Assembly (NCBI GenBank): GCA_012729555.1
Contig: JAAYCX010000003.1
Span: 1 to 55,334 of the forward strand
Length of the DNA stretch: 55,334 bases
Direction of reading: 5' to 3'
Source of the DNA: Acidobacteriota bacterium
GTDB taxonomy: Bacteria > Acidobacteriota > UBA6911
Shown in pieces: positions 1 through 55,334 of this stretch (position 1 is its first letter; each line of letters begins with the position of its first letter). A program made the position numbers and the translations under genes. Below the pieces are notes generated by a model, which worked only from the letters and a program-made list of their open reading frames with translations, was not told the DNA's origin and searched no databases.

Positions 1-134
1 ACCGTCGCAAAAGCAGTCTCGACTGCCGCCTGCTCTGCTTCACCGGAAAGGCAAAAGCTCTATAGGGTTTAATGCCCATTACTTGACAGGTCGTTCCATA
101 TCAGGAGTGCGCCCTGCCGGGCGCACCAAAAAAA

Positions 135-166
135 GTCGGCAGCGGGCCGTACAACCCGCTGCCGAC
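135..166 (-). terminator. Rho-independent terminator of the first UGSC gene
   Basis: A perfect 12-bp inverted repeat (GTCGGCAGCGGG and its complement) with an 8-nt loop lies 26 bp past the stop codon of the minus-strand selenoprotein gene. Read on the minus strand the stem is followed at once by seven T (134-128). A second hairpin (107-126, 8-bp arms GTGCGCCC) sits on the other side of the T tract and has no T run of its own. Confidence 0.9.
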
Positions 167-191
167 TGAACGACTGACGATTAACGACTGC

Positions 192-1943
192 CTACCGCCA
201 CTTGTCGATGTCGATCGCCTGGCCGGGTCTCAGGCCGCCGGCCATCCAGTAGTTGTTGTTGGACGCCCCGGTGACGATGAGGTCGATGCCGCCCCCCATC
301 ATGCCAAAGCCGCCGCGGCCTCCGGGCTTCGCCGCCGGAGCCGCGGCCTTGGCCGCCGGGTCCGGCTGCGTGACGTACTTGTTCAGGGCTTCCACCGTGT
401 CGAATCCGGCGTCCTTGACGAAATTGGCGATCGGCGGACTCAGGATGATGAAGGTCCCGAACAGACCGGGATTCTGCTGTTCATAGATGCCCTTGATGAT
501 CTTGGGATAGTCCATGAGCGACTGCCAGGCGTTGACCTTCCAGTTCGCCGCGGAAAGAACGCCCCATCCGCTCAGCAAGGTGACGACATTGTCGCCTCTC
601 TTGTACTTGGGGGAGGCGCCGCCCGGGGCGTTGCCGAAACCGTAACCGCTGCCGGCCCGCGAGTTGGATCTCCTGACGGCGAACGGCTCGAAAGGAGAGG
701 CCTCTTCATTTTCGGCAATGATGGTGGCGAGGGCGTTCTGCGCGTTGCCGACGGTGCCCATGTAGGTCGTGCCGATCTTTCCGCAGTTTCCGCCGTTTAT
801 GGAAATGAGGTTCCAGGCCCTTCCGATCGCGACATTCGCGTGGGCATAGGGTCCCACGGCGCCGACATCGTAGTTGAGCCCGATTTCGTCGCGGATTCTG
901 CCGTTCACCACGGCGGCGGATGCGAAACCATTATCGGAGATATTGATGGATGTCTGGTTGCCCGATGCTATGGCCAGGATGAGCGGGAAATATTCCGGCT
1001 TGGCTCCCGCCATGACCGCATTGACGGCACAATCCTTGACCGTATAGGTCCAGGTATCGCCGGCGTCGGATCCGGGATTCATGCGGCCGACCACTTCATC
1101 GGGTGCGTGGCTGGTACCTTTCAGCATATCCTCGACCTTTTCTTCGGTCGGAAGAATGATCGGCATGAAATCGGTGTATCTCTTTTCCAGGTACAATTTC
1201 TGCAGCTCATCCGCCGTGCCGGTATACGTGGCCGGGCCCCTGTCTCTTCTGAGTTCCCCCGTTTTCTTCTCTTCGGCGGTCAGGGGTTTGGTAAGCATCT
1301 CCACCATCTCGGCCATGGCGGGCTTCCCCGTAACCGGGCTCTTCCCCTCGATGACCTGCTTTTTGATCTGTTCGTTCGTTTTTGCCCAGATCGGACCACG
1401 GATATAGTGAATCCGGACATTGGGCATGCCGGCCAGCATGGCCACTTCGGTTTCCTGTTCTTCAAACTCCGACAGGAGAACGGGCACCGCCGGTTTTTTC
1501 AGATCTGACTGAACTTCGATTGCGAGGCGAACCGCCCCGGGCGCGCAGACACTTCAATGCCCGAGGGCGAAGATCACCGCATCCGCCTTCTCCTGCAGTT
1601 CCTTCTTCAGTGCCGGCGTGAGGTTGCTCATGCCGGTTCTCTGGTCCACGATGGTGGTCTTGGGGTAGTTGGCCTGGAACCACTTCTTGTATTCTTCCAT
1701 CAGGCGTTCCGTGTTGGGAAAACCCGTGTTGACCAGGTAGAGCGTTTTGCCGTCCAGCGTGGACAGCGGCTGGGCCATCTGCTTTGCCGTTATCGGCGGC
1801 GGTGTTCCCATCGGATTGAGCACGGTGATCTTCTCGGCGGTCGAGGCCGCCTTTTTCCCCTGTGCCTGAGTCAAAGCAGGCAGGCTGCAAAACAGGCCGA
1901 TGCAGAGGGCCCCTATCGCAGCAATCATCAAATGCCGTTTCAT
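192..1943 (-). CDS. UGSC-family selenoprotein, exported, Sec in a U-S-V-C motif
   Basis: Two open frames (1943-1557 and 1553-192) lie in the same reading frame and are separated only by a TGA at 1556-1554. Read as selenocysteine, it gives one 583-residue protein. Residues 1-28 form a Sec signal peptide ending near LTQAQ. A UGSC-type domain follows, with the VLNPMG start motif and Sec130 in GH-U-S-V-C (Cys133). The C-terminal domain, roughly 190-583, carries the pattern NAVMAGA, NGRIRDEIG, AIGRAW, ENEEASPFEP. The paralogue at 44646-46367 has the same layout. GGAGG lies 7 nt before the ATG. The motif is USVC where the family usually has UGSC. No good separate start precedes the second half: its first candidate is GTG 1487, with 22 stop-free codons before it. 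A redox role at the UxxC site is inferred; the substrate is unknown. No sel genes lie in the window. Confidence 0.85.
1523..1556 (-). promoter_or_regulatory. UGA codon with candidate bacterial SECIS hairpin
   Basis: After the UGA (1556-1554) and 14 nt, the minus-strand RNA can form a 6-bp stem, CGGGGC pairing with GCCUCG (one G-U pair), closed by the loop GGUUC. The loop begins 20 nt after the UGA and has the GGU that bacterial SECIS apical loops often show. The fold was done by eye; no energy was computed. Confidence 0.6.
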
Positions 1944-2191
1944 TCCTGATCCTCCTTCAAAGAGAAATTAAATACCAAGCATGTAAACCCGAGAGATCGA
2001 TCCCCGCCACTAAAGTCGCAGCTGGAGCTGGATGCCGACGCATCACCCTCGTTTTTTCTCCATCCCGATCGGGGAAATATTGAGGCCTAAGCTCCTGACA
2101 GCCCACGGTCGGATCTCGCAAAAATCATCGCAACTCCAACCATTTCAGCAGGATAGTCAGAATCAGCTGCCCTTTCCATCCTGAAGCCCGT

Positions 2192-2330
2192 ATTCCCTTC
2201 CCCCTCCCCTCTTCCGGTGATCCCCATCATGCAGGCTGGGAATGCATCCTCTTGACCATGGGGGCATTTTAACCGAAGATCGGGCCGATCAACACGGATT
2301 TTTAACACACCGTCATAATATTGCTGGGCA
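2192..2330 (+). repeat. Dispersed intergenic repeat, copy A
   Basis: This is a near full-length copy of the roughly 140-170-bp degenerate repeat found eight times in the window. The diagnostic parts are a CCCTTCCCCCTCCCCTCTTCC tract (here from 2194), TCTTGACCATGGGGGCATTTTAACC, then CGAAGATCGGGCCGATCAACACGGATTTTT. The tail ACACACCGTCATAATATTG is diverged. No ORF is conserved between copies. Confidence 0.75.
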
Positions 2331-2596
2331 GGTCGGCTGCCGGGGCGACGGGGGCGGCCCGGTCCTGCAAGGGACCGGGTCCCTCGCTCCGGGGCTTTCA
2401 TCGTTGAGGTTCCCACCCATTTCCTCGGTCCGGCGGCCCCATTCTTCTTCCAAATCCCATGGCACCGCCCATGACGGTATCCGGCATGGAAGTTCTGGGT
2501 TGTGCTCCCTTCACGAGGTCGACGGGTCCCGGCGTGTCGTGTCTTCATGGGAATACGATCCAATTTTTGATGAATCCATGAAAACAAGTGAAGCCG

Positions 2597-2682
2597 CCAT
2601 CTTGACAATGCAGGCATTCCAGCCGAAGATCGGGGAGACTAGCATCGATTTCCGACGCACGGGTGTTTATCGTGGAAGGCGG
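2597..2682 (+). repeat. Dispersed intergenic repeat, copy B (3' part)
   Basis: A second copy lies about 270 bp after copy A in the same direction. It has CCATCTTGACAATG, GCCGAAGATCGGGGAGA, AGCATCGATTT and CGCACGGGTGTTTATCGTGG. The pyrimidine-rich 5' part is missing. Together the two copies fill much of the 830-bp gap between the selenoprotein gene and the next gene; I see no gene in the rest of that gap. Confidence 0.7.
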
Positions 2683-2777
2683 CGCCGCAGGCTGATTGAA
2701 AAAGACCCCTCTGATATCCCAGCCTGCACAAACGGAAAATCCCGCCGGTGAAAGCGGGGAGAGATTTGAATCCGAGG

Positions 2778-3803
2778 ATGATGATAAAACGACAGGCGCT
2801 CTCCACGGTTTGGGAAAAAAGAGTCGCCCGCACCGCCGTCCTGTTCTCGGCGCTGTTTCTGATGGTATTCCTGCTGTTTTCGCTCGTCCTGGCGCGCACG
2901 GGTATCCCGCTGTGGGTTTTGATTCCGCTGTCGGCCCTGGCCGCGCTCCTGGTCCATGCGTTCCTCACTCGCAAGATCCGGCGTCGCAAAGCGATTCTGG
3001 CCCGGCCGTTCCCCCCCGAATGGGAAACGGTCCTGCAGAGCGAAGTCGTTTTCTTCCGGGCTCTCGAACCGGAGGACCGGCAGCGTTTCCGCCGCGAACT
3101 GCAGCTCTTTCTCGGCGAGAAGCGCATCACCGGAATCAAGCTCCGGCTGGATACCCGAACCCGGGTTCTGGTCGCGGCCAGCGCCATCATCCCGATCTTC
3201 GGGTTCCCCGAGTGGGAGTGGGACCAGATCAGCGAAGTCCTGGTCTATCCCGATCGGTTTGACGATGAGTACGCGTTCGACGGCGATCGGCGGCACACGC
3301 TCGGCATGGTCGGCACCGGCGCGATGAACCGGATGATGATCCTCTCCCGGCCCGACCTCCTGAACGGCTTCCGCGATTCCCGGGACAAGCGCAACGTGGG
3401 GTTCCACGAGTTCGCCCACCTGGTGGACAAATCGGACGGCTCCGTCGACGGAATTCCCTCCGTGGGGCTCCAGCGGGATGCGATCGGCCCGTGGATCGAG
3501 CTGGTGCGGCGCAAGATGAACGAGATCGAGAGAGGCAAATCGGACATCGATGCCTACGGGCTCACAAGCGAAGCCGAGTTCTTCGCCGTCGCCAGCGAAT
3601 ACTTCTTCGAGCGTCCGGGGATCCTGGAGCGCAAACACCCGGAATTGTACGCGATGCTGTCGCAGGTCTTCAACCAGAACCTGTCCGCGCGCGCAGCCGC
3701 CATGGCACGGGAGATGCAGCGGCGCCCCAGGCGCCTGGGGCGCAACTCGCCCTGTCCGTGCGGCAGCGGATTGAAGTACAAGAAGTGCTGCCTGGACCGC
3801 TGA
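2778..3803 (+). CDS. MtfA-like (M90) zinc peptidase with membrane anchor and SEC-C tail
   Basis: The protein has about 341 residues. Two hydrophobic segments near the N-terminus (around residues 15-60, with the loop LARTGIP between them) predict a membrane anchor or hairpin. The central domain resembles the MtfA/DgsA anti-repressor peptidase family, with the zinc motif HEFAH at about residue 210 followed by a conserved acidic stretch. The last 25 residues form a SEC-C zinc motif (CPCGSGLKYKKCC). Classical MtfA is soluble and lacks both the anchor and the SEC-C tail. Start: ATG 2778, with GGGGAGAG 14 nt upstream; GTG 2748 in the same frame is an alternative. A proteolytic role is inferred from the HExxH motif; the target is unknown. 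The gene stands alone, 79 bp before the radical SAM pair. Confidence 0.8.
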   Translation: MMIKRQALSTVWEKRVARTAVLFSALFLMVFLLFSLVLARTGIPLWVLIPLSALAALLVHAFLTRKIRRRKAILARPFPPEWETVLQSEVVFFRALEPEDRQRFRRELQLFLGEKRITGIKLRLDTRTRVLVAASAIIPIFGFPEWEWDQISEVLVYPDRFDDEYAFDGDRRHTLGMVGTGAMNRMMILSRPDLLNGFRDSRDKRNVGFHEFAHLVDKSDGSVDGIPSVGLQRDAIGPWIELVRRKMNEIERGKSDIDAYGLTSEAEFFAVASEYFFERPGILERKHPELYAMLSQVFNQNLSARAAAMAREMQRRPRRLGRNSPCPCGSGLKYKKCCLDR

Positions 3804-3882
3804 AGCGGCCTCCCTGCCATCCATGCGGCACAGGACACCCCCGGACGGAGGCCCGACGGAGGGGTTTACAGGGGGAAAGGAC

Positions 3883-4938
3883 ATGGACACCTTTAGGCGG
3901 AACAGGCGCCTGATTTCCATACTGGAGAAGGGCCTGGCCGGTGAGCGGATCGACCGCCATGAAGCCCTGTTTCTCCTCGGCTTCCACGAAGCTTCCCTGG
4001 AAGCGGGCCTGGTTCGCACCGTCGCGCAGGCCGCCTCGCGGCGTCGTTTCCACAACGAGGCCTTGCTGATGGGACAGATCGGCGTCTCCACCGCACCGTG
4101 CCCCGGCAACTGCCGATTCTGCGCATTCGGCAAGCACCACACCCGGCTTCCCGAAACCAGGCTGACGCCGGAGGAGGTCGCCGCCAGGGCCCGCTCCTTC
4201 GCCGGCGGCAGGGACCTCTATGCCCTGTTCCTCATGACGATGCACGACTTCCGCTTCGATGATCTGCTGGAGACCATCGCCGCGGCCCGGCGCGCCGTCC
4301 CGGCGCACACACGTATCGTGGTCAACATCGGCGACTTCGATGCGTCCCAGGCCGGCGAACTCAAGGCAGCCGGGGTCAGCGGCGCGTATCACGTGCGCCG
4401 GCTGCGGGAAGGCACGGACACAGACCTCGATCCGGAGGCCCGTCTATCCACCTTCAGGGTCATTCGGGAGGCAGGCCTCGATTTCTACTGTTGCTGCGAG
4501 CCGATCGGGCCGGAGCACACGGGGGAGGAACTGGTCGAACAGATGTTCCTCGCCGTCGACTTCGGATGCTTTCAGCACGCGGCCATGCGGCGGGTCTACC
4601 TGCCGGGTTCACCGCTGGCCGACCGGGGGCAGATTACCGAACTGCGGCTGGCCCAGATCGTGGCCGTGATTGCCCTGGCCGCACTCGGCCGCACCGGGAC
4701 GCAGAGCATCGCGGTTCACGAGCCCAACCTGATCGGCCTGGTATCCGGGGCGAACGCCGTCTACGCCGAGACGGGGGCCAACCCGCGCGACATGGCCGCC
4801 GACACAAGCGGCCACCGCGGCCGCGACATGGCGGCGTGCCGCACCATGCTGTATGAGGCGGGGTTCACGGCCCTGCGTCGCGGGGACGGCACGACGGCGC
4901 CCCTGACGCTCGAGTCGGTGACGGCCGCGATGCCCTGA
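3883..4938 (+). CDS. Radical SAM enzyme, BioB/HydE-like
   Basis: The protein has 351 residues. The [4Fe-4S]/SAM motif is Cys73-PGN-Cys77-RF-Cys80 (CxxxCxxC), preceded by GQIGVSTAP, in the order and length seen in biotin synthase and HydE-type TIM-barrel enzymes. The C-terminal part has HEPNLIGLVSGAN, a plausible barrel-end segment. It lacks neighbours typical of biotin or hydrogenase maturation, so neither bioB nor hydE is assigned. The start ATG 3883 is preceded by GGGGGAAAGGA; an upstream frame to 3823 has no better signal. The next radical SAM gene begins 15 bp after the stop, so the two are probably cotranscribed. Confidence 0.8.
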   Translation: MDTFRRNRRLISILEKGLAGERIDRHEALFLLGFHEASLEAGLVRTVAQAASRRRFHNEALLMGQIGVSTAPCPGNCRFCAFGKHHTRLPETRLTPEEVAARARSFAGGRDLYALFLMTMHDFRFDDLLETIAAARRAVPAHTRIVVNIGDFDASQAGELKAAGVSGAYHVRRLREGTDTDLDPEARLSTFRVIREAGLDFYCCCEPIGPEHTGEELVEQMFLAVDFGCFQHAAMRRVYLPGSPLADRGQITELRLAQIVAVIALAALGRTGTQSIAVHEPNLIGLVSGANAVYAETGANPRDMAADTSGHRGRDMAACRTMLYEAGFTALRRGDGTTAPLTLESVTAAMP

Positions 4939-4953
4939 TCGTCCGTGACGGCA

Positions 4954-6888
4954 ATGAAAAAAACAGTCAGCCTGGTGGATGTCAACTTCCAGCAGGGGCC
5001 CAAGAAATTCAACGCTCACTATCTACCCTACAGCGTCGGCATACTCTGGTCCTACGCCCATCAATTCCCCGAAATCGCCGACCATTACGACTTGGGCCAG
5101 ATGCTCTGGCGACGGGATTCCATCGACGCGGCGGTTGAAAAATTGGAAACCGCCGATGTAGTCGGCTTCAGCTGCCATGTGTGGAACCGCAACTACAGTT
5201 ACACTCTTGCCCGCAGGCTGAAAGAACTGCACCCGCACATCAAGATCCTGTTTGGCGGACCGGAACCCGCGATTGGGGAACCGGAATTTTTCAGGAAATG
5301 GCCCTTTATCGACATCATGGTCAAGCATGAGGGCGAGATTTCCTTCAAGCGCGTGCTGGAATCGTTTCTCACCGGTTCCGACCCGGGACGCATCCCAGGC
5401 CTTCTGGTCAACCGCCGGGGCCGATTGCTGGACACGGGCAACCCCCTGCGCATCGACGATCTCGACGATATCCCCAGTCCCTACCTCATGGGTTACTTCG
5501 ACAGGATCCTGCAGGCAAACCCGGATGTCACCTGGAACACTACGCTGGAGACGAACCGGGGTTGCCCCTATCGCTGCACGTTTTGCGACTGGGGAAGCCT
5601 GACCCATAACAAGGTCAAGAAATTCGACCTCGAACGGGTTCTGGCTGAACTCGAATGGATCGGCCGCAACCGGTGCGGATTCCTCAATATCGCCGATGCC
5701 AACTTTGGCCTGTTTCCCGATCGCGACCAGGCCATCGCGCAAAGGCTGGTCGAAGTACAGGCCAGGTACGGTTACCCGAACAGTTATACCATCAGTTGGG
5801 CGAAGAATCAGAGGCCTGCAGTCATCGATATCGTGAAGACACTGATTTCGGGGGGAACCGGCAGGGTGGGATTGAATTTGAGCGTACAGAGCCTGAATGA
5901 CGTCACACTGCGGGCCGTCAAACGCAGGAACCTCGCGATCAATGAAATCAGCGAGGTTTTCAGGATGTGTGAGCGGGAGGGCATTCCGCTCTACACCGAA
6001 CTCATTCTCGGCTTGCCGGGGGAAACTTTGGACACGTGGAAGGAGAATTTCTGGAAATTGTTCAAGGCCGGCAATCACACCGGAATCACGGTATATCAGG
6101 CACAGTTGCTGGAAAATGCGGAGATGAACCTGACGCAGCGCGCGGAATATGGACTGGAGGCCGTCACGGTTTATGACTACCTCGATGGAGCCAACAACCT
6201 CGATGGATTGCGCGAAGGCGTCAAGGTCGTCGTGGCGACCTCCGCCATGCCCAGGGACATCATGCTGGAAGCCATGCTGTTTAGTTGGCTGATGAACACC
6301 TTCCACATAAGCGGCATCACAACCTTCCTGTGTCGTTTTCTATTCGACAGGTATGGCATCGAATACAGTACCTTCTATGAGCGCCTCCATGCGTACATCC
6401 AGCGCGATGCGTTCCTGGCCAGGGAACTCGCCGATACGCGTCACTATTTCAGTAAATGGATGCGCGAAGGGGAGATCCAGCATCCCAGGATTGCCGGAGT
6501 AGACATTTTCGGCGTCAATCTGATTCATCGCACCGTCATCAACATTCACGCCCGCGGACAAAGCGCGCACGTATTTGATGTCATCGAGGACTTTCTGCAC
6601 GACGCCTTCGCCCCGATCGATCCCGGGCTGATCAAACAGCTGGTGACGTTCCAGCGCCATTACCTCGTGAATCACGCCGAGCTTTCAGGCTATCCCAGGG
6701 TCGTGGGCTTCGACTACGATTTCCTCGGCTATATGCGCGACGGGACCGCCCTGGAAAAACCGGCCGTTTATACCTTTGAATTTGCGGAAGACAAAAAGAT
6801 GTCGTTGACCACATTCTGCGAGCAGATTTTCTTCGCCCGCCGCAAAAACTTTGGCAAGGCCACGGTGACGGGCGGACGCGTAGCCTGA
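4954..6888 (+). CDS. B12-binding-domain radical SAM enzyme
   Basis: The protein has 644 residues. Residues 1-170 resemble a cobalamin-binding Rossmann domain (DVVGFSCHVWNRN, ILFGGPEP). The radical SAM core follows, with Cys204-PYR-Cys208-TF-Cys211, GLFPDRD, and ELILGLPGET in the second half of the barrel. The C-terminal 200 residues are a family-specific extension. Such enzymes methylate or rearrange unactivated carbons in natural product, lipid or pigment pathways; the substrate here is unknown. The start is ATG 4954 (MKKTVSLVD); GTG 4945 is possible. It sits 15 bp after the BioB/HydE-like gene. Confidence 0.85.
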   Translation: MKKTVSLVDVNFQQGPKKFNAHYLPYSVGILWSYAHQFPEIADHYDLGQMLWRRDSIDAAVEKLETADVVGFSCHVWNRNYSYTLARRLKELHPHIKILFGGPEPAIGEPEFFRKWPFIDIMVKHEGEISFKRVLESFLTGSDPGRIPGLLVNRRGRLLDTGNPLRIDDLDDIPSPYLMGYFDRILQANPDVTWNTTLETNRGCPYRCTFCDWGSLTHNKVKKFDLERVLAELEWIGRNRCGFLNIADANFGLFPDRDQAIAQRLVEVQARYGYPNSYTISWAKNQRPAVIDIVKTLISGGTGRVGLNLSVQSLNDVTLRAVKRRNLAINEISEVFRMCEREGIPLYTELILGLPGETLDTWKENFWKLFKAGNHTGITVYQAQLLENAEMNLTQRAEYGLEAVTVYDYLDGANNLDGLREGVKVVVATSAMPRDIMLEAMLFSWLMNTFHISGITTFLCRFLFDRYGIEYSTFYERLHAYIQRDAFLARELADTRHYFSKWMREGEIQHPRIAGVDIFGVNLIHRTVINIHARGQSAHVFDVIEDFLHDAFAPIDPGLIKQLVTFQRHYLVNHAELSGYPRVVGFDYDFLGYMRDGTALEKPAVYTFEFAEDKKMSLTTFCEQIFFARRKNFGKATVTGGRVA

Positions 6889-6907
6889 AGGGCCGCCGGG
6901 ACCGGAC

Positions 6908-7031
6908 GCCTCCGCTCTTCCGCCGGGTGCCTGCGGTCGACTGCAAAGGCGCCGGCTTGACTGTGAGCGCCTTTTGGTCGAAGATCATGGCGATCGGCGC
7001 ACATCATCGACTCACCGGTATTCAGTGCAGA
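6908..7031 (+). repeat. Dispersed intergenic repeat, copy C
   Basis: This copy lies just upstream of the lipoprotein gene. It aligns with copy H through CTCTTCCGCC, GTCGACTGCAAAGGCGCC, GGCTTGACTG, CGAAGATCATGGCGATCGG and CTCACCGGTATTCAGTGCAG. It is more diverged than copies A, E, G and H. Confidence 0.6.
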
Positions 7032-7052
7032 AAACTTGACAAAGGAGCGGAT

Positions 7053-7547
7053 ATGGACAGATTGCGGCTTTTGGTTTTCCCGACGGCGGCACTCGCAGCC
7101 TTGATTCTTGCATCCTCATGCACGGCGGGAAAGGACCCGGCGCGCATCGAGGACCGCGTCGCGATCGAACAGTTGATGTGGGACTACATCCAGGCGCTCG
7201 ACTCGGGGGACGCGGAGCGCTATGCGGCCCTGTTTACGCCCGAAGGGGAGTTCAAGGGAGTCAACATGAGCGTCAAGGGGCACGATGCGCTGAAGAACAT
7301 GATAGCGGGGTCCGGGGAGGCCAGGGCAGCTGCGAACCAGGGCGACGCTCCCGCGGGACGCCTCTACCACGTCGTGACGAACCCCCACATCGAATTCATC
7401 GGCCAGGACCGCGCCCGCTTCCATGCCTACTGGATGGGAGCGTTGTCGGACAGGGGAGTCACCTCCGCGGGCCGTGAAGTCAACGACCTCGTGCGGGTCG
7501 ACGGCCGCTGGCTTATCGATGTGCGCGACGTGGCCCCCAAGGACTGA
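7053..7547 (+). CDS. SnoaL/NTF2-like lipoprotein
   Basis: The protein has 164 residues. It starts with a lipoprotein signal ending in ASSC (Cys at about residue 24). A SnoaL-like cone fold follows: an N-terminal helix with AIEQLMWDYIQALDSGDAERY, then FTPEGEF, a strand region around HYVV/HVVTNPHIEFIG, and a final NDLVRVDGRWLIDVRDV strand pair. The family includes small enzymes and ligand-binding proteins, and no catalytic set can be assigned. AAAGGAG lies 6 nt before ATG 7053. The gene is convergent with the GH43 gene, with only 6 bp between the stops and no visible terminator. Confidence 0.75.
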   Translation: MDRLRLLVFPTAALAALILASSCTAGKDPARIEDRVAIEQLMWDYIQALDSGDAERYAALFTPEGEFKGVNMSVKGHDALKNMIAGSGEARAAANQGDAPAGRLYHVVTNPHIEFIGQDRARFHAYWMGALSDRGVTSAGREVNDLVRVDGRWLIDVRDVAPKD

Positions 7548-7553
7548 CCCGGA

Positions 7554-8876
7554 TCATTCGAACCGGATCCAGTCGATCTCGACGTTCGTTCCTTCCTCGA
7601 GAAGGACAAACAGGTTGTGGACCCCGGCAGGGCTCCCGGAAACGGGAGCCCTGACCGCGCCCCAGTCCGCCCCCTTCGCCACATCCACCTCGGCGAGGAG
7701 CGGCCCGTCCTTCCCGTCCAGCCGGATTTCGACGCGCCCGCCGGTCAACGACAATGTCCTGGCCGTGACGCTGCGCACCTTCCCCGCCCCGAAGTCCACC
7801 CTGTCGTATTGCACCCATGCCTCCGGGGCCGCCAGGACCGCTTTCCACCCGTCCCGCTTCCGCTCGGGATTCACGAAGGCCACCGACGTCCCTGCCGGGC
7901 TGACGGCGCTGTACCTGTCGATCTGGATTTCCCTGAGGGCATCGGAAATCCCGACGCCCCGATGGGTCGGGATCACCTTCCGGATGGCGCCGTCCTCCTC
8001 GAAATAGAGAAAGTCCGCCCTCATGGACCGGTTCTTGTCGAATTCCGGGGACAGGTCCTGGTCGTGATAGAACAGGTACCACCGGCCCCGGTATTCCACG
8101 ATGGAGTGGTGATTGGTCCAGCACCCGCTGGCGGACCGGTCCATGATCACCCCTTTCGGTTCGAAAGGCCCCATCGGGCTGCTCGCGGTCGCGTATTCCA
8201 GCCTCTCGGCGCCGTCCACCTCGTGAGGATAGGTCAGGTAATAGGTGCCGTTGCGTTCGAAAACGAAGGGCCCTTCCACGAGTCCATTGGTCGGCAGGTT
8301 TTCGATCCGCTGCACGGGGGAATCGAGCTCCACCATGTTGTCTTTCAGTCTGGCCACGAATATGGCGTTCATGGAATAGTACAGGTAGGCCGTGCCATCC
8401 TTGTCGATGAGCACGCAGGGGTCGATTCCGCGCGCCCCGTCGATGGCCTGCGGCTCCGGCTTGAAGGGGCCGAAAGGCCGGTCCGCCACGGCGACCCCGA
8501 TCCGGCCCCCGGCGGGGAAATAGAAATAATATTTCCCGTTTTTGAAAACGCAGTCGGGGGCCCACATATCGAACGATTCGCGCCCCAGCCACGGAACGTC
8601 GGTCTGGGTCAGGATGACCCCGTGATCCTTCCAGTCCGTCAGGTTTTCGGAAGAGAACACGTGGTAGTCCTCCATGACGAACCAGTTGGCCCGCCCCCTC
8701 CCCGGGCTTGCCGGGATATCGTGGGAGGGATAGACATAGACGATGCCTTCGAACACCCGCGCGGTCGGATCGGCGGTGAACTGGTCCAGGACCAGCGGGT
8801 TCTGGGCGACGGCGCCGTTCGCCCCGAGAAGGGCGCACAGGGCGAGGATTCGGGCGCAGCATTTGAATGGTTTCAT
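7554..8876 (-). CDS. Glycoside hydrolase family 43-like, secreted, with C-terminal CBM6-like domain
   Basis: The protein has 440 residues with a signal peptide (about residues 1-24, ending GAVA). The five-bladed propeller signature is visible: FTADPTARVFEGIVYVYPSHD carries the likely general base Asp, MWAPDCVFKNGKYYFYFP is the second blade, and GLVEGPFVFERNGTYYLTY carries the likely acid Glu. The last 120 residues (from about 320) look like a beta-sandwich CBM6-type module (WVQYDRVDFGAGKV, GRVEIRLDGKDGPLLAEVDV, GVHNLFVLL, IDWIRFE). Known members cleave arabinose- or xylose-containing polymers; the exact substrate cannot be read from sequence. It acts outside the cytoplasm. Confidence 0.88.
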   Translation of the reverse strand: MKPFKCCARILALCALLGANGAVAQNPLVLDQFTADPTARVFEGIVYVYPSHDIPASPGRGRANWFVMEDYHVFSSENLTDWKDHGVILTQTDVPWLGRESFDMWAPDCVFKNGKYYFYFPAGGRIGVAVADRPFGPFKPEPQAIDGARGIDPCVLIDKDGTAYLYYSMNAIFVARLKDNMVELDSPVQRIENLPTNGLVEGPFVFERNGTYYLTYPHEVDGAERLEYATASSPMGPFEPKGVIMDRSASGCWTNHHSIVEYRGRWYLFYHDQDLSPEFDKNRSMRADFLYFEEDGAIRKVIPTHRGVGISDALREIQIDRYSAVSPAGTSVAFVNPERKRDGWKAVLAAPEAWVQYDRVDFGAGKVRSVTARTLSLTGGRVEIRLDGKDGPLLAEVDVAKGADWGAVRAPVSGSPAGVHNLFVLLEEGTNVEIDWIRFE

Positions 8877-8937
8877 CCGGACCTCCCGTAGACTGTCTCG
8901 GGCGGTTGTCCGCCCTTTCCCATAGCAGACGGTGATG

Positions 8938-8953
8938 CGATCGTATACGATCG
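8938..8953. promoter_or_regulatory. 16-bp palindrome, candidate operator
   Basis: The perfect palindrome CGATCGTATACGATCG lies in the 177-bp region between the divergent GH43 and DUF169 genes. Its core TCGTATACGA resembles operators of GntR/FCD-type regulators (NNGTATACNN). No regulator gene lies beside it. Confidence 0.45.
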
Positions 8954-9053
8954 TCCGGGAAAATCAAATTGGAATCGACCGGTGACGATCGCGGCCCGAT
9001 TCTGCTATATAATCCCGGTTATCCATTCATCGATGCACTCCAGGAGGTACGGG

Positions 9054-9827
9054 ATGAGAGCGTTGTCACAGGATCTGTCGATCTACGAAAAATTCCATTT
9101 CGAGTACGCGCCGGTGGCCGTGAAATTCCTTCTTCCCAGACCGGATGAAGGGATCGGGCGGCTGGACCGGAGTCTGTCGCTGTGCGAAATGATCACGGAG
9201 GCCCGGGTACGCAACGAACCCTTCTACATCACGAAGGAGAACGAGTGCTGCGTCGGCAAGGTGGCCCTGGGGATGGTGGACCTGGAAGTCCCGGTGGAAG
9301 GGGGGCTGGTGGGTCCCAAATTCGGCATCTACCAGGAAGACCGCGCCAACAACGCCCTCTTCCGGCACGCGCCCATGTTCCGAAGAGGAGTGGTCCATTT
9401 TGTCCTCTTTTCCACCCTGGAGAAGCTGGGCTTCGAGCCGGACCTGCTGATCCTGAACACCGACGTGACACAGGCGGAAATCCTCATCAGGGCGATGAGT
9501 TATTCCACCGGGGACCCCGTGGAATCGAAGCTGACGCCCGCCCTCGGGTGCTCCTGGATCTTCGTGTATCCCTTCCTGACCGGCAAGACGAATTACATGA
9601 TCACGGGAACGACCTTCGGCGCCAGGGCAAAGGAGGCTTTCAAGCCGGGACAGTTTCTCTTCTCCATCCCCTACCAGCAGTTGCCCCTCGTGACCCGCAA
9701 CCTCGAGGAAATGGAGTGGTATCTCCCGGCTTACGCGGACGGCAGGGAGAAATTCCTGGCAAGGGACGAGAAGGCGTTCCAGGAGGCGGAAAAAACCTAC
9801 CGGGACGCCCTGTCCCTCCTTGGGTGA
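9054..9827 (+). CDS. DUF169 protein
   Basis: The protein has 257 residues. It matches the DUF169 pattern: YAPVAVKFL near the N-terminus, LCEMITEAR, ENECCVGKVALG with adjacent cysteines, then SYSTGDPVESKLTPALGCSWIFVYPFLTGKTNYMITG. There is no signal peptide. The family is common in anaerobes and archaea; its conserved cysteines suggest metal or redox work, but no reaction is established. GGAGG lies 8 nt before ATG 9054. A TATATAAT box at 9006-9013 could be a -10 element. It converges on a second DUF169 gene. Confidence 0.85.
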   Translation: MRALSQDLSIYEKFHFEYAPVAVKFLLPRPDEGIGRLDRSLSLCEMITEARVRNEPFYITKENECCVGKVALGMVDLEVPVEGGLVGPKFGIYQEDRANNALFRHAPMFRRGVVHFVLFSTLEKLGFEPDLLILNTDVTQAEILIRAMSYSTGDPVESKLTPALGCSWIFVYPFLTGKTNYMITGTTFGARAKEAFKPGQFLFSIPYQQLPLVTRNLEEMEWYLPAYADGREKFLARDEKAFQEAEKTYRDALSLLG

Positions 9828-9850
9828 CGCTCTCCGGGAGGGACGCCCGC

Positions 9851-10702
9851 CTACTCCGTGATCCCCCACCGCTTGAACAGCAGGCGATAAAATTCGGGCT
9901 GCTCGAAATCGGCCTGCATGAGCCTGGTCAAATGGGTATGGCCGAGCTTGATCTCGTCGTAATGGCGCAGGCCTTCCGCCACGATTTTCACCTTGTCTTT
10001 CGTCAGCGAGAAAATGATCTTGTTTTCGTCGGTCAGGGCCCGCTCCTGCTCCCCCGGGTCGGGGAGGGTGATGCTATAGTCCTTCCCGCCCTCGAGGAGG
10101 GGCACGAGGGAATAGATGCAGGAGTCGATGGGATCGAATTCGGAGACTACGTGCACCCCTTCCTTGAATTTGACCGCCATCAGGATGTTGCGCAACTGGG
10201 CGTTGTTCGCATAGATGAAGACCGCGTCGGGCTCGAAGCCGGTCCGGCGCAGGGGCGCGGTGAGGCAGCCGATGTACTTTCCGGCCTCGAGGCAGGGGAA
10301 CGTCATGTTCTTCGCCAGTTCCGGCTTCTCCAGAAAATGGCCGAGGAACTTGCTGCCGGTGCCGCCCAGCGCCTCGAGAATCTCCGGGTCCTCCCCGAGC
10401 TCCGGGTTGTATAATCCGCCCTTCCTGAAGAATTCCGGCTGCTCCACCAGCCCGTAACCGATCACGGGGGCGTAACACCAGTGGTCCTCTTTGAGCATGG
10501 CCACCGTTTCCCCGTCGCGGCGCGAGAGGGAAAAGGCCTGGCACTGGGCCAGGTGCTGACGGCGGTCTCTCTTGGGCCTGACGGCGTCCGCCGGGATCTC
10601 CCCCTCCGTCCGGATCATCTTCACCGCGATCGGAAAAGAATCCAGCCTCAGGAGATCCTCGATTTCCTTTCCGTAACTCCGGTATTCCTCTATGGTCGCC
10701 AT
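9851..10702 (-). CDS. DUF169 protein, second copy
   Basis: The protein has 283 residues. The DUF169 pattern is present: LRLDSFPIAVKMI near the N-terminus, QHLAQCQAFSLSRR, KEDHWCYAPVIGYGLVE, then IDSCIYSLVPLLEGGKDYSITLPDPGEQERA. It is clearly diverged from the neighbour at 9054-9827, so this is not a recent tandem duplication. The two are convergent with 23 bp between stops. GGGAAG precedes the ATG. The SDR gene 66 bp upstream on the same strand may be cotranscribed. Confidence 0.85.
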   Translation of the reverse strand: MATIEEYRSYGKEIEDLLRLDSFPIAVKMIRTEGEIPADAVRPKRDRRQHLAQCQAFSLSRRDGETVAMLKEDHWCYAPVIGYGLVEQPEFFRKGGLYNPELGEDPEILEALGGTGSKFLGHFLEKPELAKNMTFPCLEAGKYIGCLTAPLRRTGFEPDAVFIYANNAQLRNILMAVKFKEGVHVVSEFDPIDSCIYSLVPLLEGGKDYSITLPDPGEQERALTDENKIIFSLTKDKVKIVAEGLRHYDEIKLGHTHLTRLMQADFEQPEFYRLLFKRWGITE

Positions 10703-10768
10703 TCTGGATTCTTCCCTTTTCGGGTGAAGGGATCCCCCCGTTCACGAGGCCCGGCCTGACGCCCGGCC

Positions 10769-11527
10769 CTAGACCGAGATAAACCCGCCGTCGACAAAAA
10801 AGGTCTGTCCCACGATAAAATCGGATTCGTCGGATGCCAGGAAAAGGGCGGTGGCGGCGATATCCCCCGGTTTGCCGATGACGCCCCTCGGCGTTTTCGC
10901 GATCCCGTTCCGGATGAAATCCTCCCCCTGCGTGGCCACGTCGTTCACCATCGGGGTGTCGATGATTCCGGGGCCTATCGCGTTCACGTTGATTCCCAGC
11001 GGGGCGAGATCGATCCCCAGCGAGGTGGTCAGGCTGATGATGCCGCCCTTGGAGGCGCAATACCCGCAGTCATCGTGGAGACCGATCCTGGCGCCCATCG
11101 ACGCGATATTGATGATCTTCCCCTTTTTGCGTTCGATCATGGGCCCGACCGTATGCTTGATGCAGAGGAATGCGCCCTTGAGATTCGTGTCGAGCACCCG
11201 GTCCCAGTCCTCCTCGGTCATGTCGAGGATCGACTTCTTTACCAGGATCCCGGCATTGTTGACCAGGATGTCCACCGGGCCGAATTCCCGGACCGCTTTC
11301 CCGACCATCCTTTGGACCTGTCCGGAATCGGAGATGTCGGTCTCTACGAACAGGGCCTGGTAACCCGCCTTCCGGATCTCCTCTTCCGCGCTTTTCCCCG
11401 TGTCGGCCCTGATTTCGGCGATGACCACGCGTGCCCCTTCCCCGGCGAATCTATTCGCTATGGCACGCCCGATCCCCGAGCCGGCCCCGGTGACGATGGC
11501 CGTCCTGTTCTCCAGTTGCCGTTTCAT
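10769..11527 (-). CDS. Short-chain dehydrogenase/reductase
   Basis: The protein has 252 residues, a classical SDR. The nucleotide motif is TGAGSGIGRAIA, followed by DILVNNAG, then the catalytic Ser/Tyr/Lys region with YCASKGG, and the C-terminal FFVDGGFISV. EIRAD after the second strand (an acidic residue at the end of beta-2) favours NAD over NADP. The substrate is unknown. AAAGAG precedes the ATG. It may form an operon with the downstream DUF169 gene. Confidence 0.88.
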   Translation of the reverse strand: MKRQLENRTAIVTGAGSGIGRAIANRFAGEGARVVIAEIRADTGKSAEEEIRKAGYQALFVETDISDSGQVQRMVGKAVREFGPVDILVNNAGILVKKSILDMTEEDWDRVLDTNLKGAFLCIKHTVGPMIERKKGKIINIASMGARIGLHDDCGYCASKGGIISLTTSLGIDLAPLGINVNAIGPGIIDTPMVNDVATQGEDFIRNGIAKTPRGVIGKPGDIAATALFLASDESDFIVGQTFFVDGGFISV

Positions 11528-11635
11528 GTTGTCTCTTTCCGGGACCCTTCGTTGAAGGATAGTCGGCGCGAGCCCGCCGGCGGCAGCCGTCGCTTGCTTT
11601 TCTGCCTCAAAAATTCCGTATGCTTCCCGAAGGGA

Positions 11636-12055
11636 TCAACGTCCCCCGCCGGGCATTCCACCGCCGACGCTGCGCTTCAGCTTGAGTTCATCGCCCGAAA
11701 GCGTTCCCGTCCACGATATGGGCATTTCCTGGCCGCCAAACGAACGCATGTAGCTGAAGGCGATGGTGTTTCCTTCCAGCTTGCCGTCCTTGAACGCGAT
11801 CGGTCCGGGGAACTGGGTGTTTTCAATGGTGCCCGACAGTTTCGACCCATCGACCTTGATGTCCAGCTTCACGTCGTTGCTGCCTTCCTTGGCGATCCAC
11901 TTCCCGGCAACTCCCGTCGACGGCCCGCTGCCTGCCTCTCGTTTGGCGGTCAATTCGACATTGGCGCTCCCGCCACCGGGCTGGGCCAAAGCTTGCAAGG
12001 GGATGGTCAAAACCGCGACAGCCAACAGGGAAAAAAGCAACCTTCCGTTTTTCAT
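11636..12055 (-). CDS. Small secreted protein of unknown function
   Basis: The protein has 139 residues. Residues 1-25 form a signal peptide ending LQALA-QP. The mature part is strand-rich with alternating charge (GKWIAKEGSNDVKLDIKV, GSKLSGTIENTQFPG, GNTIAFSYMRS, ISWTGTLSGDELKLKR) and ends in a Gly/Pro-rich tail. The GxWxxxxG and GTLSGDELKL patterns recall small lipocalin-like domains frequent in Acidobacteria. No function is assigned. Confidence 0.75.
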   Translation of the reverse strand: MKNGRLLFSLLAVAVLTIPLQALAQPGGGSANVELTAKREAGSGPSTGVAGKWIAKEGSNDVKLDIKVDGSKLSGTIENTQFPGPIAFKDGKLEGNTIAFSYMRSFGGQEMPISWTGTLSGDELKLKRSVGGGMPGGGR

Positions 12056-12282
12056 AGCGACTCTACCCTCCGATATCCTGATTCTTTTACCTCTGTCGCA
12101 TACACAACCATATTACGATCTACCATATACGCATGTTTTCCGTTTTACCAAGCAAATTCCTGCCGACAGAGGGCTTCCTGTGACTATGGCCACGCGCATA
12201 CCAGGCATGGGCCTCGTCGGCTTCGACGCGGGGAAGATCCCAGCCGGGGAAGGTGTCGTGGAAAATCAGGATTTCAGTGCGC

Positions 12283-12540
12283 ATGACGCCGGATGGGACA
12301 CCCGACGGGTGGTGCGCCGTTGCGGACCTGGAAGCCGAGGGGGGGCTGCTTCACGCGGGGTCCAACCCCGGTGCGTTTCATGACGGCTTCGCCCGTGAAG
12401 GTCTCGGGCGGAGGTTTGAGGCGGCGGGTTTTGCCGGCATCGCTCATGCCCCCGCGGCCGAGGCGGAAAAGCCGCTCCCGGACGGGGGCCTTCACCGGTT
12501 CGGGCCAGACTCACCGGTTCTCCCGAGCGCTTGCCTAAAT
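12283..12540 (+). pseudogene. 3' remnant of a class I SAM methyltransferase gene
   Basis: The frame encodes the typical C-terminal third of a SAM-dependent methyltransferase: PDGWCAVADLEAEGGLLHAG (post-motif III strand), PGAFHDGFAREGLGRRFEAAGF, then EKPLPDGGLHRF. The glycine-rich SAM-binding half is absent in every frame upstream, where the sequence runs straight into noncoding DNA. No start signal is visible. It is best explained as a decayed, 5'-truncated gene. It fills part of the 530-bp gap before the toxin gene. Confidence 0.55.
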
Positions 12541-12583
12541 CTTACCAAACCCTGTAATTCCCTGGTTTATGCGGATCTTCGGC

Positions 12584-12883
12584 TCAATCTTCTTCCTTGC
12601 TGGCGCCTAGCACATTTCGCGACCCGTGAAGCACAGCGATGACGTCGATCTGATCCGCCCTAATATGGTAGATGATCCGGTACGGTATCTCGATGACCTG
12701 GCGGATCTGATCCATGTCGTACTCCGGCACACGCCGACCGGAGAGAGGGGCATCGGCAATTTGCTGGGAACGGCGAGTGAGGCGAGCGACCATCCGCAGT
12801 GCGTACTCAGGCGAATCCTTTGCGATATACGCATAGATGGCGTCGAGGTGATCTTGCGCGGTGTCTGTCCAGTGGACTATCAT
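12584..12883 (-). CDS. RelE/ParE-type toxin
   Basis: The protein has 99 residues. The family signature is WTDTAQDHLDAIYAYIAKDSPEYALRMV (helical hairpin), GRRVPEYDMDQIRQVIEIPYRIIYHI (beta-sheet core) and IDVIAVLHGSRNV at the C-terminus. ParE members poison gyrase and RelE members cleave mRNA at the ribosome; sequence alone leaves this open, though the ALRMVARL/HGSRN pattern is closer to ParE. Its ATG overlaps the antitoxin stop by 4 bp (ATGA). Confidence 0.88.
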   Translation of the reverse strand: MIVHWTDTAQDHLDAIYAYIAKDSPEYALRMVARLTRRSQQIADAPLSGRRVPEYDMDQIRQVIEIPYRIIYHIRADQIDVIAVLHGSRNVLGASKEED

Positions 12884-13068
12884 TCAGGCAAACCGTACTT
12901 CGAGCGGACATCCTGCACGCTTTTCGTACGGCCGGACCGGCTGTCTGCCAGTCCGCGTTCTATGCTCTCCCGCACGTAGATCTCGTGCATCAGATCATCC
13001 CACGTCGCGTCGTCTGGGAGGCGGTCAACAAGTTTGTGGGCTTCTTCTTTCTGAACCACATTCGACAT
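12880..13068 (-). CDS. Antitoxin partner (addiction-module component)
   Basis: The protein has 62 residues. It is mostly helical, with EEAHKLVDRLPDDATWDDLMHEIYVRESIERGLADSR, a pattern recurring in small antitoxins paired with ParE-like toxins, and a C-terminal arm (TKSVQDVRSKYGLPE) that probably wraps the toxin. It is transcribed first and overlaps the toxin by 4 bp. It probably represses its own promoter, as such antitoxins do. Confidence 0.85.
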   Translation of the reverse strand: MSNVVQKEEAHKLVDRLPDDATWDDLMHEIYVRESIERGLADSRSGRTKSVQDVRSKYGLPE

Positions 13069-13095
13069 CGTCAGGTCTCCGTATTCCTTATGGAC

Positions 13096-13124
13096 AGGAT
13101 ACTGGAGACGCGTTTTGACGTCAA
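13096..13124 (-). promoter_or_regulatory. Sigma-70-type promoter of the toxin-antitoxin operon
   Basis: On the minus strand TTGACG (13124-13119) is followed after 17 bp by TATCCT (13101-13096), 27 bp before the antitoxin start. Spacing and both hexamers fit a housekeeping promoter. Confidence 0.6.
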
Positions 13125-13201
13125 TGTCGCTGAGCCGTACGATCAGGATGGCCTCACCAGGGCAACCGCAATCCTTCGGATAAACAAACCCTGCTCTCTC
13201 C

Positions 13202-14593
13202 TTATCGCATCATTTCATACAGCCGGAGCATGGCGTCCACCACACCATCAATCTGCGCATGATCGTGAAACAGGTGAGTGGATATCCTCAAGGCATGGGT
13301 ATTCTTTGTGTCTTCCTTATGCAGATGAAATTCGGTAGACCGGATCACGTAACCGGTTTCTCTCTTGAGGCGGTCGACAAAATCCTCGATCTTTTTCTGA
13401 TCCTGCACATCCTTGAACGGATTGAAGGACGTCAGTCCGGATGTGAGTTCCGGTATGTCCGGGGAAAACAGCAGCGCGGAATCGCCAAATGCCTGCCTGA
13501 TGCTCCTTTTCAGGTAGGAACTCAACCCGCAGACGTATTGCTCGATACGCTCACGGCCTATCTCTTCCCATAGATCGCAGGCATCGAGCAGGGCCTGCAT
13601 GGCAGGGTAGTTTTCCTGTCCGCGGAGCCCGAACTGGCTGGAAAAATCGCTCATCTTCGACCGGTCATTGTTTATGGGCTGCGAGACATAGGGATATAAA
13701 CAGCTGTTCTGAGGCCAGAGCAGGGGAAGCCTGTCGCCGTGATTTCTCAAATAAAGTATGCCCGTAGCACCCGGCCCGCATTGCCATTTATGACCGGAGG
13801 CGGCGTAAAAATCACACCCGATCCCCCTGAAATCGAGTTCCACCATACCCGCCGTGTGGGCGCCATCGATAATGGAGATCAACCCCTTTTCCCGGGCCAG
13901 GTTGCATAGGGCCCGGGCCGGGAGTCTGACTCCTGTCTTATAGGGAATATGGGAAAAGAGCAGGGCCCTGCATTTGGGGGTAATCTCTTTATCGAAGGCC
14001 TCAACCACCTGGCCCCCGTTCTCGAGATCAAGGACCGGTATCTCTACCTCCCTCAAAACAACCCCGAACCGGTCCTTGAGCACCTGAAGGGGTGAAAGAG
14101 CAGACACGTGTTCGTGGTGCGTGATCAGGATTTCGTCATTTTCTTCAAACGGAAGCCCGAAAAGGACGGTATTCAGGCCGTCCGTGGTGTTGCGCGTAAA
14201 CGCGATCTCATCTTTTGTGCAGCCGAATTGCCTCCCCAGCTTTTCTCGCTGCTTACTGAGCCCGAATTCCCAGCCCAGTTCATCGGCAAAACCCATCGGG
14301 TGCCGTGCAATCACCCTGTTGTATCGGTCATAATGATCGATGACGCCTATGGGCATGGCACCCGTGGTGCCGATATTCATGTAGACCTGGTCGGGATCGA
14401 GGGCAAACTGCGCCTGTACCCTTTTCCAGAAACTCTTCTCGGGAAGGGCGGCGTCGATAACCGGTACCCTTTGTTCTGACGCAAGACATGCATTATCAAG
14501 TCCGATGACGCCCCCGGCCGCCGCCAGCCCCGCCAGCTTGAAAAACGTTCTTCTGTCCTGGTTTTCGACCTTGTTGCCAGACGATCCCTGCAT
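13202..14593 (-). CDS. Tat-exported class V aminotransferase-fold PLP enzyme
   Basis: The protein has 463 residues. Residues 13-33 hold a twin-arginine signal (DRRTFFKLAGLAAAGG). The rest is an aminotransferase class V fold: NIGTTGAMPIGV, TRNTTDGLNTVLFGLPF, THHEHVSALSPL, SIIDGAHTAGMVELDF with the PLP-ring Asp, and the Schiff-base Lys at about residue 268 in SGHKWQCGPGATG. Relatives include isopenicillin-N epimerase-like and cysteine-desulfurase-like proteins. Export of a PLP enzyme is uncommon because cofactor loading must precede Tat transport. GGGGGG precedes ATG 14593. It is divergent from the RidA lipoprotein gene. Confidence 0.87.
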   Translation of the reverse strand: MQGSSGNKVENQDRRTFFKLAGLAAAGGVIGLDNACLASEQRVPVIDAALPEKSFWKRVQAQFALDPDQVYMNIGTTGAMPIGVIDHYDRYNRVIARHPMGFADELGWEFGLSKQREKLGRQFGCTKDEIAFTRNTTDGLNTVLFGLPFEENDEILITHHEHVSALSPLQVLKDRFGVVLREVEIPVLDLENGGQVVEAFDKEITPKCRALLFSHIPYKTGVRLPARALCNLAREKGLISIIDGAHTAGMVELDFRGIGCDFYAASGHKWQCGPGATGILYLRNHGDRLPLLWPQNSCLYPYVSQPINNDRSKMSDFSSQFGLRGQENYPAMQALLDACDLWEEIGRERIEQYVCGLSSYLKRSIRQAFGDSALLFSPDIPELTSGLTSFNPFKDVQDQKKIEDFVDRLKRETGYVIRSTEFHLHKEDTKNTHALRISTHLFHDHAQIDGVVDAMLRLYEMMR

Positions 14594-14779
14594 GATCCCC
14601 CCCTGATGCAAGCATTGGGCTCCGGACCGGCGCCGCTTTAGAGGTTGACATGAATTCCCTGTATACGTATCCCTAAAAGATGACAAAAACATCCATTTTT
14701 TCTACTGCAGGCGGCCGGAGCCGATCGGTCAGGGACTGCCGCCTGACGATCATGCCCCTGTAAAACAAGGAGATCGCTC

Positions 14780-15229
14780 ATGAAAAAGACGCTTCTGTTT
14801 CCCCTGCTCATTTTTGTTTTCACCGGGTGTTCCAGACAAACCGATATCCGTGAAACCCTATCCTCCCCGGATGCCCCTGCGGCCATAGGCCCTTACTCAC
14901 AGGCGGTTCGTGCCGGCAATATTCTATACCTCTCGGGGCAGCTCGGTCTTGATCCCGCGACAGGAAAACTGGCCGGGGAGGATTTTGCCAGCCAGGCGCG
15001 TCAGGCTTTAAATAATCAAAAAGCGATCCTCGAGGCTGCCGGCTTTTCCTTGAAGGATGTGGTGCAATGCCAGGTATTCGTGACGGATATGAACAACTAC
15101 CCTGCATTTAACGAAATCTACAAGGAGTATTTCATCTCGGATTTTCCGGCCCGGGCCGTCCTGGAGGTCTCCCGTATCCCGGCGGATGGATTGATCGAGA
15201 TCATGATGACGGCCGTTCACGGCATATGA
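14780..15229 (+). CDS. RidA/YjgF-family enamine deaminase as a lipoprotein
   Basis: The protein has 149 residues: a short lipoprotein signal (MKKTLLFPLLIFVFTGC, Cys17) followed by a full RidA domain. Signature parts are APAAIGPYSQAVRAGNILYLSGQLGLDP, VFVTDMNNYPAFNEIYKEYF and PARAVLEVSRIPADGLIEI, the last with the imine-binding Arg in PARA and the terminal Glu. RidA proteins hydrolyse reactive enamines/imines made by PLP enzymes and are usually cytoplasmic. Here the neighbour is an exported PLP enzyme, so a shared periplasmic role is inferred. AAGGAG precedes the ATG. Confidence 0.9.
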   Translation: MKKTLLFPLLIFVFTGCSRQTDIRETLSSPDAPAAIGPYSQAVRAGNILYLSGQLGLDPATGKLAGEDFASQARQALNNQKAILEAAGFSLKDVVQCQVFVTDMNNYPAFNEIYKEYFISDFPARAVLEVSRIPADGLIEIMMTAVHGI

Positions 15230-15458
15230 CCACATTTTTCCTCAGGTGGCGGGAAAGGCTCCATCGGGGATAGCAGGGAATCCGACGGGGCCCGCGCCCA
15301 TCGGCGGATACCTGCCGCCGGCGTTGTGGATCTCGGGCGGCCCCATCCGCCGCATGCGGGTCTCCTGCGGCACCCGCTCCACGTCCCTCACGAAACTCTG
15401 AACTGGAAACGCAGGACCCGTAATCCCCTATGATATGATCTATCCGGAGAAACCCATC

Positions 15459-16403
15459 ATGAGCGGAACCAGGATCACGCGGCGGGAGTTTGTGCGCGGA
15501 GCGGCCGCGCTGGCCGGAGCCGCCATGACCTGTCAGGCCGCCGGTTTTGCCCTCCAGGCAAGGAAAACGGCGACGGACCAGGTTGCGCTGGGCAAAACCG
15601 GCATGAAGCTGAGCCGGCTCGGCATCGGCACCGGCACAATCAGCGGCAGCGTGCAAAGAGGTCTCGGGCACGATAGATTCAACGCCCTGATACGGTACGC
15701 CTACGACAGAGGGATCACCTATATCGATACGAGCGACACCTATCAGACCCACACGTGGGTGCGCGAGGCCATAAAGGGGATACCCCGGGAAAAGCTCTAT
15801 ATCCAGTCCAAGATCCCGACCACTTCGGGATTCGGCGGCCGGGGCGGATTCGGGGCCGCGGGCAGGCAGGCGTCGGCCCTGGAGACCCTGGACCGCTTCC
15901 GCAGGGAACTGGATGTGGATTACATCGACACGGTGTTGATTCATTGCCAGATCGCGCCCGACTGGGTCGAACAGACCAAGGCCCTGCAGGACGGACTGGA
16001 GGAAGCCAGACAAAAAAACATCATCCGCGCGCACGGCGTATCCTGCCATTCGCTTGCGGCGCTGAAAAGGGCGGCGGAGCTCCCGTGGGTCGATGTCAAC
16101 CTCGTGCGCATCAATCCTCAGGGCGTCAATATGGACACAGGGGGCCGGATGGGATTCGGGATGAGCGGACCGGCCGACGTCTCCGCGGTGGTCGAACAGC
16201 TCAAAGTCATGAGGAAAAAGGATCACGGCATCATCGGCATGAAGCTGATCGGCCAGGGCCAATTCAGAACCGTCGAGGAACGCAGGAAATCCCTGACGTG
16301 GGTGCTGCAGTCGAACCTCGTCGATGCCGTGGTCGTCGGCATGAAAAGCAGAGAGGAAATCGACGAAGCCATCCTGCACATCGACAACGCCTTTGCCCTC
16401 TAG
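15459..16403 (+). CDS. Tat-exported aldo/keto reductase
   Basis: The protein has 314 residues. The N-terminus carries TRREFVRGAAALAGAA, a twin-arginine signal. The AKR barrel follows: VALGKTGMKLSRLGIGTG, the catalytic Asp/Tyr in DTSDTYQ at about residues 89-95, Lys in IQSKIP near 117, and His in HCQIAPDW near 162. GMKLIGQGQFR and VVGMKSREEIDEA complete the NADP-binding end. The substrate is unknown. GGAGA lies 9 nt before ATG 15459; ATG 15435 in frame is less likely. The 200 bp before it hold no recognisable gene. Confidence 0.88.
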   Translation: MSGTRITRREFVRGAAALAGAAMTCQAAGFALQARKTATDQVALGKTGMKLSRLGIGTGTISGSVQRGLGHDRFNALIRYAYDRGITYIDTSDTYQTHTWVREAIKGIPREKLYIQSKIPTTSGFGGRGGFGAAGRQASALETLDRFRRELDVDYIDTVLIHCQIAPDWVEQTKALQDGLEEARQKNIIRAHGVSCHSLAALKRAAELPWVDVNLVRINPQGVNMDTGGRMGFGMSGPADVSAVVEQLKVMRKKDHGIIGMKLIGQGQFRTVEERRKSLTWVLQSNLVDAVVVGMKSREEIDEAILHIDNAFAL

Positions 16404-16552
16404 GCTTTCAGCCGTCGGCCTGCAGCCGTCCGGGCGGTCGTACTCTCCCAAGCGCGGTTACGTCGTCGGGCGGAGGGAGACCGTTCCCGGGCAGCGAAGG
16501 GGGCGGTTGATGGGTAAACGGTGGACGGTGTGGCCAAAAAGCGATTTCCGAT

Positions 16553-16894
16553 TCAGCGATCGGGCGATCGCCGCTTCCCCTTCTTCGCCTTCGGCGCCGG
16601 CAGCGCCCCGGCGGTAATACGGATCAGCTCACTGAGCCATTCGCGGTCCTCGATCTTCTCCTCGATGAGAAAGCTCGGCTTCGCCCCCAGATACGCCGCA
16701 GCCTCCACGACATCGCCGACGTATCGTCTCCCGGCTTCGGTCGGCTTGACGAAGAGCCGGCTGTCGCACACGAGCGCCACCACCTTTCCGTCGCTGTAGA
16801 GCGCATATTCGCCGAACATCTTGCGGCAGGTGATGGTACCCGCATCTTCGAGTTGGTCGACGATGAAGTCGACGAAGCTTTTGTCGATTGCCAT
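16553..16894 (-). CDS. TfoX N-terminal-domain protein
   Basis: The protein has 113 residues, only the TfoX/Sxy N-terminal domain: DQLEDAGTITCRKMFGEYALYSDGKVVALVCDSRLFVKPTEAGR, followed by the AYLGAKPSFLIEE and DREWLSELIRIT segments and a basic tail. Enteric TfoX is a competence activator, but stand-alone N-domain proteins like this have no assigned task. The gene lies 31 bp downstream of the exonuclease gene on the same strand. Confidence 0.85.
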   Translation of the reverse strand: MAIDKSFVDFIVDQLEDAGTITCRKMFGEYALYSDGKVVALVCDSRLFVKPTEAGRRYVGDVVEAAAYLGAKPSFLIEEKIEDREWLSELIRITAGALPAPKAKKGKRRSPDR

Positions 16895-16925
16895 GGTTCC
16901 CCGCTTATGGAAACAGTTGGAATCC

Positions 16926-17528
16926 TCACACGGCAATCCGTTTCCTCCCCGTCTTCAAAAACGCCGCTTCCGGCACCCCCGACCCTTCCGCCCGCAGGAC
17001 GATCTTCGCGCACGCGAGCGCATCGGATGCGGCATCGTGGTGCTGCAGGTCGATGCCGAACCGGCCGCACACATCGGAGAGTCTCGTGGGCCTGATGTCC
17101 CAGAGGTTGCGTGCGAGACGCATGGTGCAGAGGTACCTGGCATCGGGCGGCTTCCTGCCGTGTCTGTTGCAGCATTCGTCAAGCACGCCCCGGTCGAAGG
17201 CGGCATTGTGCGCGGCGATAAAATCGGCTCCTTCGAAAAGCGGCGCAATTTCCGCCCAGAGCTCGCCGAAGTCGGGTTTGTCGGCGACATCTTCCCAGCC
17301 GATACCGTGCAGCCAGGTAAACCGGAAGCAACGGCGCGGCGGCCGGATGAGTCCCGAGAATTGCCTGACGATCCTCCCGTTTTCGACCACCACCACCCCG
17401 ACCGCGCACGCGCTGTCGCGGCCATAGTCGGCCGTTTCGAAGTCGAGAGCGACGAAACGCGAAAAATGGACGTGGGGCGGTTCTGCTTTCCTGGTTTTTC
17501 GTCGCGGGGACATGGATTGCCGCATCAT
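16926..17528 (-). CDS. DEDDh 3'-5' exonuclease (DnaQ/RNase T fold)
   Basis: The protein has about 200 residues. Exo I is FVALDFETAD (Asp, Glu), Exo II is FIAAHNAAFDRGVL (Asp), and Exo III is HHDAASDALACA (His, Asp), so all four metal ligands and the His are present. The length matches stand-alone DnaQ-like exonucleases rather than a full polymerase epsilon subunit. The start is uncertain: ATG 17528 or 17525 has a weak CAGGG upstream, and an in-frame start at 17591 would add 21 residues. A repair or RNA-trimming role is inferred from the family. Confidence 0.82.
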   Translation of the reverse strand: MMRQSMSPRRKTRKAEPPHVHFSRFVALDFETADYGRDSACAVGVVVVENGRIVRQFSGLIRPPRRCFRFTWLHGIGWEDVADKPDFGELWAEIAPLFEGADFIAAHNAAFDRGVLDECCNRHGRKPPDARYLCTMRLARNLWDIRPTRLSDVCGRFGIDLQHHDAASDALACAKIVLRAEGSGVPEAAFLKTGRKRIAV

Positions 17529-17690
17529 TGGCCCTGAGGATGTGAAGGATCCCCCGCCCTTTTCGTCCGGGCGGCCGGATTCGCTCCCCAAATATAACCG
17601 CAGGAAGTGACGCCATCAAGTATTGGACCTGCCCCTTCCCAATGCCGGGCCGATATTTCCCGGTGGCGGTGATCGGTCCGGAAAAGGCGG

Positions 17691-19640
17691 TTACGTGTTC
17701 CGGGCGCCCGCGTGCTTCACGAAATTGAGCGCGCCCCCGGCCAGGAGTTTCCGCCGGTCGCGATCGGAGACGTCCAGGATCGCGACGATTTCCCGCCCGC
17801 CGATCCTGACCGGGATCTCGGACGCCCCCGCGGCGACGAGATGTCTCACCCCCGGGAACAGGACCGTATCGTCCTGGCGTACGAGGTCGTAGTCCGAGGG
17901 ATTCCTGAACGTCAGCGGCAGGATGCCGAAGTTGACCAGGTTGGCCTTGTGGATGCGGGCGATGCTCTTGGCGATCTTAGCCCGGATCCCCAGGCAGCGG
18001 GGGGCGAGGGCCGCGTGCTCCCGCGACGACCCCTGGCCGTAGTTCTCCCCCCCGATCACCACCCCGTTCGCCCGGGTCCGCGCCCGCTCCGCGAATCCGG
18101 GGTCGAGCGGCTCGAAGACGAACCTGCTGATGGCGGGGATATTGCTGCGCAACGGCAAGACCCGGTTCCCGGCCGGCATGATGGTATCGGTGGAGATGTC
18201 GTCGCCCACTTTCAGGATTACGGAAGCCTCTAGCTCCTCCGGAAGCTCGTCGAACCGCGGGAGCGGGACGATATTCGGGCCTGTCACCACCTCCACCCGC
18301 GCGGCCTGTTCCGGCGGGAGCGGGAACAGGATGCCCGCGTCGTCCAGGAGATATCTTTCCGGGTTCGTCACCGCCGGCCACGGCAGCAGCTCCCCGAGTT
18401 TGCGCGGATCGGTGATCCGGCCGAAGAGAGCGGCCGCCGCCGCGGTTTCCGGCGAGCAGAGATACACCCGGTCGTCCCGGGTGCCGCTGCGGCCGGGGAA
18501 GTTCCGGGGGAAGGTCCGCAGGGACACCTGGCCCGTCCCCGGCGCCTGCCCCATGCCTATGCACCCGAGGCAGCCGGGCTGGTGAATCTGGGCTCCGGCC
18601 CGCAGCAGCATCAGCACGCCCCCCCGGGCCGCGACGTTCTCGAGCACCTGCCGGCTCCCCGGGTTGATGTTCAGGGAGATGCGGGGCGCGATGCGCCTTC
18701 CCTCCAGGATCCGGCAGACGGTCATCAGGTCGCGAAAGGAGGAATTGACCGAACTCCCGATGATCACCTGGTCGACCGGGGTGCCCGCCGCCTCGGCGAC
18801 GGGCACGACGTTGCCGGGGGAGGAAGGGCGGGCGATCAGGGGCTCCACCCGCGAGAGGTCGATCTCGTCGTACTCGTCGTAGGCGGCATCCGGGTCGGCG
18901 GCGAGCGGCTGCCAGGCGGAACCCCGCCCCTCGGACTCCAGGAACTCCCGGGTCCGGCGGTCGGAAGGAAAGAGCGAAGAGGTGGCCCCGAGTTCGGCGC
19001 CCATGTTGCCGATGGTGCCGCGATCGGTGGCCGACAGGGTTTCCACGCCGGGCCCGTAATACTCGATGATCTTCCCGAGCCCCCCCTCGACCGTATGGCG
19101 GCGGAGCATCTCCAGGATCACGTCCTTTCCCGATACCCAGGGCTGGAGCCTTCCGGTGAGCCGGATCCCCCAGATCGCCGGGCAGGCGAGATGGAACGGG
19201 TGCCCCGCCATGGCGATCGCCACATCCAGGCCGCCGGCGCCGATGGCCAGCATCCCGAGGCCGGCCGCCGTCGGGGTGTGGGAATCGGCGCCGAGCAGGA
19301 TCCTGCCCGGGACGCCGAAGCGTTCCAGGTGCACCTGGTGCGAGACTCCGTTCCCCGCCCGGGAAAGGTGGAGGCCGAAACGCTGCGCCGCCGTCGTCAG
19401 GAAAGCGTGATCGTCGGCGTTCCGGTTGTCGGTCTGAAGCAGGTTGTGGTCGATGTACTGCGCCGCCAGCTCGATGCCCACCCGTTCGGCCCCCAGGGCC
19501 ATGAACTCCAGCATCGCCATGGTACCCGTGGCGTCCTGCAGCAGGGCGTGATCGATCCGGATCGCGATCTCGGATCCCGGTTTCAGTTCCCCCTGCACCA
19601 GGTGCGCCTCGAGGATTTTCGCAGCCAGGTTCTCGCCCAC
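17691..19640 (-). CDS. Aconitate hydratase, Aquifex type
   Basis: The protein has 649 residues, shorter than AcnA (about 890) and in the range of the Aquifex-type aconitases of anaerobes. Seen in sequence: the substrate-site region DHALLQDATGTMAMLEF, GADSHTPTAAGLGMLAIGAGGLDVA, the cluster cysteines (one in TVCRILEGRR, two in QPGCLGCIGMGQAPG), and the swivel domain with GDDISTDTIMPAG, GENYGQGSSREHAAL and IHKANLVNFGILPL. It interconverts citrate and isocitrate in the TCA cycle. The gene follows the octahaem cytochrome gene by 15 bp on the same strand, an unusual partner. The start MGENLA lies at 19640. Confidence 0.9.
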   Translation of the reverse strand: MGENLAAKILEAHLVQGELKPGSEIAIRIDHALLQDATGTMAMLEFMALGAERVGIELAAQYIDHNLLQTDNRNADDHAFLTTAAQRFGLHLSRAGNGVSHQVHLERFGVPGRILLGADSHTPTAAGLGMLAIGAGGLDVAIAMAGHPFHLACPAIWGIRLTGRLQPWVSGKDVILEMLRRHTVEGGLGKIIEYYGPGVETLSATDRGTIGNMGAELGATSSLFPSDRRTREFLESEGRGSAWQPLAADPDAAYDEYDEIDLSRVEPLIARPSSPGNVVPVAEAAGTPVDQVIIGSSVNSSFRDLMTVCRILEGRRIAPRISLNINPGSRQVLENVAARGGVLMLLRAGAQIHQPGCLGCIGMGQAPGTGQVSLRTFPRNFPGRSGTRDDRVYLCSPETAAAAALFGRITDPRKLGELLPWPAVTNPERYLLDDAGILFPLPPEQAARVEVVTGPNIVPLPRFDELPEELEASVILKVGDDISTDTIMPAGNRVLPLRSNIPAISRFVFEPLDPGFAERARTRANGVVIGGENYGQGSSREHAALAPRCLGIRAKIAKSIARIHKANLVNFGILPLTFRNPSDYDLVRQDDTVLFPGVRHLVAAGASEIPVRIGGREIVAILDVSDRDRRKLLAGGALNFVKHAGARNT

Positions 19641-19655
19641 GTGTCTCCTTTCCAG

Positions 19656-20933
19656 TCATCGGCCCCCTGCGGCCGGCGTTTCCGTCCGGCGGTTTTTTCG
19701 CAGGACATCACCTAGGTATTGGATTTCGGTCAGGCTCTGCTTCAATTCGCTCCATCCATACCAGAAGGCGTAATCGGGGTTGGCGTGGAACGCACCCTGA
19801 AACGCGCGCATCCGATGCTGCTGGAACATGATGAAGAGCTTCTGTTCGATCGGGGTGGGGGCATCGTGAAAGGCGAACAGGTCGGGGAACGCAAACTCGT
19901 AGCTTTCAGGCTTTTCCAGGATGCCGTCCCGGTAAAGCGCCGCGACGGTCCGGATCGCCTCCGCCATCACGCGATCGGCTTCGCGTATCATGAAATCGCC
20001 CTTGGCCAGCTCGCCCCGGGCAAAATTCCCGCTGTGGCACCGGCTGCACGCGGCCAGCATCCGGTCCCTTTCCCGCTGCCATTCCTCCCGGTTGAGGCGC
20101 GCCATCTGGGCGCCCTGGACTACCAGCAGGCGGCTGGTGGTGTTTTTATCCTCCCCCAGGATATGGAGCGCCTGCAGGATGGTGGAAACGTCCTCCTCCC
20201 ATTGAGGGTCCTCCGGCATGGGGAAGCGAAGGCCGAGGAAGCCCCAGGCGGTGCGCACCTCGTGATTGCCCTCCGGCATGTGGCAGGTCTGGCACGCCGG
20301 CGCCGCAGCGGTATCCGGCAGCACGCCGCCCTGTTTCAGCAGCAAGCGCACGCCGTGCTTGGAGGCCGAATACATCTCCCATTGCGCGTGGTCGAAGCCC
20401 ATGTGGCAGGTCCGGCAGGCCTGCGGCTGCCGCGCTTCCACGACCGAAAAAGTGTGCCTCGTGTGACAGGCGTCGCAGGACGCGGTGCCGAACCCGGGGG
20501 AGTCCTGTTTGATCAGCCGGAGGTCGTCCTCGGTTTTCACTCCGATCTTATGGCATCCCCCGCAGCCCTTCACACCCTCGGTGGCCCCGGCCGGCTGCCA
20601 ATGCATCGTGGGCATGGACTTCATCGCCGCCCAGGCGAGGGCATGCTTTCCCGCTTTGTACTGCCGGACGCGTTCGGCATGGCAGGGGGCGCAGGTTTCG
20701 GGCCCGGGGATCCGGGCCAGGGCCGCGTCGGCCGCCGAATGGTGCAGGTTTCCGTGGCAGGCGGCGCAATCCAGCCCGATCGCCCCGTGCCGGCTGATCT
20801 TCCAGTCGTTGACGATGCCGGGCGAGGTCGTGGCGTGGCAATCCACGCACTCCGACGCGGCGGCCGGGAGGGCGCAGTACAGGAGCGCCAGGGTCCATGG
20901 AAACAGAAGCGGGAATCGGCCCGGGATGTTCAT
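19656..20933 (-). CDS. Octahaem cytochrome c, hydroxylamine oxidoreductase family
   Basis: The protein has 425 residues, with a signal peptide (about residues 1-27). Eight CxxCH haem sites can be counted in order: CVDCH, CAACH, CAPCH, CGGCH, CDACH, CRTCH, CQTCH, CSRCH. The HAO-family marks WEMYSASKHG and, near the end, FWYGWSELKQSLTEI are present. The C-terminal segment has no obvious equivalent of the tyrosine that cross-links the catalytic haem in oxidative HAO, which favours a reductive enzyme (nitrite or hydroxylamine reduction). It acts in the periplasm. GGAGGG lies 9 nt before ATG 20933; the frame extends upstream but without signal. Confidence 0.87.
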   Translation of the reverse strand: MNIPGRFPLLFPWTLALLYCALPAAASECVDCHATTSPGIVNDWKISRHGAIGLDCAACHGNLHHSAADAALARIPGPETCAPCHAERVRQYKAGKHALAWAAMKSMPTMHWQPAGATEGVKGCGGCHKIGVKTEDDLRLIKQDSPGFGTASCDACHTRHTFSVVEARQPQACRTCHMGFDHAQWEMYSASKHGVRLLLKQGGVLPDTAAAPACQTCHMPEGNHEVRTAWGFLGLRFPMPEDPQWEEDVSTILQALHILGEDKNTTSRLLVVQGAQMARLNREEWQRERDRMLAACSRCHSGNFARGELAKGDFMIREADRVMAEAIRTVAALYRDGILEKPESYEFAFPDLFAFHDAPTPIEQKLFIMFQQHRMRAFQGAFHANPDYAFWYGWSELKQSLTEIQYLGDVLRKNRRTETPAAGGR

Positions 20934-21160
20934 GGTTGTTTTCCCTCCGGATGGGTTCACTGCCCGCGGATGGGGAACGCCAGGATCCGCGCCCGCAAAA
21001 TCGGGATGCTGTTATTCATAATCATCCCCGGCCGGGCGGGCCCCGTCAACCGCAATCGGAGCCGGGCCGCACAGGGCGGCGCCATCGGGCGTCATGCTCC
21101 ATCGGGACCGCGGCCGGGAGCAAGGCTTCCGAAATTCAGGTCCCGGCGGATCCGGCCCAC
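20934..21160. other. Intergenic region without recognised gene
   Basis: With the repeat copy that follows, this forms the 540-bp divergent region between the octahaem cytochrome gene and the zinc-ribbon operon. I see no ORF with start signals or family features in it. Confidence 0.5.
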
Positions 21161-21240
21161 TTCTTCTTGACTGGAGCGGCTTTATATCCGAAGATCCCCG
21201 CGAAGAAGATCGAAAGTGAAGCACAACCCTATCGATGGCC
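21161..21240 (+). repeat. Dispersed intergenic repeat, copy D (diverged)
   Basis: A weak copy: TCTTGACTGGAGCGGC, TTTATATCCGAAGATCCCCGCGA and GATCGAAAG align with the central part of the repeat. The 5' and 3' ends are not recognisable. Confidence 0.4.
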
Positions 21241-21473
21241 GAAAGGGTTCAAGGGATATCGAAGAGATGGCCGCGCCGGGAAGCACGCTGTTCCCGGCCT
21301 GATTTTTCGTGGCGGCGGGGCCCCTCCCCGGTGCGACACGCCCGAGCGGCCGAATCCGGATGCGCGGGAGGGCGTTCCCTCGAGGGAGCGCTCACCCGAA
21401 CGGGAAGCGGGGGCGCCCTCCCGTGCAAAAGCACGGACGCCTGCACATCGAAGTCAGCGACCTGGAAGCCGCG

Positions 21474-22085
21474 ATGACAACAATCCGTTCACTATGCGGA
21501 CGCATGCTCGTATGGACCGTCCTTGTCCTGTGCGGAACCGGCCTGCTGCTGCAGGACAGCGTCAGCGAGTACGCCTATTACCGGTTCGGCCTCTCCTTGC
21601 GCAAGGAGGAGTGGAGCTTCCTGTTTATGGGCCTGGTCAATGCCGCCTATGCCCTGATCCTCCTGCTGAAGCTGACTGCGGCCGTGTGGCGCCGGTTCAA
21701 GGCGCCCCCCGGCGGGAGTGTGAGCCGCCTGGCGCGCGAATGGGTCGTGTGGTTGTTGATCCTTTTCTGCGCAGCCGGGCTATGCCTGACCGAAGGCGAG
21801 GATATCAGCGCCTTTTTCCTGATCGCGGCGAATGCGGTTTATGTCCTGGTCCTGCTGATCCGGATGTTCGCGGCCCTGGCCCGCGGGCAAAGGAAGCCGG
21901 AAGGGCGGGTCCGCCACCCCGGCGCCCCGACCATCCCCTCCCGGCCGATCGACCCGGAGACCGCCTCCCCGGCGCGCCCGAAATACTGTTCCGCCTGCGG
22001 CGCCGGACTGGAGCCGGGGGACCGTTACTGTCCGCAATGCGGCCAAGAGCTTTCCGGACCCTCCCCGGAAGGGGAACCGGCATGA
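21474..22085 (+). CDS. Membrane protein with C-terminal zinc ribbon
   Basis: The protein has 203 residues. Four hydrophobic segments (around residues 10-25, 45-65, 87-105 and 112-130) predict a polytopic membrane protein. After a Pro-rich linker the C-terminus has CSACGAGLEPGDRYCPQC, a zinc ribbon with two CxxC knuckles. The stop overlaps the start of the giant gene by 4 bp (ATGA), so the two are translationally coupled. The start ATG 21474 has GGAAGC upstream; the frame continues to 21309 without a better signal. No function known. Confidence 0.75.
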   Translation: MTTIRSLCGRMLVWTVLVLCGTGLLLQDSVSEYAYYRFGLSLRKEEWSFLFMGLVNAAYALILLLKLTAAVWRRFKAPPGGSVSRLAREWVVWLLILFCAAGLCLTEGEDISAFFLIAANAVYVLVLLIRMFAALARGQRKPEGRVRHPGAPTIPSRPIDPETASPARPKYCSACGAGLEPGDRYCPQCGQELSGPSPEGEPA

Positions 22086-25000
22086 AGCGACGCCTTCTCC
22101 CCTTCATCAGGAGCCTCGCGATCTCGGGCATCGTCTTTGCCGCCGGTTATGCAATATCCCTGGAGCACAGGGCGGCCGGCATCCTCTTTCTTGCGCTCTA
22201 TTCCACCTTCATGGTGGTGCGGGCCTACCGGAAACCGATTCCACTCGGCTTTTTGACGGCCCTGCTTCCGGGCCTGATGGCCTCCCTTTCCTACGCCATT
22301 CAGAGCGGCGTCATGGACTACGGCGATTCGGACCTGCCCCTGATCGGTCTCCTCCTCGGCATCGTGCCCGGAACCCTCATGGGCGCCGGGCACCGGGTCT
22401 ATGCCGCGAACGGCCGCCTCTGGGCCAGAAAGGGGTTCCCGTACCTGCTGCTGTGGGGCGTTTCCTACCTGATCACCCAGGTCGCCGCGCTCGCGGGCGT
22501 CCGGGAGATTTCCGGGGGGGCCCTGGCCCTGTCCGGGTTTACGACCTCGTCGCTGGCGATCCTCTCGCTTTTCCTGGCCGCAAAATATCGCAGGGGCAAG
22601 CGAAAGTTCTTCAGCCCGGTCGTGTCCTCCGCGGCGATATCTCTCGTCCTGTTGCCCGCCTTCATCGCCACGGCGCCCGAATCCTCCAACGCGGGAAAGA
22701 CGACGGCGCGGGATGCGGAAGAAGCCCTGTCCCTGCTGGTCGCCCATGGCGATATCGTGCGTCATTTCCCCGGGTTCGGAAATTCCCGGGAGGAGCGCTG
22801 GAACCTGGACGGCAATCCGCTCTTCGGGAAACCGGGCAATCCCGACAGCTCCGCGGAAGTAAGGTATGCCGCCCGGAATGTCGGCAGGCTGCAACTGCAG
22901 CTCTGGGCAGGCGGTGAACCGAAGCTGCCGGTTCTGCTGAAAGAGATGGACAGGGACTCCGATCCTTTGAACCGCGAGTGGTATCCGCATCGATGGCAGT
23001 CCGGAAATATCTTCGTTTGCGCCGCGCATGGCGACAGCCCGGGCGGATCTTATCAGGGCCACGCATATGTCGAGTACGGGCCATGGTTTCTGGAGGTGGA
23101 ATACGACGATTATTCGGAATCGGCCGACGTACTGGGCGCCCTGAGGCGCTTCGCGACCTTTCTCGAAGAGAGGCTTGTCGATATCGAGTACGCGCGAAAC
23201 GGCGGGGGCTCCTTTGCAGTCGTCCCGCCGGGAGGCGGAAAAACGGACATATCCGCGACCCAGGAGGTTGCCGATGCCGGTGCGGCCGCCGCCCTTATTC
23301 AACTGCTGGCGGCCGCGATCATGGCTGCCGCCGCCTCGGGCGCCTCGACCGGCGCCGGCGCCGCCGGAACCGCGGAAGACCCGGGTTATGAGGATCTGAA
23401 CAGGTCCGGAGAAGCGCTTCCATCGACGCGGTTGGCGGACCCGGATACGGGAGAGCCGCTTCCGGAGGAGAAGGGGAGGTACCTGGTTTGGGGCCGATGG
23501 GTCGATGGGGATGAAGCGGTGCGCTGGGTGCGCGAGCGGGAATCCGCCCGGGCGGCCCGCAGCGCCGAGATCGACAGGCGCTTTGCCGATGAACGGGCCG
23601 GGAGGCAGGCCCAAGCGGATGCCGATCACCGGGCCCGAGGCGATCGCTACGATGCCGCCGACGGGACCTGGTATACGGCCGGGTACGATCAGGCGCGGCT
23701 GGCGGAAGCCCGACAAGCGGCCCGGAAAAGATTCAGCGCCGAAATGCTGGAAAAGAACCGCAACCACGCGGCCGATCGATTGCGCGGGATGCTTGCGGCG
23801 GAGGGGACCGACGCCGGCGTCGTGGATGCCATGATCGCCGCGGGGCAGTGGGATGACGTATGCAGCATGTTCCGCGACAGGGTGTACCAGGGGATAAAGG
23901 ATTCCATTGCGCAGCATGCGGCCGAGCGCCGCTGGGAGACGGCGGCCCAGGTCGGGGAGTACGCGGCCACCGTGGTCGAAAACGCGTCCAAGGCAAGCAT
24001 CGTGGCGCTGGCGGGGGGACCGGCATGGATTGCCGCCGGGGGATCCGCGCTCACGGGAATGGGCGCGGCCGCGGTGGCTACCGGCGCCATCGGCGCCGCC
24101 GGTGAAACCACCTCCGCGGTGCTGGATGTTGAGGAGATGCTGCGCAAGACCCCGATTACGCGGAAAAACCGCTTTGACGTCGCCTATGATATCTCAACCC
24201 ACGTGGCCAAGGGCTTCGGCGCCGGATTCGTTTCCGGGGCCAAGGATGGGGCCATCGGTGTGTATTGCGGTCGGCCCGGTCTCGGAAAGTCTGTGAAGAT
24301 CCTGCTTCCGGCGGCGGGCGATTTCGTGGAAACCGGGCTGCGGACCAGGGACCTGTCCAAGGCGGCGAAGACCGGAGCGCTCTCCGCGGCCGGGGAATAC
24401 CTGGGCGGGAAAATCGACGGCATCCATGGCCGCATGGCCCGGGAAGCGGCGGGAACGGCGCTTTCGGCCGCGTCGGGGGGCGCGGGCAGCTATATCAACG
24501 GAGGCGATTTCGGCGAGGGCGCCATCAAGGGAATCGCCGGCAGGGTCGGCTCCAAGCTGGGGGACGCGGTCGCCCGGGGCCGTTCCGATCCGGGGCAGCT
24601 TCAGAATCCTGAAGCAGCCATGGAAGCCGATGCGGCGTCGCATCGCTCCGCTGCCGACGGTGAAGCGGAAGCCAGGCTGCGGAAAACCCTGGATGACGCC
24701 GCAGCCGAAAGGAATCGCACCATCCCGATCGAGGACCAGCCCGAAATCATCCGGAAACTTCACGAGTCGATGCGGGACGTCGAGGACACCGATCCCGCAA
24801 CCGGTCGTTCCAGGATCGTCAAAAAGGTGGACCCGAAGCTCGCTTGCGACCAATTGCGCGACACCGCCTCGAGCCGCCTCGCCAAGCAGGCGGATCCGGA
24901 ACTCAGGGAGGCCATGATCCGGACCCGGCAGGAGGACCTGTACGATCCCCCCGCCCGGGCGACCATCGAGCGGGTCGCACAGAAGCCGGAAGTCCAGGCC

Positions 25001-26350
25001 ATGATGCGGCCGGGAGACAGACTCGTGCTCGAAGGGTATTCCACGCCCGGCGCCCCTCCGTCGCTCGGGGCGGACCGGGACGGAATCATGTGCATCCTGC
25101 GCACCGATCCGGAAACAGGGAACGTGCAGCGGATCCAGCTCGACGGGAAACATTGGCACGACGCCGCCTACGAGGAATTTCACAAGCACACCATCCAGTA
25201 CGCCAACCGCGACGCCAACGGCAACATCACGCCGGAAACGGAGCCGGACTACCACCGGAGGCTGGAAGAGCTCGACTACCTCAAAAAACGCCCGCTGGAC
25301 CGGGAAACCATCGATCGTGTGCACGACCAGGTCCGGCGGAAGGTGAACGCGCAGATAGCGGCGGAAGACCTCTCCTTGAAGGAATCCGGCCGCCCCCCGG
25401 TGAGCGAGGCGGAGCGCCAGGCCCGGATCCAGGCGGGCGTCAAGACCCGTATCGACCGCCTCAACGGCCAGTTTCTTTCCGAGGACCAGGTCAGGGCCCG
25501 CGCCTGGGCCGCCAGCCGGAACCAGGTCTTTACCGACCCCTATCATGTCGAGGCCAGCCGCGACAATTCCAACCAGGCCCTGGCGGTGGTCACCGCCCCG
25601 GACGGGACCCGGAAGGTCGAAAGGGTGGAAATCGGCGTCGAAGTCGAAGGTACGGTGCGCCCGATCCGGGACGCGTTCGGCGAAGTCCGGACGGGCCCGG
25701 GCACGGTCGAAGGTCAGTCGGGCTCGAGACGCGGCATGATGGATTCCGAGGCGGCGGCCGGCATGTGGAAGCGGAAATCGGGGGATTATGTGGACGGCAA
25801 TCTTCCGGAAGCCCTCGCGCAGACACAGAAAGGCATCGCGCAGCAGATCAGGTTTATCGACGGGCAGCGCCGGGCGGGCATCCCGGTTCCGCCGCTGAAA
25901 GCCCATGACGCCGAGGCCATGACAATCCTGTCGGATCCAGGGCTGGCGACGGCGGACCCGGATACCCTGCAACAGGCCGATGCGCAGCTCCGGTCGATCC
26001 GGAAGGAGGATGGGACACCGGCGTATCCGGGTGGCATCCGGGAAGCGATCGAAAAGATTCCCGAGCAGAACCGGGTGCGGGATCTGGCCATCAGGGCGCA
26101 GGGAATTCCGGCTCAGGGCCCTCCGGCTCCGGCGGCACCGGAGGATGGGGTGACGGATGCCTCCGAAACCGTCCGGACGGCCGAAGGCCCGCTTGCGTCC
26201 GACGCCAACCGGAGCGGCATGCGGCATGGGGTTTCCAACCCCCGGACGGATGATCTGGAGGAACGGATCCGCCGGCTGGAAGAGGAGCGCGACCGGCTGG
26301 CCCGCCGGATAGCCGAGCGGGACAAGGGTCCCGAGGGAGGGAACGCGTGA
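22082..26350 (+). CDS. Giant membrane-anchored protein, polymorphic-toxin-like layout
   Basis: The protein has 1422 residues. Residues 1-200 hold about six hydrophobic segments. A soluble region follows (around 210-390, IFVCAAHGDSPGGSYQGHAY), then an Ala/Gly-rich stretch near 400-430. Next comes GRYLVWGRWVDGDEAVRWVRERE (about 464-488) and an Arg/Ala-rich helical region. A Gly/Ala hydrophobic repeat at about 636-675 runs into AGFVSGAKDGAIGVYCGRPG and AAKTGALSAAGEYLGGKIDG, patterns like the pre-toxin regions of polymorphic toxins. A late domain (about 970-1170) has GDRLVLEGY, LGADRDGIMCIL and VEASRDNSNQALAVV. The tail (1390-1416) is a short coiled coil. No catalytic motif is identified. It overlaps both neighbours by 4 bp. 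ATG 22082 is chosen because of the ATGA coupling. Confidence 0.7.
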   Translation: MKRRLLPFIRSLAISGIVFAAGYAISLEHRAAGILFLALYSTFMVVRAYRKPIPLGFLTALLPGLMASLSYAIQSGVMDYGDSDLPLIGLLLGIVPGTLMGAGHRVYAANGRLWARKGFPYLLLWGVSYLITQVAALAGVREISGGALALSGFTTSSLAILSLFLAAKYRRGKRKFFSPVVSSAAISLVLLPAFIATAPESSNAGKTTARDAEEALSLLVAHGDIVRHFPGFGNSREERWNLDGNPLFGKPGNPDSSAEVRYAARNVGRLQLQLWAGGEPKLPVLLKEMDRDSDPLNREWYPHRWQSGNIFVCAAHGDSPGGSYQGHAYVEYGPWFLEVEYDDYSESADVLGALRRFATFLEERLVDIEYARNGGGSFAVVPPGGGKTDISATQEVADAGAAAALIQLLAAAIMAAAASGASTGAGAAGTAEDPGYEDLNRSGEALPSTRLADPDTGEPLPEEKGRYLVWGRWVDGDEAVRWVRERESARAARSAEIDRRFADERAGRQAQADADHRARGDRYDAADGTWYTAGYDQARLAEARQAARKRFSAEMLEKNRNHAADRLRGMLAAEGTDAGVVDAMIAAGQWDDVCSMFRDRVYQGIKDSIAQHAAERRWETAAQVGEYAATVVENASKASIVALAGGPAWIAAGGSALTGMGAAAVATGAIGAAGETTSAVLDVEEMLRKTPITRKNRFDVAYDISTHVAKGFGAGFVSGAKDGAIGVYCGRPGLGKSVKILLPAAGDFVETGLRTRDLSKAAKTGALSAAGEYLGGKIDGIHGRMAREAAGTALSAASGGAGSYINGGDFGEGAIKGIAGRVGSKLGDAVARGRSDPGQLQNPEAAMEADAASHRSAADGEAEARLRKTLDDAAAERNRTIPIEDQPEIIRKLHESMRDVEDTDPATGRSRIVKKVDPKLACDQLRDTASSRLAKQADPELREAMIRTRQEDLYDPPARATIERVAQKPEVQAMMRPGDRLVLEGYSTPGAPPSLGADRDGIMCILRTDPETGNVQRIQLDGKHWHDAAYEEFHKHTIQYANRDANGNITPETEPDYHRRLEELDYLKKRPLDRETIDRVHDQVRRKVNAQIAAEDLSLKESGRPPVSEAERQARIQAGVKTRIDRLNGQFLSEDQVRARAWAASRNQVFTDPYHVEASRDNSNQALAVVTAPDGTRKVERVEIGVEVEGTVRPIRDAFGEVRTGPGTVEGQSGSRRGMMDSEAAAGMWKRKSGDYVDGNLPEALAQTQKGIAQQIRFIDGQRRAGIPVPPLKAHDAEAMTILSDPGLATADPDTLQQADAQLRSIRKEDGTPAYPGGIREAIEKIPEQNRVRDLAIRAQGIPAQGPPAPAAPEDGVTDASETVRTAEGPLASDANRSGMRHGVSNPRTDDLEERIRRLEEERDRLARRIAERDKGPEGGNA

Positions 26351-27591
26351 GGAGAGCCGCGATTTCCATGAACCTTCAGCCGCCCCCGTGGGAGTGCGTG
26401 GTCTCGTCCGGAAGCCTGGCCTGGCTGCTTCAGGGTTCCGGGACCATGTCGCGGCTGTCGCCCCTCCGCCTCCTTTCCGATCCCCGTCCGCCCGCGCCGG
26501 AAGACCGGCGCCGGCTCGTCGCCGCCGGGCTGGTGGAAGCGTCGGGTTCGGGGCGCCGGGCCGTGACCCCGCTCGGCGCCGAAACCGCCCGCACCCTGTC
26601 CTCCCCTCTCGCCAACGTCACCTTGCGGATCTGGGATCCCGGGGCGGGCGTGGAATCCTGCGCCTATTTCCCCGGAAACCCGGTCGGCGGGGGTGGTGTT
26701 CTTTTGAACGGGGAACCGGACGGCCGCTGGCGGCTGGCGGGAACGATCGAACCGGACATTCTTGTCGCCGCGGCGGCCCGGATGATCCCGGCCGAGCCCG
26801 ATTCCCGGGTTGGCGGACTGGATTTCACGGCGCACCTGCACTCCGCGGCGGCGGCCGTTCTTTGCGCCCTCCTCGATATCGGGCGCACCGCCTACCGCCG
26901 GCAGGGCTTCCCCGTCACCGGGCTCGAACCCGGAACCGCATTCTCGACCGGAGACATCGCCGGCTACCTGGACGCCCGGTGGGGCCTGTCCGATTTCGAC
27001 CAGCTGATCACCTATCTTCCGGCTACGGCCGGGCGCGGCGAACCGCCGTTGCGGGCCGAAATCGAGGCCGCGATTGCCGGCCTGGCTTCGGACGGCTTTA
27101 TCGAAGAGACCCTCACCGGCCGCTACCTCATCGGGGAGCCGCTCGGGAACCTGGTCCCGGCGCTGTACGGACTGCGATGCGGCTTCCAGTGGCAGCGCAC
27201 AAGCCTGCTGCCGGGGGGCGACACGGCCGTTTCTCACCGGGTTTTTCTCATCGGCCCCGGCGGAGCCGTCCTGATGCTTTCGCCGACTGCGGCCGGGCGC
27301 GTGTACATGAAGCTGAGCCGCGGGGATGAGATCGCGCGATTCCTTGCCGTGGAGGCCTCGGAGATCCTGCCGCTCGGTTCCGCCGGAGACATGGAAGAAA
27401 CACCGCCCGCCGCGTGCTCCGGATGCCACGCCCCGGTGCGGCAGGGGGCCCGTTTCTGCACCCGCTGCGGCCAAAGCCTCGCCTCCCCTTCCCCTCCCTC
27501 CGTCCAGCCGGACGTATGCCCGCATTGCGGCAGGAAGATCAGGCTGCACGCCCGATTCTGTACAAACTGCGGGACCCCCATCCTCCCCTGA
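26347..27591 (+). CDS. Protein with two C-terminal zinc ribbons, operon partner of the giant protein
   Basis: The protein has 414 residues from GTG 26347, which overlaps the giant gene's stop (GTGA); ATG 26371 is an alternative. Residues 1-340 contain an apparent internal two-part layout with helical segments (PEDRRRLVAAGLVEASGSGRRAV and IEAAIAGLASDGFIEETLTGRYLI are similar winged-helix-like stretches) and no membrane segment. The C-terminus has two zinc ribbons: CSGCHAPVRQGARFCTRCG, then CPHCGRKIRLHARFCTNCG. It is a candidate cytoplasmic chaperone or adaptor for the giant protein; this is inferred from coupling only. Confidence 0.7.
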   Translation: MRRAAISMNLQPPPWECVVSSGSLAWLLQGSGTMSRLSPLRLLSDPRPPAPEDRRRLVAAGLVEASGSGRRAVTPLGAETARTLSSPLANVTLRIWDPGAGVESCAYFPGNPVGGGGVLLNGEPDGRWRLAGTIEPDILVAAAARMIPAEPDSRVGGLDFTAHLHSAAAAVLCALLDIGRTAYRRQGFPVTGLEPGTAFSTGDIAGYLDARWGLSDFDQLITYLPATAGRGEPPLRAEIEAAIAGLASDGFIEETLTGRYLIGEPLGNLVPALYGLRCGFQWQRTSLLPGGDTAVSHRVFLIGPGGAVLMLSPTAAGRVYMKLSRGDEIARFLAVEASEILPLGSAGDMEETPPAACSGCHAPVRQGARFCTRCGQSLASPSPPSVQPDVCPHCGRKIRLHARFCTNCGTPILP

Positions 27592-27744
27592 CGGCACCCC
27601 CGGCGCGACAGGACAGCCTGGAAGCCAACGGGCCCCTGATGACCAAAGAGGAAAGGAAATGCGCCAGGATGCCGCAATGGGGGATCCGAACAAAGCCGCG
27701 GGGGGCCGAACGCGTCGCGGTGCTTCAACCCCGAGGACCCGGAC

Positions 27745-27948
27745 TCAAACGACGATGGGGGCGTGGTATTCGATGTCATAGGTGTAGTACGGCAGGACTT
27801 CCGCCCGGTTCGCGAACTGGACCTCAAGCAGCGCGCGTCCGACCTCGAGGCGCTGCCGGTGGAGCTGGGGCCGACCCCCTTCGGCACGGGTCGGAAGGAT
27901 CACCATGACGCAGACCATCAACGTGAATGCCGCCATCATCCTTTTCAT
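27745..27948 (-). CDS. Small secreted peptide, unknown
   Basis: The protein has 67 residues. Residues 1-24 form a signal peptide (MKRMMAAFTLMVCVMVILPTRA). The mature part is about 43 residues, basic in its first half and ending LPYYTYDIEYHAPIVV. GAGGAGG lies 7 nt before ATG 27948, a strong ribosome binding site that supports a real gene. It lies opposite to the zinc-ribbon operon. No family recognised. Confidence 0.6.
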   Translation of the reverse strand: MKRMMAAFTLMVCVMVILPTRAEGGRPQLHRQRLEVGRALLEVQFANRAEVLPYYTYDIEYHAPIVV

Positions 27949-28035
27949 GGGAGAACCTCCTCGACGCATTGTTTCGGAGACCGAAGGACAGGGAGGATAG
28001 GCCGCAGTTTTCCTCCGGGTGCAGGCAGACCATTC

Positions 28036-28163
28036 CCCCCCCGCCTCTTCCGATAATCCCCTAAATATCGACTGCGAATAGGCCTATGGACTCTAGGGGC
28101 GTTTTGAGCGAAGATCGGGGCGATCCCTATGGATTTTTGACTCAGCGGCATTCATGGCAGCGC
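28036..28163 (+). repeat. Dispersed intergenic repeat, copy E
   Basis: The diagnostic parts are CCGCCTCTTCCGATAATCCC, GGGGCGTTTTGAGCGAAGATCGGGGCGATCCC, TATGGATTTTTGACTCAG and CGGCATTCATGGCAG. It lies in the 246-bp gap between the small peptide gene and the O-methyltransferase stop codon. Confidence 0.75.
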
Positions 28164-28194
28164 GGTTTGTGTAACGGTACGCCGCCCGACTGCG

Positions 28195-28839
28195 TCAGGT
28201 TTTCAGGCCGACCCAGAGCCCGTCTCCCAGGGGGACGATGATGCTGTGCAGCCCGCTCTCCTTCGCCATGACGTCGTTGAATGCGCGCATGCCGGCGGCT
28301 CCGGGATCGGACTCCTCGAAGAGATGGCCGAATCCGAATGCATTGTCGGCCAGGATGAGCCCTCCCTTGCGCACGACCCTCAGCGCCTCCCGGAGATAGA
28401 CCGCGTAGCCCTCCTTGTCGGCGTCGATAAAAACCGCATCCGCGGACTCGGAATGAAATCCGGCGAGGATATCCGCTCCCTTGCCCCGATAGACGCGGAT
28501 ACGGTCGGCGACATCGGATTTCGCGATCCAGCGTTCCGCGAAATCGGCGTACTGGATGGACACCTCGATCGTTCGCACCCGGCCTCCGGGGGGCAGCCCC
28601 CGAGCCATCCAGATCGCCGAATAACCCGCCAGCGTGCCGACTTCGACCACCTCGCGCGCCCGCGCGGCCGCAAGCAGCAGTTGCAGGAAACTGCCCTGCT
28701 CCGGCGCTACCCAGATAGGGGGAATGCCCCCTGCGCGCGCGCTCGCCTTCAGGCTGCGCAGAAACGCATCTTCCTGCCGGGTGCGCTCGGCCAGGTACCT
28801 GAAGTGATCCTGAGTGACAGGGGTGGATTGTTCCGACAT
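28195..28839 (-). CDS. O-methyltransferase, COMT/CCoAOMT-like
   Basis: The protein has 214 residues. A class I SAM methyltransferase of the caffeoyl-CoA/catechol type: VVEVGTLAGYSAIWMARGLPPGG (motif I), VRTIEVSIQYADFAERW, ADAVFIDADKEGYAVYL with the metal-binding Asp pair, and GGLILADNAFGFGHL. These enzymes methylate catechol oxygens with Mg2+. The gene lies 22 bp downstream of the FolK-methyltransferase fusion, and GGGAGGTG precedes the ATG, so it is probably the last gene of the pterin operon. The substrate could be a catechol or a pterin; unknown. Confidence 0.88.
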   Translation of the reverse strand: MSEQSTPVTQDHFRYLAERTRQEDAFLRSLKASARAGGIPPIWVAPEQGSFLQLLLAAARAREVVEVGTLAGYSAIWMARGLPPGGRVRTIEVSIQYADFAERWIAKSDVADRIRVYRGKGADILAGFHSESADAVFIDADKEGYAVYLREALRVVRKGGLILADNAFGFGHLFEESDPGAAGMRAFNDVMAKESGLHSIIVPLGDGLWVGLKT

Positions 28840-28861
28840 GGTTTCACCTCCCTGATTCCCG

Positions 28862-30106
28862 TTACCGGCAACCGGTCCGCTGGAACGCCCAGATAACGGA
28901 ACTGCGTGCGTACCATTGGTTGTATTTGACGCCGCGCCAGTGCGCGTTTTCGCGATGGACAAGCCTGAAATCCGCGGCCAGGAGATCGATCAACTCCCGA
29001 TCGGAATAGATCATGAACCGCATTCCGTTGTTGGGATCGGTCACTATGCCGCTTCCCCGGTTGGATTCGCGCAGAAGCCTTCCGTAGTACCCGTCGTCCT
29101 CACTATAGCATTCGACCATGAACAGCCCGTCGGGGGACAGCACCCGGCGCAGTTCTCCGACAAAGTGCCTGCGGCTCCGCACGGTCATCAGGTTGTCCAT
29201 GACAGTTATGGCAAGGGCACAATCGACACTATGGTCCGGTAGGTCCCAGCGGGCTCGCATGTCACCGACCAGGATGGAAACGTTCGATTCCAGCCCCTTG
29301 GCCTTGGCCGTCCGGGCGAATTTCCGGACCGCGGATGCTACGACGTCCAGGCCGATAACGCGGTATCCCTCCTTCGCCAGGTGCAGACCGATCCGGCCCT
29401 GGCCGCAGCCGATATCCAGTATGGTTTTCGGGGGCGACAGTGCATTCCTTCGAATCACGGAGCGCAGCGCCGTGACCGCGGCGGGTTCGCTGTCGGTATA
29501 GCCAAGTTGGATGCCCTTCACGGTATCGTATTCACGCCGCCACAGCTCAGCCTGCGTTGCATTTCCGCCCCCTGCCTGCAGGCTCTCCACCATGCGCCTG
29601 AGCGTGAGCGTGAGCGTTTCATCCGGGCGCAGCGGGCTTTGATTCAGGCGGTCCAGCACCGTCCGGATCCCGATCTTCGAATCCGGAAGCCGGAGACCCG
29701 GGTCGAGCTCAAAAATTCCCGCGGCGACAAACTGCCTCCGGTAGATATCGGGGTCGGGGATGACCAGATTCCTGTCGTGAATGACGGCGTCGTCGCAGAG
29801 CAGGAGATCCAGGTCGATGGTCCGGGATGCGTAAGTGTCCGCGCTCCGCCGGCGCTTCAGGATCCTCTCGATGTCTCTCAGGATTCCGCTTTTCAAGAGG
29901 TGGGGGGCAACAGGGGTTTCGATGCGCCAGACCCCGTTCCGGTACTCGGGCTGGTCCCGGCCACCGATCGGCCGGGTGCGGTAGAACGTGGACGTTGCGC
30001 GAACCGCCGCACGTTTCGAAAGAAGATCCAGTGCCCTCGGGATATTGTCCCCGGGGTCGATATTGCTCCCGACTCCGATATAGGCGGATTTATCTCCACT
30101 CTTCAT
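28862..30106 (-). CDS. FolK (HPPK) fused to a class I SAM methyltransferase
   Basis: The protein has 414 residues. Residues 1-155 are a complete hydroxymethyl-dihydropterin pyrophosphokinase domain: AYIGVGSNIDPGDNI, STFYRTRPIGGRDQPEYRNGV, and the Mg/ATP segment RTIDLDLLLCDD, then PDPDIYRRQFVAAGIFELDP. After a linker, residues 195-414 are a methyltransferase: TILDIGCGQGRIGLHLAKEGYRVIGLD (motif I), VGDMRARWDLPDHSVDCAL, LRRVLSPDGLFMVECY. ATG 30106 overlaps the folB stop (ATGA). HPPK is normally alone or fused to FolB or FolP; a fused methyltransferase is unusual. The second domain may act on a pterin, but that is inferred. Confidence 0.85.
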   Translation of the reverse strand: MKSGDKSAYIGVGSNIDPGDNIPRALDLLSKRAAVRATSTFYRTRPIGGRDQPEYRNGVWRIETPVAPHLLKSGILRDIERILKRRRSADTYASRTIDLDLLLCDDAVIHDRNLVIPDPDIYRRQFVAAGIFELDPGLRLPDSKIGIRTVLDRLNQSPLRPDETLTLTLRRMVESLQAGGGNATQAELWRREYDTVKGIQLGYTDSEPAAVTALRSVIRRNALSPPKTILDIGCGQGRIGLHLAKEGYRVIGLDVVASAVRKFARTAKAKGLESNVSILVGDMRARWDLPDHSVDCALAITVMDNLMTVRSRRHFVGELRRVLSPDGLFMVECYSEDDGYYGRLLRESNRGSGIVTDPNNGMRFMIYSDRELIDLLAADFRLVHRENAHWRGVKYNQWYARSSVIWAFQRTGCR

Positions 30107-30465
30107 TTTCTGCGGCATATTTCAACCGCTACCGAGCGGGCGTATCGCAGGGCTCCGGGCTTGTCGACGGTGACGTCCGCCTCGAATACCCCGTCGCGCT
30201 CAAGACACAGCCCGGCGATGTGCCAGGCGAGCGCTTCGATCAAAAAGAACGAAGAACCGTGCACCAGGTCGATGATTTCCTGCTTGACCCGCTTATAGTC
30301 GATCGTATGATCGATGTCGTCCGTCGTGCAGGCATCCTGCAGGCTGCAGTGCAGCGTGACGTTGATGCGCACCCTTTGCTTCTTCTCCCGCTCTTCCGGC
30401 TTGATGCCGATAATGCAGCGCAGGCTCAAATCACGGATGTGAATTTTATCGTACGCTTGGGGCAT
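30103..30465 (-). CDS. folB: Dihydroneopterin aldolase
   Basis: The protein has 120 residues, the usual FolB length. KIHIRDLSLRCIIGIKPEEREKKQRVRINVTL is the N-terminal strand and helix region, with the conserved Glu of the pterin site. DYKRVKQEIIDLV and FFLIEALAWHIAGLCLE carry the catalytic helix, where Lys is expected in the KPGALRYARSVAVEI strand. It cleaves (or epimerises) 7,8-dihydroneopterin to hydroxymethyl-dihydropterin and glycolaldehyde, the step before FolK. It overlaps the SDR gene upstream by 20 bp and the FolK fusion downstream by 4 bp. Confidence 0.92.
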   Translation of the reverse strand: MPQAYDKIHIRDLSLRCIIGIKPEEREKKQRVRINVTLHCSLQDACTTDDIDHTIDYKRVKQEIIDLVHGSSFFLIEALAWHIAGLCLERDGVFEADVTVDKPGALRYARSVAVEICRRK

Positions 30466-31198
30466 ACCGTTTCCGTTTCAGGTTTTCGCCGCCGTCGACA
30501 AACAGGGTCTCCCCCGTAATGAAGTCGTTTTTCAGCAGAAAGAGCACGCTGTCGGTAATATGGTGGATGCTGCCGTGTGTCCCGAGCAGCGTGCGCCCGC
30601 GGATTTTCCTCAAATATCCCGGCCCCTTGCCCGGGGGGGGCAGGATGATGCCCGGCGCGACGGCGTTGACCCGTATTCCCGGCGCGCACTCCAGCGCCAT
30701 CATCCGGGTCAGGTGAAAGAGCATGATCTTGCTTATGGCGTAACCGGCATGCCCGGTGTCGTATCCCCCGATGCGGGCGTCCAGGATATTGATGACGACG
30801 CCCGTTTCGGCCTGTTTGGCGAAATCACGCGCCAGGATGAACGGGCTGAAGGTGTTGACGGCCAGGGTGGCGTCCATCCTGTCGGCGGAAATGTCGAGGA
30901 GACGGGACTCTTCGAATATGGAAGCGTTATTGATCAGGTAATCGACCTGAATCTTACTCTCCCGGAGAATGGAAAAAATTTTGGCGGCTTCGCCCGCCTT
31001 TAAAAAATCGGCCCGGATCCCGTGCGCCTCCACCCCCGCCGCCCTGATTTCATCCAGCGTTTCCGAGGCGTCGCTTTGGGGCAGGCTTTGGACGACGCAG
31101 TTCACGCCCTTCTTCGCGAGCGAGAGCGCGATGGCGCGGCCGATCCTGTGGCCGCCCCCGGTGATGAGGGCGGTTTTGCCGGCCCACGCGCTAGCCAT
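30446..31198 (-). CDS. SDR of the pteridine reductase/FolM type
   Basis: The protein has 250 residues. The nucleotide motif is TGGGHRIGRAIALSLAKKG; an Arg in the TGxxxRxG form is typical of pteridine reductase and FolM and of NADPH binding. LINNASIFEES replaces the usual NNAG with NNAS, also a FolM/PTR1 mark. The catalytic pair is in GYAISKIM, and the end is GETLFVDGGENLKRKR. FolM reduces dihydromonapterin or dihydrofolate. Its place at the head of a folB-folK operon supports a pterin substrate. Start ATG 31198. Confidence 0.78.
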   Translation of the reverse strand: MASAWAGKTALITGGGHRIGRAIALSLAKKGVNCVVQSLPQSDASETLDEIRAAGVEAHGIRADFLKAGEAAKIFSILRESKIQVDYLINNASIFEESRLLDISADRMDATLAVNTFSPFILARDFAKQAETGVVINILDARIGGYDTGHAGYAISKIMLFHLTRMMALECAPGIRVNAVAPGIILPPPGKGPGYLRKIRGRTLLGTHGSIHHITDSVLFLLKNDFITGETLFVDGGENLKRKRYAPSVR

Positions 31199-31406
31199 AG
31201 GGTTGCCCGTTGAAGCAGGAAGGCGCCCGGCTGGAAGCCTCGAACAGGGTCGGGATTTGCAGCTCGGTGAGCGGCTCGGGACTGAAGGAGCGGGGCGGCC
31301 GGCGATCCGTGAATGCCTCGTCTACCGGAGCCTGGGCGATCCGCTCAACGTTTTTCCTTGCATCCATGGCTGCATGCATTCTAACCCGCAGAGAATGCGC
31401 CTTCAA
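31191..31406 (-). pseudogene. 5' remnant of a nitroreductase gene
   Basis: The 71-residue frame ends in the N-terminal signature of nitroreductase-family flavoproteins: DEAFTDRRPPRSFSPEPLTE, LFEASSRAPSCFNGQP, where FMN binding begins. It then stops (TAG 31193-31191). A full enzyme needs about 120 more residues, which are absent. The truncation abuts and overlaps the FolM-like gene start by 8 bp, so a deletion or rearrangement probably joined the two. It might still be translated and feed ribosomes to the pterin operon. Confidence 0.6.
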
Positions 31407-31655
31407 TGATTATTGAAAAGCGGATCGGCCGGCGTGTGCTCCATGGGCGCGCGAATCCCCGGGCACACCCGTTCGTGCGTTTGTCGCCTTCATGACGGGG
31501 CGCGGGCGTCCTCCTTCCATCCGATGCCATAAATCCGGCACGGGACAATCCTGTTGACACGCAATGCTTTCCTGAATAGATTCGATTCTCATTGAAACGC
31601 AACCGCTGGTAATGAGCTCTTTACGCGCGGCGCTTATCAGCAAGAGGTAAAACCG

Positions 31656-32615
31656 ATGGCAAGAACAATGATCCTCCTCGCCCTTATTGCAGCTTTTTGC
31701 ACCACTGCCGCTGCAAACACCGATGCAACCTGCGATCGCGCCTGCCTTGAACAATGGGTAGACCGGTACCTTGCGGCCATGCGGGATCGGGATACCAGCC
31801 CGGAAATGTTCGCTCCCGGTCTGAAATTCACCGAGGACGGGGTGCGGTTGCCCTTCGGCAACGAGGGCCTCTGGCACAGCATGAGCGGGGTTGGCAAATA
31901 CAGGTTTTATGTGCCGGATGTGGAAGCCCAACAGGTAGCCTTTCTGGGTACCGTGCGGGAAAAGGCTCCACGAAGCAGGGAGGAATCCCTGTCGGCCCTC
32001 GCCTTGCGTCTCAAGATCCGCAATGACCGCATCACCGAAATAGAGCAGATCGTGATCAGGCCGGACAGCGTCAACAGCAGCGCCGGAGACTTTCCTCCAA
32101 CCGGCCCGGCCGTGGAGGCCATGGGGGCGCCTCACCCCGTCTTTGCGGAAAGCATACCCGAAGCTGAACGGATGAGCAGGAAGGACCTCATCGAGACCGC
32201 CAACCATTATTTTACCGGGCTCGAAAACAACGACGGAAAGGGTTATTACCCCTTTACAGATGACTGTGTTCGCTTTGAGAACGGGGTGGATGTGCTCCTA
32301 AACACCAACAAGGAGACGGGCGAACAGACCCGTACCACCTGCAAGCAGCAGTTCGAAGAAGGGGTGAAGGGGATTGTCACCCGCATTCGCGACCGCCGCT
32401 TTGTGGCGGTGGACAGGGAAAAGGGGATCGTCTTTTCCTTTGCATTCTTTGATCATGACTTCATCCACTGGACCTGGCAGCTGGCGGAATTGTTCAAGAT
32501 CGAAAATGGCCAAATCCGCCGCATTGAAGCCATCTTCCACAGGGCGCCCTATGGGATGAATTCGGGATGGAGCTCCTTCGAAAAGGGCATTTCCAACGAG
32601 ATTCAGGCTCCTTAG
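31656..32615 (+). CDS. Secreted protein with two NTF2-like halves, family copy 1
   Basis: The protein has 319 residues. Residues 1-20 form a signal peptide (AAFCTTAAA). Two similar halves follow: the first with WVDRYLAAMRDRDTSPEMFAPGLKFTEDGVRLPFGNEGLW, the second with ETANHYFTGLENNDGKGYYPFTDDCVRFENG and a Cys-containing segment. The end (ELFKIENGQIRRIEAIFHRAPYGMNSGW) is a SnoaL/NTF2-type final strand pair. The protein at 43243-44163 is a clear paralogue with the same order and the same NSGW end. ACAA/AGAGGT precedes the ATG. No catalytic residues can be assigned. Confidence 0.75.
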   Translation: MARTMILLALIAAFCTTAAANTDATCDRACLEQWVDRYLAAMRDRDTSPEMFAPGLKFTEDGVRLPFGNEGLWHSMSGVGKYRFYVPDVEAQQVAFLGTVREKAPRSREESLSALALRLKIRNDRITEIEQIVIRPDSVNSSAGDFPPTGPAVEAMGAPHPVFAESIPEAERMSRKDLIETANHYFTGLENNDGKGYYPFTDDCVRFENGVDVLLNTNKETGEQTRTTCKQQFEEGVKGIVTRIRDRRFVAVDREKGIVFSFAFFDHDFIHWTWQLAELFKIENGQIRRIEAIFHRAPYGMNSGWSSFEKGISNEIQAP

Positions 32616-32618
32616 TCT

Positions 32619-33902
32619 TCATTCGACCTCGAGGTAATCGGCGTCCTTGAGAAGCGGGAGGGTCGGGACCTCCTTGAAGACCGGATCGAAGGCGAAATGG
32701 GATTTGCCGAGACGGAACAGGACCACCTCCGCAATCACGAGGCCCTTGAATCGCCCCTGGTAGCGGCTATGGACAAGGGGCGCATTGAGAAGCAGCCTCG
32801 AGAATTCCGGCGCATCCGCCTGGCAGGTCGCATCCTCCAGCGATGGAATCCGTTTTCCTTCAGCGTAAATGCTTTTCCCGAGCGTTTCCGGGGCGATCGA
32901 TTTCCGGTCCGCCTCCCGGGTGAGATAAGTGGAAACGGCGTATCCGGAGACCAGTCTCCGCGAAAGCGGGCTTTCCTTATCCGAAGTCTCGCAGCTCTTG
33001 TCCCCTACTCCCATCAGAATGGCCTGGGAACTGACCAGCTGCAGGTTGGCCCTGTCCGGAATTACCGGGTCTGTCTTATACACAATGGCGTTCTGCATGA
33101 AAATGGGTCCGGTGGCGTAAATCCGGCAGCCGTTCTTCGTGGAAAGGATCACCCGGTCAAGAAAGAGCGTCCCCTGAACCAGCAGATCGCCATCGCAGAC
33201 GACCTCGCCGGTGTTTGTATAGTATTGTTTGCCGTTTTCGATGCCTATTCCCGCAATTTCGGGAGACGAAGGCTCATTTTTGACATATTCGAGCAGAGAG
33301 GTCGAACCGGGGGGCACCTTGAACCTGGCCAGCAGGGTTTCGCTGTCCGGCGCGCCGATGAAGACCCGTTGTTTTTCGATGATGGCAGCCGGAGCGCTTT
33401 TCCGCTGTTCCAGCCCCCGGAGATATCCCGCAAGCGAGGTGGCGCGGAGCGGCTGTCGATAGACCGGCTGATCGACGATCCTTCCCCCCGCGGCGCCGAG
33501 GTCGAAATCGAGAGGCGCCACGGGAACGATGACCGATTTCTCGACATGCGCCGACATAAAGCCGGTCGTGTCCGGGTATCTCGGGTCCCCGAAAAAGTCC
33601 CCATAAACGCTTCCGTTGAAGGAGCCGAATTTCCCGCTTTGACCGGGACGGCCGAAGAAATAGCGACTGCCATATCCGAAATCGGTAATGTAGCTCGGGC
33701 GGATATCGGCATGGCACGTGATGCAGCCGGAGGCGCGAACGGCCAGCGCCGGTTCGAATTCCGCGATGGCTGCGTTGACCGCCGTCCTGTTCAGATTGGC
33801 AGGCGCCGGGTCTTTCCCGTACAGGGAAAAACAGGAGATCATCAGCAACAGAGTCAGAGAACAGGACCGCCACCGGAGTACGAGGCCTTTTGTTGTTTTC
33901 AT
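32619..33902 (-). CDS. Secreted monohaem c-type cytochrome-like protein, unknown
   Basis: The protein has 427 residues with an N-terminal signal. One CxxCH haem site (CITCH) lies near residue 60. Aromatic/Gly-rich text follows (YGSRYFFGRPGQSGKFGSFNGSVYGDFFGDPRYPDT). From about residue 225 there is a strand-rich region (NTGEVVCDGDLLVQGTLFLDRVILS, GCRIYATGPIFMQNAIVY) that looks like a bactofilin-type or other right-handed beta helix. No enzyme family is recognised. The single haem plus a beta helix suggests an envelope protein with an electron-transfer or binding role. Confidence 0.65.
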   Translation of the reverse strand: MKTTKGLVLRWRSCSLTLLLMISCFSLYGKDPAPANLNRTAVNAAIAEFEPALAVRASGCITCHADIRPSYITDFGYGSRYFFGRPGQSGKFGSFNGSVYGDFFGDPRYPDTTGFMSAHVEKSVIVPVAPLDFDLGAAGGRIVDQPVYRQPLRATSLAGYLRGLEQRKSAPAAIIEKQRVFIGAPDSETLLARFKVPPGSTSLLEYVKNEPSSPEIAGIGIENGKQYYTNTGEVVCDGDLLVQGTLFLDRVILSTKNGCRIYATGPIFMQNAIVYKTDPVIPDRANLQLVSSQAILMGVGDKSCETSDKESPLSRRLVSGYAVSTYLTREADRKSIAPETLGKSIYAEGKRIPSLEDATCQADAPEFSRLLLNAPLVHSRYQGRFKGLVIAEVVLFRLGKSHFAFDPVFKEVPTLPLLKDADYLEVE

Positions 33903-34054
33903 GACGGCAACATACCACGGATTCCCGGACGGCGGGTCATGATTCAGTGAGGTTGTCTACCCAAGCCCTCTGCCTGTCTCATTGCGGCATCCGTGTCCAC
34001 CGCATGCGTCCATTGTGCCGCATGACGGCGCGTTCCGGTTAACGCGTAAAGATT

Positions 34055-35422
<1,368 letters not shown>

Positions 35423-35499
35423 TTATCTTTCCGCAAAAAGCGCGGCTTAGTTCCTCCAACCATCGACGGGGCCGATAATCCTGGACTGTAACACAATAC

Positions 35500-35519
35500 A
35501 TGTCACAGCTATGTGACAT
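35500..35519. promoter_or_regulatory. Palindromic operator upstream of the tannase promoter
   Basis: ATGTCACA-GCTA-TGTGACAT is a perfect inverted repeat with 8-bp arms. It ends 5 bp before the -35 hexamer of the plus-strand promoter, in the region shared with the divergent esterase gene. The TGTGACA half-site resembles CRP/FNR-superfamily half-sites, but the arms are in inverted order. Confidence 0.5.
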
Positions 35520-35524
35520 ATTTG

Positions 35525-35552
35525 TTGACAATGGGGTGTCGGCTTCTATAGA
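35525..35552 (+). promoter_or_regulatory. Sigma-70-type promoter of the tannase gene
   Basis: TTGACA (35525-35530) is followed by a 16-bp spacer and TATAGA (35547-35552), about 50 bp before the ATG at 35602. The -35 box is a full match to consensus. Confidence 0.6.
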
Positions 35553-35601
35553 TATGGGGGAAGGATACCGCCATAAATGCTTTTCATGGAAAAGAGGTAA
35601 G

Positions 35602-37212
35602 ATGACGGCAATGGGCAAAACATCGTACGTCACTGTTGCGGCATGCTTGATGCTGCTCTCGTCGTTTCATGTCTTGGCCGACGAGGCGGAGTCCCGCAAG
35701 GCCTGTGAATCTCTGGCTGCGCTCTCCACTCCAAATTTCCTGATTGAGAAGTCCGAGTGGGTCATGGCTTCGCGCGTGCCCGCCGGGCCCGACGGAGCCA
35801 CCATGGAGGCTCCCTCTCACTGCCTGTTTCGTGTCTTGATGGACTCCCGGCCATCCGGGATAGAGGGGGTGAGCTATGGCACCGGCATCGAATTGCGGCT
35901 TCCGCTGGCTTGGAACGGGCGCTTGCTGTTTCAGGGCGGCGGCGGACTGAATGGATCGCTCAATCCGGCATACGGCACCGTCTCCGGATTCCCGTCCGCG
36001 CTGCAAAGAGGTTTTGCGGTTGTTTCCACCGACGGCGGCCATCGCGGCCGCAGCGTTGTGGATTCCAGCTTTGCCGTTGACCAGCAGGCGAAGCTTGATT
36101 TCGCCTACCAGGCGGTTCAGCGCACAACCCGCGAAGCCAAGGCGCTCATCAATCGCTACTACGGACGTAAACCCGACTATAGCTATTATATGGGTTGCTC
36201 GACCGGCGGGCGTGAAGCCATGCTGGCCGCGCAACGCCTGCCCCTGGAGTTCGACGGCGTGGTTTCCGGCAATGCTTCCTTCAACCTCACTCGGGTCGCC
36301 GCGAATCAGGTCTGGAGCCTGCAAACGGTGACGCGGATCGCGCCGAGGGATGCGAACGGCAAACCGCAGTTGTTCGCGGCTTTCACGGATGCGCAGCTGA
36401 AGGCCGTGTCGGACTCCGTGCTCAGGCAATGCGACGGACTCGATGGACTCGAGGATGGCATGATCAATGACTTCAAAAAGTGTCCTTTCGACCCTGCTTC
36501 GCTGAAGTGCGGATCCGATGCCGGCAAGGGTGCGCAACCGTGCCTCTCGGCACAACAGATCGAAGGGCTGAAGGACATCGTAGGAGGCGCGCGCAATCCG
36601 CGCGGCGAATCGCTGTACGGTGCGACGCCGTACGACACGGGGATTGCCCAACCCGCCTGGCGGCAAATGCATCTCGGCACCGCGACCAGCGCGCCGGCCA
36701 ATGCGTCTCTTGGCCGCGACACGCTGCGCCTTTTTTCCATGACGCCGCCCAATCCCGATTTCGATCCCCTGCGTTTCGATTTCGACCATGACATGGATCT
36801 GCTTGCCGAGACCGCGGCCATCAACGATGCGGTGGCCACGCTGCACACTACCTTTGCGGGACGTGGCGGGAAGATGATCGTCTATCATGGACTATCGGAT
36901 CAGGCTATGTGGACCGGAGCCTTGACCCGGTGGTACGAGCGCCTGACGCCTCGGGACAGCCAGGGGCCTCAAGACTGGGCTCGTTTGTTTCTCGTGCCCG
37001 GTATGACGCATTGCGGGGGCGGGCAATCAACCGACCGGTTCGATATGCTTGCGACCATCCAGCAATGGGTGGAGCGGGGTCAGGCGCCGGACCGTGTGAT
37101 CGCCTCGGGCAGGGCGTTCCCCGGCAAAACGCGGCCACTGTGCCCCTATCCCAAGGTGGCACGCTATGACGGCGGCAACCCCGACGACCAGAAGAGTTTT
37201 TCATGCCGCTGA
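35602..37212 (+). CDS. Tannase/feruloyl esterase family, secreted
   Basis: The protein has 536 residues, with a signal peptide of about 25. The family's Cys-Ser motif is present: YYMGCSTGGREAM, Cys199-Ser200. HGLSDQAMW carries the catalytic Asp, and GMTHCGGG carries the catalytic His next to its paired Cys (the CS-D-HC arrangement). The lid domain lies between and includes DGMINDFKKCPFDPASLKC. The C-terminus CPYPKVARYDGGNPDDQKSFSC is typical. It hydrolyses ester bonds of gallate or ferulate in the periplasm or outside. AAAGAGGT lies 5 nt before ATG 35602. Confidence 0.92.
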   Translation: MTAMGKTSYVTVAACLMLLSSFHVLADEAESRKACESLAALSTPNFLIEKSEWVMASRVPAGPDGATMEAPSHCLFRVLMDSRPSGIEGVSYGTGIELRLPLAWNGRLLFQGGGGLNGSLNPAYGTVSGFPSALQRGFAVVSTDGGHRGRSVVDSSFAVDQQAKLDFAYQAVQRTTREAKALINRYYGRKPDYSYYMGCSTGGREAMLAAQRLPLEFDGVVSGNASFNLTRVAANQVWSLQTVTRIAPRDANGKPQLFAAFTDAQLKAVSDSVLRQCDGLDGLEDGMINDFKKCPFDPASLKCGSDAGKGAQPCLSAQQIEGLKDIVGGARNPRGESLYGATPYDTGIAQPAWRQMHLGTATSAPANASLGRDTLRLFSMTPPNPDFDPLRFDFDHDMDLLAETAAINDAVATLHTTFAGRGGKMIVYHGLSDQAMWTGALTRWYERLTPRDSQGPQDWARLFLVPGMTHCGGGQSTDRFDMLATIQQWVERGQAPDRVIASGRAFPGKTRPLCPYPKVARYDGGNPDDQKSFSCR

Positions 37213-37322
37213 GGCAAAGGGCGGGAAAAGGATCGCAACCGCCCGCGCGCGTCGATCGATACACTCACCACGGTTCAGCCGCTATTAGGAAGCAGATCGT
37301 GCCGTGTCTTTCGGCCGTGTGG

Positions 37323-37612
37323 CTGGGGGGTGGGCGCGGCCAGCTTCTATGCCGACCTCACCTACGAAGGGGCCAGGAGTGTCCCCCGTTTCTCGCGATG
37401 CTCGCCGCCGGTGGCGCGGCCGTTGGCATCGTCGCCATCCTCGGCTACACCCTCCATCTGCTCGCCGTGCGGGCGACTGTCGCCGAACTCGTTCCGTCCC
37501 CCCGGCGGGGCACGGCCTACGCAGATTCAACGCCGGTTACGGACTTGCCTGGTTTGCAGGCAGCGTGCTGATGGGCGTGCCGCTCGATCGCGCATCGGGT
37601 GGCTGGTGACCT
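37323..37612 (+). pseudogene. Frameshifted fragment of an MFS transporter gene
   Basis: Pieces of a major facilitator protein lie in three successive frames. They are GAASFYADLTYEGARSV (37330 frame), PPFLAMLAAGGAAVGIVAILGY and its sequel (37203 frame), and FNAGYGLAWFAGSVLMGVPLDR (37304 frame). FADxTYEGARS and AGYGLAWFxGSxxMGxLYDR are typical first and last membrane regions of one MFS subgroup. The middle of about 250 residues is missing, so there is a large deletion as well as at least two frameshifts. Confidence 0.65.
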
Positions 37613-37996
37613 TCCCGGCAGCCAGCCGGGTGATGGCCATCCGCGTGCTGATCCGGGTGGGCCGGCCGGGGTCGTCGCGGGCGGGATCCGCGTGGATAGG
37701 TCGAGGGGAGCGTCCGTCCAGGGCCCGGCTCCCCTCCAGGGCGGGCGGCGGTTCCTTCTGCAAGGCGCCGAAGCGATATCGTTGCGGCCGATCGGCCCTG
37801 CGGTTCCCCAAAAAATAACAGGGCTCCCATGGCGTTTTTTTTGGATCTTTGTCGCGTTTGGCAGTAAGGGGCCGCAGGAGGCCGGGAGGCGCGACACGAA
37901 ATCGGGGAAGGCGGCAACGGGGCCATGATATCGGCGCCGCTTTCCGTTGCCTGGAACCCGGAAACCGGTGGCGATATTATAGGAAAGGAGATCCAA
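37613..37996. other. Intergenic region without recognised gene
   Basis: This 384-bp stretch lies between the MFS remnant and the outer-membrane protein gene. Open frames on both strands lack start signals and family features; it may be further decayed sequence of the same lost locus. Confidence 0.4.
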
Positions 37997-38575
37997 ATGA
38001 AAAGGAGTCTGTTGGCGATTGCGTCTTTGTTGATGTTCAGCGGGGCGCTCCTGGCGCAGGACTTTCCCAGGGTGGAGGTATTTGGAGGATACCAGATTCT
38101 CAGGGTGAGCCAGGATGATTATGGCAAAACGCTCAATGGCTGGAGAGTATCGATGGCAGGCAACCTCAACAGGTATTTCGGTATTGAAGGTGTCGTTTCC
38201 GGCACCTATGGGGATTTTTACGACATCGACGGCGAACCGGATGACCCGGACATCGATGTGAATGCCCGAATTCGCAACTATTCCTACCTGTTCGGGCCCC
38301 GGTTTACGGCTCGAAGCAAAGTGGTCACGGGATTCGCTCATTTTCTCCTCGGCGGTTCCCGCACTTCCGTTTCTGCCGCCGCGTCCGATCCCAACGCCAC
38401 CTTTTCGTCCAATGCCTTCGCCTGGGCCGTGGGCGGCGGTCTCGATTTGAACCTGGCGAAGCATTTCGCCGTCCGTCCGGCCCAATTCGATTATGGACAG
38501 ATACGGACCCATGATTTCGGACCGGGAAATGTGAACTCGCTCACCTACTCCGCGGGCGCCGTTTTGAAATTCTGA
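37997..38575 (+). CDS. Outer-membrane beta-barrel protein, OmpA-barrel-like
   Basis: The protein has 192 residues. Residues 1-20 form a signal peptide (LLMFSGALLAQ). Alternating strands typical of an 8-strand barrel follow: PRVEVFGGYQILRV, GWRVSMAGNLNRYFGIEGVVSG, YLFGPRFTAR, GFAHFLLGGSR, AWAVGGGLDLNLAKHFAVRP, and a C-terminal strand ending AGAVLKF with terminal Phe, as outer-membrane insertion requires. AAAGGAG lies 7 nt before ATG 37997. Such small barrels are common in Acidobacteria; no function assigned. Confidence 0.8.
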   Translation: MKRSLLAIASLLMFSGALLAQDFPRVEVFGGYQILRVSQDDYGKTLNGWRVSMAGNLNRYFGIEGVVSGTYGDFYDIDGEPDDPDIDVNARIRNYSYLFGPRFTARSKVVTGFAHFLLGGSRTSVSAAASDPNATFSSNAFAWAVGGGLDLNLAKHFAVRPAQFDYGQIRTHDFGPGNVNSLTYSAGAVLKF

Positions 38576-38777
38576 CACGGGCGTCCTCACTGCACGGTGA
38601 CGGAGAAAGGCATCCCCGTCGCCGTGCCATGTATCCGGTGCTCCTCCGGGCCGGCATTCCCGCGGAGCAACCTCCGGGACGGCCGAGAGCCCCGGGAGAC
38701 GTTCAACCCTGTATCGGGAAGCCGGGGAAAGGAAGGGGCGGGCGCGGCCTTTGATTTGCAGGCGCAGGCCGGAGTTC

Positions 38778-41354
38778 TCAGGAGCTGGCTTTTTCCCGGT
38801 ATTCGGCGGCTTTTTGATCCTGGTTTCCGGCCGTATAGAAATCGATGATGCGGTGCAATGCCTCCTGCGTTCTCTCATGCTCTGGACCCAGCGACGCCGC
38901 CAACCGCTGATAGCTTGAAAGCAGCACGGGCTCAGCCTCGGCTCGACGCCCCAGGCGGCCCAGGCATTCGGCCCACGCGCTGGCCGAATTGGCCACCAGC
39001 CAGTTTTGGTCGGGCAGGACCTTCCGTCTTAATTGCAGGCTTTCGGCCAGACACGGCAAGGCTTCGCCCGCCCGACCCTCGGCCATCAGGCTGCGGCCTA
39101 AAACATGCAGGGCGGCCGCGACCATGGGGTGGATCTCAGGGAGCGATCGGCCCCTCAGCGCCAGAATTTCCCGCGAGACGCGGCAGGCTTCCGCGTAATC
39201 CCCTTTTTCGTACAGCATGAAGGCATAATTATAGAGGGTGTACGCCAATTCCGGATGGTCCGGGCCCAGAAGCTTCTTCCTCACCGCAATGGATTGCCGG
39301 AACAGAAGATCCGCCTCGGGAAACTTCTTGAGCGCCTCCTTGATGCTGGCCAGATTGCTCAGGGTGACGGACACCTCGATGCTTTCGGCTCCGCGCAGAG
39401 AACGGATGATCGAGAGCGCTTCTTCGTGCAGGGCTTCCGCTTCCGCGTAATTCCCTTTCGTTCCCAGTACGATGGCAAGATTATTCAGGCTTTCAGCCAC
39501 ACTTACGCTCCGATTTCCGTCGCGTCGCCGCCGCAAGGCCAGGGCGCGGCGGTGCAATTGCTCCGCCTGGTCAAAATCCCCCTGGCGCAGGCGAATCGTA
39601 GCCATGGTGTCCAGCATGAAGGGGAAATCCAGCCCGCTCGATCCCGCCCGTGCCTCGGCAAGCCTCAGGGCCTTCCGGCACAAGGGTTCGGCGGTGATGG
39701 GATCGCCCCGGTCGAGCGCGATCAGGGCCAGTTGATGATAATTCAGCGCCGTTTCGAAGTGCCCGGGGCCATACAAATCCTCACGCAGACGGAGGGAGCG
39801 CCGTACCTGCTGCTCTGCGGGATCGTACATGCCCAGGCCCAGGTACGCCATCCCGATAGTCGTCCGGACGGCCGATTCAATCGCCGGGTCCGCATGCAAC
39901 CCTTCGTCGATCCGGCGCGATGCCTGATCCAGTAACGCCGCAACGGTAACCTGCGGCCCGGCCGTGTGGGGATCGGCGGAACCGAGCATGTCCTGCAGAA
40001 AACGGGTGACTTCCTGGGATTTTCGGGCTTCCAGCCGGGCACGGTCCCGCTCCACGCGCGCGATCGCGGCGCCGCGCCACGCAACCAGAATGCCCCCGGC
40101 CAGGGACAGGAAAATCAACACCGCCGCCAGAGCCGCACCCTTATGCCGGCGCAGGAATTTCGCCGTGCGGTAACCCGGGGTTGCGGGCCGGGCCAGCACG
40201 GGCAATCCCTCCAGGTGCCGCCGGATATCGGCGGCAAACTGCTCCACCGAAGCGTAGCGTCGGCCCGGTTCCTTCTGCATGGCCTTCAGGATTATGTTGT
40301 CCAGATCGCCCCGAAGCTGACGGCCCTGGCGGCGATATCCGTCACCCGGCCCTTCGGTCGCCGTCCGCTCCCCATCGGAATCGATGGCCGGAAGGGGGGT
40401 CGCGGCCGCCACGCTGGGTTTTTCCGGTTCCACTTCACCGATAATGCGGACTATTTCCGCGGGATTGTTGCTCGACAGGCGATAAGGAGGGCGGCCGGAC
40501 AGAAGCCGATAGAGCAGGACCCCCAGCGAATAGACGTCGGTCGCGGTGTTGACCCGCTCTCCACGCGCCTGCTCGGGGCTGCAATAGTCGGGTGTCAACA
40601 ACAAGAGGCCCGGCAGGGTGGCCCGCGATCGGCCGAGACCGGCTTCGGGGGCGGCCAGCAGTTTGGCTATCCCGAAATCGAGAAGTTTCGGAACCCCTCC
40701 AGCGGTGACCAGGATGTTGGCCGGCTTCAAGTCCCGGTGAACGATCAAATTCCCGTGGGCGAACTGAACCGCTTCACACACCTGCAGAAACAAGCGAAGC
40801 CGCTCCTCGAGCGGCAACGAGTGCCGGCGGCAATACCGGTCGATGGGGATCCCTTCCATGTACTCCATGACCAGGAAAGGAATGCCCTCGGGAGTGCTTC
40901 CCCCGTCCAGTAGACGGGCGATGTTGGGGTGTTCGAGGCTGGCCAGAATCTGCCGCTCCATTTGAAACCGTTCGATCAGGCTTTCGTCGGCGATCGTGGG
41001 CCGCAGCAGTTTGATCGCCACCTGCTTATGAAAGGCCTTATCGGATCGCTCGGCAAGATAGACGGAGCCCATGCCGCCGTGGTCCAGTTCGCGCACGATT
41101 CGATAAGGTCCGATCTGCCGACCCACCCAGGCGCTCGCGGCCCGTCGTGCCAGCAACTCCACCCCATCCGGCGCTGCCGGATTTTCGAGGAACGAATCGG
41201 ACTTCTGCCAGGAGGCCAGCAAGGACTCGACTTCCCGCCGAAGCTCGGGGTCATCGAGGCAGGCCCGATCGATAAAATCCGTACGACTCGCAGGCGGAAG
41301 GGAAATGGCCTCTTGAAAGATCCGCTCGATCCGCGTCCAGGATTCCGGATTCAC
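38778..41354 (-). CDS. Ser/Thr protein kinase with transmembrane segment and TPR domain
   Basis: The protein has 858 residues from GTG 41354, which overlaps the sigma-factor stop (GTGA). Kinase domain: GPYRIVRELDHGGMGSVYLAE (P-loop), VAIKLL (Lys), HRDLKPANIL at about 205, DFGIAK, YCSPEQARGE. A single membrane helix (GAALAAVLIFLSLAGGILVAW) near residue 405 is followed by an extracytoplasmic half made of about eight tetratricopeptide repeats (LNNLAIVLGTKGNYAEAEALHEEAL is a clear one). All kinase catalytic residues are present. Coupling to the ECF sigma factor suggests joint signalling. Confidence 0.92.
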   Translation of the reverse strand: MNPESWTRIERIFQEAISLPPASRTDFIDRACLDDPELRREVESLLASWQKSDSFLENPAAPDGVELLARRAASAWVGRQIGPYRIVRELDHGGMGSVYLAERSDKAFHKQVAIKLLRPTIADESLIERFQMERQILASLEHPNIARLLDGGSTPEGIPFLVMEYMEGIPIDRYCRRHSLPLEERLRLFLQVCEAVQFAHGNLIVHRDLKPANILVTAGGVPKLLDFGIAKLLAAPEAGLGRSRATLPGLLLLTPDYCSPEQARGERVNTATDVYSLGVLLYRLLSGRPPYRLSSNNPAEIVRIIGEVEPEKPSVAAATPLPAIDSDGERTATEGPGDGYRRQGRQLRGDLDNIILKAMQKEPGRRYASVEQFAADIRRHLEGLPVLARPATPGYRTAKFLRRHKGAALAAVLIFLSLAGGILVAWRGAAIARVERDRARLEARKSQEVTRFLQDMLGSADPHTAGPQVTVAALLDQASRRIDEGLHADPAIESAVRTTIGMAYLGLGMYDPAEQQVRRSLRLREDLYGPGHFETALNYHQLALIALDRGDPITAEPLCRKALRLAEARAGSSGLDFPFMLDTMATIRLRQGDFDQAEQLHRRALALRRRRDGNRSVSVAESLNNLAIVLGTKGNYAEAEALHEEALSIIRSLRGAESIEVSVTLSNLASIKEALKKFPEADLLFRQSIAVRKKLLGPDHPELAYTLYNYAFMLYEKGDYAEACRVSREILALRGRSLPEIHPMVAAALHVLGRSLMAEGRAGEALPCLAESLQLRRKVLPDQNWLVANSASAWAECLGRLGRRAEAEPVLLSSYQRLAASLGPEHERTQEALHRIIDFYTAGNQDQKAAEYREKASS

Positions 41355-41959
41355 TTGCGCGATCCCTCCCTTTCCGGGCCCGTCATCGATGGCCCGCCCG
41401 TGCTGATTTCTCGAAAAAGCCAGGCCTTCGCCATATTCCACTCCCGCAATATGGTGTTGGCCGACACTTCAAGGGCATCGGCCGTTTCCTCGACCGTCAG
41501 TCCCGCGAAAAAGCGAAGCTCTACAACCCGGCATTTTCTCGGGTCGATTCTTTCCAGAGCCGTCAATGCCTCATTCAAGGCGACCAGTTCGGGGGCGGCC
41601 TCCGCCGCTGCGGCTCCATAATCCTCCAGGGACAGGATCCGAGCCTGCCCGCCCCGCTTCTGGCGATGCTTTTCGCGTGCGTGATCCACCAGGATGCGGC
41701 GCATCAGCCTGGCGGCAATGGCCATGAAGTGCCCCCGGTTTTTGCAATGGATTTGCCTCTGATCCACCAGTTTGATGTAGGCCTCGTTGATCAGGGCGCT
41801 GGTCTGCAGCGTATGCCCCGGCCCTTCACGGCGCATGTAACGGGAAGCCAGGCGGTGCAATTCCTGGTAAACAAGCGGAATCAGCCGCTCCAAGGTCCCA
41901 TCGCCGGCTTTATCCCAATTCTGAAAAAGAAGCGTCAACTCATCAGGCGAGACATCCAT
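41351..41959 (-). CDS. ECF sigma factor, TIGR02999-like
   Basis: The protein has 202 residues. Region 2 includes LIPLVYQELHRLASRYMRREGPGHTLQTSALINEAYIKLVD and FMAIAARLMRRILVDHAREK. Region 4 includes VVELRFFAGLTVEETADALEVSANTILREWNMAKAWLFRE. The extended sequence between regions 2 and 4 and the GHTLQTSALINEAY form match the sigma subfamily usually found next to Ser/Thr kinases in Acidobacteria and Planctomycetes. Start ATG 41959; ATG 41989 is in frame. No anti-sigma gene is adjacent; the kinase may take that role, which is inference. Confidence 0.9.
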   Translation of the reverse strand: MDVSPDELTLLFQNWDKAGDGTLERLIPLVYQELHRLASRYMRREGPGHTLQTSALINEAYIKLVDQRQIHCKNRGHFMAIAARLMRRILVDHAREKHRQKRGGQARILSLEDYGAAAAEAAPELVALNEALTALERIDPRKCRVVELRFFAGLTVEETADALEVSANTILREWNMAKAWLFREISTGGPSMTGPEREGSRK

Positions 41960-42204
41960 AGCCGACACCCTCTTCTGGACAGGAAGCATTGGCGGCCGTT
42001 CCGGTTCCAGGCCCACTCGCCGGGCCCCGGATGGACTTCCCTCCGTTCCTTCACTCGTCTTCCGAACTCATGCAATAGGACTTTTTAATGCCTGCGGTTT
42101 GATTTCTTTGGCATTGTACAGCGGAATCCCGCCGCTGAAAATTGATTTTTGGCACACCGCTCACCCTGGAATAACTGTCCAAACAATCAGAACCAGGCGT
42201 CAGG

Positions 42205-42287
42205 CATATGAGATTTTGACAACCCCTACTACCGAAGATCGGGCCATAAACATGGATCTTTTACGCACCGGTATTCATGGCGGCCTT
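42205..42287 (+). repeat. Dispersed intergenic repeat, copy F (3' part)
   Basis: ATTTTGACAACCCC, ACCGAAGATCGGGCC, AACATGGATCTTTTACGCACCGGTATTCATGGCGG are clear. The pyrimidine-rich 5' part is absent. It lies in the 525-bp divergent gap between the sigma-factor gene and a lipoprotein gene; no gene is seen in the rest of that gap. Confidence 0.75.
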
Positions 42288-42484
42288 CCGAATTCAGCGA
42301 AGCCCGACTCGAAAGCACCGTCATCCTTCCGAACCATGTTTTTTCGCAAAAGAAGGATGCAAAATGCCGCGCTTTATTAGATCATCAATGGTGCCGCCGG
42401 CTAAAAGGCAACCGGGGAATGCGGCAGAATGCCCATTCAAACACCGCCGGTAAAGATCGGCAGGCAATTCGCAAAGGAGAGACA

Positions 42485-43021
42485 ATGAAAAGACTGCTGT
42501 TAATCATCCCTATGGTTTTCCTGTGCTGCCTGACCGTTGGGTGTCGACAGGGTGAAGATGTGGCCGCCGTGAATACCGATACGGATATTCGGGCCGCAAA
42601 GGACACGGCTGACAACCCATGGAACGGGACATGGAAATTAAACGCAGACAGGTCCAAAGCCCCGGGAGGACAGATACCCCACCCAACCTCCACAAATATC
42701 ATTGAGATCCAGGGTGAAACGATGCACCTGGTCGCGGAACATACCAATACGAGCGGGAAACTGGAAAAGGTGGAGTACACCGCGAAATTTGACGGCAAAG
42801 AGTATCCGGTCCAGGCAACACCGCCCGGCCCGCAGCCATATACAATCTCGCTAAAACAGATCGATTCACGCACCAGGGAATTTGTCGAAGTCATCGGCAC
42901 CTTTACAATCGAAGGCAGGGATATACTTTCGGAGGACGGCAGAAGCTTCGATCGCATCGTAAACAGCAAAGACGCGGCAGGTAACGATACCAGCGTGCTT
43001 CAGGTTTTCGAGAAGCAGTAG
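42485..43021 (+). CDS. Small lipoprotein, unknown
   Basis: The protein has 178 residues. Residues 1-20 form a lipoprotein signal ending LTVGC. The mature part begins with a flexible acidic stretch, then PWNGTWKLNADRSKAPGG, a pattern (GxWxLNxxxSK) common in acidobacterial secreted proteins. Strand-rich segments follow (TMHLVAEHTNTSGKLEKVEYTAKFDGKEY, FVEVIGTFTIEGRDIL). It is probably a small beta-barrel of lipocalin type. AAAGGAGAG lies 3 nt before ATG 42485. Confidence 0.75.
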   Translation: MKRLLLIIPMVFLCCLTVGCRQGEDVAAVNTDTDIRAAKDTADNPWNGTWKLNADRSKAPGGQIPHPTSTNIIEIQGETMHLVAEHTNTSGKLEKVEYTAKFDGKEYPVQATPPGPQPYTISLKQIDSRTREFVEVIGTFTIEGRDILSEDGRSFDRIVNSKDAAGNDTSVLQVFEKQ

Positions 43022-43242
43022 TTGCGTTGGCTTGCCCGGAAGTAATGGAAATCGTGGGCAGGAATTCCGGAGTATCTTCAGCGGATACCGGTCTGCAGCG
43101 GATTCCGGTCCTTGCGAACCTCGGCCTGGAGTATTCGTAAGGCGAATACCGCGGCGGGGTATCCGGGCATGAGGTGTGGAAAGCGAAGAACCGACGTGCG
43201 GGGGGCGATACAGCCCGCCAGGACACTTGAGGAGACAATCAC

Positions 43243-44163
43243 ATGAACCCTTTCATCAAGATCATCGCTATCCTCTCTTTTCCATGGCTTTGCTGCTTTG
43301 CGGCCTGCGCTTCGGCTCCCGACAGCCAAAGGAGTTCGGCGGACCTCATTGCCGTGATGGACCGGTATCTCGGCCTGCTCGTAAAAAATGATCCGTCCGG
43401 GTTGCCGGTTGCGGATAATGCCAGGATCACCGAAAACGGTTATGCGATTCAGCTGGGCGACGGGCTTTTTCAAACGGCCGAAGAAATAACCTATAAACAG
43501 TACATGGCGGATCCCTCCGTCGGCCAGGTGATGGTTTTTGGTGTCGCAAAGGAATCGGTGCTCCTGGCCAATTTCATGGTCCGCTTAAAGGTCGTTGAAG
43601 ATGAGATCACCGAAATTGAAACCATTGTGGCCAGAAAAGACGAGGCTTCATTCGCCAGCCCCGAAGACCTGAAAGAGCCCAGGCCCGTATATGCCCGAGT
43701 CCTGTCCGAGCCGGAGCGTTCCCCGCGCGATGTGTTGATAAAAATCGCGAACAGTTATTTTGAAGGCATCGAAAAGAACACCGGGGAAATAGTGCCGTTT
43801 CACAAAGACTGCAACCGCTTTGAAAACGGCACGCAGACCACCAACAATCCTTCCACGATCGCGACCGGATGCAGGGAACAGTTTGACAATAAGGTGTATT
43901 CCTACATCACAAGAATCAGGAACAGGCGCTTTTTGCTGGCTGACGAGGAAAGAGGGCTGGTATTTGGAATTGTTGTTTTTGATATGCCGGGAAAAAGAGA
44001 GAACTTTGAATACTTTCCAACGCCTTTTGATCAACTGCCAACCCGGTTCTATAAGCCCCGGTCCCTGTTGCTCGCCGAGCTGTTTAAAATCGTCGACGGG
44101 CAGATACTCTCTATTGAAGCCGTAATGGTCAATGCGCCATTCGGAGCCAATTCCGGCTGGTAA
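43243..44163 (+). CDS. Lipoprotein with two NTF2-like halves, family copy 2
   Basis: The protein has 306 residues. A lipoprotein signal ends CCFAAC. It is a paralogue of the protein at 31656-32615: VMDRYLGLLVKNDPSGLPVADNARITENG (half 1), KIANSYFEGIEKNTGEIVPFHKDCNRFENG (half 2), then RFLLADEERGLVFGIVVFD and the shared end LFKIVDGQILSIEAVMVNAPFGANSGW. The Cys pair around KDCNRFENG and ATGCREQF is conserved in both, possibly a disulfide. GAGGAG precedes the ATG. No function known. Confidence 0.78.
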   Translation: MNPFIKIIAILSFPWLCCFAACASAPDSQRSSADLIAVMDRYLGLLVKNDPSGLPVADNARITENGYAIQLGDGLFQTAEEITYKQYMADPSVGQVMVFGVAKESVLLANFMVRLKVVEDEITEIETIVARKDEASFASPEDLKEPRPVYARVLSEPERSPRDVLIKIANSYFEGIEKNTGEIVPFHKDCNRFENGTQTTNNPSTIATGCREQFDNKVYSYITRIRNRRFLLADEERGLVFGIVVFDMPGKRENFEYFPTPFDQLPTRFYKPRSLLLAELFKIVDGQILSIEAVMVNAPFGANSGW

Positions 44164-44645
44164 ATGATGGACGGCGGAATTGACGGAATGGAGATCTAAC
44201 GGGTTCAGACGCAGCCCCCCGCGTCTTGCCGGGGCCGGCTTCGAGCCGCTCGCCGTGCCCTTCGAGCACCGCCCGTGCGGCAACGCCGGGCATGAGGTGT
44301 TCCTTGGGATTCGACCTCTTTCTGAGGGCAGGAAGGATCGGCCACTCGCATGGCGCGCTGCGCCCAGGGTGGCTCCTATAAGGGTTGGATCACGCGCGCT
44401 CCGTTTGCAGGTCGCCCTGCTTGCCTCGGAGGAGCCGTTTTCTCTACCGGTTCATCGCTGAAAATCGTCAGGAATTTCCGGGAGGGTTACACCCAACAGA
44501 TACAGAGAACGCAAGCGAGTGCCGATCGCCTGCCAAAAAAAATCGGGTACGTCCCACCCGTTTCCCCATCTTCAGACGGCCGCAGTTCTGGCAGCAGTCC
44601 GGAAAACGGGGAAACGGGCGAAACGCCCCCGATCGTATCGTTTGC
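44164..44645. other. Intergenic region without recognised gene
   Basis: This 480-bp convergent gap lies between the NTF2-like lipoprotein and the second selenoprotein gene. An 11-bp inverted repeat CCCGTTTCCCC (44557-44567 with 44608-44618) frames its last 60 bp. I see no convincing ORF in it. Confidence 0.4.
44612..44630 (-). terminator. Possible terminator of the second UGSC gene
   Basis: On the minus strand a short hairpin GGGCG-TTT-CGCCC lies 18 bp past the stop codon, followed by GTTTCCCCGTTTTCC. The stem is short and the T tract is broken, so it is weak. Confidence 0.3.
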
Positions 44646-46367
44646 CTAGTACCTCTCGTAATTGGGTTTGAGAATCTTGTATTTTGCCACCAGCTTGTCC
44701 CAGTTCTTCGGCAATTCGATCTTCCTGGTCACGAGCTCGTTTTCGAAAAAGCCGGGTCCGGCACTCCGCAGCAGGCCTATAAACGAGCCCGGCCCGCCGG
44801 CAACCAGGATCATCAGGCTTTTGTCGAGGTCGACTTTTGCGGGCCCGGAATCGCCCGGAAGACCCGTTGGAGCTGCAGCGCCTGGAGCGATCCGGGAAGC
44901 CAGGTAGTCTTTGACTTTCTGCCTCGTGTAGCCTTCGCTTGCCAACACCTTCGCCCAGGAAGGGATGAGAATGACACTGGACATGGTGGTGCTCACCATT
45001 CCGGAAAGCGTGTTCAGAATCCCTTGTGCGTCCGTCCCGCCCGGGACGGTCTGAATGAACGTGTTGGGGAAGAACACGGTGACGGTGTTGTCTTCCCTGG
45101 CAAAACCCCTTTCGACGCTGAGAGGTTCCCACGGGCTCGCCTCTTCGTCCTCACCAATAACGAGGCTGTACTTGCCAGGATTGCCGATGACGCCCATGTC
45201 CTCGATGGCCTTCCTGGCTCCACCGATATTCCGGACGATCAGTCCGACGGCCCGGCCGATGGCGGCGTTGGCGATATCTCCGGGACTCAGCGCACCCGAA
45301 CTGCAGTTGACGTTGATGTCTCTTCGTATCGGGCCGTTGATGGCAAGGAAAGGGGCCCACGATCCGGTACTGACCTCAAACGTGTCAAACCTCGATTTCG
45401 GATCGGCGAAGGCCTCAACCGTCGCGATCAGAACCGGCATGTGGATTGGAAGCGCGCCGGCCATCACCGCGTTAATCGCGATTTTTTCTATCGTGGCTTT
45501 TCCTTTTCTCGGAATGATCTTCGATACAACATGGCCGGGCGGCAGGTCCGTTCCCATCAACATTTCCGCTACCGCTTCCTCTGTCGGTGGGATTATGGGC
45601 AGCCCGTCGGTCCATCCCTTTCTATAGTAGAACTGGTTCACATCTTGAAGGCTCCCCTTGAAGGCGACTCTGGGAGTTTTGCCCGTCGACTGCCTGGGGG
45701 ATTTTTCCTCGGCGCTCAGCGGACGGACCAGGGCATCCACCACATCCTTCATCGCCGCCGCAATGCCTTCTTCTATTTCGGCCTTAACCGTTGATTCACA
45801 CGCCACGGATTCGCCCACGATTCGGATTCCGGGCACTCCCTTGCTCGACGCGGCGGACTGAGCATCCGCGACAAAACCATGATTAGCCAGTAACACGACT
45901 GGCTTGCCAAAGTCCTCGATCGCAATCCCATTGTAAACGAGGTACTTTGTGCAGGACCCTCAATCACCGACGACGGCTATGGCCGCGTCAAGGCTTTTGG
46001 CCCAAGCCGTGAATTTGTCTTTGTTACTTGTCTCGATCTCATTCACATTCGCACCGACGGAATGGTATATGAGGGTCTGGGCGTCGGGATACATGGCGCC
46101 CAATCGCGCTATGATGGACTCCGCAATCGGCATGGCCGCCCGCTTGGGATTGACAAATATTCCGATTTTCTTTCCCGCAAGGCTCGAGAGCCTAGGGGAA
46201 ATGCCCCGCAGCGGGATCGGATCGACGTCCGCCCAGGGACTGAGAACTTCAAATTGAGTGTCTGGCGCCTTGGGTTTGGAAGCTGCAGCCGGCTGAGCCC
46301 AGGACGAACCCTGGACGGACAGGACCGCGAGAACTCCAATGGAAAGCGCCGCTAAAAATTTGCGCAT
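44646..46367 (-). CDS. UGSC-family selenoprotein, exported, canonical U-G-S-C motif
   Basis: Two open frames (46367-45963 and 45959-44646) share one reading frame, interrupted by a single TGA at 45962-45960. Decoded as selenocysteine it gives a 573-residue protein with a signal peptide (residues 1-25, ending SSWA). The motif is VVGD-U-G-S-C-T, Sec136 and Cys139, exactly the motif that names the UGSC family. The C-terminal domain has TDGLPIIPPTEEAV, AINAVMAGALP, NGPIRRDINVN, AIGRAVGLIVRNIGGAR and GEDEEASPWEPLSVERGF. It is the paralogue of the gene at 192-1943. GGAGAAGGAG precedes the ATG. Family function is not established; a Sec/Cys redox centre in the periplasm is inferred. In part it resembles a two-protein system in other bacteria, fused here. 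Confidence 0.92.
45914..45962 (-). promoter_or_regulatory. UGA codon with candidate bacterial SECIS hairpin
   Basis: Seventeen nt after the UGA the minus-strand RNA can fold CCUCG with CGAGG as an outer stem, then CAAU with AUUG as an inner stem, with the loop GGG at the tip. Small mismatches separate the stems. The tip lies about 30 nt after the UGA, within the usual range. Folded by eye only. Confidence 0.55.
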
Positions 46368-46611
46368 AGCAGGCTCCTTCTCCTTTCAGAACTTCCGAGT
46401 ACAGGGCCGATTATATCCGCGAAAGGCGATAAAGCCAGATAACAATAATTACAGCGCGGTCCGTAATCGACTACGTGGGTTCAAGCTCGCGCCGGACAAA
46501 ATCAAAGGGAAACCAACGCAGGGCGTATCGAAGATCGACCGGCGCTGATCCGCCGATCTCCAGGGTTGTGGAAATCTGCAGATGGGCAGACAATAGCAAA
46601 ATGCCATTTAA

Positions 46612-46633
46612 AAGGCCGCTTTTCAGCGGCCTT
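46612..46633. terminator. Hairpin terminator-like element
   Basis: AAGGCCGC-TTTTCA-GCGGCCTT: a perfect 8-bp stem and 6-nt loop. It is followed by CTTTGTT on the plus strand and preceded by TTTAAA. It lies between divergent genes, 245 bp upstream of the selenoprotein ATG and 139 bp before the sulfatase ATG. It could end transcription entering from upstream on either strand; no gene that needs it is visible. Confidence 0.5.
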
Positions 46634-46771
46634 CTTTGTTATCCGGTTCCTGTTGAGATCTTCGATCCCATGGATATTTCAGGCCTGGTGTCGGACCGGC
46701 AGTCGATTCCCCTCGAAATGCAAAAGTGTTTTGGTTTATAACAACAACGCAGGGGTAAGGAGAGTGAATCC

Positions 46772-48457
46772 ATGGGAAATGGAACCATCTTGAAAGCATT
46801 GAGTGGACTTGCCTTGCTGTCTTCGATTCTGTTTGTATCCGCATCCGGATGCACAAAAAAGGGAGCGGACAGGCCGAAACACCCGAACATCCTGCTGATC
46901 ATCGGCGATGACATCGGCATAGACGTGACAACCGACATGTATCCCGGCATGATAGACGACCTCGTAAAGCAATACGGCCCTTCGGGGCACAATCATCCCA
47001 GGTACCAAGAGATTGACGGTCGCCCCGCGTCCACCCCTTCGCTCAACGCACTTGCCGGGGCGGGCATGCGGTTTACACACGCCTGGGCGCAGCCCTTTTG
47101 CTCTCCCACGCGGACATCGCTCATCACCGGACTTTATTCGGCCAAGACAGGCATAATCGATCCCCTGGGCTGGCTCTCCCGGAATCATCATTCCTTTGTT
47201 AAGGATTTAAAGGAAAAGGGCGGTTACAGCACCGCCGTGTTCGGCAAATGGCACATAGCGGGCCTGTTTGAATACCCGGGAATGAAACCGAAAGAAGCGG
47301 GCTTCGACCTGTTCCAGGGCAATCTCCACGGGGGTGTCGCAACCTATTATGAATGGGACTACCATGTCCAGGACGCATCCACGCCTCCCGACCAGTGGCG
47401 GACGGAAAAGCCGCCCGCAAGATCGCTGCCGGGCATTGAACCCACCACCTTCGCGCCGGTAGTCAAAACGGCGGATGCCATCAACTGGATCACCGAACAG
47501 GAAACGAAGAATCCCGACAAGCCCTGGTTCGCCTGGTTCGCGTTCAACCTGTCCCATATCACGGGCCGGCAGGAACCCAATCCCATGGTCATTCCGAACG
47601 CCGACACCATGGACGAAACATCGCGAAAGGAGATGGAAGAATGCATGGGGCCGGACGGACAATTCGGCTCGGCGAACACAGGCTCGTGCTCCTCGGAGGC
47701 CCTGATGCGCGCCATGACCAACTCCATGGATACGATGATAGGCAGGCTGATAGAAACGGTCGACGAGCTTGATTCCGATACCTACATTATCTATCTCGGC
47801 GACAACGGCACATGGATGTTCGGCCCCAAAAGGGAATTCATCGACAACATGTACCTCACCAAGCAGGGCCGCAGCAAGGGCACGGCCTATGAAAGCGGGG
47901 TCCGGGTCTCCATGGCAATACGCGGGCCCGGCATAAAAGCCGGTTCCCAGAGCGATGACTGGGTCCACAACGTGGACCTGTTTTCCACCATCCTGGAACT
48001 GGCCGGCCTGGATGTACCCGAAACGGTTCCCAACAGGGAAGGCAACGGCATGGTCGAAGTCGACGGAGTATCGCTGACTCCGATCCTTTTCGAAGGCGCC
48101 AGGAGCCTGCGCGATCCCCATAAAGGCTACCTGCTTGCGGCCACGGTAAATTCCTATAAAGAAGGATACCCCGTAGAGGTGGGAGCGCGGAACGCAACAT
48201 ACAAGGTTATATGCGATGATTCCGCCGAAACGGAAAGCTGTGTGTTCTACAACATCGTCGAAGATCCGATCGAAGAATATCCTCTCGAAAAGCCCGACAG
48301 CTGCGACGGCTATGAGAATGGAACCTGGGCGCCGTCCGATCCGGAGTGGAACTACTGCAGGCTGCAGGAGGTCATAGCGACGAAATCGATCCTGGCCCAT
48401 CCCCCTGAAAGAAAAACAAATAACCTCCAGGGGGCGCCTCCGAAAGCGAAGATTTAG
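46772..48457 (+). CDS. Type I sulfatase (arylsulfatase), lipoprotein
   Basis: The protein has 561 residues. A lipoprotein signal ends in SASGC. NILLIIGDDIG carries the first metal-binding Asp residues, and Cys110 in FCSPTRTSLITG is the CxPxR site to be converted to formylglycine. KWHIAG and IIYLGDNGTW supply further metal and sulfate ligands. The start of the protein between residues 45 and 95 has an acidic/Tyr-rich insertion. It removes sulfate from organic esters outside the cytoplasm. No formylglycine-generating enzyme or anaerobic maturase lies in the window. AAGGAGAG precedes the ATG. Confidence 0.93.
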   Translation: MGNGTILKALSGLALLSSILFVSASGCTKKGADRPKHPNILLIIGDDIGIDVTTDMYPGMIDDLVKQYGPSGHNHPRYQEIDGRPASTPSLNALAGAGMRFTHAWAQPFCSPTRTSLITGLYSAKTGIIDPLGWLSRNHHSFVKDLKEKGGYSTAVFGKWHIAGLFEYPGMKPKEAGFDLFQGNLHGGVATYYEWDYHVQDASTPPDQWRTEKPPARSLPGIEPTTFAPVVKTADAINWITEQETKNPDKPWFAWFAFNLSHITGRQEPNPMVIPNADTMDETSRKEMEECMGPDGQFGSANTGSCSSEALMRAMTNSMDTMIGRLIETVDELDSDTYIIYLGDNGTWMFGPKREFIDNMYLTKQGRSKGTAYESGVRVSMAIRGPGIKAGSQSDDWVHNVDLFSTILELAGLDVPETVPNREGNGMVEVDGVSLTPILFEGARSLRDPHKGYLLAATVNSYKEGYPVEVGARNATYKVICDDSAETESCVFYNIVEDPIEEYPLEKPDSCDGYENGTWAPSDPEWNYCRLQEVIATKSILAHPPERKTNNLQGAPPKAKI

Positions 48458-48539
48458 CCGTTTCGGCTTTTGCCCGCCCGCGGAAACGATTGATTCCCGG
48501 CACGGCAGAGGCCGGTCGGCTGGAAACCCGGCAAAAACA

Positions 48540-48583
48540 ACAACGCCACGAATCCCGCTGGTGCGCGGAATTCGTGGCGTTGT
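48540..48583 (-). terminator. Rho-independent terminator of the AOR gene
   Basis: A perfect 14-bp inverted repeat (ACAACGCCACGAAT and complement) with a 16-nt loop. Read on the minus strand it is followed by TGTTTTTGCC. It starts 13 bp after the AOR stop codon. Confidence 0.85.
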
Positions 48584-48595
48584 GCGTTTACGGAT

Positions 48596-50635
48596 TTAGC
48601 CCAGTTTGCTCTTGGACTGAAGCACGTCGGCAACATGCTTCATCCCCAGATCTTCGAGCGTCTTGCGAGTGGGATAGCCGGAATCGGGATTCCAGCCTTC
48701 AACATTATAGAAATGGGTCTTGAACTGATCGACTCCTTCCTTGCTGAAATAGAGTTCTCTGCAGTTCTGGATTTCCCATTTGCCGTCTTTGAGTATGGGC
48801 AGATTATTGTAAAAACCGCAATAGGAGGCGCCGGGCCGGTAATGATAGCCCGTAAAATTCTCCATTTTCTTATGTCTGCCCTGCATCACGAAAATTGCCC
48901 GTTTCAGAGTCCAGGCACGCCGGCCGATTTCCAGCCCGTCGTCGAAAGAATGGTTTCTTCCGGTGATGGCATTGAGGAATGTGGGTTCGGCGGTGGGAGT
49001 GCGCCCGTTGGCGCCAAGGTTGCAGTAACCCCAATCGCAGAAGCCGACCGATTCCTTGTAATAGTTCCAGTAGTGCATATGCCAGGCAACCCATTCGGCT
49101 TTGTATCTGGAATAAATTCCAGTTTTAAAAGCCTGGTCCCCCTGCCAGGTATAATCGAACCATAGCGGTTCGTTCCTGAGAGTCCCGGCTGCATAATTTT
49201 TCACCTGCTGTTCAGCATCACCTCGCCCCCAGGAAATATCGTGGCTGTTGATATCCCTGGAATCGAGCAGATTGCCGTAGGCCCATTCGACATTGGGCAT
49301 GGACCAGTGATCCATGAATCCCCACATCGTCTGCCGGGCGAAGGTATTGAAGTCGTCGGTTCGTCCCAGCGCTTCGACAAAGCGGGCGGTTCCTTCCCCG
49401 AGGAGCCGGCCAATGCCCTCGCGGTTGGCGATCGCTCGTCCGTACATTTCCATGAATTGCGGGCTGGGGAATTTATCCATCGGAAGGGGCGCCATGTCGA
49501 ACTTGGTGCCGGGACCGATGACCTTCATTTCATACATCTTCATCATGTACCAGCCCAGCGCGGAGTAGGCGGGTATATTCGGCTGGATGGGGAAGTCCGG
49601 ATTATGGGAAGTCGGGAAGGACATGGGGCCCTGGAAACAGGTTTCCATGCCATTGATCCCGAACTGCTGAATGATATCGGTCGCTTTCCGATTGATATCC
49701 GCCGGGAGCGTTACGCCATTGGACTGTTCCTTGGTGATGGAGAACCAGGTGGATTCCGCGCAATCATCGGAATCCGCGCTGAAAGCCCGGTTCCGGTTGT
49801 GACACATTCTGCTGCCCATGCCGCAACCCGCGCAGCAGGAAGAAATATCATTTCCACCGCCGCCGAATCCGCCTCCACCGCGGGCGCCCTTGAAATATTT
49901 CTCCTTGGCGTCCACCAGCGTCTTGGGATCGGCGATTTTGAGACTGCCGGATCCCACGACCGCGACCGCTTTCAGGTTTTTGGACCCGAAAACACCGCCG
50001 AATCCACCCTGTCCCGCGCCGCTGCCGCCGCCATGCACCAGGGAAGCAACTCGGGTCATATTCTCACCGGCAGCCCCGATCGTGACGATTGCGGGTCTTT
50101 GCAGCGTATAGCCGCCATCCAACAGCTGCCAGTCCATTCCGTAGCGGACGCCGGTCCTTTTCCAGATTTCTTCCTGGCACTTCCATGTCGTCATGCCCCA
50201 TAAATCTTTGGCGTCTTCCAGGGTGACTTTGTCATCGACGATATTGATATATACCGGAGATTCCGCCTTGCCGATAACCGCCACGCCATCCCAGCCGGCC
50301 AGCTTGAGCATCGCGGCAAATGTGCCGCCGAAATTGCTGTGACTCCACCACTGAATCGGATAGCACTGCGGAGACATGCCCGAAACGCTTGTCCTGGCGG
50401 CAAAAGGGATTCCCGTTCCCGAGACGGCGCCGGTCATCAAAAAGACCATATTCTGGGGATGGAATGCGTCATCGAGGTTCCATTTCCCCGGAGCTACGCT
50501 GTATTCCCAGAATATGGCTGTGGAGGTGCCGTGCCCTCCGCCGTACATTGCATACTGGTCCGTGTCCAGTGCTTTGATTTCCCTGGTTGTCAGATCGACC
50601 AATAAGATTTTCCCACCGAATCCTGGTGTTGCCAT
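48596..50635 (-). CDS. Aldehyde ferredoxin oxidoreductase family enzyme, copy 1
   Basis: The protein has 679 residues, in the range of the AOR family (including BamB-type subunits). The N-terminal domain has GGKILLVDLTTREIKAL, GTGIPFAARTSVSGMSPQ and SNFGGTFAAMLKLAGWDGVAVIGKAESPVYI, which binds the bis-pyranopterin tungsten (or Mo) cofactor. VHGGGSGAGQGGFGGVFGSKNLKAVAV follows. The cluster region has C-A-G-C-GMGSRM-C. There is no signal peptide. The four-cluster ferredoxin gene lies 15 bp upstream on the same strand. The substrate may be an aldehyde, an acid or an aromatic acyl-CoA; sequence does not decide. Confidence 0.9.
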   Translation of the reverse strand: MATPGFGGKILLVDLTTREIKALDTDQYAMYGGGHGTSTAIFWEYSVAPGKWNLDDAFHPQNMVFLMTGAVSGTGIPFAARTSVSGMSPQCYPIQWWSHSNFGGTFAAMLKLAGWDGVAVIGKAESPVYINIVDDKVTLEDAKDLWGMTTWKCQEEIWKRTGVRYGMDWQLLDGGYTLQRPAIVTIGAAGENMTRVASLVHGGGSGAGQGGFGGVFGSKNLKAVAVVGSGSLKIADPKTLVDAKEKYFKGARGGGGFGGGGNDISSCCAGCGMGSRMCHNRNRAFSADSDDCAESTWFSITKEQSNGVTLPADINRKATDIIQQFGINGMETCFQGPMSFPTSHNPDFPIQPNIPAYSALGWYMMKMYEMKVIGPGTKFDMAPLPMDKFPSPQFMEMYGRAIANREGIGRLLGEGTARFVEALGRTDDFNTFARQTMWGFMDHWSMPNVEWAYGNLLDSRDINSHDISWGRGDAEQQVKNYAAGTLRNEPLWFDYTWQGDQAFKTGIYSRYKAEWVAWHMHYWNYYKESVGFCDWGYCNLGANGRTPTAEPTFLNAITGRNHSFDDGLEIGRRAWTLKRAIFVMQGRHKKMENFTGYHYRPGASYCGFYNNLPILKDGKWEIQNCRELYFSKEGVDQFKTHFYNVEGWNPDSGYPTRKTLEDLGMKHVADVLQSKSKLG

Positions 50636-50650
50636 AATAGCCTCCTCTCT

Positions 50651-51394
50651 CTAGTGACCTGCCTCTGTTTTGGGTTTGGGTTTAGCTCCAAGGCCGCCGA
50701 ATGGCATTTTGCCTTTCGGGGGAGGAGGCGCCAGGTCCACTTCGTAGCCACCAGTTTCCAATGGAAGTCTATCTACGACTTTTAGAACTTGTTTGGGACA
50801 AGCCTCGACACAAGCCTGGGTCCCGTCTACCCCACCCTTCTTGTTGAAAAAAGGTGTGTCGGTACACAAATCGCACTTCGTCGATTTTTTTGTTTTGGGG
50901 TTCCAGATGGTGCGATGAGGAGTCTGCGGACACATTCTGATACAGGTCTGGCAGCCAATGCATTTTTCGGCATTGATCATTCTGATGTTGCCGTTCTCGG
51001 CGCTGATATGACAGGCGCCCGTAGGGCAGTACTTCACGCAGAGGGGTTCCGGGCATTGCTTGCATACATGCTGGATAATATCCTCAGGATATTCATTGAG
51101 GACTGCCCGGTGCATTTGAATCCGGGACAGCGAAAAACTGACCTCCCCGTCATGGGCCATGGAACAGGCTATCATGCAGCCGTAACACCCGGCGCAGTGC
51201 TTGCTGTCATAGACCAGGTATTTGGTTGAAAGCGGGTAGGTTATCTTATCCTGAGCAACGGCAACCGGAGCCGCTGTTCCCAGAACGGTAAGAGCGCCGC
51301 CAGCGATGGCGGTCCCGCTCCCTACTACAAAATCTCGACGTGAAAACTTCTTTTCTTCGGCCTTCTCAGGCGCGGGTTTACTATCTCTAGCCAT
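50651..51394 (-). CDS. Four-cluster ferredoxin-like subunit with Tat signal
   Basis: The protein has 247 residues. Residues 19-47 carry the twin-arginine signal SRRDFVVGSGTAIAGGALTVLG. Four [4Fe-4S] sets follow: CAGCYGCMIAC, CKQCPEPLCVKYC, CIGCQTCIRMC, and CDLC paired with CVEAC; this is the DmsB/HybA/NrfC-type layout of periplasm-facing electron-transfer subunits. A Pro/Lys-rich tail ends the protein. The AOR gene follows by 15 bp. GGAGGA lies 8 nt before ATG 51394; an in-frame start at 51409 is less likely. It probably passes electrons to or from the AOR subunit. Confidence 0.9.
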   Translation of the reverse strand: MARDSKPAPEKAEEKKFSRRDFVVGSGTAIAGGALTVLGTAAPVAVAQDKITYPLSTKYLVYDSKHCAGCYGCMIACSMAHDGEVSFSLSRIQMHRAVLNEYPEDIIQHVCKQCPEPLCVKYCPTGACHISAENGNIRMINAEKCIGCQTCIRMCPQTPHRTIWNPKTKKSTKCDLCTDTPFFNKKGGVDGTQACVEACPKQVLKVVDRLPLETGGYEVDLAPPPPKGKMPFGGLGAKPKPKTEAGH

Positions 51395-51621
51395 GAATGA
51401 CTCCTCCATTGGGATCCATGAGTAATTTACACTATTCGGCGGATCCTCCGAACTCTTCTTGATACTACGGCACTGACAGGCTCTTTATTTCCCGATTCTC
51501 CGGCGGCGCCCAGCGTCCGGGGCGTTGCCGAAAAAGTCGAAAACCCATTGGTTGCGTGTTCCACCAGGTGAAACTGACACAATCCCCTGTATGCAGGAGG
51601 GATAGGAAGGATCGGCTGCCG

Positions 51622-51795
51622 TTTTCGTCAGGGCGCCGGCATTCCCTTCCCCCTCCCCTCCTCTGATCAGCCCCATCATGGCGGTTGTGAAAGCACCATC
51701 CTGACTATGGGGGGCATTTTACCCCAAGATCGGGGCAATCAACATGGATTTTGGCCGCGACCCGCCATATTGCAGACCCACCGGCATTCATTGCC
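51622..51795 (+). repeat. Dispersed intergenic repeat, copy G
   Basis: This is the longest and best-preserved copy with H. It runs from TTTTCGTCAGGGCGCCGGCAT through the CCCTTCCCCCTCCCCTCCTCT tract, GAAAGCACCATCCTGACTATGG, GGGGCATTTTACCCCAAGATCGGGGC, AATCAACATGGATTTT and CCGGCATTCATTGCC. It lies 70 bp past the stop of the VirB10-like gene, in the 470-bp gap before the ferredoxin gene. Confidence 0.8.
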
Positions 51796-51864
51796 GGGGT
51801 GGAAGCCAGAACCAACCGGCAAACGGGGGCCCGGGCCGATTCGAAGCCGCACGGGAAGCCGCAT

Positions 51865-52665
51865 CTACCAGGGGATGCCGATTCCGGGGGAGATTCCAAT
51901 GGTCCTCCGGTTCGAGGCGGGCGGCTGCGGTTGCCTGACCTGGGGGCGCCGCTCGGCGTTGCGGCCGGCTTCGCGGATTTCATCGGCGCTGAATTCCATT
52001 TCGAGGTAGGAAAACCGCAACGGTTTGAGCAATTCGAGATCGAAGCGGGTGCCCGGCGCGATTACGAGGTCCCGCCCCCGGGAGAAGAGGACCGAGGCGA
52101 CGCCGGCGGCGGCCCCGGCCCCGGCGCCGACGGCGGCTCCCGATCCGCGGCCGATGACGGCCCCGATGATGGCTCCCTGCGCGGTGGTGCCCACGATCGT
52201 CCCGGCGTCCTCCCCCTCGGAGCCCGCGGCCGTAACCGTTTCGGAGCCGCGCTCCATGCTCTCGTCCCCCGGTCCGTGCAGGCCGCGGAAGGAGGCCGAC
52301 AGGTCGCGGCGGATCCCGTTGGGAAGCAGGATGTCGTCGAAGCGCACCGCCATCCTCCCCTTGCCCCGGATCCGCCCCGGGCGCTCGACCATCGTCACCG
52401 TTCCCCTGAGGATGGATCCCCGGGGGATGACGAGGCGCTGATCGATCCAGACGGGGTAGGTGGTGTCGGCGTAGAAGACGTCGCCTTCCTTGCTGCTCTT
52501 CGTGTTCAGGTAGTCGGAAAGGGCGATGGGCACAACCGTTCCGGCGGGAACGACTATTTCCTCCGGGGCGCGGTTTGCGGCCTCATCCCCCGGCGCCGCC
52601 TCCCCGGCCGTCAGCCCGGACAGGAGCAGCAGTGAAACCAGAGCGCGCCAACCCGATATGGGCAT
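51865..52665 (-). CDS. TrbI/VirB10-like secreted protein
   Basis: The protein has 266 residues with a signal peptide (about 25). EIVVPAGTVVPIALSDYLNTKSSKEGDVFYADTTYPVWI and LVIPRGSILRGTVTMVERPGRIRGKGRMAVRFDDILLPNG are the strand pairs typical of the TrbI/VirB10 C-terminal beta-barrel fold. A Gly/Ala-rich hydrophobic segment (GAIIGAVIGRGSGAAVGAGAGAAAGVA) lies at about 165-195, like a membrane-inserting antenna. Then TRFDLELLKPLRF. No other type IV secretion gene is nearby, so this is a stand-alone envelope protein. GGGGGAGG precedes the ATG. Confidence 0.78.
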   Translation of the reverse strand: MPISGWRALVSLLLLSGLTAGEAAPGDEAANRAPEEIVVPAGTVVPIALSDYLNTKSSKEGDVFYADTTYPVWIDQRLVIPRGSILRGTVTMVERPGRIRGKGRMAVRFDDILLPNGIRRDLSASFRGLHGPGDESMERGSETVTAAGSEGEDAGTIVGTTAQGAIIGAVIGRGSGAAVGAGAGAAAGVASVLFSRGRDLVIAPGTRFDLELLKPLRFSYLEMEFSADEIREAGRNAERRPQVRQPQPPASNRRTIGISPGIGIPW

Positions 52666-52857
52666 GATTTGCCTCCCCCGGGCGCCCCTTCCGCCGGGGT
52701 ACGCCGGTCAGATACCATTATTATAGACGGGATCCGCGGGGCGCGGGGTTCACTTTTTTTCTCCCGGTCCGCCGCCGGCGCACCCTCGCGCTCCCCGGCG
52801 CCACGGAAAGCGCCGACAGCGTCGGCAGGGCGGTGTTGCGGAACGCGGAGGACAACC

Positions 52858-53022
52858 CTTTTTCGTCAGGGCGCCGGCATACCCTTCCCCCTCACCTCTT
52901 CCGTCAGGCCTCACCATGTCGACGGCGAAAGCACCATCTTGACAATGAGGGGCGTTGTGCTCGAGGATCGGGGCGATCGGCATCGATTTTTACCGCACCC
53001 GTTTTTATCGCAGGCACAGCGG
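52858..53022 (+). repeat. Dispersed intergenic repeat, copy H
   Basis: A near full-length copy in the same direction as G, on the other side of the VirB10-like gene. Shared parts: TTTTTCGTCAGGGCGCCGGCAT, ACCCTTCCCCCTCACCTCTTCC, GTCGACGGCGAAAGCACCAT, CTTGACAATGAGGGGC, GAGGATCGGGGCGATCGGCAT and CGATTTTTACCGCACC. Confidence 0.8.
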
Positions 53023-53111
53023 TATTTGTTGCAGCGGCCTCGCAACTATCGCGAGGCGGTTACCGCCCGTTGCTCCACTCACTCCAGGAATCCCCGCCTC
53101 GCATTGTTGAG

Positions 53112-55136
53112 TCAGACGCCCAGCCTCCCCCTGGCAGCCATGGTATCTGCCATCCTCTTCATGCCCAAATCTTCCAAAGTCTTTCTGGTCGGCCAGCCGT
53201 GGTCGGTATCCCAGCCCTCCAGTTTGTAGAAGTGGGTTTTAAATTCCTCCACGCCACCCTTGTCCAGGTACATATCCGGGAGGTTGTCCCAACGCCATTT
53301 GCCGTCTTCGTATACCGGGACCCCACCAAAGGCGGCCATCCCGCCGGCCCCGGGCCTGTACATGTACGGGAAGAACAATTCCTGCTCCCGGCTGAGCCCG
53401 GCCACGGTTCGAATGGACCGCTCCAGGGTCCAGATCTTCCTGCCGGTTTCCATGGTATCGGCAAAGGAACACTTGCTGCCGGTGACCGCCCGGTAATAAT
53501 TCATTTCCATTTCGGGAGTGACCGTGTTCAGCCGCGGCAGGATAAATTCGCAGAAGGCCATGGATTCGTTCCAGAAACTTGCATAATGCCGGGTCCAGGC
53601 CACTTCCTTGGCCTTATGCTCGGAATAGATGCCGGTTTTTCTGGCTTCCTTTCCTTTCCAGGCATAGTTGAACATGAAGATATCGTCATTGTATGGAATG
53701 ACCCTGGCGGAAAGCCGTTCCAATACCTTCTCAATGGGAGTGCCATCCCGGGAAGTCCCGACGGCCGAGCTGAACCCATGCCAACTGGGATCGCCTGCTC
53801 CGAGCAGGTAGCTGTAGGCCCATTCCACGTACGGCATGGTCCAATGCCCGGTGGCCCCCCAGGCCGGGAACCGCAAGGCGCCATTCTCCATGTCCTGTTC
53901 CAGCCGCCCCCATCTCTTGGCCGCCTCGCAGACGCCTTCGGCGATGGCGTCGCCGATTCCTTCGCGCCGGGCTATCGCATCGAGGAACGCTTCGCGGAAG
54001 ACCAGCTCTCCCCATTGGTCCATGGGCAGGGGAGCCGATTCGATCTGCTTTCCCGGACCCAGCACGCCCTGCTCATAGAGGTACCGCAGATACCAGCCGA
54101 TCCCCGTTTCCATCGGCACTTTACCGTGGAAGAACTCCGGCGCATCGGGAACGTCCGACACGAACGCTCCTGTGAAATGCGCCGCCCAGGAACTGGCCCC
54201 GTATTTCATCAAGGCCCCGGCGGCGCGGTCCGCAGCCTCCGTTCCACGATCGCCCAGCCACAACTGACTGGTGCACATGGTTTCGCCGCCATACAGGGTG
54301 TTGCGTCGACGGTCGGCGCGGATGCAGGGATTACAGGAACCGTCCCCGGCCACCGCGGGACCGAATTGTCCTGTCATGATCGGCGTCTGCATATCGGCCA
54401 ATCTGGCATCCAGGACGCCCTTGGGATCGGCCATCGTTACATTGCCGGTCCCTGTCACGCTGATGGCCTTTAAATTCTTCGCCCCGAAAACCGAGCCGTA
54501 GCCGCTGACGAGGCTGCTGCAGCCGCTGCCGTGAATCAAAGACGCCAGACTGGACCTGGCTTCTCCGATCGGGCCGATACATACGATCTGAGGCCTGGCC
54601 GTTGTATAGGTATTCCCGATCTGTTGCCATTCATCGCCGAATCGGGTCCTGCCGGCAACCATGGATTCAATCCGGGTCTGAGTCGTCCAGGTATCCAGGC
54701 CCCAGAGCTCCTTCGCTTCCTCGATTTTGACCTGGTCGTTGATGATATTGATCCATACCGGCCTTTCCGCCCGGCCTTCCACTATCACGCCATCCCACCC
54801 CGCCAACTTCAACATGGTGGCAAAACGGCCGCCAAAATTGCCGCGGTGGAATTCCCGCGTGGGAAAGGTTTCCGGGCAGATGCCGCAGACACTGGTTCTG
54901 CCGGCTCCGGGAACGCCCGTAGCCGCCAATCGACCCGCCATGATGGGAAGGACATGACGCGGATCGTGGGGATCCTTCAAATCCCATTCGCCCGGAGCGA
55001 CCGCGAGATCCCAGAAGATGGCCGCGCCCATACCATAGCCGCCGCCGTATTCCTCGTATTTTGCGGTGTCGATCGTGCTGATTTCTCTCGTTGTCAGGTT
55101 GACCCGAGCAATTTTACCCGTGAATCCGTAGGCCAT
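53112..55136 (-). CDS. Aldehyde ferredoxin oxidoreductase family enzyme, copy 2
   Basis: The protein has 674 residues. It has the same layout as the gene at 48596-50635: GKIARVNLTTREISTI, VPGAGRTSVCGICPE, GNFGGRFATMLKLAGWDGVIVEGRAERPVWI, IHGSGCSSLVSGYGSVFGAKNLKAISV. The cluster region reads C-NP-C-IRAD, with Asp where a third Cys might be expected and the next Cys 17 residues on. The C-terminus of both copies ends with a shared HFYKLEGWDTDHGWPTRKTLEDLGMKRMAD pattern. No signal peptide. AAGGAGG precedes ATG 55136. A truncated ferredoxin gene lies 15 bp upstream, so the pair repeats the first operon. Confidence 0.88.
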   Translation of the reverse strand: MAYGFTGKIARVNLTTREISTIDTAKYEEYGGGYGMGAAIFWDLAVAPGEWDLKDPHDPRHVLPIMAGRLAATGVPGAGRTSVCGICPETFPTREFHRGNFGGRFATMLKLAGWDGVIVEGRAERPVWINIINDQVKIEEAKELWGLDTWTTQTRIESMVAGRTRFGDEWQQIGNTYTTARPQIVCIGPIGEARSSLASLIHGSGCSSLVSGYGSVFGAKNLKAISVTGTGNVTMADPKGVLDARLADMQTPIMTGQFGPAVAGDGSCNPCIRADRRRNTLYGGETMCTSQLWLGDRGTEAADRAAGALMKYGASSWAAHFTGAFVSDVPDAPEFFHGKVPMETGIGWYLRYLYEQGVLGPGKQIESAPLPMDQWGELVFREAFLDAIARREGIGDAIAEGVCEAAKRWGRLEQDMENGALRFPAWGATGHWTMPYVEWAYSYLLGAGDPSWHGFSSAVGTSRDGTPIEKVLERLSARVIPYNDDIFMFNYAWKGKEARKTGIYSEHKAKEVAWTRHYASFWNESMAFCEFILPRLNTVTPEMEMNYYRAVTGSKCSFADTMETGRKIWTLERSIRTVAGLSREQELFFPYMYRPGAGGMAAFGGVPVYEDGKWRWDNLPDMYLDKGGVEEFKTHFYKLEGWDTDHGWPTRKTLEDLGMKRMADTMAARGRLGV

Positions 55137-55151
55137 ATCTGTTCTCCCTCC

Positions 55152-55334
55152 TTAGGATTTCGATGCCGGTGGTTCTTTGGCGGTTGCGGTTCCCGGCTTG
55201 CGAGACGGCGTCTTCGGCGTCGGAGAAGCCAGATTGACGTCGTACCCGGATACATCCTCCTGCGGAGGAGTTTCATGGACAATCCTGAGCGCCTTGGCCG
55301 GGCAGCTCGTAACACAGGCGGGTTCTCCATCGGG
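55152..55334 (-). CDS. Ferredoxin-like subunit, C-terminal part (cut by window edge)
   Basis: The last 60 residues of a minus-strand protein are seen; the start is outside the window. The visible part begins PDGEPACVTSCPAKALRIVHE, the last Cys pair of an [4Fe-4S] ferredoxin (compare CVEACPKQVLKVVDR in the protein at 50651-51394), and ends in the same kind of Pro/Lys-rich tail. It lies 15 bp upstream of the second AOR gene, as in the first operon. Confidence 0.85.
   Translation of the reverse strand, partial: PDGEPACVTSCPAKALRIVHETPPQEDVSGYDVNLASPTPKTPSRKPGTATAKEPPASKS

Follow-up and report, generated by a model that had tools for sequence, protein, structure and literature searches.

A probable two-domain UGSC-family selenoprotein and its multiplication in a genus of Acidobacteriota

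The gene on the minus strand at positions 1943-192 of contig JAAYCX010000003.1 (assembly GCA_012729555.1, an Acidobacteriota bacterium) almost certainly encodes a selenoprotein, in which the TGA at 1556-1554 specifies selenocysteine (Sec, U). The window, that is, the whole stretch of DNA analysed, is 55,334 nucleotides long and belongs to a genome of 3.83 Mb that is 98.9% complete (tool-given figures). As the preliminary description had it, this TGA is in frame with the ATG at 1943 and the TAG at 194-192. It is the sole in-frame break, and translation through it yields a two-domain protein of 583 residues with U130 in the context GHUSVCAPG (motif U130-S-V-C133). Sec coding, family membership, the two-part build and the expansion of the gene can be read from the sequences. 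Five points are new here: the presence of 18 TGA-bearing copies in one genome, with a many-copy state across the genus; the nature of the C-terminal half, an unnamed domain that is elsewhere encoded by its own gene beside a short UGSC gene; a thioredoxin-reductase-like gene that is often adjacent to UGSC outside the genus; the link, by profile comparison, between the Sec domain and that of GrdB/PrdB; and a paralogue with four in-frame TGAs in two sister species. The best explanation, which we consider probable, is a two-domain Sec reductase related to GrdB/PrdB, in which a former subunit has been fused and to which an external donor of the thioredoxin reductase (TrxR) type would supply electrons. 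The features in and around the gene are the following.

192..1943, minus strand: UGSC-family two-domain selenoprotein gene, almost certainly (ATG 1943-1941, TAG 194-192; read-through translation; PF24696, 68.4 bits)
1951..1957, minus strand: AAGGAGG, Shine-Dalgarno-like, upstream of the ATG (direct sequence reading)
1860..1943, minus strand: probable N-terminal signal peptide, residues ~1-28 (suggested by sequence inspection and low model confidence in the region)
1554..1556, minus strand: TGA, almost certainly selenocysteine 130 (TGA in orthologues of 91-98% identity; Cys in 8 homologues; selA-D present)
1523..1539, minus strand: candidate bacterial SECIS hairpin, CGGGGCG-GUU-CGCCUCG, loop 1532-1530, beginning 17 nt past the T of the TGA (covariation)
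1353..1823, minus strand: UGSC (Sec) domain, residues 41-197 (PF24696; flavodoxin-like three-layer fold in the model; fold comparison; profile alignment with the Sec domain of GrdB/PrdB)
195..1250, minus strand: conserved unnamed C-terminal domain, residues 232-583 (confident model; separate adjoining gene at 9 loci elsewhere)
44646..46367, minus strand: paralogous selenoprotein gene, 573 residues, motif U-G-S-C (TGA 45962-45960; U136 in GDUGSCTKY)
48596..50635, minus strand: gene of the aldehyde ferredoxin oxidoreductase family close to the paralogue, regarded as a loose neighbour
50651-51409: ferredoxin-like gene, likewise regarded as a loose neighbour

Selenocysteine coding at TGA 1556-1554

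The genome carries the complete Sec machinery: selB (380 bits), the tRNA-Sec gene selC (72 bits), selD (369 bits) and selA (564 bits) were each found above the cut-off in a genome search. The selD gene (G000:C9:39575-40507) has an in-frame TGA of its own. In the orthologues of three sister species (98, 92, and 91% identity) the TGA is retained. For these three orthologues dN/dS is 0.11-0.23 upstream of the TGA and 0-0.11 downstream, where the compared region includes the 23 codons that precede the next possible start; the frame is under purifying selection on either side of the TGA.

Of 79 loci from public genomes, the majority have TGA at the Sec site and eight have Cys; the eight Cys homologues all share the motif GHCSTCAPAV and form a single clade (100% SH-aLRT). 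Homologues carry either the TGA or an uninterrupted Cys codon, rather than a stop followed by a new start. Four others are without one or both active residues, with Leu (L057, L062) or Met (L082) at the Sec site or without the second Cys (L107), and because of these losses some family members may do other work.

The hairpin that had been described behind the TGA exists, although not as the 6-bp structure first given: it has seven pairs, including one G.U, at 1539-1523, and its apical loop, GUU, has the G expected of a bacterial SECIS. Its folding energy is not unusual when compared with shuffled sequences (z +0.6 to +0.8), so that energy was not used as evidence and conservation carries the case. 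In the clade of 1943-192, 94% of the pair cells hold, and covariation is 0.148 against 0.073 in shuffled alignments (3 of 500 shuffles as high). Across 30 wider homologues, in which the hairpin was scored in another register, shifted by a few bases towards the TGA, the corresponding values are 91% and 0.282 against 0.159 (0 of 500). The homologous place forms at most three pairs in the eight Cys forms, compared with four to six in Sec forms of the same protein motif. The hairpin therefore tracks the TGA rather than the protein sequence, which we regard as the strongest single argument for Sec. In the UGSC-proper subgroup (GDUGSCTKY), which includes the paralogue at 46367-44646, a simple hairpin scan gave weaker hairpins or none.

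A reading of the TGA as a true stop, whether in a decayed gene, through a sequencing error or between two separate genes, has very little probability. Table 11 does translate TGA as stop, and the second half contains a start-like codon. Against this, a TGA occupies the same site in the 18 copies of the genome and in many copies of the sister species, it is accompanied by the hairpin, selection on both sides spans the gap to the next start, and the Cys homologues run uninterrupted. The sel genes, the conserved TGA, the selection, the hairpin, and the Cys homologues thus agree with the selenoprotein that the preliminary description had called probable.

Family membership and expansion in the genus

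The proposed relationship to the UGSC family is borne out by the Pfam model PF24696, which matches the read-through protein at residues 41-197 with 68.4 bits (cut-off 25). The NCBIfam equivalog NF041046 scores 42.4 bits, below its threshold of 125, and the NCBI naming rule would therefore miss 1943-192. The prediction that annotation misses this variant thus holds for NF041046 but not for PF24696, which recognizes the read-through protein. Ordinary gene calling cuts each gene of the 18-copy set in two.

Within the family U and C are nearly invariant and the middle of the motif is free, as had been suggested; USVC, USLC, USQC, USSC, UGSC, UDGC, UPGC, UDSC, UWGC, and UHGC all occur in the source genome. 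Since the 2008 GOS survey already gives the family motif as UxxC (PMC2398784), the variable middle alone is not new. The 583-residue protein shares Sec-x-x-Cys and a PF24696 score above the cut-off with the UGSC family (PF24696, NF041046), and differs in its USVC motif, its two-domain build, the probable signal peptide and the 18 copies in one genome. The joining of UGSC to a domain called Unknown_1 has been on record since 2008 (PMC2398784, Figure S1A); Unknown_1 is not equated here with the C-terminal domain.

The paralogue at 46367-44646 has its UGA at the matching site, as previously noted, U136 aligning with U130. In total, the source genome contains 18 fused-type genes with one TGA each, together with a 19th homologue (C11) without Sec. 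In one UGSC-fusion homologue of the same genome (L038:6672-8384, minus strand) DMGTS replaces U-x-x-C, leaving neither Sec nor Cys. All 10 species of the genus examined have 10-28 PF24696 matches each, some without TGA. Of 396 genomes sampled across the phylum, 30 that lie outside the genus contain one or two matches each, for the most part in short proteins. In a tree built by a quick method the 18 copies are scattered over many clades, several with their nearest relatives in other phyla, which suggests a mixture of old duplications and transfers. No relatives of the 583-residue protein were found in the viral contigs searched. The gene has been multiplied in the genus, presumably for different substrates. 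For comparison, a 2016 survey of ~5200 genomes recorded 33 UGSC selenoproteins in 26 organisms (PMC5029168), and the largest whole bacterial selenoproteome that we found in the literature comprises 46 genes (PMC12013277). Our literature search found no report of Acidobacteriota as selenoprotein-rich.

A further paralogue, of 591 residues, occurs in two sister species (L188:1100-2875 and L189:967-2742, both minus strand; sequences from fragmented assemblies). It has in-frame TGAs at residues 131, 132, 566, and 568, giving GG-U-U-G-C and GGH-U-V-U-AP, and all four are common to both species at dS ~0.5. Each TGA pair is followed by a strong SECIS-like hairpin with the loop GUU or GUG, two hairpins in all. 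A 2026 review gives two or three Sec residues for a small subset of the families of prokaryotic selenoproteins (PMC13188914). The second TGA pair falls at a conserved V-x-G-G motif of the C-terminal domain; this position of the second Sec pair suggests that V-x-G-G may face the redox site, and hints that redox chemistry extends to this part of the C-terminal domain too.

Two-part build, kinship with GrdB/PrdB and gene neighbours

At 9 of 13 loci examined in other Acidobacteriota the C-terminal domain is encoded by a gene of its own, next to a short UGSC gene and on the same strand; the gap between the domains is 41-273 nt and either gene order occurs. The adjoining separate genes elsewhere and the fusion here argue that the product of 1943-192 would be a fused two-subunit enzyme, both parts of which act together. 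The C-terminal domain has no Pfam or NCBIfam match. Its model is confident, but the best Foldseek E value is 0.067 and the best VIA Z score is 4.8 over 76 residues. Fumarate hydratase, Toblerone-fold proteins and YjgF-like proteins were among the matches, none of them significant, so that these comparisons neither name a fold for the domain nor exclude one. A PDB sequence search using the whole alignment returned nothing useful. Comparison with two GrdE-like proteins (GrdE family PF09338), two sequences only, gave a probability of 0.4-0.6%. A search with PF04592, run without a positive control, gave no match.

The predicted model of the whole protein has a mean pLDDT of 88 and a pTM of 0.88. 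In it the Sec domain is a parallel alpha/beta structure of the flavodoxin or CheY type, and Sec sits where a strand ends and a helix begins. Its top fold matches are of the flavodoxin, CheY, and B12-binding types (Z up to 9.9); the thioredoxin fold is not among them, which is not proof of its absence. A Trx-like fold was supposed for UGSC in the 2008 survey (PMC2398784), but the predicted Sec domain is not obviously Trx-like.

Profile alignment by hhalign of the Sec domain with GrdB/PrdB-like proteins, which had been translated through their TGA, gave a probability of 94% and an E value of 1e-7, with Sec placed on Sec; all hhalign values given here refer to single comparisons. The probability remained at 77-80% when the Sec and Cys columns were masked, whereas 28 unrelated neighbour families reached at most 8% and a reversed template 0.2%. 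The direct GrdB/PrdB model PF07355 did not match the 583-residue protein at E values up to 1, so that remote kinship rather than membership is indicated. A remote relationship of the Sec domain to that of GrdB/PrdB is supported by these comparisons. GrdB/PrdB, the Sec subunit of glycine, sarcosine, betaine, and D-proline reductases, carries out reductive chemistry and is re-armed by the thioredoxin system. It shares with the present protein an alignable Sec domain, a second polypeptide partner and UxxC; the differences are the lack of a direct PF07355 match and a partner domain without similarity to GrdE (PF09338) in a thin test. Many Acidobacteriota (L167-L185) also encode short GrdB/PrdB-like proteins whose ordinary ORF ends at the Sec codon, for example in LLVPV-U-P-x-C, and which standard gene calling would therefore shorten.

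Outside the genus a TrxR-like gene lies near UGSC at 19 of 71 loci, including Cys forms and distant branches (L112, L114, L118), and TIGR01292 is matched by 17 of 95 same-strand neighbour ORFs. Three of these TrxR-like-bearing loci also have a SelB gene nearby. None of the loci of the genus showed a TrxR-like neighbour. The gene neighbourhoods support the TrxR-like protein, of the type of thioredoxin reductase (TIGR01292 and relatives) and encoded adjacent to UGSC, as a candidate electron donor in other bacteria. It is a protein separate from the UGSC protein, and the member examined in full scores 303 bits, below the curated cut-off of 343 for true thioredoxin reductase. ABC transporters, catabolic enzymes and the carboxylate transporters TctC and DctM are also encoded near UGSC outside the genus. 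At two loci (L067, L106; Chelativorans, Microbacterium) malonyl-CoA decarboxylase and acyl-CoA ligase genes precede a pair of Cys-form UGSC and TrxR-like genes, and malonate catabolism may be a clue to the substrate at these two loci.

The source genome has 18 aldehyde ferredoxin oxidoreductase genes, equal in number to the UGSC genes and including those at 48596-50635 and 53112-55136. Four of the 18 UGSC genes lie within 5 kb of such a gene (simulated p 0.012, uncorrected for the choice of distance), and at 10 kb the p value is 0.09; this co-location is a weak hint of an association.

Proposed enzyme and alternative readings

We infer the reaction, substrate and cellular place of the product of 1943-192 as follows. 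SelB and tRNA-Sec would decode UGA 1556-1554 as Sec, with the hairpin at 1539-1523 as their guide. In the N-terminal UGSC domain Sec-x-x-Cys would lie at the strand end of the predicted flavodoxin-like fold, and the C-terminal domain, the putative former subunit fused behind it, would probably bind the substrate. The selenolate may attack a small substrate of the carboxylate type, the Cys three residues past Sec may resolve the intermediate as Se-S, and an external donor of the thioredoxin reductase type may restore the Sec-x-x-Cys pair. The probable signal peptide would lead to export of the protein from the cytoplasm, beyond the reach of a TrxR that stays there, and this counts against TrxR as the donor.

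The same Sec could instead belong to a thiol-disulfide oxidoreductase of thioredoxin-like redox or repair function, acting on protein or peroxide rather than on a small molecule in the GrdB/PrdB manner. In favour of such a role are UxxC, which is the usual redox pair, the Trx-like fold supposed in the 2008 survey (PMC2398784), the TrxR-like neighbour and the probable signal peptide. The parallel flavodoxin-like fold of the confident model, the large conserved partner domain, and the carboxylate and ABC transporters and catabolic enzymes near the genes outside the genus speak against it, and we consider it unlikely. Still less probable is a role in handling metals or metalloids, in which Sec would bind or reduce species of mercury, arsenic, or selenium and the copies would reflect metal exposure: the 2026 review (PMC13188914) connects several prokaryotic selenoproteins with resistance to metals, but no recurring metal-resistance neighbours appeared in the 71 loci, a weak test. 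On balance, a Sec reductase whose mechanism is related to that of GrdB/PrdB is the likelier reading. A wider proposal is tentative and somewhat doubtful, namely that the genus possesses many-copy fused two-subunit Sec reductases that form a third branch alongside the glycine and proline enzymes, each copy having its own substrate and the set including a four-Sec member with two SECIS elements.

UGSC is a selenoprotein family abundant in water samples whose function has so far been unassigned, and a testable idea of that function comes from the GrdB/PrdB kinship taken together with the reductase partner and the two-part build. The 18 genes probably encode reductases with a distant kinship to glycine and proline reductase. 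That a genome of 3.8 Mb has 18 Sec genes from a single family suggests reliance of the metabolism on selenium.
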